Source: Pisciglobus halotolerans (GTDB taxonomy: Bacteria > Bacillota > Bacilli > Lactobacillales > Carnobacteriaceae). From it: a stretch of DNA of 45,036 nucleotides. Below, one piece after another: positions 1-45,036 of the stretch; position 1 is the first letter of the stretch; every line of letters starts with the position of its first letter. The stretch lies in the NCBI RefSeq assembly GCF_900113675.1, contig NZ_FOQE01000018.1, positions 1 through 45,036 on the forward strand, written 5' to 3'. The notes under the pieces are model-generated. The model was not told the DNA's origin, did no database searches, and worked only from the letters and a program-made list of their open reading frames with translations. Made by a program: the position numbers and the translations under genes.

Positions 1-237
1 AACACGTGAGCCAGCTTCTGCCGAATAGCATTCGTAATAAGAGCGGTCATAAGCCATTTGGCGGACTTTTCCACGTCTTAATTCGCGGGAGACGGTTGAC
101 TGATCTACCCCCAGTTCCAACGCCATTTTTGTCTGGCTCAGTTTTCCTTCTTTAGCCATTTCTTCGAGTCTCCCGCGTTGGATATCAGATAAGTGTTTAG
201 CCTGTTTGCGTTTTATGTTAGAATGGTTATTAGTCAT
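1..237 (-). CDS. IS30-family transposase, N-terminal fragment (cut by window edge)
   Basis: Reading left from an ATG at 237 gives 79 residues that continue past the window edge. They contain a helix-turn-helix of the IS30 type (LSQTKMALELGVDQSTVSRE), preceded by a basic N-terminus. Family knowledge: this N-terminal region of IS30 transposases binds the terminal inverted repeats, and the DDE catalytic core lies further on and is not present here. A good ribosome site (AAGGAG at 245-250) sits 7 bases upstream of the ATG. A likely -10 (TATACT, 272-277) lies in the leader. The gene is interrupted only by the window end, with no frameshift visible. The fragment at the right end of the window is the C-terminal part of the same kind of element in the same orientation. 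Confidence 0.93.
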   Translation of the reverse strand, partial: MTNNHSNIKRKQAKHLSDIQRGRLEEMAKEGKLSQTKMALELGVDQSTVSRELRRGKVRQMAYDRSYYECYSAEAGSRV

Positions 238-290
238 GTAGATACTCCTTACTTTGGTTTCGTCGCTTTAAAGTATACCGTATCTACATG
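235..290 (-). promoter_or_regulatory. Inverted repeat across the IS30 transposase start codon
   Basis: CATGTAGATAC (235-245) and GTATCTACATG (280-290) are perfect 11-bp complements. The downstream arm covers the transposase ATG and the bases next to its ribosome site. The upstream arm lies before the likely -10 (272-277). A transcript starting at the element's own promoter would lack the upstream arm, while one reading in from outside would contain both and could pair over the start codon. This arrangement resembles the known IS10/IS50 protection against outside transcription; applying it here is inference. Confidence 0.6.
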
Positions 291-308
291 GCTTTTTTAT
301 ATTTTTTT

Positions 309-332
309 CTTTATGCATTTCATTTTACAACT
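309..332. repeat. Terminal inverted repeat of the left IS30 copy
   Basis: Read on the minus strand this is AGTTGTAAAATGAAATGCAT followed by AAAG. It matches, with two differences over 23 bases, the sequence at 44482-44504 on the plus strand. That match sits at the opposite end of the right-hand IS30 copy. The two therefore look like the two terminal repeats of one element type. The left IS copy ends at about position 332, and sequence to the right of it is host DNA. The exact outer base is uncertain. Confidence 0.75.
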
Positions 333-442
333 AACCGCAATGATTGGTTGGAAAAAAATTTCCGCATTTTTATGGGCAATATGTTCTACTTTTTATTCTT
401 TTTGTTTTTTCAAAATTGACCAACGTTAAATATTGTAGAACC
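333..442. repeat. Possible mobile-element remnant between IS30 and the tRNA terminator
   Basis: This AT-rich stretch carries no credible gene. Its right edge, TTAAATATTGTAGAACC (426-442), occurs again as an exact reverse complement at 40327-40343. Further in, GTTGG, AAATTTCC and ATGGGC appear in the same order as in the repeat near 40370-40404. In both places the 17-mer begins right behind the T-run of an intrinsic terminator. The IS30 copy appears to have inserted into this stretch. I do not recognise the element; an IS end or a MITE-like unit is possible. Confidence 0.4.
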
Positions 443-488
443 AAAAAATCTCCTTACTCATTCAAGAAGTTGAACGAGTAAGGAGATT
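443..488 (-). terminator. Intrinsic terminator of tRNA-Ser
   Basis: Arms 447-465 and 470-488 form a 19-bp stem (one G-U pair) around a 4-base loop. On the minus strand a T-run (448-443) follows directly. It lies just downstream of tRNA-Ser and is the obvious end of that transcript. Confidence 0.9.
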
Positions 489-505
489 GAATATCCTCGA
501 CGAAA

Positions 506-596
506 CGGAAGATAAGGGATTTGAACCCTTGCACGAATAGTATCCGTCTAACGGTTTTCGAGACCGTCCCCTTCAGCCGAACTTGGGTAATCTTCC
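506..596 (-). tRNA. tRNA-Ser (anticodon CGA)
   Basis: The minus strand folds as a class II tRNA. The acceptor arms are GGAAGAT (596-590) and ATCTTCC (513-507). The anticodon stem is ACGGT/ACCGT with loop CTCGAAA, so the anticodon is CGA (reads UCG). There is a long variable arm and a T-arm with GGTTCAAATCC. The discriminator base is G (506), as usual for tRNA-Ser. The 3' CCA is not encoded, so the Cca enzyme encoded at 7069-8262 would add it. The gene has its own promoter upstream and terminator downstream and is monocistronic. Confidence 0.96.
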
Positions 597-616
597 ACTA
601 ATAAAGCACATCTAAA

Positions 617-645
617 AGTATAACGCTAGGCTGTCTTGTTGGCAA
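617..645 (-). promoter_or_regulatory. Promoter of tRNA-Ser
   Basis: On the minus strand TTGCCA (-35, 645-640) and TATACT (-10, 622-617) are separated by exactly 17 bases. The -10 ends about 20 bases before the mature tRNA 5' end. This is a near-consensus vegetative sigma-factor promoter. Confidence 0.85.
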
Positions 646-664
646 CCTTAAATTCAAATAGGTT

Positions 665-1321
665 TTACTTTTTTGCTTTATCAAGTAGCTCTGGCGAGGC
701 CATATGCGCTCTCAAAAGAGCCAAGCAAGCTTCATGATTATGCTGCCTAGCTGGACATTGATAACGGCCAAAAAAGATCAAACGATGATGTGCCTTTCCC
801 CAGAGTTCTGCCGGAAGCTTTTTCATTAAGGTTTCCTCTACTTCCTTAACCGTAGCATGTTGAGCACAGATCCCTAAACGTTTTGTCACCCGTTCCACAT
901 GTGTATCCACTGCAATCGCTGAGATGCCAAAAGCTACGCTGATCACGACATTCGCTGACTTTCTTCCTACACCAGGAAGAGTGATCAATTCTTCTCTTGT
1001 TTTTGGTACTTCGCCGTCAAAATTCAGTACAATCTTTTCAGCAGTACCTTTGATGTACTTAGCCTTATTCCGGTATAATCCAATGGTTTTGATTTTTTCC
1101 ATGATACTTTCTAATGGCGCCTGCATCAATGATTCAGGAGTAGGATAACTTTCAAAAAGGTCAGGTGTCACTTTATTTACAGCCGCATCAGTTGTCTGAG
1201 CACTAAGCATTACAGCAACCAGTAGCTCAAATGGATTTTTATGAACCAATTCACAATGTGCGTCTGGAAAGATATCTCCCATCGCTTCAATCACTTCAAC
1301 AGTTGCTTTTTTCGACAGCAT
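665..1321 (-). CDS. nth: Endonuclease III (DNA glycosylase/AP lyase)
   Basis: Base-excision repair enzyme that removes oxidised pyrimidines and cleaves abasic sites. The 218-residue length fits the family. The helix-hairpin-helix LPGVGRKSAN spans about 115-124 with the catalytic lysine at 121, and the catalytic aspartate is at 139 (VDTH). Odd point: the C-terminal [4Fe-4S] loop, normally C-X6-C-X2-C-X5-C, has only two of its four cysteines (189 and 199). The other two positions are His196 and Ala205, so a standard cluster cannot form. The start is an ATG behind AGGAG. It is the last gene of the asnS-dnaD-nth run, 19 bases after dnaD, the same order as in Bacillus. Confidence 0.95.
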   Translation of the reverse strand: MLSKKATVEVIEAMGDIFPDAHCELVHKNPFELLVAVMLSAQTTDAAVNKVTPDLFESYPTPESLMQAPLESIMEKIKTIGLYRNKAKYIKGTAEKIVLNFDGEVPKTREELITLPGVGRKSANVVISVAFGISAIAVDTHVERVTKRLGICAQHATVKEVEETLMKKLPAELWGKAHHRLIFFGRYQCPARQHNHEACLALLRAHMASPELLDKAKK

Positions 1322-1340
1322 TTTCTCACTCTCCTATAAA

Positions 1341-2054
1341 TTAGTCATTTTCTTCTAACCAATTATAAAGTGGAACATTCGGTCTATTGTCTGCATTACC
1401 ACTATTTGTATTCTTTTGCTGAGGATTCGTTTGATAGGACCGTTTTTTATTTCCTTCTTGCATCACTTGAGCTTTAGTACGGATATTTTTCTTTTCCCAG
1501 CTTAATAATATGCGGTCTACATACTTTAAGTTATAAACTTGGCTTAAAACGGCTTCTCTCAAAGCCAGTTCAATGAGTTCGATTGAATAGTGATCTTCGT
1601 CTAGCCACATTCCGATCGTTTGAATTTCGATCGGAGAAAGTGGACGACCAAATTCAGCTTCAAATTGAGTAAACAGTTCTTTTTCTGAATGAGATTGTTG
1701 CATTTCTTTTTGTTTGACTTGATCTTGAGACAAATATTGTATGACTTTTTCCCATATTTGGTCTAAACGATAACTGTCGCGACTTTTTCCTTCACTATCC
1801 GTTTCTGTATGGATAAAGAGCAGTTTTTTTTGGGTAAGTTCATGTAGAAGATCAAAAACTTCTGCAGATGATAACTGCATTCGCTTCGCCAATTTTTCTA
1901 TTTCTGGAAAATCATTACCAGCATCAATAAATGATTTAAGCTGGATCACAAAAATCAATTGTTTTTCAGTCAAACCAATTTGACGATAATACATGAGCAG
2001 TAGATTAGGGATCGTTGTATTTCCTGCTTTGATCCATTGTTTCAGTTCTTTCAT
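1341..2054 (-). CDS. dnaD: DNA replication initiation/primosome protein DnaD
   Basis: DnaD acts at oriC with DnaA, DnaB and DnaI to load the replicative helicase in low-GC Firmicutes. The protein has an N-terminal winged-helix oligomerisation domain (about 1-110; WIKAGNTTIPNLLLMYYRQI). A C-terminal DnaD/DnaB2 domain follows (about 125-200; FGRPLSPIEIQTIGMWLDED), then a polar, disordered tail. I place the start at ATG 2054 (MKELKQW) because AAGGAGAGGG lies at the right distance. An in-frame TTG further upstream would overlap that ribosome site. The gene sits between asnS and nth, the conserved Firmicute order. Confidence 0.94.
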   Translation of the reverse strand: MKELKQWIKAGNTTIPNLLLMYYRQIGLTEKQLIFVIQLKSFIDAGNDFPEIEKLAKRMQLSSAEVFDLLHELTQKKLLFIHTETDSEGKSRDSYRLDQIWEKVIQYLSQDQVKQKEMQQSHSEKELFTQFEAEFGRPLSPIEIQTIGMWLDEDHYSIELIELALREAVLSQVYNLKYVDRILLSWEKKNIRTKAQVMQEGNKKRSYQTNPQQKNTNSGNADNRPNVPLYNWLEEND

Positions 2055-2087
2055 TTTGATTACCCTCTCCTTTTCCAACTTTCACAA

Positions 2088-2121
2088 AAGGAAAATGGAG
2101 CTGAGACATGGTCACAACTCC
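2088..2121 (-). terminator. Hairpin between asnS and dnaD, possible weak terminator
   Basis: GGAGTTG...CAGCTCC (with one G-U pair) and an inner GAC-CAT-GTC form a hairpin at 2097-2121. On the minus strand it is followed by a broken T-rich run. It may attenuate or end asnS transcription, but dnaD could still be read through. Confidence 0.45.
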
Positions 2122-2179
2122 TTTTCGTTTCATTACTTATTCTAATTGTAGAACAATGTAGATCGATTTATCCGTTTGA

Positions 2180-3478
2180 TTATGGATAAATACGGTTTAA
2201 CAAACGTGGGAATGGAATAGATTCTCTGACGTGTTCGATTCCAGCGATCCACGTGACTGTTCTTTCCAAACCTAGACCAAATCCAGCGTGTGGGACACTA
2301 CCATATTTTCTTAAATCAAGGTACCATTCATAATCTTCTTCTTTAAGACCGAACTCATGGATTCGTTGTTTTAATTTTTCATAATCTTCTTCACGAACGC
2401 TTCCGCCGATAATCTCTCCATAACCTTCTGGCGCGATCATGTCGGCACAAAGCACAAGATCATCCCGTTCAGGATCTTGTTTCATGTAAAATGCTTTGAT
2501 AGCTTTTGGATAGTTTAAAATAAGCACAGGTTTATCAAAATGATTTGCAATGAAGGTTTCTTCTGGAGAGCCAAAATCAATGCCCCATTCGACATCCTCA
2601 AAGCCATTTTTTTGCAATAAGTCTACAGCTTCATCATAACTAATTCGTGGATAAGGCAGTTGTGTATACTTTTCTAATACTTTGCGGTCTCGATTCAATA
2701 CATGCAAAGCATGATCACAATGATCTAGTACGCCTTGAACAATATAAGCGACATACTTTTCTTGCATCTCTAAACTTTCTTCATGTGTAACAAAAGCCAT
2801 TTCAGGTTCGATCATCCAGAATTCAATCAAATGTCTTCTCGTTTTTGATTTTTCAGCTCTAAATGTTGGACCAAATGAGAATACTTTTCCAAAAGCCATG
2901 ACAGCTGCTTCCATATATAATTGTCCACTTTGTGATAGATAGGCATCTTGATCAAAATATTCTGTGTGGAATAATTCAGTTGTATCTTCAGCCGCACTTC
3001 CTGTTAAAATTGGAGGATCCACTTTGATGAACCCTTCTTTATTAAAGAATTCGTAAGTTGCACGAATCACTTCATTTCTAATTTGCATAATGGCATGTTG
3101 TTTAGATGAACGTAACCAAAGATGACGATGATCCATCAAGAAGTCTGTTCCATGCTCTTTAGGTGTAATCGGATAGCCTTCACTTTCGCCAACTACAGTG
3201 AGCTGATGGATATTGATTTCATAACCGAATTTAGAACGGCTGTCTTCTTGGATGGTTCCTCGAACCAGCACAGAAGTTTCTTGATTGATACTTTTTGCAA
3301 GGCTGAAGATTTCTTCATCAACTTCACTTTTTACGATCACACCTTGGAAATATGCTGAACCATCACGTATTTCTAGAAAAGCAATTTTTCCACTTGAGCG
3401 TTTATTTGCAACCCATCCGGAAATTTCAACTTCTTTTTCAACATAATTTTTCGAGTCTATAATTCTAATTCGATCCAC
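2180..3478 (-). CDS. asnS: Asparaginyl-tRNA synthetase
   Basis: Cytoplasmic class IIb synthetase that charges tRNA-Asn with asparagine. The N-terminal OB-fold anticodon-binding domain spans about 1-115 ([20 protein letters not shown]). The class II catalytic domain follows: motif 2 [20 protein letters not shown] near 207-226, and motif 3 [15 protein letters not shown] near the C-terminus. The length of 432 is usual. The start is GTG at 3478, eight bases after AAGGAGAC. No T-box leader is visible in the short upstream gap, so amino-acid-responsive control is not evident. Confidence 0.97.
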
Positions 3479-3558
3479 GTTTCTTGTCTCCTTTTATATC
3501 AGAAATTTCTTATAATGTTAATATTGTATCGCAATCACAAGGAAAATGAAAATAGATT

Positions 3559-4035
3559 TCATATGTTTCCAATGTCTTTTATCCAGTCTCCAGTTTTCAA
3601 GGTGATAAAATAGTAACCAAGGCGGCCGTTATCTTGCTTATATGCTACCTCCCAAACAGGTACTTTTTCTTCGATCCCGATTCTAGCTGAAAGGATTTTT
3701 TTCGGCTTCTTAGCTTGGACAGTCAGCTGGATCGCCTGTTTTTTTGTGATGGTCTCATTTTGATTTAAAACCGTTGCTTTTCCATTTTTTTGATCAATGA
3801 TAACAACTTTACCAGCACCTTCAGCTGTGTTGCCGACAACAGAAAAATAAGTCTTAGAACCATTGTACCAATAAAATTCTTTTACGTCTGTCACTCCTGC
3901 TTCTTTTTTCGCAACTGCAAGTGCTTCTTGCTTCGCTTCTTTATACGGAGATTGACCGATCGTATAAATAGAAATAGCGGACACAATAAGGGTAACCATC
4001 AAAATGATAGCTGTTAAAAAGATGCCTTTTTTCAC
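3559..4035 (-). CDS. YpmB-like membrane-anchored protein (DUF5590)
   Basis: A 158-residue protein with one N-terminal membrane segment (about 5-26, GIFLTAIILMVTLIVSAISI) and an extracytoplasmic part. The outer part holds two PepSY-like repeats (KEAKQEALAVAKKEAG and ITKKQAIQLTVQAKKP, each followed by beta-rich sequence). Family knowledge: it resembles Bacillus YpmB, of unknown function, encoded between dinG and aspB/asnS. Here it lies between dinG and asnS with aspB absent. The start codon is GTG. A role at the cell surface is inference from topology only. Confidence 0.85.
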   Translation of the reverse strand: MKKGIFLTAIILMVTLIVSAISIYTIGQSPYKEAKQEALAVAKKEAGVTDVKEFYWYNGSKTYFSVVGNTAEGAGKVVIIDQKNGKATVLNQNETITKKQAIQLTVQAKKPKKILSARIGIEEKVPVWEVAYKQDNGRLGYYFITLKTGDWIKDIGNI

Positions 4036-4130
4036 TTTGTTTCCCTACTTTTTAAGTTTTTCATACTTTTTGCTTTTTACATTATACCAAAATTTCAAGG
4101 GTTATTCTTGACAAATATTCAAAATTTTAT

Positions 4131-6929
4131 TTATTCTCTTAAAAATGTTCTGATTTCTTCTTGCATATTTTCAGCCGTCATTTCTTCCAGATGCAGCCCT
4201 TTCGGCATAGCGGACAGGATAGAACGACCGTATGTTGTCGATACAATTCGGTCATCTAGCAAAAGAAGGATGCCATTGTCCTTTTCTGAACGAATCAATC
4301 TTCCTAGTCCTTGTTTTAAACGTAAAGTAGCTTTTGGTAACGCTTCGGCCGCAAAAGGATGAAGGTGTTGTTTTTCTAGCCATTGGTATTTCGCTTTCAC
4401 AAAAGGTCGATCAGGGGAGTCAAACGGTAATCGAGTAACAACTAAAACTTGTAAGGCTCTTCCAGGCAAGTCGACCCCTTCCCAGAAACTTGCAGCTCCT
4501 AGTAATATGCTGCCTTGAGACCTGAAAAAACGTTTCAACATTCTTTCCCGACTGCCCGAAATTCCTTGTGCTAACAGCTCTCTTCCTGAGAAGGCCGAGT
4601 TTCTTTGTAACTGATAATAAACACGCTGTAGCGTATCATATGATGTGAATAGTACTAAGACATTTTCAGTGGAATTCTGGCTAAGGAGTTCTAAATAATA
4701 CACGATCATTTTTGCATATTGTTCTTTTGATAGAGATCGTATCGGTTTAAGATCTTTTGGAAGCCAAAAACGAACTTGTTTTTGATAATCATACGGTGAG
4801 TCAAGACAGAGTGTTTTTAAGTTATTTTCTCCTATTTGTTGTTCAAAAAAGAGAAAACTGTCATTAACTTGTAGTGTTGCTCCTGTATAGACAATAGAAG
4901 GTATTTTGTCTACTAACTCTTTTTTCAGTATTTGTGGATTGTCGATCCTGTTACAATAAATCGTAAAGCTGTTTTTTGGACTCTTTTCTTTAAAAGAAAA
5001 CCATGTTACATATTGTTCATTTTTTTGTTTGAATGCAATCCTAAACAAATTATTTTGCTGCTGAAATTCATTTAACAAATCATAAAAGTCATTCAAAAGA
5101 TATTGTTCACTAGAAGATAAAACTGTTTTTTCTTTCATCATTTTTTTAGTTATATTGCGGCTTAGATAAATGATTTCTTCCATCAAAGAAATCATTTTTT
5201 TGACTGATTTCTTAAAAGACACTGATTGAAAAGTTTCGGGATCAAAAAAAACGTCCGTGCTTTCTTGACCAGAAAAACGAATCTCTTTTTGATTTCGAGC
5301 TTCATGAAGCAAGTGATCAATAAAAAAAGACCATTCTTCGTTTAAAAAGTAACTCGTCATTTCTAAATGATCCAGAAAATGAGTGATGGGCTCTGTCATC
5401 CTGGAAGAAATGGCTTCAAACTGTCCAATAAAGCTTTTTTCATCGTCTTTTTTTCCAAGCCACTTAAATATTTTTTGCAATCGATAATATTTTAAAGATT
5501 CAGCTGTTGACTGGACAGCTACTTCTTCCAAATGATGCGCTTCATCTACGATCAATCGCTGAAGAGGCGGAAGTTCCTGTTGTTCTTTTATCAAGTCATG
5601 ACATAAAAAAGCATGGTTTGTTACAATAATACTCGCTTTTTTCACTTGTTTGCGTGCATGAATATAAAAGTCATCTTCATACCATTTGTCTTCTTTAGCT
5701 TCATCGAGCCAACCACGATGTTTCACTTTATTCCAAAAAGCCTGCTCATAATTCGTCAGATTCAATTCATCCAAGTCACCTGTTGTGGTCTCTGTCAACC
5801 ATACCAATACCCGCATCCGATACACAGCTTCTAATTTTTGCTCAATCGGTTCATTGAGCAAACTTTCAAATTTCATCAAATGAAGATAATGACTTTTGCT
5901 TTTCAAAACAGCTACTGATAATTCAAAAGGCAAAAGCGCACAAACTTGAGCAACATCTTTAGTCACCAGCTGCTTTTGCAGCAATGTTGTATACGTACTG
6001 ATCACTATAGGATTTTCTTTGCTAGCCAGGTAAGCGGCTGGCAATAAATAACCGATTGTTTTTCCGACCCCTGTTGCTGCTTCAATAGCATAGTGCTTGG
6101 TCTCTTTTTTCGAAAAGTAACGATAGACCTCGTCCATCATTTGGACTTGCGGCTCTCTAATGGATAATGCTGAACCAAAAAGCCTTTTTTTATCTTCTAA
6201 CGTTTCAGGAAAAGAAGGACGCTCATGAAAATCCTCTTGAGGGAGTGAACTGTTCTTTTTCTGAAGTGCTAATCCACTTTTGATGAAAAGATGATCAGGT
6301 AATGGCTTTACCTTTCTTTTCATTTCTGCAAGATGCATTAAAAAGAACTCCTGATTTTGCATAATACCATGTTGAGAGAGTTCAACTAATTTTTCCACCG
6401 TTACAAGCGGTAATGTTTCAACTTTTTCTGATAACAACAAAAATAGCTCTGCTGTTGCTAACGCATCGCTATCTGCTTGATGAGGTCGTTCATGTGTCAG
6501 CCCAAGACTAGCTACCAAGTCACCTAAACTAAAACTAGCTTCTGTCGGCAAAAGAATCTGCGCCAGTTCAACTGTATCCATTCCTTTCAGGGTTAAAGCT
6601 GGTAACCCACAACGTTCAAATTCATTTGAAAGAAAGGCGTAGTCAAATTGAATATTGTGTGCCACAAAAATGCACCCTTCTAACAGTTGAAAAAGTGTTG
6701 GGGCTACATCTTCAAAGTAAGGGGCTGCGGCAACAGACTGAGTCGTGATGCCAGTAAGATATTCAATTTCTTTCGGTATTTTTCTTGAAGGATTGATATC
6801 AATAGAGAACTGTTGGACAACTTTGTGATCCTCAACGAGTGCACAACCAAACTGAATAATGCGGTCGCCAGAGGAAACATTTCCACCCGTTGTTTCTATA
6901 TCTACTACTGCATAGGTCGGTGTTTTCAT
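4131..6929 (-). CDS. dinG: DinG-type protein: 3'-5' exonuclease plus superfamily 2 helicase-like domain
   Basis: A 932-residue Firmicute-type DinG. The N-terminal DnaQ-like DEDD exonuclease has DIETTG near 10-15, HNIQFDYAFL near 91-100 and HQADSDALAT near 150-159. The XPD/DinG-type helicase region has a Walker A, EAATGVGKT, near 283-291, DEAH near 462-465, and C-terminal motifs SFWEGVDLPG and QGLGRLIR. The four cysteines of the [4Fe-4S] domain of E. coli DinG are not present between Walker A and DEAH; only two isolated cysteines occur there. The Walker A lysine is intact. The start could be ATG 6929 or the adjacent GTG 6932; both fit AGGTGA. Role: DNA repair, probably on 3' ends. Confidence 0.92.
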   Translation of the reverse strand: MKTPTYAVVDIETTGGNVSSGDRIIQFGCALVEDHKVVQQFSIDINPSRKIPKEIEYLTGITTQSVAAAPYFEDVAPTLFQLLEGCIFVAHNIQFDYAFLSNEFERCGLPALTLKGMDTVELAQILLPTEASFSLGDLVASLGLTHERPHQADSDALATAELFLLLSEKVETLPLVTVEKLVELSQHGIMQNQEFFLMHLAEMKRKVKPLPDHLFIKSGLALQKKNSSLPQEDFHERPSFPETLEDKKRLFGSALSIREPQVQMMDEVYRYFSKKETKHYAIEAATGVGKTIGYLLPAAYLASKENPIVISTYTTLLQKQLVTKDVAQVCALLPFELSVAVLKSKSHYLHLMKFESLLNEPIEQKLEAVYRMRVLVWLTETTTGDLDELNLTNYEQAFWNKVKHRGWLDEAKEDKWYEDDFYIHARKQVKKASIIVTNHAFLCHDLIKEQQELPPLQRLIVDEAHHLEEVAVQSTAESLKYYRLQKIFKWLGKKDDEKSFIGQFEAISSRMTEPITHFLDHLEMTSYFLNEEWSFFIDHLLHEARNQKEIRFSGQESTDVFFDPETFQSVSFKKSVKKMISLMEEIIYLSRNITKKMMKEKTVLSSSEQYLLNDFYDLLNEFQQQNNLFRIAFKQKNEQYVTWFSFKEKSPKNSFTIYCNRIDNPQILKKELVDKIPSIVYTGATLQVNDSFLFFEQQIGENNLKTLCLDSPYDYQKQVRFWLPKDLKPIRSLSKEQYAKMIVYYLELLSQNSTENVLVLFTSYDTLQRVYYQLQRNSAFSGRELLAQGISGSRERMLKRFFRSQGSILLGAASFWEGVDLPGRALQVLVVTRLPFDSPDRPFVKAKYQWLEKQHLHPFAAEALPKATLRLKQGLGRLIRSEKDNGILLLLDDRIVSTTYGRSILSAMPKGLHLEEMTAENMQEEIRTFLRE

Positions 6930-7018
6930 CACAACGATTCACCTGTTTCTTTACATAGTTTACATCTCATCTATCATAACACGTATGTCCTGACAAATAC
7001 TAGACAGGGTAGAAAAAG

Positions 7019-7058
7019 GAAAGCTATTTTTTGATGGATCCATCAAAAAATAGCTTTC
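7019..7058 (-). terminator. Terminator of dapB-cca (40-bp perfect palindrome)
   Basis: Each half is 20 bases and pairs perfectly with the other about the centre GGATCC. The stem is rich in A-T at its outer part. It follows the cca stop codon by 10 bases and separates cca from dinG. The palindrome has no free loop in the DNA, so the RNA would open a few central pairs. Confidence 0.8.
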
Positions 7059-7068
7059 AAAAAGTTTC

Positions 7069-8262
7069 TTAACGTTCTTCCTTTAACCAATTTAAAATCT
7101 GAATGGTTTCATTACCTACTTTTCCTTCCAACACGGCTTTTTCTGCTTTTTCCAAAAGTAAACCTATTTCTCTGCTAGGTTCGATCTTTAAAGAGGAGAT
7201 CAAGTCATTACCAGTAATCGCCAATGCTTTTTTACTCTTGATCGGCAAGCTTTCATAGGTCTCTTTTACTTGAAGCGGATAAACGGGTATGCCAAAACTT
7301 TCAGCCATCTTCTCCACTTCAAGTGCAATTTCTAACCCTGTTTGATACAACTCCAAACGGTCTAACGAGCGATTCATGCGTACTTTTAGTGCTCGATAAG
7401 CTGTTTCGACTTGTTGAATTTCTTTACGAGAACACTTCCAAGCACGTAAAAAAGGTTCCACTTCCTCGCTCTTCACCTCTAAGTAAAAGAGCAAAAATGT
7501 CCATGCAGAAAGTGAAGTGCTGAGGTTCAGTTGGTTTTTAGCGAAAGCCTCCAGTGCCTTTTCATGATTTCTTAACCCAGGACAATATTTAAATAATCCA
7601 GTTTCGATAAAAATCAATAAGCCATTTTTTCTTCCTATGCCCATGAGCATTTTCAAAAATTCTACTTGAATCCGTTCGACAGCAATTTTTTCTAACAAAG
7701 CATGATTTTTTTCAATCGCTGCTATGGTTTCTTTTTCCATTTTGAAACCCAGCTGGCTGATAAATCTAACTGCTCGCATCATGCGCAAAGCATCTTCATG
7801 GAAACGTTCATGAGGAGAACCGACAGCTCGAATGACTTTGTTCGCTAAGTCTGTTTGTCCATCGAAATAATCAATAATATTACCTTTTTGGTCCATGGCA
7901 AGCGCATTTACAGTGAAGTCCCTTCTCTTTAAATCTTCTTTCAGAGAACGAACAAATGTCACCTCGTCTGGCCGTCTAAAGTCTTGGTAAGTTGATTCAG
8001 TCCGAAAAGTCGTAATTTCGTAGTGTTCGCCTTTCCATAAGACCATGACTGTTCCATGTTCAATGCCAACATCCACCGTTTTAGGAAAAATCGTTTTAAT
8101 TTCTTCTGGAAGAGCGCTTGTTGCAATATCTACATCATTGATCGGTTGATGCAACAAAGTATCTCGAACACTGCCGCCGACAAAATAAGCTTCAAACCCT
8201 GCAGCTTCGATCTTGTGCATCACAGACAGTGCTTTTGTAAAAGGAGGAGCTAAAGAAATCAT
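7069..8262 (-). CDS. cca: CCA-adding tRNA nucleotidyltransferase
   Basis: Adds or repairs the 3' CCA of tRNAs, which the tRNA-Ser gene in this window does not encode. Class II nucleotidyltransferase: GGSVRD near 29-34, metal-binding DVD near 43-45, [12 protein letters not shown] near 108-119, and [12 protein letters not shown] near 153-164. An all-helical tRNA-binding body follows. The length (397) equals the Bacillus enzyme. The ATG overlaps the dapB stop as ATGA, which supports this start and implies translational coupling. The longer in-frame extension upstream lies inside dapB and is not needed. Confidence 0.96.
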
Positions 8263-9047
8263 AACAAGTTTTCCAATCCATAAATAAGTGTTTTGACTTC
8301 CATCACTTTGCGACAACCTAGTGCCACTCCTGTCATGAACGAAGACCGGTCAAAAGAATCATGACGAATCGTTAATCCTTCCCCTGTGCTGCCGAATTGT
8401 ACTTGTTGATGAGCCACCAATCCAGGAAGACGAACACTATGGATCTTCATTCCTTTATAGTCAGCACCTCTTGCACCTTCAAGGGTTTCTTTTTCATCAG
8501 GATGGCCTTGCTGATGAGTTCCTCTTTCTGCATAAATCATTTCTGCTGTTTTGATTGCAGTTCCGCTTGGCGCATCTAATTTTTGATCATGATGCATTTC
8601 AATAATTTCAACATCTGGGAAATATTGCGCTGCTTTCGCTGCAAACTGCATCATCAAAACGGCGCCAATAGCAAAGTTTGGAGCAATCAATCCCCCAACG
8701 GATTGGTCAGCTGCTAAAGTTTGCAATTCTTTTACTTCTGCTTCTTTAAAACCAGTAGTACCAACTACAGGACGAATACCATTTTTTAAAGCAAAACGCG
8801 TATTTTCATAGGCAGCGGCTGGAACAGTAAAATCGATCCAAACATCTGCTTGTGTCTTTTCGACAATATCTTCTTTGTTATGAAAAACAGGAATATCTAC
8901 ATCAGCAAATGCTGTCAATTCATTTAAATGATTTTCTTCAGCATACGGATCATAAACGCCTACTAATTCAAAATCCTCCGTATCCAAAACCATCTTTGTT
9001 GCTGTCGCACCCATTTTCCCTTTAAAACCTGCTACAATTATTTTCAT
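8259..9047 (-). CDS. dapB: 4-hydroxy-tetrahydrodipicolinate reductase
   Basis: NAD(P)H-dependent step of the lysine/diaminopimelate pathway, feeding peptidoglycan synthesis. The N-terminal nucleotide-binding loop is VAGFKGKMG (5-13). The family signature with catalytic His and Lys is [15 protein letters not shown] near 148-162. The length is 262. I choose ATG 9047 (MKIIVAGF) because AAAGGAAG lies upstream; an in-frame TTG eight codons earlier would overlap that site. It precedes cca with a 4-base overlap. Directly upstream lie remains of ypjD, which neighbours dapB in Bacillus. Confidence 0.96.
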
Positions 9048-9291
9048 CTTCTGCTTCTTCCTTTCTTTCAAAACGATTTTTATCTCGTTGGTTTATTTTT
9101 CCATTAATTGATGGAAAGCGGCTGTCCTATCTATATCTAAACGATTAGCCCTTAAAAGCAACAAAAACAACCTATCCCATTTCTGTTGTTAAGTCGAGCC
9201 ATTTAGGCCAAGGGGGTGAAAAATAACTTACTTAAAATGGTTGGGTATACTTCTCCACTTCATGTTGCATTCTTTTAAGAACTTTTTTCAC
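9022..9291 (-). pseudogene. Decayed ypjD-like (MazG-type nucleotide pyrophosphohydrolase)
   Basis: Translating the minus strand from GTG 9291 (behind AAGAAGGAAT) gives MQHEVEKYTQPF, a stop, then YFSP and LTTEMG. After further stops come [14 protein letters not shown] in that frame and LDIDRTAAFHQLMEK in a neighbouring frame. These match, in order, the YpjD/MazG pattern as I remember it from Bacillus (IQAEVDRYIGQF, YFSPLAMMARLTEELGE, LDISLEEAH, RDKDRWTRKEE). About 25 codons of the middle, which should hold metal-binding acidic residues, are missing. Several frameshifts and in-frame stops break the rest. The position next to dapB fits the Bacillus ypjD-dapB order. The 3' remnant overlaps the dapB start. 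Confidence 0.75.
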
Positions 9292-9474
9292 CGGATTCCT
9301 TCTTTCTTTTGTCCATTACGTCTATTTTCTCCTTTCCTTTCCAAAAAATCAAGAAAGAAACTGATGGAAACTATTTGTTTTGGATTGTTGAGAGAACGTT
9401 TGAGTTAGGTTACTATAAATAAAGGTCATAAGATGCATTTACTGCTTCTATTGACAAGTGAAAGGAGGAATAAT

Positions 9475-10350
9475 TTGAAAATTCATCAAAAAATGATCAA
9501 AGATTTGTTGATCATCACCATTGGATGTGGCATTTATGGTTTTACATTAGTCAATGTTAACATGGCTAATCAACTAGCAGAGGGAGGCTTCACAGGGATT
9601 TCATTGATCTTGAATTCGCTTGTTCATATCGATCCTGCCTATTCCACTCTCTTTTTGAATATCCCTATGATCTTGATTGGATGGAAAATACTAGGTAATC
9701 AGTCTTTTTTTTATACCATTTTTGGCACCGTTATGCTTTCTGTCTCGTTATGGATTTGGCAAAGGATTCCAGTTTCTATTCCTTTGCATCATGATTTATT
9801 TATCGCCGCTATTCTAGCTGGCTTGGGAGGCGGAGTCGGAAGCGGACTCATTTATCGTGCTGGTGGGACTACTGGCGGCACGGATATTATTGCCCGCATT
9901 TTTGAAAAAAAGTTGGGTATTCCAATGGGCAGAACATTGCTGGCTTTTGATGTGCTCGTCCTCTTGGCTTCATTATCTTATATTGATTTGTCTCATATGA
10001 TGTATACGTTGTTAGCTTCCTTTGTTTTCACCCAAATTATTGATTTTATCCAAGAAGGAGCTTACGCGGCAAAAGGGATTTTAGTTATTTCAGAAAATAG
10101 TGATGAAATAGCTGATAGCCTCCTTGAAACGCTTGGACGCGGCGTAACTTATTTGAAAGCAGAAGGTGCCTATTCTAAACAAGAAAAAAACATTATTTAT
10201 TGTGTGATGAGTCCGCATGAGATCGTAACTGCAAAAACAATCATATCAGAAACAGATTCAAGTGCTTTTATTTCGATACTATCCGTTCATGAAGCATTAG
10301 GAGAAGGCTTTTCATACAATCCAAAACCAAGAAAGAAATTGTTCAAGTAG
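9475..10350 (+). CDS. YitT-family multi-pass membrane protein (DUF161 + DUF2179)
   Basis: A 291-residue protein with about five to six membrane segments in its first 200 residues. They include the family-typical glycine-rich stretches ANQLAEGGFTGISLILN and GGGVGSGLIYRAGGTTGGTD. A soluble C-terminal DUF2179 domain follows (about 205-285, ISENSDEIADSLLETLGRGV). The function of the family is not settled. The start is TTG 9475, because AAAGGAGG sits at ideal spacing; an upstream ATG at 9433 lacks a site. It is one of only four rightward genes in the window, divergent from dapB and ended by a strong terminator. Confidence 0.9.
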   Translation: MKIHQKMIKDLLIITIGCGIYGFTLVNVNMANQLAEGGFTGISLILNSLVHIDPAYSTLFLNIPMILIGWKILGNQSFFYTIFGTVMLSVSLWIWQRIPVSIPLHHDLFIAAILAGLGGGVGSGLIYRAGGTTGGTDIIARIFEKKLGIPMGRTLLAFDVLVLLASLSYIDLSHMMYTLLASFVFTQIIDFIQEGAYAAKGILVISENSDEIADSLLETLGRGVTYLKAEGAYSKQEKNIIYCVMSPHEIVTAKTIISETDSSAFISILSVHEALGEGFSYNPKPRKKLFK

Positions 10351-10435
10351 AAGTTTCGATTTTTTTACTCATCCAGATTCAGCATAAAAAGAAACGATTT
10401 TTCTCTTACCCCTGTTTGGAGATGAAGAACCTAAT

Positions 10436-10489
10436 AAAAAAGGATACCGAACAATATAGGCGATGACCTTATTGTCCAGTATCCTTTTT
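10436..10489. terminator. Bidirectional terminator after yitT-like gene and ypiB
   Basis: AAAAAGGATAC (10436-10446) pairs with GTATCCTTTTT (10479-10489), with a longer interrupted inner stem (ACAATA/TATTGT type). T-runs follow on the plus strand and A-runs precede, so it can serve both converging transcripts. Confidence 0.85.
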
Positions 10490-10626
10490 ATTGGAATGTT
10501 GTTTTTTAAACATTGCAACATACGCCACCTATTCGCCAGTTTTTTTATATGACTTAGTACATAAGTTACAAATCACTTTGTCTTTTTACTGTACGCTTCA
10601 CTACATTGAATAACATCATTCTAACA
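10490..10626. other. Gap with no supported gene
   Basis: Between the shared terminator and the ypiB stop. A short minus-strand reading contains CNLCTKSYKKTGE, a zinc-knuckle-like pair of cysteines. It is only about 18 codons, has no start and is flanked by stops. It may be debris of a lost small gene. Confidence 0.3.
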
Positions 10627-11202
10627 TTAAAGATTAGGCTTTTTTTGTTTTTCAGTTAGGTCTTTTTCAAGATCCTTCAGCTGAGAGGAAAGAGCAATAA
10701 AGTTTGCTTTATCCCCAGTTTCAAGCGCTTGATCAATACGATCAAGAAGTTTGTCTTTCTGATCTATTAACAGCAATTTTTCTAACGCATGATCTACTTC
10801 AATAGACAATTCAGGAGAAACTTGGTCATTCCACTTGTAATAAGGGTTGTCTTCCAGAATAGCTAAATATTGTTCGGTTTTCCAAGGGTCTCTAAAAATG
10901 AGCTCTAGATACATATCTTCACGCCAGTTTAAACGGACTTCATGAAAAGCTTGCTCAGGATCTGTAAATACTTTCCCATCTTTGTAAAAAAGAAAAGGAT
11001 CATTTTCCATTCCAACAGTTGACATCATCATCCCACGCGGTGTTTTCTCAACGTCTTCAACAAAATGAACCTTGTTTAATACGATATCATGATTTAACAG
11101 ATAATTCAGTATCCACATAGATTCTCTTCTTTTTAATTGATGACGATCTAGAAACCAACCGATAAAAGCTTTTTTAGCTTCTAATGTAATCTGGATACTC
11201 AT
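10627..11202 (-). CDS. ypiB: YpiB, UPF0302 family protein with IDEAL domain
   Basis: A 191-residue cytoplasmic protein. The N-terminal UPF0302 domain spans about 1-120 (KKAFIGWFLDRHQLKRRESMWI; TPRGMMMST). A C-terminal IDEAL helical segment lies near 152-180 (LLDRIDQALETGDKANF), followed by a basic tail. No catalytic motif is visible; the function is not established. It has an excellent ribosome site, AAGGAGG. It lies 45 bases after ypiA; Bacillus has the same ypiA-ypiB pair, so the two probably form one transcript from the promoter before ypiA. Confidence 0.92.
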   Translation of the reverse strand: MSIQITLEAKKAFIGWFLDRHQLKRRESMWILNYLLNHDIVLNKVHFVEDVEKTPRGMMMSTVGMENDPFLFYKDGKVFTDPEQAFHEVRLNWREDMYLELIFRDPWKTEQYLAILEDNPYYKWNDQVSPELSIEVDHALEKLLLIDQKDKLLDRIDQALETGDKANFIALSSQLKDLEKDLTEKQKKPNL

Positions 11203-11247
11203 AGGAAAAACCTCCTTGTCATCCCTTTGATACCATTATACCCTACT

Positions 11248-12516
11248 CTATTCGTCGTTACCATTGATTGATTCCAATAGTGTTACCATCTCTTCATCTG
11301 TTGGTTCCAATACTAAATAATCCCCTAAGACTTCTTTAATGATATCACGGTTTCCTTCTTCTCTTAAATAATCGATATATTCTCTTAAAAAGTCTGTATT
11401 TTGTCTGAATGATGGATAGGCTTTTTTATAGCCTGCTCCTGCAGCTTCATAATTTTCTAATCCATTATTTGCTTGTGCAAGGTTCCAGTAAAACTGAGGA
11501 TCTACAACTTCTTCTTTTAGTTTTGCTTGGACCATAGCAATCGTTTCTTCATAGCGCTCTTGTTTCAACAACAGATTGGCGTATCCAAGCAGATAAACTG
11601 CATTGTCCGGCGCCAAAGTGATCGCTTCTTTAAAGTATTGTTCTGCTAACTCTTCATTTTCTAACTTGATGGCAATATTTGCACCTTGAAGATACAAGTC
11701 AGGATTATAACGATCATATTGCAACCCTTCTTGAATCACTTCCGCTGCTTTTTCTAAACGATTCTCTTCTTCAAGACCTACCGCCAAGTAAGGGTAAAGC
11801 GAAGTATAACTAGGATCCAGTTCTTTTAACTGGAATAAAGTTTCCACTGCTCTTTGATTATCTTTCTTTTGCAAATAAGTGAAACCAAGTTGAAACAGCG
11901 TATCTGTTTTTTCATCTTCTTCAATGCTTTGCTCCAAATAGAGGACTGCTTCGTCAAAATCGCCTAAAGCACTGTAAGCATTACCGTTGCGTCCAGCCAG
12001 ATTGATGCCCGAGAACTCCGTATACCCTTTTTCCATCAACGCTTCATAACCGCGAATCGCTTGAGCATCTTTTCCCATGGCAAAATGCAGCTCAGCCAAA
12101 GCAAATTGAATGACAGGTTCATCTCCTAAAATGTCTTGTGCTTGTAGTAGTTTTTGCTCACTCACTTCATACAATCCCTGTACAAAATACATATCCGCTT
12201 GAACCATTAAAGATTGAGGATAAGCTTGGCTTGTTTCTCCTATTTGGCTTAGCCATTCCATCGCCTGATCAACATCGTCTTCTTCAATGGCTATTTCAGC
12301 CAAACTGATTTTCAACTCATCATTATACGGATCAGCATTCAATAATTGTAAGTCGATTGTTCTTGTTTCTTTTAAAAAACCTAACTCATATAAAGAATCT
12401 GCTAAGAGGTAAAGCTCTTCTTTGTTATCGTGCTGTAAAGCCAGGTTAAACTCTGCTGTTGCCTGTTCTAATTGTTTATCTTGCAAAAACTGGATCATTT
12501 TTTGTCCATGAGACAT
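11248..12516 (-). CDS. ypiA: YpiA, tetratricopeptide-repeat protein
   Basis: A 422-residue soluble protein built almost entirely of TPR-like helix pairs. Examples are LYLLADSLYELGFLKETRTI, AYSALGDFDEAVLYLEQSIE and YLLGYANLLLKQERYEETIA. TPR arrays are protein-binding scaffolds; no enzyme domain is seen and the partner is unknown. I place the start at ATG 12516 (MSHGQKMI) with AAAGAGG upstream. A longer in-frame reading upstream crosses the promoter and is rejected. It pairs with ypiB as in Bacillus. Confidence 0.9.
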   Translation of the reverse strand: MSHGQKMIQFLQDKQLEQATAEFNLALQHDNKEELYLLADSLYELGFLKETRTIDLQLLNADPYNDELKISLAEIAIEEDDVDQAMEWLSQIGETSQAYPQSLMVQADMYFVQGLYEVSEQKLLQAQDILGDEPVIQFALAELHFAMGKDAQAIRGYEALMEKGYTEFSGINLAGRNGNAYSALGDFDEAVLYLEQSIEEDEKTDTLFQLGFTYLQKKDNQRAVETLFQLKELDPSYTSLYPYLAVGLEEENRLEKAAEVIQEGLQYDRYNPDLYLQGANIAIKLENEELAEQYFKEAITLAPDNAVYLLGYANLLLKQERYEETIAMVQAKLKEEVVDPQFYWNLAQANNGLENYEAAGAGYKKAYPSFRQNTDFLREYIDYLREEGNRDIIKEVLGDYLVLEPTDEEMVTLLESINGNDE

Positions 12517-12588
12517 ATCCAAAACCTCTTTCGCTCTATAATTCTTGAGATCGTGCAAACTTCTTCTCTCTTCATTTGTTATTTCCTT

Positions 12589-12617
12589 ATTATAGCATAT
12601 TTTGCCTTTAAGCAAAA
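12589..12617 (-). promoter_or_regulatory. Likely promoter of ypiA-ypiB
   Basis: Minus strand: an extended -10, TGCTATAAT, with TATAAT at 12594-12589. A weak -35 (TTTTGC) lies 17 bases upstream. The distance to the ypiA ATG is about 70 bases. Confidence 0.6.
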
Positions 12618-13001
12618 ATATGTATTCGTCGTCAACAGAGCCCATTAACGAGTGAAAAAAAGCTTGTGCGTTTATGCTGACAGTGTTTTACATTTTTGAT
12701 TCTCTTTGTTTTTTTTTTTGAAATGAGCGATGATATTCGCTGGGCAGATCCTTCTCATTTGCATTGAACTTGATTTATATCCTGCATTTTAGCGAAATGG
12801 TACAGAGCAAACAGAACGAGACGTTGCGACGAGTATTTTTTCTTATTTCATACGAACCTGCAGCTCCTTAGTAGCCTTCGTATTTTTATACAAGATAAGG
12901 TTGGCAAATTGAATGAGCAGAACGTTCTCCTATCAGATCGACTTAAACCTGTTTTATTCATTTTAAGACGTCGAAATAATAGTTGATTAAGAACATTATT
13001 T
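12618..13001. other. Gene-free accessory DNA left of the island
   Basis: Nothing convincing is encoded. Right after the 93-residue gene, AAGGAG is followed by a 12-codon reading (MFLINYYFDVLK, 12996-12958), then an overlapping 36-codon basic reading. Both look like the start of a lost downstream gene rather than real proteins. A hairpin ATACGAA/TTCGTAT (12850-12883) with a plus-strand T-run could be a terminator, though no rightward gene precedes it. This stretch lies outside the conserved gene order and is probably decayed mobile DNA. Confidence 0.45.
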
Positions 13002-13283
13002 TTAATCTCCTTTCAGTTTCTTGATATCTTTTTTATGATTCAATTTATCTTCTGTAAGTCCGTCAATAATCATTTTGAATTTTTCATTCTCTCCGTTCTT
13101 TTTAGCCAATGCCGCTTCTAATTCTTTAATGCGTACATCTAGTCTTTCTATTTCTTTAAATGCTCTATCTAATAAATCTATCTCTCTTTTTTCCTTAGCA
13201 CTTTTTCGGGTAAAGAAAGCTGACAATAAACCAGTTGCTCCTCCACCGCCAATTAGTAGTCCAATCAGCCATTCAATACTCAT
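13002..13283 (-). CDS. Small membrane protein with cytoplasmic coiled coil, function unknown
   Basis: 93 residues. An N-terminal membrane segment (about 3-25, glycine-rich: LIGLLIGGGGATGLLSAFF) is followed at once by TRKSAKEKRE, so the C-terminus should be inside. Residues 33-85 form a charged heptad-like coiled coil (RAFKEIERLDVRIKELEAAL). The start is ATG 13283 with AAAGGAAG eight bases upstream. I do not recognise the family; small proteins of this shape occur in phages (XhlA- or holin-associated types) and as membrane effectors. It is divergent from the XRE/ImmA pair across a promoter region with inverted half-sites, which suggests it is under that repressor. This link is inference. Confidence 0.7.
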   Translation of the reverse strand: MSIEWLIGLLIGGGGATGLLSAFFTRKSAKEKREIDLLDRAFKEIERLDVRIKELEAALAKKNGENEKFKMIIDGLTEDKLNHKKDIKKLKGD

Positions 13284-13308
13284 ACTCGTCGCTTCCTTTT
13301 AACATCAT
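13273..13308 (-). CDS. Possible 11-residue leader peptide before the 93-residue gene
   Basis: ATG 13308 lies 7 bases after AGGAG and encodes MMLKGSDEYEY. The stop falls 11 bases inside the following gene, so the two would be translationally coupled. It is very short and may be chance; no homology is claimed. Confidence 0.25.
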   Translation of the reverse strand: MMLKGSDEYEY

Positions 13309-13446
13309 GCATTAACTCCTTTTATTTTGTCAGTCGATCTTTTTTTCTCCAGATACAAAAACATTCTATTTCTTAGAGCTTGAATTTTTTTATCTTTTTC
13401 CCTTCTAACGAGCAAACAAATTTTAAGCTAATTTAAAAGCTTTGCG

Positions 13447-13475
13447 TTGACTGTAAATAGCTTTTATGCTAATAT
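13447..13475 (+). promoter_or_regulatory. Rightward promoter upstream of the XRE gene
   Basis: TTGACT (13447-13452) and TAATAT (13470-13475) are 17 bases apart. A TAGC...GCTA dyad lies within the spacer. It would give a leader of about 185 bases before the repressor ATG, so a second, closer start is possible. Confidence 0.6.
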
Positions 13476-13488
13476 TTATCCATAACAA

Positions 13489-13577
13489 ATAAGCGTAAAA
13501 ATAGCTTATGAACAAACGTTGAAAAACTTAGGTAAAAGCATTTTTATTGGCTTATCCGTTAACAAACTAGCTTATGA
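13489..13577. promoter_or_regulatory. Operator-like half-sites ATAAGC/GCTTAT
   Basis: ATAAGC (13489-13494) faces GCTTAT (13504-13509) as an inverted pair. Further copies are GGCTTATCC (13549-13557) and AGCTTATGA (13569-13577). TAGCTTATGAA occurs twice (13502-13512, 13568-13578). Spacing places sites over or next to both promoters. Binding by the neighbouring XRE protein is inference. Confidence 0.5.
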
Positions 13578-13581
13578 ATAT

Positions 13582-13610
13582 AGTATAGTAGCATTTAAGT
13601 TATTTATCAA
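13582..13610 (-). promoter_or_regulatory. Leftward promoter facing the XRE promoter
   Basis: Minus strand: TTGATA (13610-13605), 17 bases, TATACT (13587-13582), close to consensus. Transcription would run left, across the half-sites and the facing promoter, toward the 93-residue gene about 290 bases away. Confidence 0.65.
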
Positions 13611-13666
13611 CTAAAAATGACTTAAATATTACCATCTGGTTTGTAAGCTTTTGAAAGGTGATACTA

Positions 13667-14002
13667 ATGGGAACTGTACAACGAATAAAAGACTTAGCTG
13701 ACGCAAAACAGACTACGTTTGCAGAAATTGAACGCAAAATCGGGATATCTAATGGGCAGATCCGTAGATGGGATAAAGTCTCTCCTAAAGCTGAGAATAT
13801 AAAAAAAGTAGCAGATTATTTTGATGTCTCAGTAGATTATTTATTGGGACGGACAGAAAAGGCACTTCCTACTAAAAAACAACAATCTACGGATTTAGAT
13901 GAAATATTAGATGGCATGATGAGTTTTGACGGAAAACCTATGACTGATCATGATAGGGAAGCGATTCGTGCTTATCTTCAAGGAAGATTCAGCAACAAGT
14001 GA
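13667..14002 (+). CDS. XRE-family transcriptional repressor (phage/ICE immunity type)
   Basis: 111 residues. An N-terminal Cro/CI helix-turn-helix spans about 3-60 (TTFAEIERKIGISNGQIRRW, then ADYFDVSVDYLLGR). An acidic C-terminal segment follows (DEILDGMMSFDGKPMTDHDREAIRAYL), as in ImmR/CI-like repressors of Gram-positive phages and integrative elements. The start is ATG 13667 behind GAAAGGTG. The metallopeptidase gene begins 10 bases after the stop. In the ICEBs1 ImmR/ImmA system the protease cleaves the repressor to induce the element; the same logic is likely here. No integrase or structural phage genes are present. Confidence 0.88.
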   Translation: MGTVQRIKDLADAKQTTFAEIERKIGISNGQIRRWDKVSPKAENIKKVADYFDVSVDYLLGRTEKALPTKKQQSTDLDEILDGMMSFDGKPMTDHDREAIRAYLQGRFSNK

Positions 14003-14012
14003 GGTGGCCTAT

Positions 14013-14357
14013 ATGGATAGCATTTATACTTTACTCAAAGATAATGGAATTGAATTAGTCATGATCAAACTCGAAAAAAATGGTTACTATAATTCAAAGT
14101 TAAAAATGATGTTTGTTAACCAAGAATTAAATGAAGAAAAACAAAAGGAAGTCATTCTTCACGAGTTAGGGCACGCATTAAATCATAAAGACTCCTCAAT
14201 TCTATATAATAATCCTGTTTATCGATCTAAGATGGAGAACGAAGCCACAGGTTATATGTTAGATTACCTCATAAACGAATCGGATGGACAATTTAATTAT
14301 TCTGATGTTTTGGAGAAATTGAAATTAGGATTAGGCTGGGAATGTAAATTAAAATAG
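14013..14357 (+). CDS. ImmA/IrrE-type zinc metallopeptidase
   Basis: 114 residues. The zinc site HELGHALNH lies near 50-58, and a likely third ligand Glu in MENEATGYML lies near 75-77. These are the hallmarks of ImmA/IrrE (COG2856) proteases that cleave XRE repressors. The start is ATG 14013 (MDSIYTLL) behind GTGAGGTGG; a longer in-frame reading upstream overlaps the repressor gene and is not needed. It forms a two-gene rightward unit with the XRE gene. The protein is a little short for the family but has the complete motif. Confidence 0.88.
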   Translation: MDSIYTLLKDNGIELVMIKLEKNGYYNSKLKMMFVNQELNEEKQKEVILHELGHALNHKDSSILYNNPVYRSKMENEATGYMLDYLINESDGQFNYSDVLEKLKLGLGWECKLK

Positions 14358-14538
14358 AACAAACTCTAGATCTGTTTGAATAGTTGTAAAACTGCAGGAG
14401 AATCACAAGTAACTGTCAATACGCTGAATTTTTTGAAGTGTTCTCGCATGAATTTGTTGTGAACAACTAGAAGCGAGTGATTTATAAAAATTGCTCCTTT
14501 TTTGCCCCTTTTAAAAATGAATATTCTCAAAACATAAT
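14358..14538. other. Gap after the ImmA gene
   Basis: No gene is supported. A nested hairpin, CTCGC (14443-14447) with GCGAG (14473-14477) around GTTGT/ACAAC, might end the rightward transcript, but the T-run follows only after about 20 bases. No direct repeat that would serve as an att site was found on the two sides of the island. Confidence 0.35.
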
Positions 14539-14566
14539 AAAAACCCTTGACGAATCAAGGGTTTTT
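14539..14566 (-). terminator. Terminator of hup
   Basis: AAAAACCCTTGA and TCAAGGGTTTTT pair over 12 bp around the loop CGAA. It lies just after the HU stop codon; the A/T flanks would let it work in both directions. Confidence 0.92.
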
Positions 14567-14575
14567 ACATTTAAA

Positions 14576-14851
14576 TTATTTAACTGCATCTTTAAGTGCT
14601 TTACCTGGTTTGAATGCAGGTACTTTACTTGCAGCGATTTCGATTTCATCCCCTGTTTGAGGGTTACGACCTTTACGTGCTGCACGATCACGTACTTCAA
14701 AGTTACCAAATCCAATGATTTGTACTTTTTCACCATTACTCAAAGACTCTTGAATAGATTCAAATACTGCATCAACTGCTGTAGTTGCATCTTTTTTAGT
14801 TAGTCCTGTTTTTTCAGCAACGTTTTCGATTAATTGTGCTTTGTTAGCCAT
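14576..14851 (-). CDS. hup: DNA-binding protein HU
   Basis: 91-residue histone-like nucleoid protein that bends DNA as a dimer. The full family sequence pattern is present: [20 protein letters not shown] at the start, [20 protein letters not shown] (47-66, the DNA-binding arm signature), and [12 protein letters not shown] at the end. The ribosome site GAGGAGGTG is very strong. It is monocistronic, with its own promoter and terminator. In Bacillus gpsA lies between der and this gene; here there is no room for it. Confidence 0.97.
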
Positions 14852-14984
14852 TTATATTTCACCTCCTCGAACAGAAGAATCGATGTTCGTTAAGTAAATA
14901 AACATCAACTGCTATTTTTGAGTGGTCCAAAAACAACAGCGTAGTGAAATGAAATTCGTTTATTTAAATGACATTTCATTTAAA

Positions 14985-15013
14985 AAGATATCACACAAAT
15001 GCTGATACTGCAA
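14985..15013 (-). promoter_or_regulatory. Promoter of hup
   Basis: Minus strand: TTGCAG (15013-15008), 17 bases, TATCTT (14990-14985). It leaves a leader of about 125 bases containing AAATGAAAT/ATTTCATTT inverted repeats. Confidence 0.6.
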
Positions 15014-15111
15014 TGATTTTTAAGCTTTTTAAGGAAAATTTCAAAGCAAATTCGATAAAATGATAAAAAAGTTGAAGTTCTATATGAACTGTGTTAAAAT
15101 GCTTTCTTTTT

Positions 15112-16425
15112 TTATTTTCTTTTCCGTGTGACGACACGAATCGGCGTGCCTTCAAAGTCAAAAGTATCACGAATCCGATTTTCTAAATAACGGGCATAAG
15201 AGAAATGCATCAGTTCAGGATCATTAACAAATACAACAAAAGTTGGTGGTTTAATCGCTACTTGTGTTGTGTAGTAAATTTTCAATCTTCTGCCTTTGTC
15301 TGTAGGCGTTGGATTCATCGCTACAGCATCTAAAATCACTTCGTTAAGCGTTGAAGACTGGATCCGCAGTTTTTGGTTGCGGCTTACTTTTTCAATCAAT
15401 GCAGGTAACTGATTGAGTCGTTGCTTGGTCAATGCTGAAACAAACAAAATAGGCGCATAGCTCAAATAAGCAAATTCATGTCGAATGTCTTCTTCAAACT
15501 TCTTCAGTGTGTTGGTATCCTTCTCAATGGCATCCCATTTATTGACTAGGATGATCACACCTTTACCAGCTTCATGTGCATAGCCGGCTACCTTTTTATC
15601 TTGCTCACGAATGCCTTCTTCAGCGTTCAACACCATCACGACCACATCGGAACGTTCAATCGCTCTTAAGGCTCTTAACACACTATATTTTTCAGTATTT
15701 TCGTAAACTTTTCCTTTTTTGCGGATCCCTGCTGTATCGATCATGACAAATTCTGATCCACTTGCAGCTGTAAAAGAAGTATCAATCGCATCACGAGTCG
15801 TTCCGGCTACATTTGAAACGATGACACGTTCTTCACCTAAAAGAGCATTGATCAAAGAAGATTTCCCTACATTTGGTCTTCCAATAAAGCTGAACTTAAT
15901 GATTGATTCATCTTCATCTGCTTCCTGTTCTGAAGGAAAATAACTAATAGCTTTATCTAAAAGATCTCCAAGTCCTAAACCATGACTTCCAGAAACAGGA
16001 TAAGGTTCTCCCAATCCAAGTGCGTAAAAATCAAAAATATCTGTTCTCATTTCTGGATTGTCTACCTTATTGACAGCCAATAAAACTGGTTTATTGCTGC
16101 GATATAACATTTGTGCAACTTGTTCATCTGCATCTGTTAATCTTTCTCTAACGCTTGTAATAAAGATAATAACATCAGCTTCTTCGATGGCAATTTCTGC
16201 TTGTTGTTTAATTTGTTCTAAAAATGGTTCATCACCGATATCGATCCCACCTGTATCGATGACACTAAATTCTTTCCCAAGCCATTCGGCCGGTGCATAA
16301 ATGCGGTCTCTTGTTACACCTGAGACGTCTTCCACGATTGAAATACGGTCACCGACAATACGGTTAAAAATGGTAGATTTTCCAACGTTTGGACGACCAA
16401 CAATGGCGATAACTGGTTTTGCCAT
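15112..16425 (-). CDS. der: Ribosome assembly GTPase Der (EngA)
   Basis: Essential double-GTPase acting in 50S subunit maturation. The first G domain has GRPNVGKST at 8-16, DTGG and NKVD. The second has GRPNVGKSS near 183-191, DTAG and NKWD. A C-terminal KH-like domain ends in basic residues (VVTRKRK). The length (437) is standard. The ribosome site GATAGGAGG precedes the ATG. It has its own promoter and is separated from the upstream S1-domain gene by a terminator. Confidence 0.98.
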
Positions 16426-16461
16426 AATGGTTGCCTCCTATCTTAAAAATTTCCTTATCTT

Positions 16462-16490
16462 AGTTTATGCAACTTGTTACAAACTTGCAA
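16462..16490 (-). promoter_or_regulatory. Promoter of der
   Basis: Minus strand: TTGCAA (16490-16485), 17 bases, TAAACT (16467-16462). It lies about 37 bases before the der ATG. Confidence 0.7.
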
Positions 16491-16574
16491 CTCTTTTTTG
16501 TCTTATTCCCTTATAAATGAAAAAAAATTGTCACTTTTCCTATATAAATCTTTTTTATTTTGCTTTTTTTTAGG

Positions 16575-16607
16575 TTGCCAATCATTTTATGAACGCATTC
16601 ATGGCAA
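16575..16607. repeat. Nested inverted repeat between der and the S1-domain gene
   Basis: TTGCCA (16575-16580) pairs with TGGCAA (16602-16607). Inside it TGAA and TTCA pair around CGCA. There is no T-run, so it is not a standard terminator. It may be a protein-binding dyad or an RNA structure in the der upstream region. Confidence 0.4.
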
Positions 16608-16643
16608 TTCCCATCATCTTTTTAAAATGAGCTTTAAGTCACC

Positions 16644-16687
16644 AAAAAAAGAGGGATGCAGCACCTATAACGGAACCACATGCCCTC
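16644..16687 (-). terminator. Terminator of the S1-domain gene
   Basis: Minus strand: GAGGG-C-ATG pairs with CAT-CCCTC and is followed by TTTTTTT. A small AGTGC/GCACT hairpin lies just before it. Together they separate the S1-domain gene from der. Confidence 0.7.
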
Positions 16688-16799
16688 AAACTAGAAGTGC
16701 TTTTAGCACTACATTCTTTTATGCTAATGTTTAGCTCGTGTTAAAAGTTATAACAAGCTTTGTTTCCTGCTCCAACTAGTTTATCTGACAGAAAACTGA

Positions 16800-18032
16800 T
16801 TATTTTTCTTCGTCAGAAGATTCATCTGATAAATCAGATAGTTGGTCGCCGATTAAATCGCCTAAAGTAAACCCTGTTTCTTCTTCATCAAGCTCGACTG
16901 GTGCTTTAGTTTCAGGTTTTCTTTCTTGCTTACGTTCAGGTCTTTCTTCCAAAGCTTTGATACTTAATGACAAACGTTGTTCATCTGGGTTAACGCTCAA
17001 TACTTTCACTTTGATTTGATCTCCTACTGATAAAACTTCATGAGGAGTAGCAATGTGATTATGTGAAATTTGAGAAATGTGAACGAGACCTTCAACGCCT
17101 GGGAAAACTTCTACAAAAGCGCCAAAACTAGTCAAACGTTTAACCGTTCCTTCAAGCACTGTTCCTTCAGGAGCACGTTCTTCAATGTTTTCCCAAGGTC
17201 CAGGAAGTGTATCTTTAATAGATAATGAAATGCGGCCTTCTTCTTTATCTACTGATAAGATTTTAACATTGACTTCTTCACCGACAGTTAGAACATCTGA
17301 AGGATGGTTAACATGTTCATATGAAATTTGAGAAATATGAACCAATCCGTCTACTCCGCCTAGATCGATGAATGCACCGAAGTTCGTTAAGCGAGCAACT
17401 GTTCCTGTAACCGTTTCTCCTTCAACTAAACGTTCTAATGCTTCTTCTTTTTTCGCTTCGTTTTCTTGTTCTACAACTGCTTTGTGAGAAAGAATCAAGC
17501 GATTTTCACTTGGTTCGATTTCAATGATTTTAAAGGATAATGTTTTACCTTTATAAGCAGAGAAATCATCAACATAATGAACTTCTACCATAGAAGCAGG
17601 TACAAATCCACGTACACCCACATCAACAACCAAGCCGCCTTTTACAACATTTGTAACAGGTGCTTCGATGATGCGGCCTTCTTCATAATCATTTTGGATA
17701 TTTTCCCAAACTTTTTTAGCATCAATACGGCGTTTAGACAACAAGTAGCTGCCATTTTCTTTATCCTTGATTTCTTTGATAACAACCAAATCAAGTGTAT
17801 CGCCCACATTTACAACATCTGTCACTTTTTCAAAAGGAGATGCAGATAATTCATTGTGAGGAATTACACCTTCAAGACCGCCACCCAATCCAACGATTGC
17901 TTGTTTATTTTCGTCGATGGCCAATACTTCTCCTTGGACAACATCGCCAATATTGATTTCTTCAACGTCTTTCATTACGTCAGACATTGATTGTTGTTCT
18001 TCTAATTCGTGCATATTTTCATTTTCAGTCAT
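16800..18032 (-). CDS. 30S ribosomal protein S1 homologue (four S1 domains)
   Basis: 410 residues with four S1 RNA-binding repeats: GDVVQGEVLAIDENKQAIV, the region GRIIEAPVTNVVKGGLVVDV, GETVTGTVARLTNFGAFIDL and GTVLEGTVKRLTSFGAFVEV. An acidic tail follows. Typical of the Firmicute YpfD/RpsA form, which is shorter than the six-domain proteobacterial S1. The role is probably mRNA binding and translation of some messages; it is not proven to be a ribosomal subunit in this group. The start is behind AGGAGGAAG. It follows cmk, the classical cmk-rpsA order. Confidence 0.93.
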   Translation of the reverse strand: MTENENMHELEEQQSMSDVMKDVEEINIGDVVQGEVLAIDENKQAIVGLGGGLEGVIPHNELSASPFEKVTDVVNVGDTLDLVVIKEIKDKENGSYLLSKRRIDAKKVWENIQNDYEEGRIIEAPVTNVVKGGLVVDVGVRGFVPASMVEVHYVDDFSAYKGKTLSFKIIEIEPSENRLILSHKAVVEQENEAKKEEALERLVEGETVTGTVARLTNFGAFIDLGGVDGLVHISQISYEHVNHPSDVLTVGEEVNVKILSVDKEEGRISLSIKDTLPGPWENIEERAPEGTVLEGTVKRLTSFGAFVEVFPGVEGLVHISQISHNHIATPHEVLSVGDQIKVKVLSVNPDEQRLSLSIKALEERPERKQERKPETKAPVELDEEETGFTLGDLIGDQLSDLSDESSDEEK

Positions 18033-18127
18033 CTTACTTCCTCCTATTAGCCAAATAAATCCTATATGTCTTATTCTAACGAATTTATTAAGATAATGCT
18101 ACCAAAACGGCTTTTTTATCTTGAAAT

Positions 18128-18808
18128 TTATTCTTGTTCTTGTTTTTTTTCAATGATTCCTTTAATTTTTTCAACAACTTCTAAAATGGAGAGATTCGTT
18201 GTATCGATCAAAATGGCATCTTCCGCTTGTACCAATGGAGATACTTGTCGATGAGCATCTTTATAATCCCGCTCTTCGATTTCTTTTTGCAAAACCAGCA
18301 GTGGTGTCTCGATCCCCTTTGATAGATTCTCTTTATAGCGACGTTCAGCTCTTTCTGCGGCACTGGCGACCATAAAAATTTTCACTTCGGCATTTGGTAA
18401 AACAGCTGTGCCGATATCTCGACCATCCATCACAACTCCGCCATCTTCAGCAATTTCTTGCTGGCGCCGAACAAGGTCTTCTCTAATTTTTTTATGAGCA
18501 GATACTGCTGAGACTTGGTTGGTAACGTCTGGTTGGCGAATCTCTTCCGTTACATCTTCGCCATTGACAAAGACGCTTTGCTGTTCTTTACCGGCCTTAA
18601 ATGAAATAGTCATTTCTTTTAGTAATGCCGCAAGAGCTTCTTCATTAGCCGGGTCTATATTCTTTTTTATTGCTGCATAGGTTAAAGATCTATACATCGC
18701 CCCTGTATCACAATAAATATAGTTCAAATCTTTTGCGATCAACTTGGCGATTGTGCTTTTTCCAGCCGAAGCTGGACCATCAATAGCGATTTTCAACTGA
18801 CTTACCAC
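18128..18808 (-). CDS. cmk: Cytidylate kinase
   Basis: Phosphorylates CMP and dCMP with ATP for pyrimidine nucleotide supply. The P-loop is GPASAGKST (11-19). Substrate-site motifs are [12 protein letters not shown] near 32-43 and DGRDIGT near 127-133. The 226-residue length fits. The start codon is GTG ([10 protein letters not shown]) with AGGAA upstream. It lies before the S1-domain gene and may share a transcript with it. Confidence 0.96.
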
Positions 18809-18896
18809 TTACATTCCTACTTTCCTATCTAAAAATGAATCAGAAAAGAATAACGAGTTGTCTATTCTTCTTTGATCACTATCATCATTATACACG

Positions 18897-18926
18897 AAAA
18901 AGCTGAGAGATTTATCCCAGCTTTTT
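18897..18926 (-). terminator. Terminator of the LysM-protein gene
   Basis: AAAAAGCTG and CAGCTTTTT pair around a 12-base loop, directly after the LysM gene stop. The minus-strand T-run is at the stem base. Confidence 0.82.
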
Positions 18927-18934
18927 GTTTTTGT

Positions 18935-19639
18935 TTATTTTACAGTAAGTACCGTGCCTACGCTGACATTGTCACTAGATAACCCATTTAAAGCTTTCAA
19001 TTCATCGGTTGTCATATTGTGATTCAACGCAATACGATAAAGATTGTCTCCAGCTTTAACAGTGTAAGTAGAGCCAGATTGTTCTTCTTTTTTTGTTTTT
19101 TCAGTTGTTTCAGGTTGTTTTTTTTCACTTTTAGAAGTTGTTTCTGTAGTTTCTTTCTTAGGTTCTTCTTGTGTCACTTTTTTAGTTTCTTTTTTAGGTT
19201 CTGTTTGTGTATTTTCTTTATTCTTAGCTTTTTGAGTATCTTCAGCTTTTTCTGCCACTTTTGTTTCTTCTGATGCTACACTGCTTTCCTCTTTAGATTC
19301 TTCAGAAGACGCTTGGCTAGATATGTCTGATGCTGCTGAACTTATCGATTCACTACTTGCGCTACTACTTTCATTTTGAGTGATTACGATACTGTCATCA
19401 GGATCAAGTGATTGATCTGCTTTGCTTGTATTACTTGAATACCACAAATAGACACTAGTAGGTAAAATAATAAAGAGGGCCAAAAAAATGACAAGCGATG
19501 TCATAACTGGAGACACACTATTAGCGGCTTTTTTACGTTCCGTTCGAGAGTAGTTCTTGTTTACATCTTCTTCATCATCAAATTTACGCGACCATAATTC
19601 CTCTTTCTCGTGTACTTTTTTTGATTTTCTTCTCCCCAT
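18935..19639 (-). CDS. Membrane-anchored LysM-domain protein (YpbE-like)
   Basis: 234 residues: a basic cytoplasmic N-terminus (RRKSKKVHEKEE), one membrane segment near 47-67 (VMTSLVIFLALFIILPTSVY), then a long low-complexity Ser/Glu/Lys/Thr linker. One C-terminal LysM domain follows (about 189-234, YTVKAGDNLYRIALNHNMTT). LysM binds peptidoglycan or chitin-like glycans, so the protein likely spans from membrane to cell wall. No hydrolase domain is present. Bacillus carries ypbE next to recS and ypbB, matching this order. The ribosome site AAAGGAGGGG is strong. Confidence 0.9.
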   Translation of the reverse strand: MGRRKSKKVHEKEELWSRKFDDEEDVNKNYSRTERKKAANSVSPVMTSLVIFLALFIILPTSVYLWYSSNTSKADQSLDPDDSIVITQNESSSASSESISSAASDISSQASSEESKEESSVASEETKVAEKAEDTQKAKNKENTQTEPKKETKKVTQEEPKKETTETTSKSEKKQPETTEKTKKEEQSGSTYTVKAGDNLYRIALNHNMTTDELKALNGLSSDNVSVGTVLTVK

Positions 19640-19697
19640 ATCATACCCCTCCTTTCCGAGTTCAGCATCATTATATCACATGCTTTAGTGGTTTTCC

Positions 19698-21146
19698 TTA
19701 AAAATATGAAAACAAAAAGAGCGCATTAAAACTTTTTTGCCAATTTTTTGTCACTTCTTTTGCCTTTTTTTCTTTTGTCTTCATTGTTTTTTCAAAATCT
19801 GTCCAGTCAATGCTGCAAGAAGAACAACAATTTTCGGTGGTTTCCATAGCTCTTTCTCCAAAGTAATGTAATAGAAACGCTCTTTTGCAGTCTTTGGTCT
19901 CGCTATACTGTATCATATAGCTCAATTGTTCTTCTTTGATCCTTTTTCGTTCCATAACTGTTTGATAAGCAGTTTGTTGGTCTATATGCTGATCAACAAA
20001 GTAAGCAGCCATACGTTTTTGAATCTCGTTTGCATCTAGAAGCTGCATATTTTGTTTGCGGTAAGCCCAATCAATCATCTTTCTCGTCGGTAGTGATTCA
20101 TCTTGAAAATACTTTTGAATAGCATAGTCGCCCGATTCATAGAACAATACAGCAATGCTTTTTTTGCCATCTCTGCCTGCTCTTCCGATTTCTTGAAGAT
20201 AGTCTTCAGGACTTGCTGGTAGATGATAATGCAGGACATAACGAATATTATTCTTGTTGATGCCCATTCCAAAAGCACTTGTCGCACAAATAATATCGAT
20301 GTCATCTCGAATAAATTGTTGCTGAATTTTAATTTTATCAGCTGAATCTATGTCTGAGTGATAACTCTCTGCATAAAAAGAAGTCTGTTGATTTATTTTC
20401 TCAGCCATCTCATCTGCTGCTGCTTTGCTAGAAAAGTAAATGATTCCCGGCGGTTCAAGAAATGCAACTTTTTCCAATACTTGTTCATCTTTGTTCTGGT
20501 CACAGTGGATCACATCCAATACGATATTTGGACGATCTACAGAATAAACGATTTCTTGAAAAGGCTCTTTTTCAAGGTCCAGACTAGAAAGTATTTCTTT
20601 CCTTACACGTTTCGTTGCCGTAGCTGTCAATGCCATTGTTAGCGGAGAACCGAGCTGCTTTCGAGCCCAACCTAAGTGAAGATAATCTAGTCGGAAGTCC
20701 ATTCCCCATTGTGAGATACAATGCGCTTCATCCACTACAAAAAGGGCTATGTTTTGTTTTTTTAAGGCGCGCATCACTTTTTCTTGTTGAAGCATTTCAG
20801 GAGATAAATAGATAAATTTGTAAATAGAAAGATGATCTAATAAATACTTTTTCTCTTCATTAGAGAGCAGACTATTTAATGCAACTACCCTTTTTTCACC
20901 CTTTTGTTTCATTTGCTCTACTTGATCCTGCATCAAAGACAGTAAAGGAGATATCACAAGTACTTTCCCCTCTAAACAATATCCGCTCAGTTGATAGCAG
21001 ATTGATTTTCCAGTCCCTGTTGGCAACATCACCAAGGTATGATCGCCGTTTAAAGCAGCTTCAATCGCTTCTTGCTGTCCTTCGCGAAACTCAGGATAGC
21101 CAAACTTCACCTGCAACAATTTTTTTAACTGTTCTTCTCTATACAT
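19698..21146 (-). CDS. recS: RecQ-family DNA helicase (short, RecS type)
   Basis: 3'-5' superfamily 2 helicase, 482 residues. Walker A LPTGTGKS (41-48), DEAH (139-142), GIIYFSSKAAADEM and ATSAFGMGINK with YLQEIGRAGRDGK. The zinc-binding end has a Cys in CKRAFLLHYFGE and a CCSSC group. There is no HRDC domain; the reading ends shortly after the zinc region, as in Bacillus RecS. Its ATG lies inside the end of the upstream ypbB gene (8-base overlap), so translation is probably coupled. Role: repair or restart of stalled forks. Confidence 0.93.
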   Translation of the reverse strand: MYREEQLKKLLQVKFGYPEFREGQQEAIEAALNGDHTLVMLPTGTGKSICYQLSGYCLEGKVLVISPLLSLMQDQVEQMKQKGEKRVVALNSLLSNEEKKYLLDHLSIYKFIYLSPEMLQQEKVMRALKKQNIALFVVDEAHCISQWGMDFRLDYLHLGWARKQLGSPLTMALTATATKRVRKEILSSLDLEKEPFQEIVYSVDRPNIVLDVIHCDQNKDEQVLEKVAFLEPPGIIYFSSKAAADEMAEKINQQTSFYAESYHSDIDSADKIKIQQQFIRDDIDIICATSAFGMGINKNNIRYVLHYHLPASPEDYLQEIGRAGRDGKKSIAVLFYESGDYAIQKYFQDESLPTRKMIDWAYRKQNMQLLDANEIQKRMAAYFVDQHIDQQTAYQTVMERKRIKEEQLSYMIQYSETKDCKRAFLLHYFGERAMETTENCCSSCSIDWTDFEKTMKTKEKKAKEVTKNWQKSFNALFLFSYF

Positions 21147-22209
21147 GTTTCTTTAACCTCTCTATTTGAACTAAACGATACCAAAGAAATGGTAATTCTG
21201 AAAAGGATTCCTTCACTTGAGCAAAGGATAAATCTTTTTCTTTTTCTAAGATTTTATTTAGTTTCTCATATATGGATGTTGGAATATTATTTAAAAACTG
21301 TTCTTGTTCGCAAATGATCGCCAATTCGATGATATGTTCTGAAACGGTACTGTTTTTTAAATTTCTCCTAGAAGCTATTTCATCGAGCGCATAGCCTTTT
21401 TCTAAATAGTTTTTTGTTAGCTGCACACTTTTACCCAAGCCATAAGGATAAAGAGACTGTTCCTCTTGAATGATGCTGTACAGCAGAGGAAAAGTTGCGG
21501 GTCTCTTGTCTATATTGAGAAGGAAGACGTAGTAGCTGTCCAGTATTTGAAGTTCAATCTCCATCGATTCTTTTTTGCTTTGGTAAGCCAATTGGTTTCT
21601 AGTTTGTCCGACTTGAGTATGTCCAGTCATCGTCAAAACGATTTGTTGTGCACTATCCATTGCTAATTGATCTAACAGCTGACCCCATTCTTCCCCAAAT
21701 GCTAGCGCCAATTCCTGTCGCTCAATGTTTTGTTTTTGAAGCCATTGTTTCACCCATAATTGAAGAAAATAATCTCTTTCGATCGGTATGTACGTTCTAT
21801 TATGATAGCGTAGTTCCGAAAAGACTTGGATCAAAAATAAACTCTTTTTTTGAAAATTCATTAGGAGTTTGCCTTTTTTTAAATGTTCTAAAGCAGTTGG
21901 CTTATAGTGAGTCTTAAAATAAGCTTCAACTGCTTCTTTTCCTTCTTGTGTTAGTATCAAATCCTCTTTTTCGGAAGATGCATAAGCTACATAGTTCTTT
22001 AGGAGATATTGTTGAACGGCTTGATCATATTGTTGTTTTTCTAAAGAAGGAAACAACCCAAAAACAGGCGTCAATTGAGTTTCTAATGCTTTATACAGCA
22101 TGGAAGCCGTTCTTTTGCCTTTTAAAATATAAAACAAACTCGTTGCTTTTATAGGAAGATCCTTCAGCAATGAAAGAATAAAATAATCTAAATAGGAAAG
22201 TGTCTTCAC
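21139..22209 (-). CDS. YpbB-like helicase-partner protein
   Basis: 356 residues, predicted soluble and largely helical. The C-terminus carries a helix-turn-helix of the HTH_40/RecQ-associated type: LEKGYALDEIASRRNLKNST then VSEHIIELA, near 267-296. In Bacillus ypbB is immediately upstream of recS; here the genes overlap by 8 bases, which argues for a shared task. The biochemical function is unknown. The start is GTG 22209 with AAGGTGA upstream. Confidence 0.85.
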   Translation of the reverse strand: MKTLSYLDYFILSLLKDLPIKATSLFYILKGKRTASMLYKALETQLTPVFGLFPSLEKQQYDQAVQQYLLKNYVAYASSEKEDLILTQEGKEAVEAYFKTHYKPTALEHLKKGKLLMNFQKKSLFLIQVFSELRYHNRTYIPIERDYFLQLWVKQWLQKQNIERQELALAFGEEWGQLLDQLAMDSAQQIVLTMTGHTQVGQTRNQLAYQSKKESMEIELQILDSYYVFLLNIDKRPATFPLLYSIIQEEQSLYPYGLGKSVQLTKNYLEKGYALDEIASRRNLKNSTVSEHIIELAIICEQEQFLNNIPTSIYEKLNKILEKEKDLSFAQVKESFSELPFLWYRLVQIERLKKHV

Positions 22210-22333
22210 TGTTGTTCACCTTATCTTTGCTTCTTAAACATTATTTTGTCGTTTCTTCTCCTCTTTACTATACCAGAAATAGCACCTTTTCTGTTATTTT
22301 TCGTCAACATTCATAGATTTTTCAATAAAATCC

Positions 22334-22374
22334 AAAAGGAGCCAAGGATGAATATAGTCTCCTTGGCTCCTTTT
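22334..22374. terminator. Strong terminator after ribU
   Basis: 15-bp perfect stem (AAAAGGAGCCAAGGA with TCCTTGGCTCCTTTT) with an 11-base loop. It lies between ribU and the ypbB start. The A/T flanks would allow function in both directions. Confidence 0.9.
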
Positions 22375-22393
22375 ATTAGAATCTTCCTCTTCT

Positions 22394-22433
22394 AACGTTG
22401 TAGAGAAATTTCTTCCGGTCGATAGGCTACTGA
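22394..22433 (+). repeat. Dispersed intergenic repeat, copy near ribU
   Basis: This 40-base stretch matches the minus strand of 40364-40404 at 36 positions, with four differences that are all transitions and one 1-base gap. Shared cores are AACGTTG, AGAAATTTC, TCGAT and GGCTACTGA. Both copies lie close to an intrinsic terminator. Function unknown. Confidence 0.6.
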
Positions 22434-22527
22434 AATTTCTAGAAATAGGATTCTAACGGGTTTAGCATTAAAAAAATGTTTTTTTACTGATCAAGGTTAT
22501 ATATTGTATAACCCTTTATTATTTTTC

Positions 22528-23112
22528 TTAAGCTCTGCAATGGTTTGGGTTAGTTTGATTGCGTTCGATCCAAGGCTCAAGTTTGACGAATAACACAACG
22601 AATACCGTGCTGATGATCAAGCCTTTTATTAGATTAAATGGTACGATTCCAAGAATAAGATAATCGAAAATCGGGCCCACATCCAAGTTGAAAACAAGCG
22701 CATAAAGTGGCAATAGAACAAAGTAATTTAGAAGCGTTAGCACTGCTGTCAATGAGAGAGTACCTGCCAATCCTCCTAAAGCCATTTCTTTAAGGGCTGT
22801 TCCTTTTGAACGCATCACATAGTAAATCGGCAGAGCGTAGCAGATGGAAGCAATAAAGCTAGCTGTATCTCCTATTGGAAATCCGGCGTCTCCTCCTGTC
22901 TGCACATAATGCAAAATGGAGCGGACAAAAGCAACACCGATGCCGCCAGAAGGACCAAATAAAAACATACCGATCAAAATTGGCAGATCACTAAAATCAA
23001 TCTTTAAAAAGGACAGCCCTGGAATGATTGGAAAAGCAAAGTTCATGATCACAGCTGCCAAAGCACCTAACATTGCAACACCTATCATTTTTTTCGTATT
23101 TCTTTTTTGCAT
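22528..23112 (-). CDS. ribU: Riboflavin transporter substrate-binding subunit (ECF S-component)
   Basis: A 194-residue integral membrane protein with about six membrane segments. It has the RibU pattern LSFLKIDFSDLPILIGMFLFGP near 33-54. It binds riboflavin and works with the energy-coupling EcfA/A'/T module, which is encoded elsewhere. The FMN riboswitch upstream gives independent support for the substrate. The start is ATG 23112 behind AGGAGG. It is monocistronic, ended by the terminator at 22334-22374. Confidence 0.95.
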   Translation of the reverse strand: MQKRNTKKMIGVAMLGALAAVIMNFAFPIIPGLSFLKIDFSDLPILIGMFLFGPSGGIGVAFVRSILHYVQTGGDAGFPIGDTASFIASICYALPIYYVMRSKGTALKEMALGGLAGTLSLTAVLTLLNYFVLLPLYALVFNLDVGPIFDYLILGIVPFNLIKGLIISTVFVVLFVKLEPWIERNQTNPNHCRA

Positions 23113-23164
23113 AAAAAATCCTCCTAAAAGGATCCATCAGCAAGAGGGATTGAAGTTTATTAAA

Positions 23165-23210
23165 AATGCTCCGTCTGACTTTTCTCCAGAGAAAAATCAA
23201 ACAGAGCATT
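23165..23210 (-). terminator. Riboswitch-controlled terminator before ribU
   Basis: Minus strand: AATGCTCTGTTTGA pairs with TCAGACGGAGCATT (G-U pairs allowed) and is followed by TTTTAA. It lies between the FMN aptamer and the ribU ribosome site, so FMN binding should favour this stem and stop transcription. Confidence 0.85.
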
Positions 23211-23235
23211 GAATACAAAATATTCAAATAAACTC

Positions 23236-23357
23236 TATCTTCTTTATCCAGACTGTACTGTCGGTACTGGAATTTCACCAGTTCAGCCTCCTAAAAAATA
23301 GTCAGCTCGTGGACTTTACCACCGGTCGGGAATTGCACCCTGCCCCTGAAGACGAAT
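23236..23357 (-). ncRNA. FMN riboswitch (RFN element)
   Basis: The minus strand shows the RFN core blocks in order: CTTCAGGGGCAGGGTG, AATTCCCGACCGGTGGTAAA, GTCCACGAGCTG, GGTGAAATTCCAGTACCGAC and ACAGTCTGGATAAAGAAG. The first and last blocks close the multibranch junction. It senses flavin mononucleotide and controls ribU through the terminator downstream. Confidence 0.97.
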
Positions 23358-23384
23358 CATTATTTATATTATTTTTACGTATCT

Positions 23385-23413
23385 ATTATACAGGTAAACG
23401 AACTAAGATGCAA
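23385..23413 (-). promoter_or_regulatory. Promoter of the FMN riboswitch-ribU transcript
   Basis: Minus strand: TTGCAT (23413-23408), 17 bases, TATAAT (23390-23385) with TG just before the -10. Transcription starts about 20 bases before the aptamer. Confidence 0.88.
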
Positions 23414-23426
23414 CTACTTTTATATC

Positions 23427-25250
23427 TCAGTCGCGGCCTTTGTCATTAATTTGCTCATTTTCTTCAACGTAGGGCAGATGTACCCTAAAGGTAGCACCTT
23501 GCGCTTCTTTGCTTTTGATATCAACAAATCCTTCATGCGCTTCAACGATGCTTTTCACAAGAGACAATCCGATTCCGGTTCCAATTCGGTTAGAACTTTG
23601 AGTAGCTCGTGATTTGTCTGCTTTATAAAAACGGTCAAAAATATAAGGAACATCTTTTTCTGGGATCCCTGTTCCATTATCGATAATTTCAATTAAAATA
23701 TCATCAACCAAATGATCGAAGTGAACCCAGACTTTTACAGATCCTTCTTCCTTTTGCCCCATTATCGTATGTCTAATCGCATTATTGATCAAATTAACAA
23801 ATACTTGATCCATTTTATCTTTATCCATAAAGTAACTTGTTAAACCAGTTTCTATCTCTAAAGAAAGTGTAATGCCTCCATTGCTGGCCATTGTATGGAA
23901 CCTAGAAAGCAACTGAGTAAAGAATGCTTTTAAATCAACCTCTTCTTTAAATAGTTGGATGTATCCGGCTTCCATACGCGACAAATCAAGCATCTCATTG
24001 ACCATCCGATTCATTCGCTTAGATTCTTCTCCAATGATTTGTGCCATTTCATTTTTTTCATCGCGTGATTCAGCTACGTCATCCACAATTGCTTCACTAT
24101 ATCCTTGAATCATAACCAGAGGTGTACGCAGTTCATGAGAAATATTATTGATGAAATCTACACGCATCTTATCTAAGCGTCTTTCCTTCGTGATGTTTTG
24201 GACAGATACTAAAACACCACGAACAGAAGTCAAATCTTCATCAAATAGCGGTATTAAAGAAACTTCATAATACCAATCATCTGCTGTATATTCGAATTCA
24301 ACTTTTCCCGAAATACGGATCACTTCATCAATTTTTGATTTAAGAAAATCCGGTACGTGAAGTTCGACAGCCGTTTGTTCTTTGTCTGCATGCTCCAAGA
24401 ATTCCACTCCACTTGGATTAGATAGCAACAGCGTTTTATCTTGATTATAATACAGAATTCCCGTTGAAATAGAAGACACGATATTGGCTAACAATTCTTT
24501 TTCTTGCCGCGTTGCAGTACCTGTTGTTTCTAAGGATTTGGCCATTTTATTCATCGCCATTGACAACTGTGACAGTTCGTCTTTATGTTCTACCGGCGCT
24601 TGTCTTGAAAAATCATTCACCGCATAATCAAAGGCGATATCTTTCAACTCATTTAATGGTTCGCCTAATCGTTTCTTCAAAAAGAGATAGAACAAAACAG
24701 CTAATAGCCCATAAAGAACAAAAAGGCTTGCAGCCCATTTATGCATATTCCCTTGAATATCATCCAAAAAAGAAAAACCGGCAAAAGAAACAATGAATGC
24801 GTTGTCGTTTCCATCTACCTGAACGTGTTTGATGCTTAAGATATAAGGCGTTTTAGGATTTTTTTTCGTTTTGATATAACCAATATCTCGACTGTCTTTA
24901 TTTGTTTCGATCGCTTGTTGAATCGCTGCAGTAATCGTATCATCGTAATCTGCTCTATTTGAAACAATTTCTTGAAGCGCTGGAGTCTGCAGCTTGTCAT
25001 CGATATACAAAGCCATACTAATGTGTTTGTGGGAAGTATTCCAGTTTTGGACATACTCCCTAGAAACTTGTTCATTGCTTTCTAGTGTATTTTCCATATC
25101 TAAAATAATATCTTCATAATCACTGACATATTGCTTTTCGATTCGTTCCTGATACAGCAAGTCAAAAAAATAAGTGGTTGAGATAAAGCAGAATCCAATG
25201 AGCAACATTGAAATAAACCAAATGCGCCATATTAATCCATTAAACTTCAT
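23427..25250 (-). CDS. srrB: Sensor histidine kinase, ResE/SrrB type
   Basis: 607 residues: membrane segments near 9-29 and 171-191 with an extracytoplasmic sensor part between, HAMP near 190-243, and a PAS domain near 255-355. The HisKA box FINNISHELRTPL has the phosphorylated His at 372. The ATPase has NAIRHT, DNGTGIP and GTGIGLSL. It forms an operon with the regulator upstream (11-base gap). Family role: redox and oxygen-linked control of respiration and fermentation; the real signal here is unknown. The placement next to rluB/scpAB is the conserved Firmicute arrangement. Confidence 0.93.
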   Translation of the reverse strand: MKFNGLIWRIWFISMLLIGFCFISTTYFFDLLYQERIEKQYVSDYEDIILDMENTLESNEQVSREYVQNWNTSHKHISMALYIDDKLQTPALQEIVSNRADYDDTITAAIQQAIETNKDSRDIGYIKTKKNPKTPYILSIKHVQVDGNDNAFIVSFAGFSFLDDIQGNMHKWAASLFVLYGLLAVLFYLFLKKRLGEPLNELKDIAFDYAVNDFSRQAPVEHKDELSQLSMAMNKMAKSLETTGTATRQEKELLANIVSSISTGILYYNQDKTLLLSNPSGVEFLEHADKEQTAVELHVPDFLKSKIDEVIRISGKVEFEYTADDWYYEVSLIPLFDEDLTSVRGVLVSVQNITKERRLDKMRVDFINNISHELRTPLVMIQGYSEAIVDDVAESRDEKNEMAQIIGEESKRMNRMVNEMLDLSRMEAGYIQLFKEEVDLKAFFTQLLSRFHTMASNGGITLSLEIETGLTSYFMDKDKMDQVFVNLINNAIRHTIMGQKEEGSVKVWVHFDHLVDDILIEIIDNGTGIPEKDVPYIFDRFYKADKSRATQSSNRIGTGIGLSLVKSIVEAHEGFVDIKSKEAQGATFRVHLPYVEENEQINDKGRD

Positions 25251-25261
25251 AAGGAATCATC

Positions 25262-25996
25262 CTATTTCTTGCTTTCTTCTGATTGGACGCTGAACTTGTA
25301 ACCCAATCCCCACACCGTTACGATAGATTTAGCAGCTTCTTGCGATTGTTTCGCCAACTTTTCTCTTAAGCGCTTAACATGTGTATCAACGGTTCTCAGA
25401 TCACCAAAGAATTCATACTTCCAAACTTCTCTCAGCAATTGCTCACGACCAAATATTTGATTTGGAGAGCGTGTTAAATAGAGAAGCAATTCGTATTCTT
25501 TTGGTGTTAAGTTCACTGTCTTTTTATCCACTAAAACAGAATGAGAGCGATTATCGATCTCGATATGTTCTGTAACGATCAAGTCAGGATCAGAAGATTC
25601 TTTTTCTTTTGCCACATGCGTTCTTTTTAACATTGCTGATACTCTTAAAACAACTTCACGCGGACTGAATGGTTTCACGATATAATCATCGGCTCCCACT
25701 TCAAAGCCTTGAATACGGTTGACTTCTTCTCCTTTAGCCGTCAACATCATGATCGGCGTCGTTTTTTCTTCTCGAAGTTTTTCAGCTACTTCAATACCAT
25801 CCATTTTTGGCATCATTAAATCGAGTAAGATGAGATCATAATCATATTCTAAAGCTTTTTTCAAGGCTTCTTCTCCGTCTTCAGCTTCTGTGATCTGATA
25901 GTGTTCTCTTTCGAGATACATTTTTAGAAGCCGGCGAATCCGCTCCTCATCATCTACAACTAAAATTGATATTTCTTCATTTTCCATATTCAACAT
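25262..25996 (-). CDS. srrA: Response regulator, ResD/SrrA type (OmpR family)
   Basis: 244 residues. The receiver domain holds acidic residues DDEER near 15-19, the phosphorylation site Asp59 (LLDLMMPKMDG) and a conserved Lys in VKPFSPREV. The C-terminal winged-helix DNA-binding domain has LTPKEYELLLYL near 158-169 and VDTHVKRLREKL. The start ATG 25996 sits close behind AAAGGGTG; a second ATG three codons on is an alternative. A strong promoter lies upstream. It pairs with the kinase gene downstream. Confidence 0.94.
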   Translation of the reverse strand: MLNMENEEISILVVDDEERIRRLLKMYLEREHYQITEAEDGEEALKKALEYDYDLILLDLMMPKMDGIEVAEKLREEKTTPIMMLTAKGEEVNRIQGFEVGADDYIVKPFSPREVVLRVSAMLKRTHVAKEKESSDPDLIVTEHIEIDNRSHSVLVDKKTVNLTPKEYELLLYLTRSPNQIFGREQLLREVWKYEFFGDLRTVDTHVKRLREKLAKQSQEAAKSIVTVWGLGYKFSVQSEESKK

Positions 25997-26034
25997 GACA
26001 CCCTTTCACAAAGTGTATCCTATAATTCTTTTTT

Positions 26035-26064
26035 ATTATACCGAACTTATCTCATGTTTATCAA
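26035..26064 (-). promoter_or_regulatory. Promoter of srrAB
   Basis: Minus strand: TTGATA (26064-26059), 18 bases, TATAAT (26040-26035). A perfect GAAACGTTTC palindrome at 26091-26100 lies about 30 bases further upstream and may bind a regulator. Confidence 0.82.
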
Positions 26065-26164
26065 CATTTTGGTTTTGATTCTTCCATAAGGAAACGTTTC
26101 TTTCAAATTTGTGCCATTCCTCTTGTTTATTTTCGCCTTATATCCTTATGTAACGGACACAATA

Positions 26165-26195
26165 AAAAAGTTTGGAAACTGCTTCCAAACTTTTT
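26165..26195 (-). terminator. Terminator of the rluB transcript
   Basis: AAAAAGTTTGGAA pairs with TTCCAAACTTTTT around a 5-base loop. It lies after the rluB stop and ahead of the srrA promoter. Confidence 0.88.
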
Positions 26196-26222
26196 CGGTT
26201 CTGTTCAACTTATAAAAAAAGT

Positions 26223-26948
26223 CTATCCTTCTTTTTTACTTAGCTCTCTAAGTTGATTGACTTCGTGATGTTTCAACTCTCGCCATTCTCCTGAATTCAA
26301 TCCTTTGACGGATAGATTACCATAGGCTTCTCTTGTAAGTTTCTTCACTGGATAACCCACTGCATCAAACATTTTCTTTACTTGATGATTTCTTCCCTCA
26401 TGGATGATCAGTTCGACCATTGTTGTATCTTTTTGAATATCTGTTGAGATGATTTTGGTTTTAGCAGGAGCTGTTTTTCTTTTATCGATCACAACACCTT
26501 TTTCTAATTGGCGAATAGCTTTCTTGGTAACGATCCCTTTGACCTTAGCAATATAAGTTTTCTTCACCATATTTTTTGGGTGCATCAGTTGTTGTGCAAA
26601 GTCTCCGTCATTTGTCAGAATCAAGGCACCTGTTGTATCATAGTCGAGCCGGCCGATTGGATAGATTCTCTGTTCAATCATTGGGAAAAAGTCTGTTACT
26701 ACCCGTCTGCCTTTATCATCTGCAACAGCTGTGATCGTATTTCTCGGTTTATTCATTAGAAAATAAACAGGCTCTTCACGTTCTACCGGAATATCATCGA
26801 CTTCTATTTTATCTGAATGAGACACTTGTTTGCCCAACTCAGTAACCGTTTCACCATTCACTTTTACTCTGCCTTCTTTGATCAACTCTTCACTTTTTCT
26901 TCGTGAAGCAACTCCTGCATGCGCCATAACTTTTTGCAAGCGTTCCAT
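26223..26948 (-). CDS. rluB: 23S rRNA pseudouridine synthase RluB
   Basis: 241 residues. An N-terminal S4 RNA-binding domain (about 1-60, MERLQKVMAHAGVASRRKSE) precedes the RsuA-type catalytic domain. That domain has GRLDYDTTGALILTNDG near 98-114, with the catalytic Asp in GRLDYDT. Modifies a uridine in the large-subunit peptidyl-transferase region (family role). It follows scpB by 16 bases, the conserved scpA-scpB-rluB operon. Confidence 0.95.
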   Translation of the reverse strand: MERLQKVMAHAGVASRRKSEELIKEGRVKVNGETVTELGKQVSHSDKIEVDDIPVEREEPVYFLMNKPRNTITAVADDKGRRVVTDFFPMIEQRIYPIGRLDYDTTGALILTNDGDFAQQLMHPKNMVKKTYIAKVKGIVTKKAIRQLEKGVVIDKRKTAPAKTKIISTDIQKDTTMVELIIHEGRNHQVKKMFDAVGYPVKKLTREAYGNLSVKGLNSGEWRELKHHEVNQLRELSKKEG

Positions 26949-26964
26949 CTTATCCTCTCCTTAC

Positions 26965-27564
26965 CTATAATTCCTCTTGTTCTTCCTCAATAGAATCAGC
27001 AAACTGTCCTTTAAAACGTTCAAAAAATAAATCTGCTTCGCTTTCTTCTTCATCTGTCTGCTCTAGGTCCTTAATATCAGGCAAATCAGATAAGGTTTTC
27101 AAACCAAAATAATCCATAAAATACTGGGTGGTTCCATACAGAATTGGTCTTCCTGGGGCTTCCATTCTTCCCTTTTCTTCTATTAATCCTCTTAAAACAA
27201 GTTTTTGCAATGATGCACCGGAATGCACACCTCTGATTTCATCTATTTCTAGTCTTGTAAGCGGCTGTTTATAGGCAATGATCGCTAAGTTTTCAAGAGC
27301 AGCTTGAGATAAACTTGTTGCAAATGGAGAGGAAGCATATTTCTTTACGATCTCAGAAAAATCTTTTTTTGTCGCCAGTTCATACTTTTCACCTGCTTCA
27401 AGCAGCATCAGACCTCTTTTAGAAGAGGCATACATTTGCTGTAAAGACATCAGTTGAGCAAATGCTGACTGTGTTGATATATCTAATAAACTAGCAATTT
27501 CTTCCAAAGTCAGGCCTTCATCGCCTGCAACAAAAAGCAAAGCTTCGATTGCTGCTTCTTCCAT
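26965..27564 (-). CDS. scpB: Segregation and condensation protein B
   Basis: 199-residue accessory subunit of the SMC-ScpA condensin complex. Two winged-helix domains: MEEAAIEALLFVAGDEGLTL at the start, and ALENLAIIAYKQPLTRLEID with IRGV, then GRMEAPGRPILYGTTQYFMDYFG in the second half (given here in parts). The acidic C-terminal tail is typical. I choose ATG 27564 behind TAGGAG. The longer in-frame extension overlaps scpA and is not protein-like. It lies 11 bases after the scpA stop. Confidence 0.95.
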   Translation of the reverse strand: MEEAAIEALLFVAGDEGLTLEEIASLLDISTQSAFAQLMSLQQMYASSKRGLMLLEAGEKYELATKKDFSEIVKKYASSPFATSLSQAALENLAIIAYKQPLTRLEIDEIRGVHSGASLQKLVLRGLIEEKGRMEAPGRPILYGTTQYFMDYFGLKTLSDLPDIKDLEQTDEEESEADLFFERFKGQFADSIEEEQEEL

Positions 27565-27575
27565 AGCTTTCGCTC

Positions 27576-28316
27576 CTATCTCTGTTTCATCATTAACGAA
27601 ACGGTAATATCTGCAAAGTTTGAATGCTGATGAACGGCCACTTGTTGATCTTTCATCAATTCCAATAAAGCAATGAAAGTTGTAACACATTCTTTTTTTG
27701 ATTGCACTTCAAACAAATCTGTGAATAACAGTGGCTTATTGGGCGTTAAGCGATGCAAGATGCTCTTCATTCGATCTTCCATCGTGACTTCTTCAGCTGT
27801 GATCTTGGTCTGCAACGGCACACGGTTTTTCTTTTTTCTCAACATATCCTGAAAAGCGCGTACAAGATCAATCGTATTGATCTTATCAGGTTCAAGCGGT
27901 ATATCCTTTTGATAATCTTCAAGATTTGTTGGTTCTTTTGTAAAATAAAAGCTTCTTTCTTCTTCTTTTTGTTTTAAAACAGTAGCTACTTGCTTATATT
28001 TTTGATATTCCAACAACTGTTCAACTAAAGCATCACGAGGGTCTATCCCTTCTTCGTAAAATTCTTCTTCTTCATCCAACTCTGGTTTTGGTAAAAGCAT
28101 TTTACTTTTGATAGCCATTAGCGTCGCTGCCATGACAAGATAGTCTCCAGCTACATCAAGTTCCAACATTTTCATCGTATGGATATAAGCAAGATATTGA
28201 GAAGTGATTTCTGCTATTGGAATATCATAGATATCCATTTCAAGATGCTGGATCAAATGCAGCAGTAAATCTAATGGTCCTTCAAAACCATCTATTTTTA
28301 CTGTAATATCTGTCAT
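27576..28316 (-). CDS. scpA: Segregation and condensation protein A (kleisin)
   Basis: 246-residue kleisin that bridges the SMC heads in the bacterial condensin, needed for chromosome segregation. The signature start is IDGFEGPLDLLLHLIQ (8-23), followed by MDIYDIPIAEITSQYLAYI. The acidic middle has DEEEEFYEEGIDPRDALVEQ. The C-terminal winged helix ends with SNFADITVSL. The start is ATG 28316 behind AAAGGTGAG. It precedes scpB and follows ribT by 12 bases. Confidence 0.96.
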   Translation of the reverse strand: MTDITVKIDGFEGPLDLLLHLIQHLEMDIYDIPIAEITSQYLAYIHTMKMLELDVAGDYLVMAATLMAIKSKMLLPKPELDEEEEFYEEGIDPRDALVEQLLEYQKYKQVATVLKQKEEERSFYFTKEPTNLEDYQKDIPLEPDKINTIDLVRAFQDMLRKKKNRVPLQTKITAEEVTMEDRMKSILHRLTPNKPLLFTDLFEVQSKKECVTTFIALLELMKDQQVAVHQHSNFADITVSLMMKQR

Positions 28317-28328
28317 GTTCTCACCTTT

Positions 28329-28700
28329 TTATAACTCTTCTTTATTCTTTTCTTGCTCCCATTTTGCAATAATACCAGATGTCTCTAACGTACCGATAAT
28401 TTTTTGGTTTGGATAAAGTTCTTCTAGTGCATAAAGCATTTCATGGCTGATGCCTTCTTTTCTAAAAGATGGATTGATGGAAATATGACGTAGCAGTACA
28501 ATTTCTTCCGATAATTCAATACCGATCACACCAATAAAATCATCTGTTTCTTCGCTGCGCCACAAATAGATTTTTCGATTTTCTTCGCTGTTATACCATT
28601 CTAATTCATCGTTTAAACGATGAATATCTTTTAGATCAGGTATCAAAGAAAGCAATCCCATCGTGATCTTCTTATAGTCTTTTTTATAGGTTTGTAACAT
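28329..28700 (-). CDS. ribT: RibT-like GNAT-fold protein
   Basis: A 123-residue small acetyltransferase-fold protein. LRHISINPSFRKEGISHEML (near 70-89) matches the acetyl-CoA-binding region of the GNAT family. In Bacillus the RibT homologue is the last gene of the rib operon; here it heads the ribT-scpA-scpB-rluB unit. The substrate is unknown. I place the start at ATG 28700 because GGGAGG is at the right spacing; an upstream ATG has no site. Confidence 0.85.
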   Translation of the reverse strand: MLQTYKKDYKKITMGLLSLIPDLKDIHRLNDELEWYNSEENRKIYLWRSEETDDFIGVIGIELSEEIVLLRHISINPSFRKEGISHEMLYALEELYPNQKIIGTLETSGIIAKWEQEKNKEEL

Positions 28701-28952
28701 GTTTTCCTCCCAATTCATCAATACTTACTTGGCATACAACAACTATCTGGATGTTGTAGATGCTTTTTTGATTGCTAGGAGCATACTGTCTGTTAGAGAT
28801 AAGCAAGTGGAAACATTTGCTATGATCATTACTAGTATCTTTTTTGATCTTTTGACTCTATCGCAATCTTTCATTTGATGACTGTTTAGTTATTCATTGT
28901 CTTTTATTTATCATTTCTATCTTTTTGTCGTTTGATATACCTTGATTACTTT

Positions 28953-28981
28953 ATCATAAGAAGGCCAATTACACAATACAA
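28953..28981 (-). promoter_or_regulatory. Promoter of ribT-scpA-scpB-rluB
   Basis: Minus strand: TTGTAT (28981-28976), 17 bases, TATGAT (28958-28953). It implies an untranslated leader of about 240 bases before ribT. Confidence 0.7.
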
Positions 28982-29232
28982 GCCTGCCATAAGGACGCCA
29001 CAATTTTCTACTGCAAAACCTTCATTGAAAGCGTTGTGAAATTTAAAATTCCATTTTGAGCTTTCTGTTTTACAAAAATAGCCGGAGACTTGTATCGTTA
29101 ACACCTCTTCATTTTCTATCCAGCAACTTTATGTATAGGTGACAGACTTTCTCTTCTACAGCAATAACAAAGACATGAAAAAGCTCTACAAATCTTAGTT
29201 GTTTGCTGCTGTAACACTATTCTCATTAAGGG

Positions 29233-29273
29233 TATCAAACAAAAAAGAGCCAGATTGGCTCTTTTTTGTTTGA
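29233..29273. terminator. Bidirectional terminator downstream of punA
   Basis: A 19-bp perfect stem (ATCAAACAAAAAAGAGCCA with its complement) around a 3-base loop, with A/T runs inside both arms. It ends the deoB-punA transcript. Confidence 0.93.
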
Positions 29274-29306
29274 TGGTGATGCTAAATCATCTGTGTGCTC
29301 ATAGCA
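29233..29306 (-). ncRNA. Candidate small RNA or punA 3'-end transcript
   Basis: An extended -10 (TGC-TATAAT, 29318-29313, minus strand) lies between the punA stop and its terminator, with no recognisable -35. A transcript from it would be about 75 bases, carry no open reading frame and end exactly at the strong terminator. The promoter may be chance. Confidence 0.3.
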
Positions 29307-29394
29307 ACTTTCATTATAGCATGACCGAAATCCTCTTGTAGGATAGGACTTCAAACATCACCTATCATTCAACCATTTATCTCAGTCGATCTTT

Positions 29395-30216
29395 TTACAT
29401 GTTCTTTAAGATGCTTTTAACAAATCTTTTGAATTCTTCTTTTACGCGCGTTGTTGTTTCCACAACTTCTTCATGGTTCAATTCTTTTTGCATACCGGCA
29501 GCCAAGTTGGTGATACAAGAAATACCTACTACTCGCAGACCAGCATGGTTAGCAACGATTACTTCAGGAACCGTTGACATCCCTACAGCATCTGCTCCCC
29601 AGTTTCTTACCATTTTGATTTCAGCAGGTGTTTCATATGTTGGTCCTGAAAATCCAATGTAGACACCTTCTTGCAGATGGATATTTTCTTCTTTTGCAAC
29701 TTTTCGCACGACATCTTGATAAACCAAATCATAGGCCTGACTCATATCTGTAAATCTTGGTCCCATTTCTTCATCATTGGGTCCATAAAGAGGATTGACG
29801 CCCGTAAAATTGATTTGGTCAGTGATCATCATTAAATCACCAGGAGAAAATTGTTCATTAATGCCGCCAGCTGCATTCGTAACCATGATCGAATGAATGC
29901 CTAATGCTTTCATCACCCGAACCGGAAATGTTACTTCTCCCAATTGGTATCCTTCATAATAATGGAAACGCCCTTGCATGACCAAAACTTTTTTTTCACC
30001 TAATACACCATAAACTAATTGACCGGCATGTCCTGATACAGTTGAAACAGGAAAATGTGGAATAAGATGATAAGGAATGATTACTGGATTTTCGATCTCG
30101 TCTCCTAATTCGCCAAGACCAGATCCAAGAATCAGTCCAATCTCTGGTTGTTCAACACCTTGTTGCTGAATAAAAGATGCAGCTTCTTTAATTTGTTCAT
30201 GTATTTGAGTCGTCAT
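29395..30216 (-). CDS. punA: Purine-nucleoside phosphorylase
   Basis: Trimeric-type (PNP/MTAP) phosphorylase that splits inosine and guanosine to base plus ribose-1-phosphate. Motifs: GLILGSGLGELGD near 22-34, VSGHAGQL near 61-68, VTNAAGGINEQFSPGDLMMI near 109-128 and GFSGPTYETPAEI near 186-198. The length is 273. The start is ATG 30216 behind TTGGAGG. The gene follows deoB by 16 bases, and its product ribose-1-phosphate is the DeoB substrate. Confidence 0.96.
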   Translation of the reverse strand: MTTQIHEQIKEAASFIQQQGVEQPEIGLILGSGLGELGDEIENPVIIPYHLIPHFPVSTVSGHAGQLVYGVLGEKKVLVMQGRFHYYEGYQLGEVTFPVRVMKALGIHSIMVTNAAGGINEQFSPGDLMMITDQINFTGVNPLYGPNDEEMGPRFTDMSQAYDLVYQDVVRKVAKEENIHLQEGVYIGFSGPTYETPAEIKMVRNWGADAVGMSTVPEVIVANHAGLRVVGISCITNLAAGMQKELNHEEVVETTTRVKEEFKRFVKSILKNM

Positions 30217-30232
30217 ATTATCCTCCAAAGTT

Positions 30233-31402
30233 TTATTTTAAAAGATCCAAAAAGCTCTTGCCGAATCCAGTATTTGCTACTCCAAAGTTTTCAGCAATCG
30301 TTGAACCAATATCTGCATAGTGTCCTTGCGGCAATGCTCCTCTGCCTTCCATAGACGGAGAATAAGCCAGCAAAGGAACATACTCTCTAGTATGATCTGT
30401 TCCTGGAGCAGTTGGGTCATTTCCATGATCAGCTGTGATCATCAGTAAATCATTTTCTCTTAATTTACCTAGAATCTCTTCGATTCTGTTGTCAAATTCT
30501 TCAATGGCTTTGCCATATCCTTCTACATTACGACGATGTCCGAATATCGCATCGAAGTCTACTAAGTTTAAGAAACTTATTCCCGTAAAATCACGATCCA
30601 TCACTTTTAATAACTGATCTACACCATCCATGTTACTCTTCGTACGAACAGAATCTGTAATCCCTTGCCCATTGAAAATATCATTGATCTTTCCAATAGC
30701 GATCACGTCTTTTCCGCCTTCACTTAAGTAATTCAGATCAGTTTTACCGAAGGGGTCAAGTGCGTAATCGTGTCGATTGCTTGTACGTGTAAAGTTTCCT
30801 GGCGTTCCTATATATGGACGAGCAATGATACGCCCGATCATATATGGATCATCTTTTGTGATTTCTCTGACATAAGAACAGATACTATAAAGCTCTTCTA
30901 AAGGGATAATGTCTTCATGAGCTGCAATTTGCAAGACAGGATCAGCTGAAGTATATACAATCAAATCACCGGTTTTCATTTGGTGTTCTCCGTATTCATC
31001 AATGATAGCTGTACCGCTGGCTGGTTTATTTGCCACGACTTTGCGACCTGTATGCTCTTCGATTTTTTTGATCAGCTCCTCTGGAAATCCATTTGGAAAA
31101 ACGCGAAAGGGTGTCTGGATATTCAATCCCATGATTTCCCAGTGGCCAGTCATCGTGTCTTTACCGACAGAGACTTCTTCCAGTTTTGTATAGTATCCTT
31201 TGCTTTCAGGATCTTCTTTCACGCCTTTGAGCGGACGAATATTCCCAAGGCCTAGTTTTTCTAGGTGAGGAATATTTAATCCTGCTTTTTCAGCGATATG
31301 TCCTAAGGTATCAGCACCAGTGTCATTAAATTTAGCTGAATCAGGTGCTTCTCCGATCCCTACAGAGTCCATAACAATTAAGTGAACGCGATTGTACTTC
31401 AT
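30233..31402 (-). CDS. deoB: Phosphopentomutase
   Basis: Interconverts (deoxy)ribose-1- and 5-phosphate, linking nucleoside breakdown to central metabolism. Alkaline-phosphatase superfamily: metal-binding [11 protein letters not shown] at 12-22, the active-site Thr in [11 protein letters not shown] near 79-89, [11 protein letters not shown] near 283-293 and ADHGNDPT near 323-330. 389 residues, normal length. Forms an operon with punA; xerD lies 64 bases upstream. Confidence 0.97.
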
Positions 31403-31466
31403 TTGCTCTCCTCCTTGATGGTGATATTTGCTTCTCTATTATCTCATAAAATCTTCTTGATTTCTA

Positions 31467-32357
31467 TTATGCTCTTGGATGGTATTGATGATAAACTTTT
31501 GCCATTCTTTGTTTTGTAATATGCGTATAAATTTGGGTCGTTGAAATGTCAGCATGTCCAAGCAATTCTTGAACGATTCGCAGATCTGCTCCATTTTCTA
31601 ACAAATGAGTTGCAAATGAATGTCTCAACGTATGAGGTGTGACCTCTTTTTTGATTCCAGCCTTTTGTACCAGCCCTTTTAAATTTTTCCAGATTCCTTG
31701 GCGCGTGAGTTTCTTTCCATGATGATTTAAAAAAAGATAAGGAGATCTTTTATCAGGCTTTTCAAGTTTTGTGCGACTGTATCTCAAATATTTTTCGACC
31801 CATTCAATGGCCATATCTCCTAAAGGAATAATTCGCTCTTTGTCTCCTTTTCCAATCGTTTGAATCAAACCTAAAGACAAATGAAGATCCGTGAGTTTCA
31901 GTTCAACCAATTCAGACACCCTTAAACCAGTAGCGTACATCACTTCTAAAATCGCCCGATCCCTCAGACCTAAAACCTCATTTTCATTAGGTGTCATAAT
32001 AAGTGTCTCTACTTCTTTTAATGACAAAATTTTAGGAAGAGATTGTGCTTTTTTAGGCGTATCAATATATAACATCGGATCATTTTGAGCTAGTTGTTCT
32101 TGCTTTAAAAACTGGTGAAACCTTCTTAAGCTAGATACCATTCGAATAACAGTAGCAGAAGACTTTTTTTCTTCCTTTAAATATTGTAAAAAAGATAGAA
32201 TCGTATAACGATCAATTTGTTCCCAATTGGTTAGCTGATTCTTTTCTAAAAAAAGATGATATTGTTTAAGATCCCGCTGATAGCTTTCAATGGTATTTTC
32301 AGATAGACCACGTTCGATTCTCAAAAAGCGGACATACTCTTCGATGTCTTCTTTCAT
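31467..32357 (-). CDS. xerD: Site-specific tyrosine recombinase XerD
   Basis: Resolves chromosome dimers at dif with a XerC/XerS-type partner. The N-terminal SAM-like core-binding domain spans about 1-85 (VRFLRIERGLSENTIESYQ). The catalytic domain has the Arg in YATGLRVSELVEL, Lys in IGKGDKERIIPL, HTLRHSFATHLLENGADLRI, LGHADISTTQ and the nucleophile Tyr in IYTH. All catalytic residues are present. 296 residues. Its place among core genes, with no phage genes nearby, supports XerD over a mobile-element integrase. Confidence 0.95.
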   Translation of the reverse strand: MKEDIEEYVRFLRIERGLSENTIESYQRDLKQYHLFLEKNQLTNWEQIDRYTILSFLQYLKEEKKSSATVIRMVSSLRRFHQFLKQEQLAQNDPMLYIDTPKKAQSLPKILSLKEVETLIMTPNENEVLGLRDRAILEVMYATGLRVSELVELKLTDLHLSLGLIQTIGKGDKERIIPLGDMAIEWVEKYLRYSRTKLEKPDKRSPYLFLNHHGKKLTRQGIWKNLKGLVQKAGIKKEVTPHTLRHSFATHLLENGADLRIVQELLGHADISTTQIYTHITKQRMAKVYHQYHPRA

Positions 32358-32430
32358 GAAAAAATCTCCTTCTATTTGCTGATTCGCCTTTCTTCATCAC
32401 AAGTCTTTAGTAGACTCCTGCTTAATCTTA

Positions 32431-33306
32431 TTACTGATCTTCGTGTTTATTTGATACTAGATAGGTTCTGCCATCTTTTTGTATCACTTTTCTTTGCTTC
32501 ATCAAATTCCCAAGTGCTCGTTTGAATTGACCTTTGCTGATGCCGAAGTATTCTTTGATTGATTCTGGAGAGCTTTTATCGGTATAAGAAAAACTCTGAT
32601 CTTTTGATCTTTCTAATACGGTCAGCAGCATAGCCGCATCTTCTGAAATGACTTCATGTGCTCTTGGTTTCAATGAGATGTTGAGCATCCCTCTTTCGCC
32701 TATCCCAATGACTCTGCCAGTAACACGCTCACCCAATCGAGGTTCGTTGTCCCGCTCAGATGGATGAATAAAACCTAACAGATAATCATCGGTCAACACG
32801 TGTGTCCCCATTAACTTAGTCCGGTAAACGACTCCTTTAATGTCCTTATTGAGCATTTCTTCAGAAGGTTTTCTAGAAATAGATTGAAAAACAAGATCAT
32901 CTGCCAGCACTCCCCACATCCGATCCTTTTCATCTACTTTCATGCTGAGCATCAATGTATCTCCTTTTTTTGGCCAAAGATGTTTTTCACTCGGCAAGTC
33001 GTCTAATGAAACAACCAATTCTTTATCAGGAAGTCCAATTGCTACAAAAACGCCTAAATCTTTACGCACTTCTACGACTTCACCAAAAGCGTAATGACCA
33101 ATACGTACTTTTGGAATATGTGTTGTTAAAATGAGCAATTTATTTTGCGAGATATATGCAAAACCTTTCGCGGTGTCTCCTAATTGAAGACTTTCGACTT
33201 CTTCTTTGGCTAACTGGTAGGTTAGACCTTCTTTTTGAACAAAATAAGCTTTTTCATTTTCGTCAGTAACAATTCCCGTAATCACTTGTCCTAAAGCATG
33301 ATTCAT
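32431..33306 (-). CDS. cvfB: CvfB-like S1-domain RNA-binding protein (YitL family)
   Basis: 291 residues. Tandem OB/S1-like domains are seen in GQVITGIVTDENEKAYFVQ, HYAFGEVVEVRKDLGVFVAI, KGVVYRTKLMGTHVLTDDYL and RVTGRVIGIGERGMLNISL. A C-terminal winged helix follows (SPESIKEYFGISKGQFKRAL). Staphylococcal CvfB affects virulence gene expression through RNA; the role here is unknown. The start is ATG 33306 with AAGGGTG at good spacing, in preference to the GTG three codons upstream. Confidence 0.92.
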   Translation of the reverse strand: MNHALGQVITGIVTDENEKAYFVQKEGLTYQLAKEEVESLQLGDTAKGFAYISQNKLLILTTHIPKVRIGHYAFGEVVEVRKDLGVFVAIGLPDKELVVSLDDLPSEKHLWPKKGDTLMLSMKVDEKDRMWGVLADDLVFQSISRKPSEEMLNKDIKGVVYRTKLMGTHVLTDDYLLGFIHPSERDNEPRLGERVTGRVIGIGERGMLNISLKPRAHEVISEDAAMLLTVLERSKDQSFSYTDKSSPESIKEYFGISKGQFKRALGNLMKQRKVIQKDGRTYLVSNKHEDQ

Positions 33307-33327
33307 TTTTTTCACCCTTTTTTATTT

Positions 33328-33357
33328 AGTTTACCATAATAATATTATGTCATTCAA
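33328..33357 (-). promoter_or_regulatory. Possible promoter of cvfB-xerD
   Basis: Minus strand: TTGAAT (33357-33352), 18 bases, TAAACT (33333-33328), about 20 bases before the cvfB start. The region is very AT-rich, so chance is possible. Confidence 0.45.
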
Positions 33358-33478
33358 ATACTGTCTTGTTTCATTTTTTATTAACAAGCATCACTCTGTC
33401 TATTTAAAGATTTCTCTCAATCAATCGCATATGATTCGTTTCCAGTTGGTTTTCTTATACACTACAACGAAATCTTTG

Positions 33479-33515
33479 TGAAAAAAATAAATGGAGCCAG
33501 GTTCCCCCAGCTCCA
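33479..33515 (-). terminator. Terminator of pfkA-pyk
   Basis: Minus strand: TGGAGC pairs with GCTCCA around a 12-base loop and is followed by a long T-rich run. It lies just after the pyk stop. Confidence 0.82.
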
Positions 33516-33547
33516 CTCATTTGACACTAGTCTTTGGCCGCAATGGA

Positions 33548-35305
33548 TTAGATAGCAGCAGTTGCTCCGCGATAAATAATACCACGACGAGAATCAACTG
33601 TGATCAATTCATTGTTTTCAATTAATTCAGTTGCTTTTTCAGCCCCAACGATTACAGGAATGCCCATAGCAATTCCGATAACAGCTGCATGACTTGTTAA
33701 ACCGCCTTGTTCAACAACAACAGCTGCTGATTTTTCGATGGCTGGCAAGTAATCTTTGTCAGTTGACTTAACCACTAACACGCCGCCTTCTACAGCATTT
33801 TTGTTAGCTTCTTCTGCGCTTGTTGCCACAATGGCTTTACCGATAACTGATTCAGATCCAACACCTTGTCCATTAACAAGCTTAGAACCGATCATTTGAA
33901 TTTTCATTAAGTTCGTTGTTCCACGTTCGCCTACAGGAACACCAGCTGTAATGATGATAAGATCGCCTTCTTTAGCAAATCCTTCTTCTTGAGAGATCTT
34001 AGTTGCAAGGTTGAACATGTCATCTGTTGATTCTGGTTTTTCAGAAACAGTAGCATAAACGCCCCATGTCAAAGCTAAGCCGCGTTGTGTACGTTCTGAG
34101 AAAGTAACAGCAACGATATCAGATTTAGGACGGTACTTAGAAATCATTTGAGCTGTATGACCTGACTCTGTAGCGGCTACAATTGTATTGATGCCCAAGT
34201 TGCGTGCAGTATGACCTACAGATTGTCCAATAGCTTCTGTCATATCTCCTTGATCGAATAGTTTCAATGCAAAAGCATCTTGACCAATCAAAGCTTCTTC
34301 TGTCCGTTTTGCAATGTTTGCCATTGTTTGAACAGCTTCGATTGGGTAATCCCCAGCAGCTGTTTCACCGGATAACATAATAGCATCTGTTCCATCAAAA
34401 ATAGCATTGGCAACGTCACTAGCTTCTGCACGTGTTGGACGCGGATTCACTTGCATAGAATCTAACATTTGTGTAGCAGTAATAACTGGCAATCCTAATC
34501 TGTTACATTTTGCAATCATTTCTTTTTGAACGATTGGAACTTCTTCAGTTGGGATTTCAACACCTAAGTCGCCACGTGCAACCATCAAACCTTGAGAAAC
34601 TTTCAAAATTTCATCGATGTTGTCTACGCCTTCTTGGTTTTCAATTTTTGGAATAATTTTAACATGTGTCATGTTTACTTCTTCCAAAATTTTAGTGATT
34701 TCTAAAACGTCACTTGGTCGGCGTACAAAACTTGCAGCGATAAAGTCGATATCATTTTCTAAACCAAAACGAATATCTGCTTCATCTTTTTCTGTGATAC
34801 CAGGTAATTGAACAGATACGCCTGGTACGTTAACACCTTTTTTATTCTTAAGGACGCCCGCATTCTTAACAGATGTCACGATTTCTCCGTTTTCCTTGTC
34901 AATATCGGTTACAAGCAGATCAATCAATCCATCATCTAACAAGATATGAGCTCCAGGTTCTACATCATTGATTAATTCTGGGTAAGTAACTGAAAATTTT
35001 TCTTTCGTTCCTTCTACTTCTTCCATTGCTACACGAACGACATCGCCAATTTGAAATTGAACTTTTCCATCTTTCATGTTATGTGTACGAATTTCAGGAC
35101 CTTTTGTATCTAAAAGAATTGCTACCATTTTTCCTGTGATTTTAGATGCTTCACGAATGTTTTTAATACGATTGCCGTGTTCTTCAAAGTCTCCATGTGA
35201 AAAATTCAAACGAGCCACGTTCATTCCAGCTTCTATCATTTTGACTAATGAGTCAACAGATTCACTTGCTGGTCCTATGGTACATACAATTTTAGTTTTT
35301 TTCAT
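33548..35305 (-). CDS. pyk: Pyruvate kinase with C-terminal PEP-utiliser domain
   Basis: Last ATP-yielding step of glycolysis. N-terminal barrel: [20 protein letters not shown] and [11 protein letters not shown]. Substrate/metal region: [17 protein letters not shown] and [10 protein letters not shown], with [14 protein letters not shown]. 585 residues: the last 100 or so form the extra domain seen in Bacillus-type enzymes ([20 protein letters not shown], similar to the PEP-synthase phosphohistidine domain). It lies 23 bases after pfkA, so both glycolytic genes are one operon. Confidence 0.98.
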
Positions 35306-35328
35306 ATCTTTACTACCCCTAACATTTT

Positions 35329-36300
<972 letters not shown>

Positions 36301-36393
36301 TCACCTCATAAAAAAATTAATGTATTCTGCATGAAAAGATTGATATGTATCTGCATATCCTTCTGTTTTCATGGATCATACACCCACAACGTC

Positions 36394-36402
36394 ATTCTAC
36401 CA
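36394..36402 (-). promoter_or_regulatory. Likely promoter of pfkA-pyk (extended -10)
   Basis: Minus strand: TGG-TAGAAT, an extended -10 (hexamer 36399-36394). It lies about 100 bases before pfkA, with only a weak -35. I saw no convincing CcpA site nearby. Confidence 0.5.
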
Positions 36403-36464
36403 TTTTTAAAAGCAATTGTCTTAAGAAATAGGAATTTATGTGAAAAAACTATTTTTCATTATAT

Positions 36465-39400
36465 TTATGATGATACAAAAATCGCATTACCTTTTCCAAG
36501 TATTTGCTCAACCGATTCTTTCAAGGTCTGTTCATTTGAAACCCAGAATGATTCTGACAGCATAATGGTTTTATTTTCCTTTTCATAATAAAGAATAACA
36601 GGAATCGTTCCTTTATAAGACTGCAGCAGTTGTTTTATTTGATTGAGTTTATCAGATCGATGTTGTTCATCCGTTATACGAATAAAGAACTTCCCTTTGT
36701 CAAAAGATGTTGCCAATTTTTCAGCAGGTTCCATTTGGTAAACAAGCAGCTGTATTTCCTGTTCTGCTTTCTTTTCTGCCTTTCCCTCAATAAATAGAAG
36801 GTTTCCTTCCACAGTCTCTTGAACGTAACGACGATAGACTTTAGGAAAAAGCGTGACCGAACAACTGCCAGATAGATCACTGACTTCCATAAATGCCATC
36901 GGTTCCCCTTTTTTTGTTGTGATCTTTTTGACAGATTTAACTAAACCAATGATTTTTTCTGTTTTTCCAGGCAACAAGTCTTTGATCAATGTACCTTGTT
37001 TCATTTTTAGGATAGATTCATACTTTTCTGCAGGATGACCCGACAAGTAAATGCCTAAGTATTTTTCTTCTGCTTCTAGTTTTTCTTCGATCGTTAAATC
37101 AGGTCCTTCAATATATTTTGGCTGCAAGATCTCAAAAAGTTCAATATTATTGCCGCTTAATGTCACACTGGAAATCATACTTTCAAGTGAGCGCAGCAAT
37201 GTACCAATAGACTGATCAAAAGCATTAAATGCTCCTGCATAAATCAATGGTCGTAAATAGTCTTCTTTTAGCCATTTTGTATCTAATCTTCTTAAAAAAT
37301 GGATGAAGTCTTTGTATTGCCCATCTTTCTTACGATTCTGAATAATTTCAGCAATCATATCTCTTCGCAACCCTTTGATGGAACTGAATCCAAATAAAAT
37401 GCCGTTTTCTTTTTGAGTAAAGAAAGCTTGGCTTTGGTTAATGTCTGGCGGATAGACTGAAATTTTTTTGCTGCGCGCTTCAAACAAATAGTCCTTTAAT
37501 TTTTCAGATTGATGGGCAGCGGAATTTAATAGGGCGATAAAGAAGGCTTGCGGATAATGAGCTTTCAAGTAGGCCATCTGATAAGCTATAAACGAATAGG
37601 CTACAGCGTGTGAACGGTTAAAGCCGTAATTAGCAAAGTGTTCGATATAGTCATAAACCTTCTGAGCATCTTCTTCTTGATAGCCGTTTTGTACAGCACC
37701 TGTAATAAAATGTGTTCTTTCACGATCTATCATTTCTTTTTTCTTTTTACCAATGGCTCTTCTAAGAATGTCAGCTTGCCCTAGTGTATAACCGGCCATC
37801 TTTGAAGCGACTTGCATGACTTGTTCTTGATAGACCATGACACCATACGTCACTTCTAATATCTCCTTCAAACTTTGATGAGGATATTCGATTGGAGCCA
37901 AACCTTTCTTTCTTTGAATAAATGGGTTGATTTGTTCCATCGGTCCTGGACGATACAAAGCGTTGACAGCCGCAACATCTTCAATAGATTCTGGCTGCAG
38001 GCGTTGAAGAACATGTTTGATGCCCGTTGATTCAAACTGAAAGATGCCTACTGTATCGGCTGCTTTAAACACCTCTAACGTTTGTTCATCGTTCATAGGA
38101 ATATCTTGTAATTGAAGTGCTTTTCCCGTTTCATAACGAATAACTTTTAAGGCATTGTCTAAAATAGACAAATTTTTCAGCCCTAAGAAATCCATCTTTA
38201 ATAATCCTATTTCTTCCACGTTTCCCATCGCATACTGCGTTAAGAGAATTTGCCCACTTCCTTTTTGGACAGGAATGTTTTGTGTTAATGGCTGGTCACT
38301 AATCACAACGCCAGCCGCATGTGTTGAAATGTGCCGCGGCAATCCTTCAATTTTTTTTGCTGAATCAAACAACAGCTGATGGCGTCTGTCTTTTCTAACG
38401 AGCTGTTGTAAAGCTTTAGAAGAATGATAAGCCTTTTCTAATGTCATGCCTAATTGATTAGGGATCGCTTTTGACCATTGTCCTGCTTCCTGCTGAGTTA
38501 GTCCAAAAACACGTGCTGTGTCTCGGATAGCCATTTTAGCAGCCAGTGTTCCAAATGTAATGATTTGAGCGACATGTGTAAAACCATATTTTTCTTTAAC
38601 ATAGGTCAGCATTTCTTCTCGACGATTATCAGGAAAATCTAAGTCGATATCCGGCATATTATACCGTTCTTCATTTAAAAAACGCTCAAAAAGAAGATCA
38701 TATTGAATCGGATCGACATCGGTTATTTTTAATACAAAGGCAACCAAAGAACCGGCTGCTGATCCCCTTCCTGCTCCTGTCACAATATTTGCCTGATGAG
38801 CGTAAGCCATCAAATCCCAAACAATCAAGAAATAATCTTCAAATCCCATTTTTTTGATGACGTCTAATTCATGAGATAATCTCTCAGTATAACGTTCATC
38901 TGCATCTGGAACTCTTTCTTCCAGCCCCCTCATACATAACGCTTTTAAAAATGATGTTGTTTGCAGCCCTTCTGCTAAAGGATACTTAGGCAGCAATTGT
39001 TGATGTAAAGCAATCTCAATATTGATTTGCTGGGCAATTTTTTCTGTTTGTTCAGCTGCTGAATGATATCCCGCTGCTTGATAATGTTGAATCATAGTTT
39101 GCGGCTCACTCAAATCATGGGTTCCTTTATTTTCTACTTCTTCGCTATCCAATTGGGTTCCTTTGTCAATCGCTCTTAAGACTTGCCAAGTAAAAGCATC
39201 TTGCTCATTCTCATACTGAACATCATTTACAGCTGTGAGCAAAATATCCTCAGTTTCTGCAAGAGATTCCAATGACGACTGGATCGAAATCAATTCTGAA
39301 TGAAGCTGAAGTCCTAAGTAAAAGTTATTTTTTGTAAAACAATTCTTCCAAAAATGAGCAACTTCTTTCGCTTTCTGATTTTCTTCTTGTAAAAGAAAAT

Positions 39401-39800
39401 GTTCAATTTCTCCGTCTCTTCCTGGAGTGATCGCGATTAAGTCATCTGTATAATCATACAATTCTTCTGGAGAAAATACTTGTTCGACTAAAGTCATTTT
39501 TTTGGAAGACAATTGGATCAAGTCTTGATAGCCTTTATTGTTTTTTGCTAACAAAACTAATGGAAAGGTTTGTTCTTTTGACAAAACGCCTTGTATCTCT
39601 AACGTTAAGCCAATAATAGGCTGCAGATGATTTTTTTTACACAACTTGTAAAAGTCAACTGCTCCATAGAGCACATTTGTATCAGTAAGCGCTACAGCTG
39701 AATAGCCTCTTTCCTTAGCCGAGTGGACTAATGCTTCAATTGATAACGTACTATTTAACAAAGAATAAGCACTGCTGACTTGCAACTGAACAAATGACAT
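36465..39800 (-). CDS. dnaE: DNA polymerase III alpha subunit DnaE (Firmicute type)
   Basis: 1111 residues. Low-GC Firmicutes use DnaE with PolC; DnaE extends RNA primers on the lagging strand. The N-terminal PHP domain is about 1-270 (VHSAKERGYSAVALTDTN). The polymerase core has GRGSAAGSLVAF and the catalytic aspartates in MPDIDLDFPDNRR near 385-397. HhH and OB-fold parts follow, the latter in IIGLVKSVKKITTKKGEPMA near 970. No separate exonuclease domain is seen, as expected. The start is ATG 39800 behind GGGAGG; an in-frame upstream extension has no site. Confidence 0.96.
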   Translation of the reverse strand: MSFVQLQVSSAYSLLNSTLSIEALVHSAKERGYSAVALTDTNVLYGAVDFYKLCKKNHLQPIIGLTLEIQGVLSKEQTFPLVLLAKNNKGYQDLIQLSSKKMTLVEQVFSPEELYDYTDDLIAITPGRDGEIEHFLLQEENQKAKEVAHFWKNCFTKNNFYLGLQLHSELISIQSSLESLAETEDILLTAVNDVQYENEQDAFTWQVLRAIDKGTQLDSEEVENKGTHDLSEPQTMIQHYQAAGYHSAAEQTEKIAQQINIEIALHQQLLPKYPLAEGLQTTSFLKALCMRGLEERVPDADERYTERLSHELDVIKKMGFEDYFLIVWDLMAYAHQANIVTGAGRGSAAGSLVAFVLKITDVDPIQYDLLFERFLNEERYNMPDIDLDFPDNRREEMLTYVKEKYGFTHVAQIITFGTLAAKMAIRDTARVFGLTQQEAGQWSKAIPNQLGMTLEKAYHSSKALQQLVRKDRRHQLLFDSAKKIEGLPRHISTHAAGVVISDQPLTQNIPVQKGSGQILLTQYAMGNVEEIGLLKMDFLGLKNLSILDNALKVIRYETGKALQLQDIPMNDEQTLEVFKAADTVGIFQFESTGIKHVLQRLQPESIEDVAAVNALYRPGPMEQINPFIQRKKGLAPIEYPHQSLKEILEVTYGVMVYQEQVMQVASKMAGYTLGQADILRRAIGKKKKEMIDRERTHFITGAVQNGYQEEDAQKVYDYIEHFANYGFNRSHAVAYSFIAYQMAYLKAHYPQAFFIALLNSAAHQSEKLKDYLFEARSKKISVYPPDINQSQAFFTQKENGILFGFSSIKGLRRDMIAEIIQNRKKDGQYKDFIHFLRRLDTKWLKEDYLRPLIYAGAFNAFDQSIGTLLRSLESMISSVTLSGNNIELFEILQPKYIEGPDLTIEEKLEAEEKYLGIYLSGHPAEKYESILKMKQGTLIKDLLPGKTEKIIGLVKSVKKITTKKGEPMAFMEVSDLSGSCSVTLFPKVYRRYVQETVEGNLLFIEGKAEKKAEQEIQLLVYQMEPAEKLATSFDKGKFFIRITDEQHRSDKLNQIKQLLQSYKGTIPVILYYEKENKTIMLSESFWVSNEQTLKESVEQILGKGNAIFVSS

Positions 39801-39831
39801 GATCGTTTTCCTCCCTTTATTCCTTCCTCTC

Positions 39832-39861
39832 ATTATACCTTTTTGAAAACCAAAACATCAA
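39832..39861 (-). promoter_or_regulatory. Promoter of dnaE
   Basis: Minus strand: TTGATG (39861-39856), 18 bases, TATAAT (39837-39832). It lies about 31 bases ahead of the dnaE ATG. Confidence 0.8.
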
Positions 39862-39871
39862 GATGGTGATG

Positions 39872-39899
39872 TGCTTTATCAAAACTTATTGATAAAGCA
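39872..39899. repeat. 11-bp dyad upstream of dnaE
   Basis: TGCTTTATCAA (39872-39882) and TTGATAAAGCA (39889-39899) are perfect complements around 6 bases. They begin 10 bases upstream of the dnaE -35. There is no T-run, so an operator is more likely than a terminator. The binder is unknown. Confidence 0.5.
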
Positions 39900-40057
39900 A
39901 TAGGATCATCTTTCTGCTAAACGTTTTTATTTTCTTTTTAAAAAAATCGACTGTTTTTATCTTGCTCACTGATCTACGAAGTCTTCTTTTTTGCTTCCTT
40001 TTTCTTTACTTCAAGAAAAAAAGTGTTAGAATGGAATCGAAGGAAGGTGTTTGTGTA

Positions 40058-40243
40058 ATGAAGTATTTAATGACCTTGTTCTGGGGATTTCTTATCGGCC
40101 AAGCGGTTAACTATATCGGAAGTTCACTGACAGGCGGTATGTATAACTTTTTCATTGCAACAATCATTGGTTTAGTAGGAGCAGTAATCGTTATCTTAAT
40201 CGGTTTAGTCGTTCCTAAAAACGACAAAACAACCGCTCACTAA
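40058..40243 (+). CDS. Small two-helix membrane protein (DUF2929/YjzD-like)
   Basis: 61 residues with two membrane segments, about 3-22 (YLMTLFWGFLIGQAVNYIGS) and 29-52 (FFIATIIGLVGAVIVILIGL), joined by a short glycine loop. A short polar tail follows. It matches the DUF2929 pattern as I know it; the function is unknown. The start is ATG 40058 behind AGGAAGGTG; an upstream in-frame ATG lacks a site. It is divergent from dnaE. A 20-bp perfect terminator closes it, so it is a monocistronic rightward gene. Confidence 0.88.
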   Translation: MKYLMTLFWGFLIGQAVNYIGSSLTGGMYNFFIATIIGLVGAVIVILIGLVVPKNDKTTAH

Positions 40244-40265
40244 ACATTCAGTTAAAGAATCATAC

Positions 40266-40325
40266 AAGCAAAGAAAGAGGAGACGAGCTACTAACATCCC
40301 GTCTCCTCTTTCTTTGCTTTTTTAT
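40266..40325 (+). terminator. Terminator of the DUF2929 gene
   Basis: A 20-bp perfect stem (40266-40285 with 40300-40319) around a 14-base loop, followed by a T-run. The minus-strand side lacks a T-run, so it acts rightward. Confidence 0.93.
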
Positions 40326-40326
40326 A

Positions 40327-40404
40327 GGTTCTACAATATTTAATATGTTCTCATGACTTTCCATCAGTAGCCCATCGATCGGAGGAAATTTCTTTACCAA
40401 CGTT
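40327..40404 (+). repeat. Dispersed intergenic repeat, copy between DUF2929 gene and clpB
   Basis: It begins with GGTTCTACAATATTTAA (40327-40343), the exact reverse complement of 426-442, placed right after the terminator T-run. It continues into TCAGTAGCCCATCGATCGG...AACGTT (40364-40404), which matches 22394-22433 in inverse orientation at about 36 of 41 positions. No gene is supported here; read leftward the unit could encode MVKKFPPIDGLLMESHEN, which runs into the neighbouring terminator. Confidence 0.55.
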
Positions 40405-40433
40405 TAAAGAGAAAAGACCTTTTTATACAGTAT

Positions 40434-43049
40434 CTATTCTACCGTTTGATCCTCGATCTTTAAATCTAATTGATCGTTTTGGACAGTTAATAAAACAGCG
40501 GATTGCGGTACGATTTTTCCAGCAATGATCGCTTTTGCAATTGGTGTTTCTACATTTTTAGTGATAAACCGTTGCAATGGCCGTGCACCATACGTTGGAT
40601 CATACGCATGTTCAGCTATCCAAGCTTTGGCTTCTGATCCGATTTCTAAATGGATCTCATCTTGCGCTAACCGCTGATTCAAATCATTGATCATTTTAAG
40701 AACGATTTTTTCTACAACACCAAAGGTCAACGGTCTAAATAAGATCGTGTCATCGATCCGGTTCAAAAACTCTGGCTTAAAGGTTGCTTTTAATAGTTGT
40801 TGAACTTGTTCTTGCGCATCCTGAGAAATCTCACCTTTTTCATTAGTCCCTTCAATAAGCAGCTGAGAGCCTAAGTTGCTTGTCATGATTAACACGGTAT
40901 TTTTAAAATCAACTACTCTGCCTTTTGAATCTGTTAGACGTCCATCATCTAACACTTGCAGCAAGATATTGAAAACATCAGGATGGGCTTTTTCGATCTC
41001 ATCTAAAAGAATGATCGTATACGGATTGCGTCTAACTGCTTCTGTTAATTGTCCGCCCTCTTCGTAGCCGACATAGCCTGGAGGAGCCCCCACCAAACGA
41101 GAAACAGTGTGTTTTTCCATATATTCACTCATATCGATCCGCACCATATGTTCTTGTGAATCAAATAACTGGTCTGCCAACGTTTTAGCCAATTCCGTTT
41201 TCCCTACACCTGTTGGTCCCAAGAATAAGAAAGAGCCTAATGGGCGATCAGGGTTTTGGATCCCAGCCCGCGAGCGAATGATCGCATCTGTTACCGCTTC
41301 TACAGCCTCATTTTGCCCAATCACTCTTGTTTCAATGCTCGAAGCTAAGTTTAATAATTTTTCTCTTTCGCCTTCGACCAATTTGCTAACTGGAATGCCC
41401 GTCATTCGTCCCACAACTAGTGCAATCTCATCTTCAGTTACCGATTCTTGGACAAGACGAGCAGAAGTCGTCTGATGTTGTTTTTGTTCTTGTTCTAAGT
41501 CTTGTAATTCTTTTTCTAAAGCAGGAATTTTTCCGTGACGCAGAACAGCTGCTGTTTCCAGGTCGTAGTTTCCTTCTGCTTCTTCCAAGTCATGACGCGC
41601 TTTATCCAATTCTTCTCGCTTATCTCTGAGTTGAGAAACTTCACTTTTTTCAGTTTCCCACTTCATTTTAAGTGTATTAGCTTTTTCACGCATCTCTGCC
41701 AATTCTTCTTGCAAACGTTCTAAGCGCCGTTTACTTGCTTCGTCTTTTTCTTTCTTCAAAGAAGCTTCTTCTATTTCGAGCTGCATCAACTGACGGGTTA
41801 CTTGATCTAGCTCAGTCGGCATAGAGTTGACTTCGACTCGAATGGTCGCACAAGCTTCATCTACTAAATCGATGGCTTTATCCGGCAAATAACGATCCGT
41901 AATATAGCGATTAGAAAGCACTGCTGCTGCAACTAGTGCATTATCATGAATATTCACACTGTGATAGATTTCAAATCGATCCTTTAATCCACGTAAAATA
42001 CTGATCGTTTCTTCTACTGTCGGCTCATTGACCAACACTTTTTGAAAACGTCTTTCCAACGCTTTATCGGTTTCCATATATTGACGGTATTCATCTAGTG
42101 TCGTAGCGCCAATACAATGCAGCTCTCCTCTCGCCAACATAGGTTTCAACAGATTTCCAGCGTCCATACTGCCCTCTGTTTTACCTGCACCTACGATCGT
42201 ATGGATCTCATCAATAAAAAGAATGATTTGTCCATCACTTTTTTTCACTTCTTTTAAAACAGCTTTTAGACGCTCTTCAAATTCTCCACGATATTTCGCA
42301 CCGGCAATCAGAGCTCCCATATCGAGGGAAAAAATGGTTTTATCTTTTAAATTTTCCGGCACATCTTTTCTAACGATCCGTTGTGCCAAACCTTCGATGA
42401 TGGCGGTTTTTCCGACACCGGGTTCACCGATCAAAACAGGATTATTTTTAGTTTTTCGTGACAAGATTCGAATAACATCGCGAATTTCATCATCTCTGCC
42501 AATAATAGGGTCCTGTTTCCCGCTTTTTACAGCTTGCACAAGATCCGTTCCATATTTTTTTAATGCTTCGTATTGTTCTTCTTGGTTTTGTGAAGTCACA
42601 CGTTCTCCCCCTCTTAACGTTTTGATTTGTTCGGTCAAGGTTGCTTCTGTTAACCCTTGTTGATGCAAATATAAGGTTAAGGGATAATTCTTTAATTTCA
42701 TCAAAGCCAATACAACGATTTCAGTTGATGTAAACTCATCTTGAAAAGCTTCACGTAATTGATCGGCTTCTAAAAATAAGTGATACAAATTTTGGCTCAT
42801 TGTTTGACCATACTGCACATTTGTTCCTGAAACCGTAGCTAGTTTGTCTAACTCTTGGTCTACTTCATTTTCAAGTTGGTTTGTATTCAAACCTGCTTTT
42901 TGATAAAGATTACGCGCAAAATGGTGAGGTGTTAAGAAAACTTTCCATAAATGCGGAATATCGATTTCTTGATGTTGCCTCGTTATGGCGATTTGTTGTG
43001 CTTCGCCTAATGCTTCTTGCATCGTCGAAGTCATTTTATTGATATCCAA
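40434..43049 (-). CDS. clpB: Protein disaggregase ClpB (Hsp100)
   Basis: AAA+ unfoldase that rescues aggregated proteins with DnaK. About 871 residues: N domain (1-145), first ATPase domain with [10 protein letters not shown] near 213 and IDEIHTIVG, the long M-domain coiled coil (about 395-520), then the second ATPase domain with [14 protein letters not shown] near 600 and [14 protein letters not shown]. The coiled coil separates it from ClpC/ClpA. I favour TTG 43049 ([13 protein letters not shown]), matching the family start MNIEK; an ATG six codons upstream would leave almost no leader after the promoter. A CtsR-type operator covers the promoter. Confidence 0.97.
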
Positions 43050-43085
43050 TTGCTTCACCACTTTCATTTCCTATTCAATGTCTTT

Positions 43086-43114
43086 ATTATACCCCTTTGG
43101 TCAATATTGGTCAA
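43086..43114 (-). promoter_or_regulatory. Promoter of clpB
   Basis: Minus strand: TTGACC (43114-43109), 17 bases, TATAAT (43091-43086). The -35 lies inside the CtsR box. The predicted start point is about 30 bases before the TTG start codon. Confidence 0.9.
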
Positions 43115-43115
43115 A
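43099..43115. promoter_or_regulatory. CtsR heat-shock operator
   Basis: GGTCAATATTGGTCAAA fits the CtsR direct-repeat consensus (A/GGTCAAA-NAN-A/GGTCAAA) with small deviations. It overlaps the clpB -35 and spacer, so CtsR would block RNA polymerase until heat inactivates it. ctsR itself is not in the window. Confidence 0.88.
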
Positions 43116-43123
43116 CGATTTGC

Positions 43124-43159
43124 AAAAAAAACAGGATCCGCTTCGTTGGCTTCATCCCG
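43124..43159 (-). terminator. Possible terminator of yitV-yitW
   Basis: Minus strand: CGGGAT pairs with ATCCTG (one G-U pair) and is followed after G by eight T residues. The stem is short, so the call is moderate. Confidence 0.45.
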
Positions 43160-43227
43160 TCTTCATTCATGATTTCTTCATCTTTCTTAGAGGATTATGA
43201 GCAGCATATATGGTGAAACAATTTTGG

Positions 43228-43569
43228 TCAACGAATCCCTAAAGCGATACGAGCATATCGACTCATTTTTGAAGTGTCCCATGCCGGATACCAGACGAGT
43301 TTTACTTCTGTTTCGGTGATTGCTGGCACATCTTCCATAGCTTTTAAAATTTCTTCATGGATCACATCAAACAAAGGACAACCCATTGTTGTGAGCGTCA
43401 TACTGATCACACACCGGCCGTTTTCAAACAGCGCGATATCATAGATCAAACCTAAATTTACAATATCGATTCCTAATTCTGGATCAATCACTTGCTCAAG
43501 AGCAGTAAAAATTTGCTTTTCTAGCAGTTCTTTTTCTTCTTCTGTCCAATCATTCGAATGTGCAGTCAT
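43228..43569 (-). CDS. MIP18/DUF59-family iron-sulfur assembly protein (YitW-like)
   Basis: 113 residues. The DUF59 pattern is clear: LEQVIDPELGIDIVNLGLIY near 27-46 and the conserved Cys in MTLTTMGCPLFDVI near 58-71. Family members (PaaD, SufT, MIP18) help Fe-S cluster assembly or transfer. It lies 14 bases after the hydrolase gene; Bacillus has the same yitV-yitW pair. I choose ATG 43569 (MTAHSND), correctly spaced behind AAGGAG, rather than the ATG two codons upstream that abuts the site. Confidence 0.9.
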   Translation of the reverse strand: MTAHSNDWTEEEKELLEKQIFTALEQVIDPELGIDIVNLGLIYDIALFENGRCVISMTLTTMGCPLFDVIHEEILKAMEDVPAITETEVKLVWYPAWDTSKMSRYARIALGIR

Positions 43570-43583
43570 TTTCATTCTCCTTT

Positions 43584-44345
43584 TTATAAAACTTTTTCAA
43601 AGAAAGAGGCCATTTCAACTGAAACAGTGTAAGGAACTTTATGGATTCCTCCTTTAGTTGTTTGAAATTGGAGGTTTTTGGCATAAGGTTCATCTTTTAC
43701 TTTTTCATAAAAATCAGCCGTCAGTTTATAGGGAACAAGGTCATCGTTTGTTCCGTGCCAGAAGTAGATTGGACGTTCTGCAATTTTTTCAGGTTGAAGA
43801 TTTAGGGCGATTTTTTTTAAGGGCGCCGTCATTTCATCAAATGCTTCTTGGTCGAAAGGAACGTCCATTCCTTCAGCCCATTTTGATTGAAGCAGCCATT
43901 TTGAAAACAAAACCGGGGATGGACTGCCCATTAATACCGCAGCTGCTTTGATCCAAGGGAATTGAGTCAAGGCTGCACAAGTGGTGATGCCACCCATTGA
44001 AAGGCCTGCTACACCTATTCGATCTTCATCGATCAATCCTTTTTGCTGGTAATAGTCAATCATACTTTCCATTTCTTGAAGATTATGTACGACGACACGC
44101 CAAAAATCCATATTTTCTTGTGTTGCTGAACTGGATGGCTTTCTTTCCCCATGTAAGTCAGCTTCTGGCAATAATGCGCGAAAACCATTTTTTGCTAATT
44201 CATAACCATTTACCATTGCGCTCTCTTTTTGGCTTGTCCAGCCGTGATAAAAAATCACTGTAGGAAGTGCTTGGTTCTCTTGTTCAGCCGGAAAGATTTC
44301 TAACACGGGCAAACCTTGAATGCTGACATTCTTGACTGAGATCAT
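43584..44345 (-). CDS. Alpha/beta-hydrolase (YitV-like esterase)
   Basis: A 253-residue serine hydrolase of the dienelactone/prolyl-oligopeptidase-like fold. HGWTSQKES near 35-43 is the oxyanion side. The nucleophile elbow is GLSMGG near 114-119 with Ser116. Asp near 200 (HGTNDDLVPY) and His near 235 (GGIHKVPY) complete the triad. There is no signal peptide, so it is cytoplasmic. The natural substrate is unknown. It heads the two-gene unit with the DUF59 gene. The ribosome site AGAGGG precedes the ATG. Confidence 0.88.
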   Translation of the reverse strand: MISVKNVSIQGLPVLEIFPAEQENQALPTVIFYHGWTSQKESAMVNGYELAKNGFRALLPEADLHGERKPSSSATQENMDFWRVVVHNLQEMESMIDYYQQKGLIDEDRIGVAGLSMGGITTCAALTQFPWIKAAAVLMGSPSPVLFSKWLLQSKWAEGMDVPFDQEAFDEMTAPLKKIALNLQPEKIAERPIYFWHGTNDDLVPYKLTADFYEKVKDEPYAKNLQFQTTKGGIHKVPYTVSVEMASFFEKVL

Positions 44346-44481
44346 CTTTATTCCCTCTTTTTATATTTTTTTATATTTATCTATGGTAATCTATTCATAT
44401 ACTTTATGAACCAATCCTAACATATTAAGAAAAAATAACAAAGAAAAGTTATGTTTCAATGTTGAATTGGAGGAGAAGCTC
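44346..44481. other. AT-rich gap between the hydrolase gene and the right IS30 copy
   Basis: It should contain the promoter of the yitV-yitW pair on the minus strand, but I cannot single out a clear -35/-10. Nothing else is seen. Confidence 0.4.
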
Positions 44482-44504
44482 AGTTGTAAAGTCAAATGCA
44501 TAAA
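44482..44504. repeat. Terminal inverted repeat of the right IS30 copy
   Basis: AGTTGTAAAGTCAAATGCAT followed by AAA matches the minus strand of 309-332 with two differences. It marks the left boundary of the IS copy that continues past the window end. Confidence 0.75.
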
Positions 44505-44634
44505 TTTTTATAAAAACCTTGGTAGACAATGGATTTACTAAAAAGTCAGTGTTATCAAGGGATGGGGCGACCTTTTTTTTTAGTCTTATGCCCATTCCAT
44601 TTTTTTGGCTTATTGTTGGTACGTCTTTTAGTGT

Positions 44635-44698
44635 GTCTTGCAATAAGCTGTGTCAAGAGGAAGAGCAGAGCGGCTCTTGACACAGCTTGCGGCAAGAC
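44635..44698. repeat. Long hairpin in the 3' region of IS30
   Basis: GTCTTGC, three unpaired bases, then AAGCTGTGTCAAGAG (44645-44659) pair with CTCTTGACACAGCTT (44674-44688), three bases and GCAAGAC. This gives 22 paired positions. It lies inside the element after the transposase stop. There is no T-run, so it is not a usual terminator; it may block read-through or stabilise the mRNA. Confidence 0.6.
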
Positions 44699-44727
44699 GC
44701 TATCCTTTTGACGCAACAAGAAGCTCG

Positions 44728-45036
44728 TTAAGCTGCGACTATTCTATCTATTTCAGATGCTAAACATTCTGTTGGTGTAGCATAATCTAAGATTCGACGT
44801 GGACGTTCGTTGATTGCGTCTGTATAAAGCTGGAGCTCTTGATATCTTAAGTTTCTTAGTGAATGGCCTTTAGGAACAAATTCGCGAAGCAGACCGTTAT
44901 GTCGTTCATTCGTCCCTTTTTCCCAGGAAGCGAAAGCATGAGCGAAGAAAACTTCTACAGAAGAGGTTTGTTCTTCGATCTGGGAGAGCAAGGCGAATTC
45001 AGAACCGTTATCAGTAGTCAGAGATTTAAACTGCTC
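44728..45036 (-). CDS. IS30-family transposase, C-terminal fragment (cut by window edge)
   Basis: About 102 residues open to the window end. The last part of the DDE catalytic core is visible: the second Asp in TTDNGSEF and the Glu in WEKGTNERHNGLLREF, about 33 residues apart, as in IS30. The conserved tail YTDAINERPRRILDYATPTE follows. The N-terminus lies off the right edge. With the left-end fragment it suggests two copies of one IS in the same orientation. No frameshift is visible. Confidence 0.93.
   Translation of the reverse strand, partial: EQFKSLTTDNGSEFALLSQIEEQTSSVEVFFAHAFASWEKGTNERHNGLLREFVPKGHSLRNLRYQELQLYTDAINERPRRILDYATPTECLASEIDRIVAA

Follow-up and report, generated by a model that had tools for sequence, protein, structure and literature searches.

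A 40-base repeat in the intergenic DNA of Pisciglobus halotolerans, lying next to an intrinsic terminator, raises the question of what it is part of and how it came to be there. In the window, the whole stretch of 45,036 nucleotides analysed here, the repeat at 22394-22433 agrees with 40364-40404, read on the minus strand, in 36 of 41 aligned positions. The differences comprise four transitions and one missing base, exactly as originally claimed. In a BLASTN comparison within the window, the similarity extends to 43/51 positions with a single gap (E 3e-9). Our analysis indicates that the repeat belongs to a MITE family with ISL3-type ends and a bias toward terminators, the full-length form of which contains an undescribed, conserved folded core.

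Copies of the element in the window

The 40-base repeat covers one arm only of the elements that contain it, copies A and B (Table 1). Intrinsic terminators adjoin both repeats, in agreement with the original prediction, and their opposite orientation was also described correctly, as copy A faces its own terminator with its left end and copy B with its right end. A weaker third version had been proposed at 345-377. This left part of a third copy is merely weakly recognisable, and the right-end motif at 421-441 on the plus strand is perfect. The covariance model of the core (R1) has no match within the window, and the copies present here are ordinary core-less deletion derivatives of the full element. 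An Rfam scan of the window gave an FMN riboswitch and one tRNA as its sole matches. The riboswitch (23233-23357, minus strand) precedes a gene for a small membrane protein (22528-23112, minus strand), the end of which adjoins copy A. In relatives, two or three FMN riboswitches occur in tandem, approximately 270 bp apart.

Table 1 Coordinates of the elements, their duplications and adjoining terminators in the window, and of tandem FMN riboswitches in relatives
Feature	Position	Strand	Basis
Copy A, short-class element, 135 bp, internal segment deleted, without core	22379-22513	+	End motifs, family alignment
Copy A, left target duplication TTTTATTA	22371-22378		7/8 identical to right one
Copy A, right target duplication CTTTATTA	22514-22521		Compared with left one
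Copy A, target: terminator hairpin with flanking A- and T-tracts	22334-22374		Hairpin window -22.8 kcal/mol
Copy B, further reduced element, 93 bp, without core	40327-40419	-	End motifs, BLASTN
Copy B, left-side target duplication, TATAAAAA on minus strand	40420-40427		Identical to other side
Copy B, right-side target duplication, TATAAAAA on minus strand	40319-40326		Identical to other side
Terminator hairpin adjoining copy B	40266-40319		Read from sequence
Third copy, degenerate; right end intact at 421-442, left boundary uncertain	345-442	+	End motif
A-tract and terminator hairpin adjoining third copy, behind tRNA 506-596 (-)	443-488		Read from sequence
Tandem FMN riboswitches	G002:C7:118074-118726; G003:C1:24609-24989
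Tandem FMN riboswitches	G010:C4:1575738-1576122; G011:C2:1495795-1496178

A family of about 100 loci

Further copies do exist: a genome-wide search with two end motifs yields about 100 loci, defined as clusters of end-motif matches, in the 2.44-Mb genome. With up to three mismatches allowed, the two motifs match 80 and 89 times and the reversed-pattern control motifs do not match at all, hence the repeat is not a product of chance. The loci include approximately 282-bp copies (45 loci) and approximately 137-bp copies (23 loci), and the remaining 32 are one-ended, odd-sized or degenerate; the typical size range is 93-282 bp. The small size, the lack of coding capacity and the copy number are those of a MITE, as are the imperfect terminal inverted repeats GGTTCTTCCTCTTTTAACGTTGGT and GGTTCTACAATATTTAACGTTGGT (the latter read inward from the other side). 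The outer arms of the element pair with each other in the predicted fold.

Identity to their own consensus is 81-100% among the 45 long copies and reaches at least 92% in 41 of them, which indicates that the amplification is in part recent. Among the departures of these copies from the consensus, transitions outnumber transversions 314 to 166, C>T (128) and G>A (104) being the most frequent changes, so a run of four transitions is nothing unusual in this family. Within the short class, a strict pattern finds the same deletion junction in 17 of the 23 copies, and most of the others look alike by eye; one base tried as a separator of the short and long classes is not diagnostic. A plasmid or phage origin is not supported, as the 282-nt element has no match in plasmids or phages, nor has the window stretch 22380-23000 in plasmids.

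The peptides that can be read in one frame of both window copies had also suggested a remnant of a transposase coding end. This explanation is hardly credible, since stops interrupt all six frames of the full element (the longest stop-free run is 39 codons) and the two arms of the element pair with each other. Moreover, the ends of the ISL3 genes in this genome differ from it in sequence, with likeness confined to the type of the terminal inverted repeats.

In this genome, at G000:C39:60674-61124, C43 around 77,000-77,430 and C41 around 148,050-148,560, element ends or parts of them flank another common interior, perhaps a second kind of cargo. From G000:C41:6596 onwards (L067), an element end is followed by a tandem array of GAGTTGGTCAATAAGTAGCTTTAATGAC-like units. 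Elements with GGTTCT-N12-ACGTTG-like ends and other interiors are located to the left of 18416 on G000:C62 and around 5395 on C52, where they adjoin or nest with copies of the MITE family.

ISL3-type ends and traces of transposition

As in transposed elements of this kind, 8-bp target duplications flank the copies and are perfect in 45 of the 74 two-ended ones. The outside 8-mers are equal at 7-8 of 8 positions in 56/74 copies, a level that permuted partners reach in 3.2% on average and 11.3% at most. The element ends are of the type GGYTCT-N12-GTTGGT, which recurs with equal spacing in the ISL3 copies of G008, G016 and G002. Among 23 scanned ISL3 loci, three (L251, L252 and L262) are complete elements with identical outside 8-mers, and the ends of L251 and L252 read GGCTCTATAATATTTAGTGTTGGTGAA with GGCTCTTTGACAAGTAGTGTTGGTGGG. 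The ISL3 gene matches five times in this genome: four of the matches lie at contig ends and the fifth in a broken copy. Because the copies break at contig ends, no complete one is readable here. The right ends of three contig-end copies and of the broken copy could be read and are of the same type as those of the MITE, a similarity of type rather than identity. The assignment as an ISL3-type MITE is thus well supported. Judged from these sequence features, the 40-base repeat is very probably an arm of a gene-less MITE moved in trans by a DDE transposase of the ISL3 family.

Of the family genomes, 7 of the 11 with a core have the ISL3 gene (PF01610), as do 4 of the 7 without one, which indicates no association between the gene and the element. 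The gene was not found in the core-bearing genomes G013, G015, G004 and G009, where the mover may have been lost or another enzyme may act. Among 32 ISL3 loci searched as carriers of the core, there was one marginal match (E 0.009).

Comparison of two relatives, G013 with 58 core matches and G007 with four, reveals an orthologous site that is empty in G007. Around G013:C8:267,700, G007 lacks a stretch of approximately 260 bp that includes the element, and the flanking alignments overlap there by 8 bases, as from an aged duplication. A second G013 copy follows a terminator that is intact in G007 without the element. When ten G013 stretches were compared with the fetched G007 stretches, both flanks were found in six, one flank in one and none in three. 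Three of the ten were inspected, giving one near-clean join, and the third site has other sequence in G007; two earlier candidate empty sites were not clean.

Preference for terminator hairpins

A strong hairpin, meaning a window with a folding energy of -9 kcal/mol or lower, is located on the expected (T-tract) side of 40 of 73 copies and on the other side of 2 of 73; hence about half of the copies, and not all of them, lie at strong terminators. The same criterion is reached at 246 of 2500 control A/T-tracts (9.8%) taken from the intergenic parts of the same stretches, and at 8.3% of 979 random intergenic positions. At tracts with at least six T or A, the hairpin is found in 29 of 42 cases (Fisher p 1.7e-19 against the controls). 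The target duplications average 84% A+T. The orientation of the element to the terminator shows no clear preference (41 T-rich, 32 A-rich). In addition, ISL3 right ends at two loci, L152 and L155, also abut a terminator.

These observations suggest a mechanism in which the ISL3 transposase would recognise GGYTCT-N12-GTTGGT ends and favour AT-rich 8-mers beside terminator hairpins, and insertion there would let the element spread with little harm to genes. Alternatively, the bias may reflect tolerance, insertions elsewhere being harmful and lost. A comparable bias of pneumococcal repeats is ascribed to tolerance in the available excerpts of Croucher et al. (PMC3049150), and the neighbouring genes of the 74 copies fit it, with 44 co-directional and 22 convergent gaps outnumbering 5 divergent ones (3 at an edge) in a crude, uncontrolled ORF call. 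However, the control tracts are intergenic too and come from the same stretches, yet just 9.8% of them have a hairpin, and the duplication lies on the tract itself with the hairpin on one side only. We therefore regard tolerance as a possible but doubtful explanation.

A conserved branched fold in the full-length element

Full copies of approximately 282 bp contain a core of approximately 127 nt with a conserved branched fold. The original suggestion that secondary structure matters is borne out in this full-length form, which shows a strongly covarying fold over 28 genomes. In alignment A2 (35 rows), built by MAFFT without reference to the structure, the 36-pair structure is paired in 93.7% of cells, against 29-37% for slid partners. 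Two-sided changes occur at 24 pairs and none of 500 shuffles reaches the observed values, although related rows may beat shuffles without any structure and the slid controls are the better guide. Two model-fitted alignments give similar values, with 94.2% paired and two-sided changes in 31 of 36 pairs in A3, and 93.1% and 33 of 36 in A5 (100 rows from 28 genomes, half of which contribute one row). In addition, 20 unpaired columns are nearly invariant, with the same base in at least 26 of 28 genomes. The single-sequence fold of the element has a z-score of -9.25 as RNA and -8.90 as DNA. Rfam 15 gave no match overlapping the core at nine core-bearing loci with E up to 10.

Paired changes could also arise by templated correction of imperfect palindromes at replication rather than by selection on the fold, and the many two-sided changes with few G-U intermediates are in line with this. 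Such a process leaves both the 20 nearly invariant unpaired columns and the conservation of internal loops over several families unexplained, and we consider it improbable.

BLASTN with the full element finds matches in 14 of 79 genomes, including this one. The R1 model, used for genome searches, matches 11 of 18 genomes of the family (52 matches here, 62 in G015, 58 in G013, 46 in G010 and 44 in G008) and 35 of the 395 genomes sampled from the order, with at least two matches in 28 of the 35. The positive genomes belong to five families (11 in f1, 6 in f2, 16 in f4 and one each in f6 and f9), the presence in f9 resting on a single match with E 3.9e-5. Among 398 genomes drawn from the phylum, R1 matched this genome and none of the 397 others. 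One core-bearing genome, G009, is Desemzia sp. RIT 804, as its locus L187 is contained entirely in the named locus L156; Desemzia is a genus of the Carnobacteriaceae. Searched against plasmids, the core variants L241 and L309 gave one match each, to the same Aerococcus tenax record, which has the core in an intergenic gap; the variant L230 had no match in plasmids, and one exact core pattern had none in viral contigs. ISL3-type ends accompany the core in other lineages too (G016, G213, G124 and some copies of G002 and G013). The ends are degenerate or different in G187, G096 and G378, and degenerate or not ISL3-like in several Aerococcaceae-type and f2 genomes. In G010 and G015, core elements also occur as tandem pairs approximately 240-267 bp apart with a common spacer, for example at G010:C4:231475-231840, 429054-429508 and 638676-639065.

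Folded DNA or RNA

The transition-only changes had been tentatively linked to pairing that tolerates G-U. On the fixed structure, the core gives no sign of this, as the ratio of G-U to A-C cells is 22:37 in A2, 45:54 in A3 and 66:85 in A5; counted by the majority of each genome, there are 15 G-U and 9 A-C. An alignment of 30 FMN-riboswitch loci from the order has 18 G-U and 2 A-C, which differs from the core with Fisher p 7.6e-5 (A5) and 0.044 (majority count), although the FMN counts were made on the structure given by RNAalifold, which is biased toward G-U. Since A-C mismatches are as frequent as G-U pairs, selection on folded DNA or both strands is as plausible as selection on a one-strand RNA. 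If old copies have decayed, a modest excess of G-U may be masked.

A mobile small-RNA gene, in which the core acts as a protein-binding or regulatory RNA from one strand and the copies persist thereby, would account for the strong covariation and the near-invariant unpaired bases. The best hint for RNA is the better fold of the reverse strand (RNAalifold of A2, -29.1 against -14.7 for the forward strand; mean fold of the core, -44.1 against -40.1). In RNAalifold's own structure, the G-U to A-C ratio is 15:26 on the forward and 42:18 on the reverse strand, yet the latter is much like the 36:18 of the wrong FMN strand. When the structure is held fixed, neither strand favours G-U over A-C, and the element has no orientation bias toward the terminator. 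A one-strand RNA role is thus not favoured, and a small-RNA gene appears rather unlikely.

The core seems not to be needed for transposition, since 18 of the 23 short, core-less copies have duplications at 7-8 of 8 positions. If it is dispensable for movement, something else must account for its conservation over several families. Tentatively, the core may represent an undescribed nucleic-acid family of the Lactobacillales, selected as folded DNA or on both strands, an old passenger with its own function that is carried as cargo of a terminator-homing mini-transposon with exchangeable ends.

Relation to known elements and significance

The family shares GGYTCT-N12-(G)TGTTGGT repeats and 8-bp duplications with ISL3-family insertion sequences (PF01610) and with MITEs that have their ends. 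It differs from ISL3 elements in lacking a transposase gene and in its marked terminator preference, and its conserved core was not found confidently in the scanned ISL3 loci. Group IIC introns likewise insert just behind terminator hairpins, but these are retroelements with a ribozyme and are not known to have the inverted repeats or 8-bp duplications of the element described here. EFAR repeats of Enterococcus faecalis insert at stem-loop sequences. Efa-1 of the same species, as described in the available excerpts of PMC2267715, consists of palindromic intergenic repeats with two adjacent stem-loops, a likeness in layout to our element. According to the excerpts of PMC3049150, BOX, RUP and SPRITE of Streptococcus pneumoniae are small intergenic repeats that fold, occur in many copies and bear terminal inverted repeats as well as target duplications, BOX being length-modular. 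They are mostly found in S. pneumoniae and S. mitis and are rare in other streptococci, with S. suis having its own BOX types, whereas the core described here spans several families. A search of the openly accessible literature returned no description of this element family.

Bacterial MITEs are usually young and limited to a few related species. In the gene-less element described here, a branched fold is preserved together with 20 nearly invariant unpaired columns across 28 aligned genomes from several families; the element reaches up to 62 core matches per genome and lands preferentially on terminators. If this reading is true, it becomes testable what reads the fold, whether the core acts as DNA or as RNA, and how a DDE transposase would sense a terminator.
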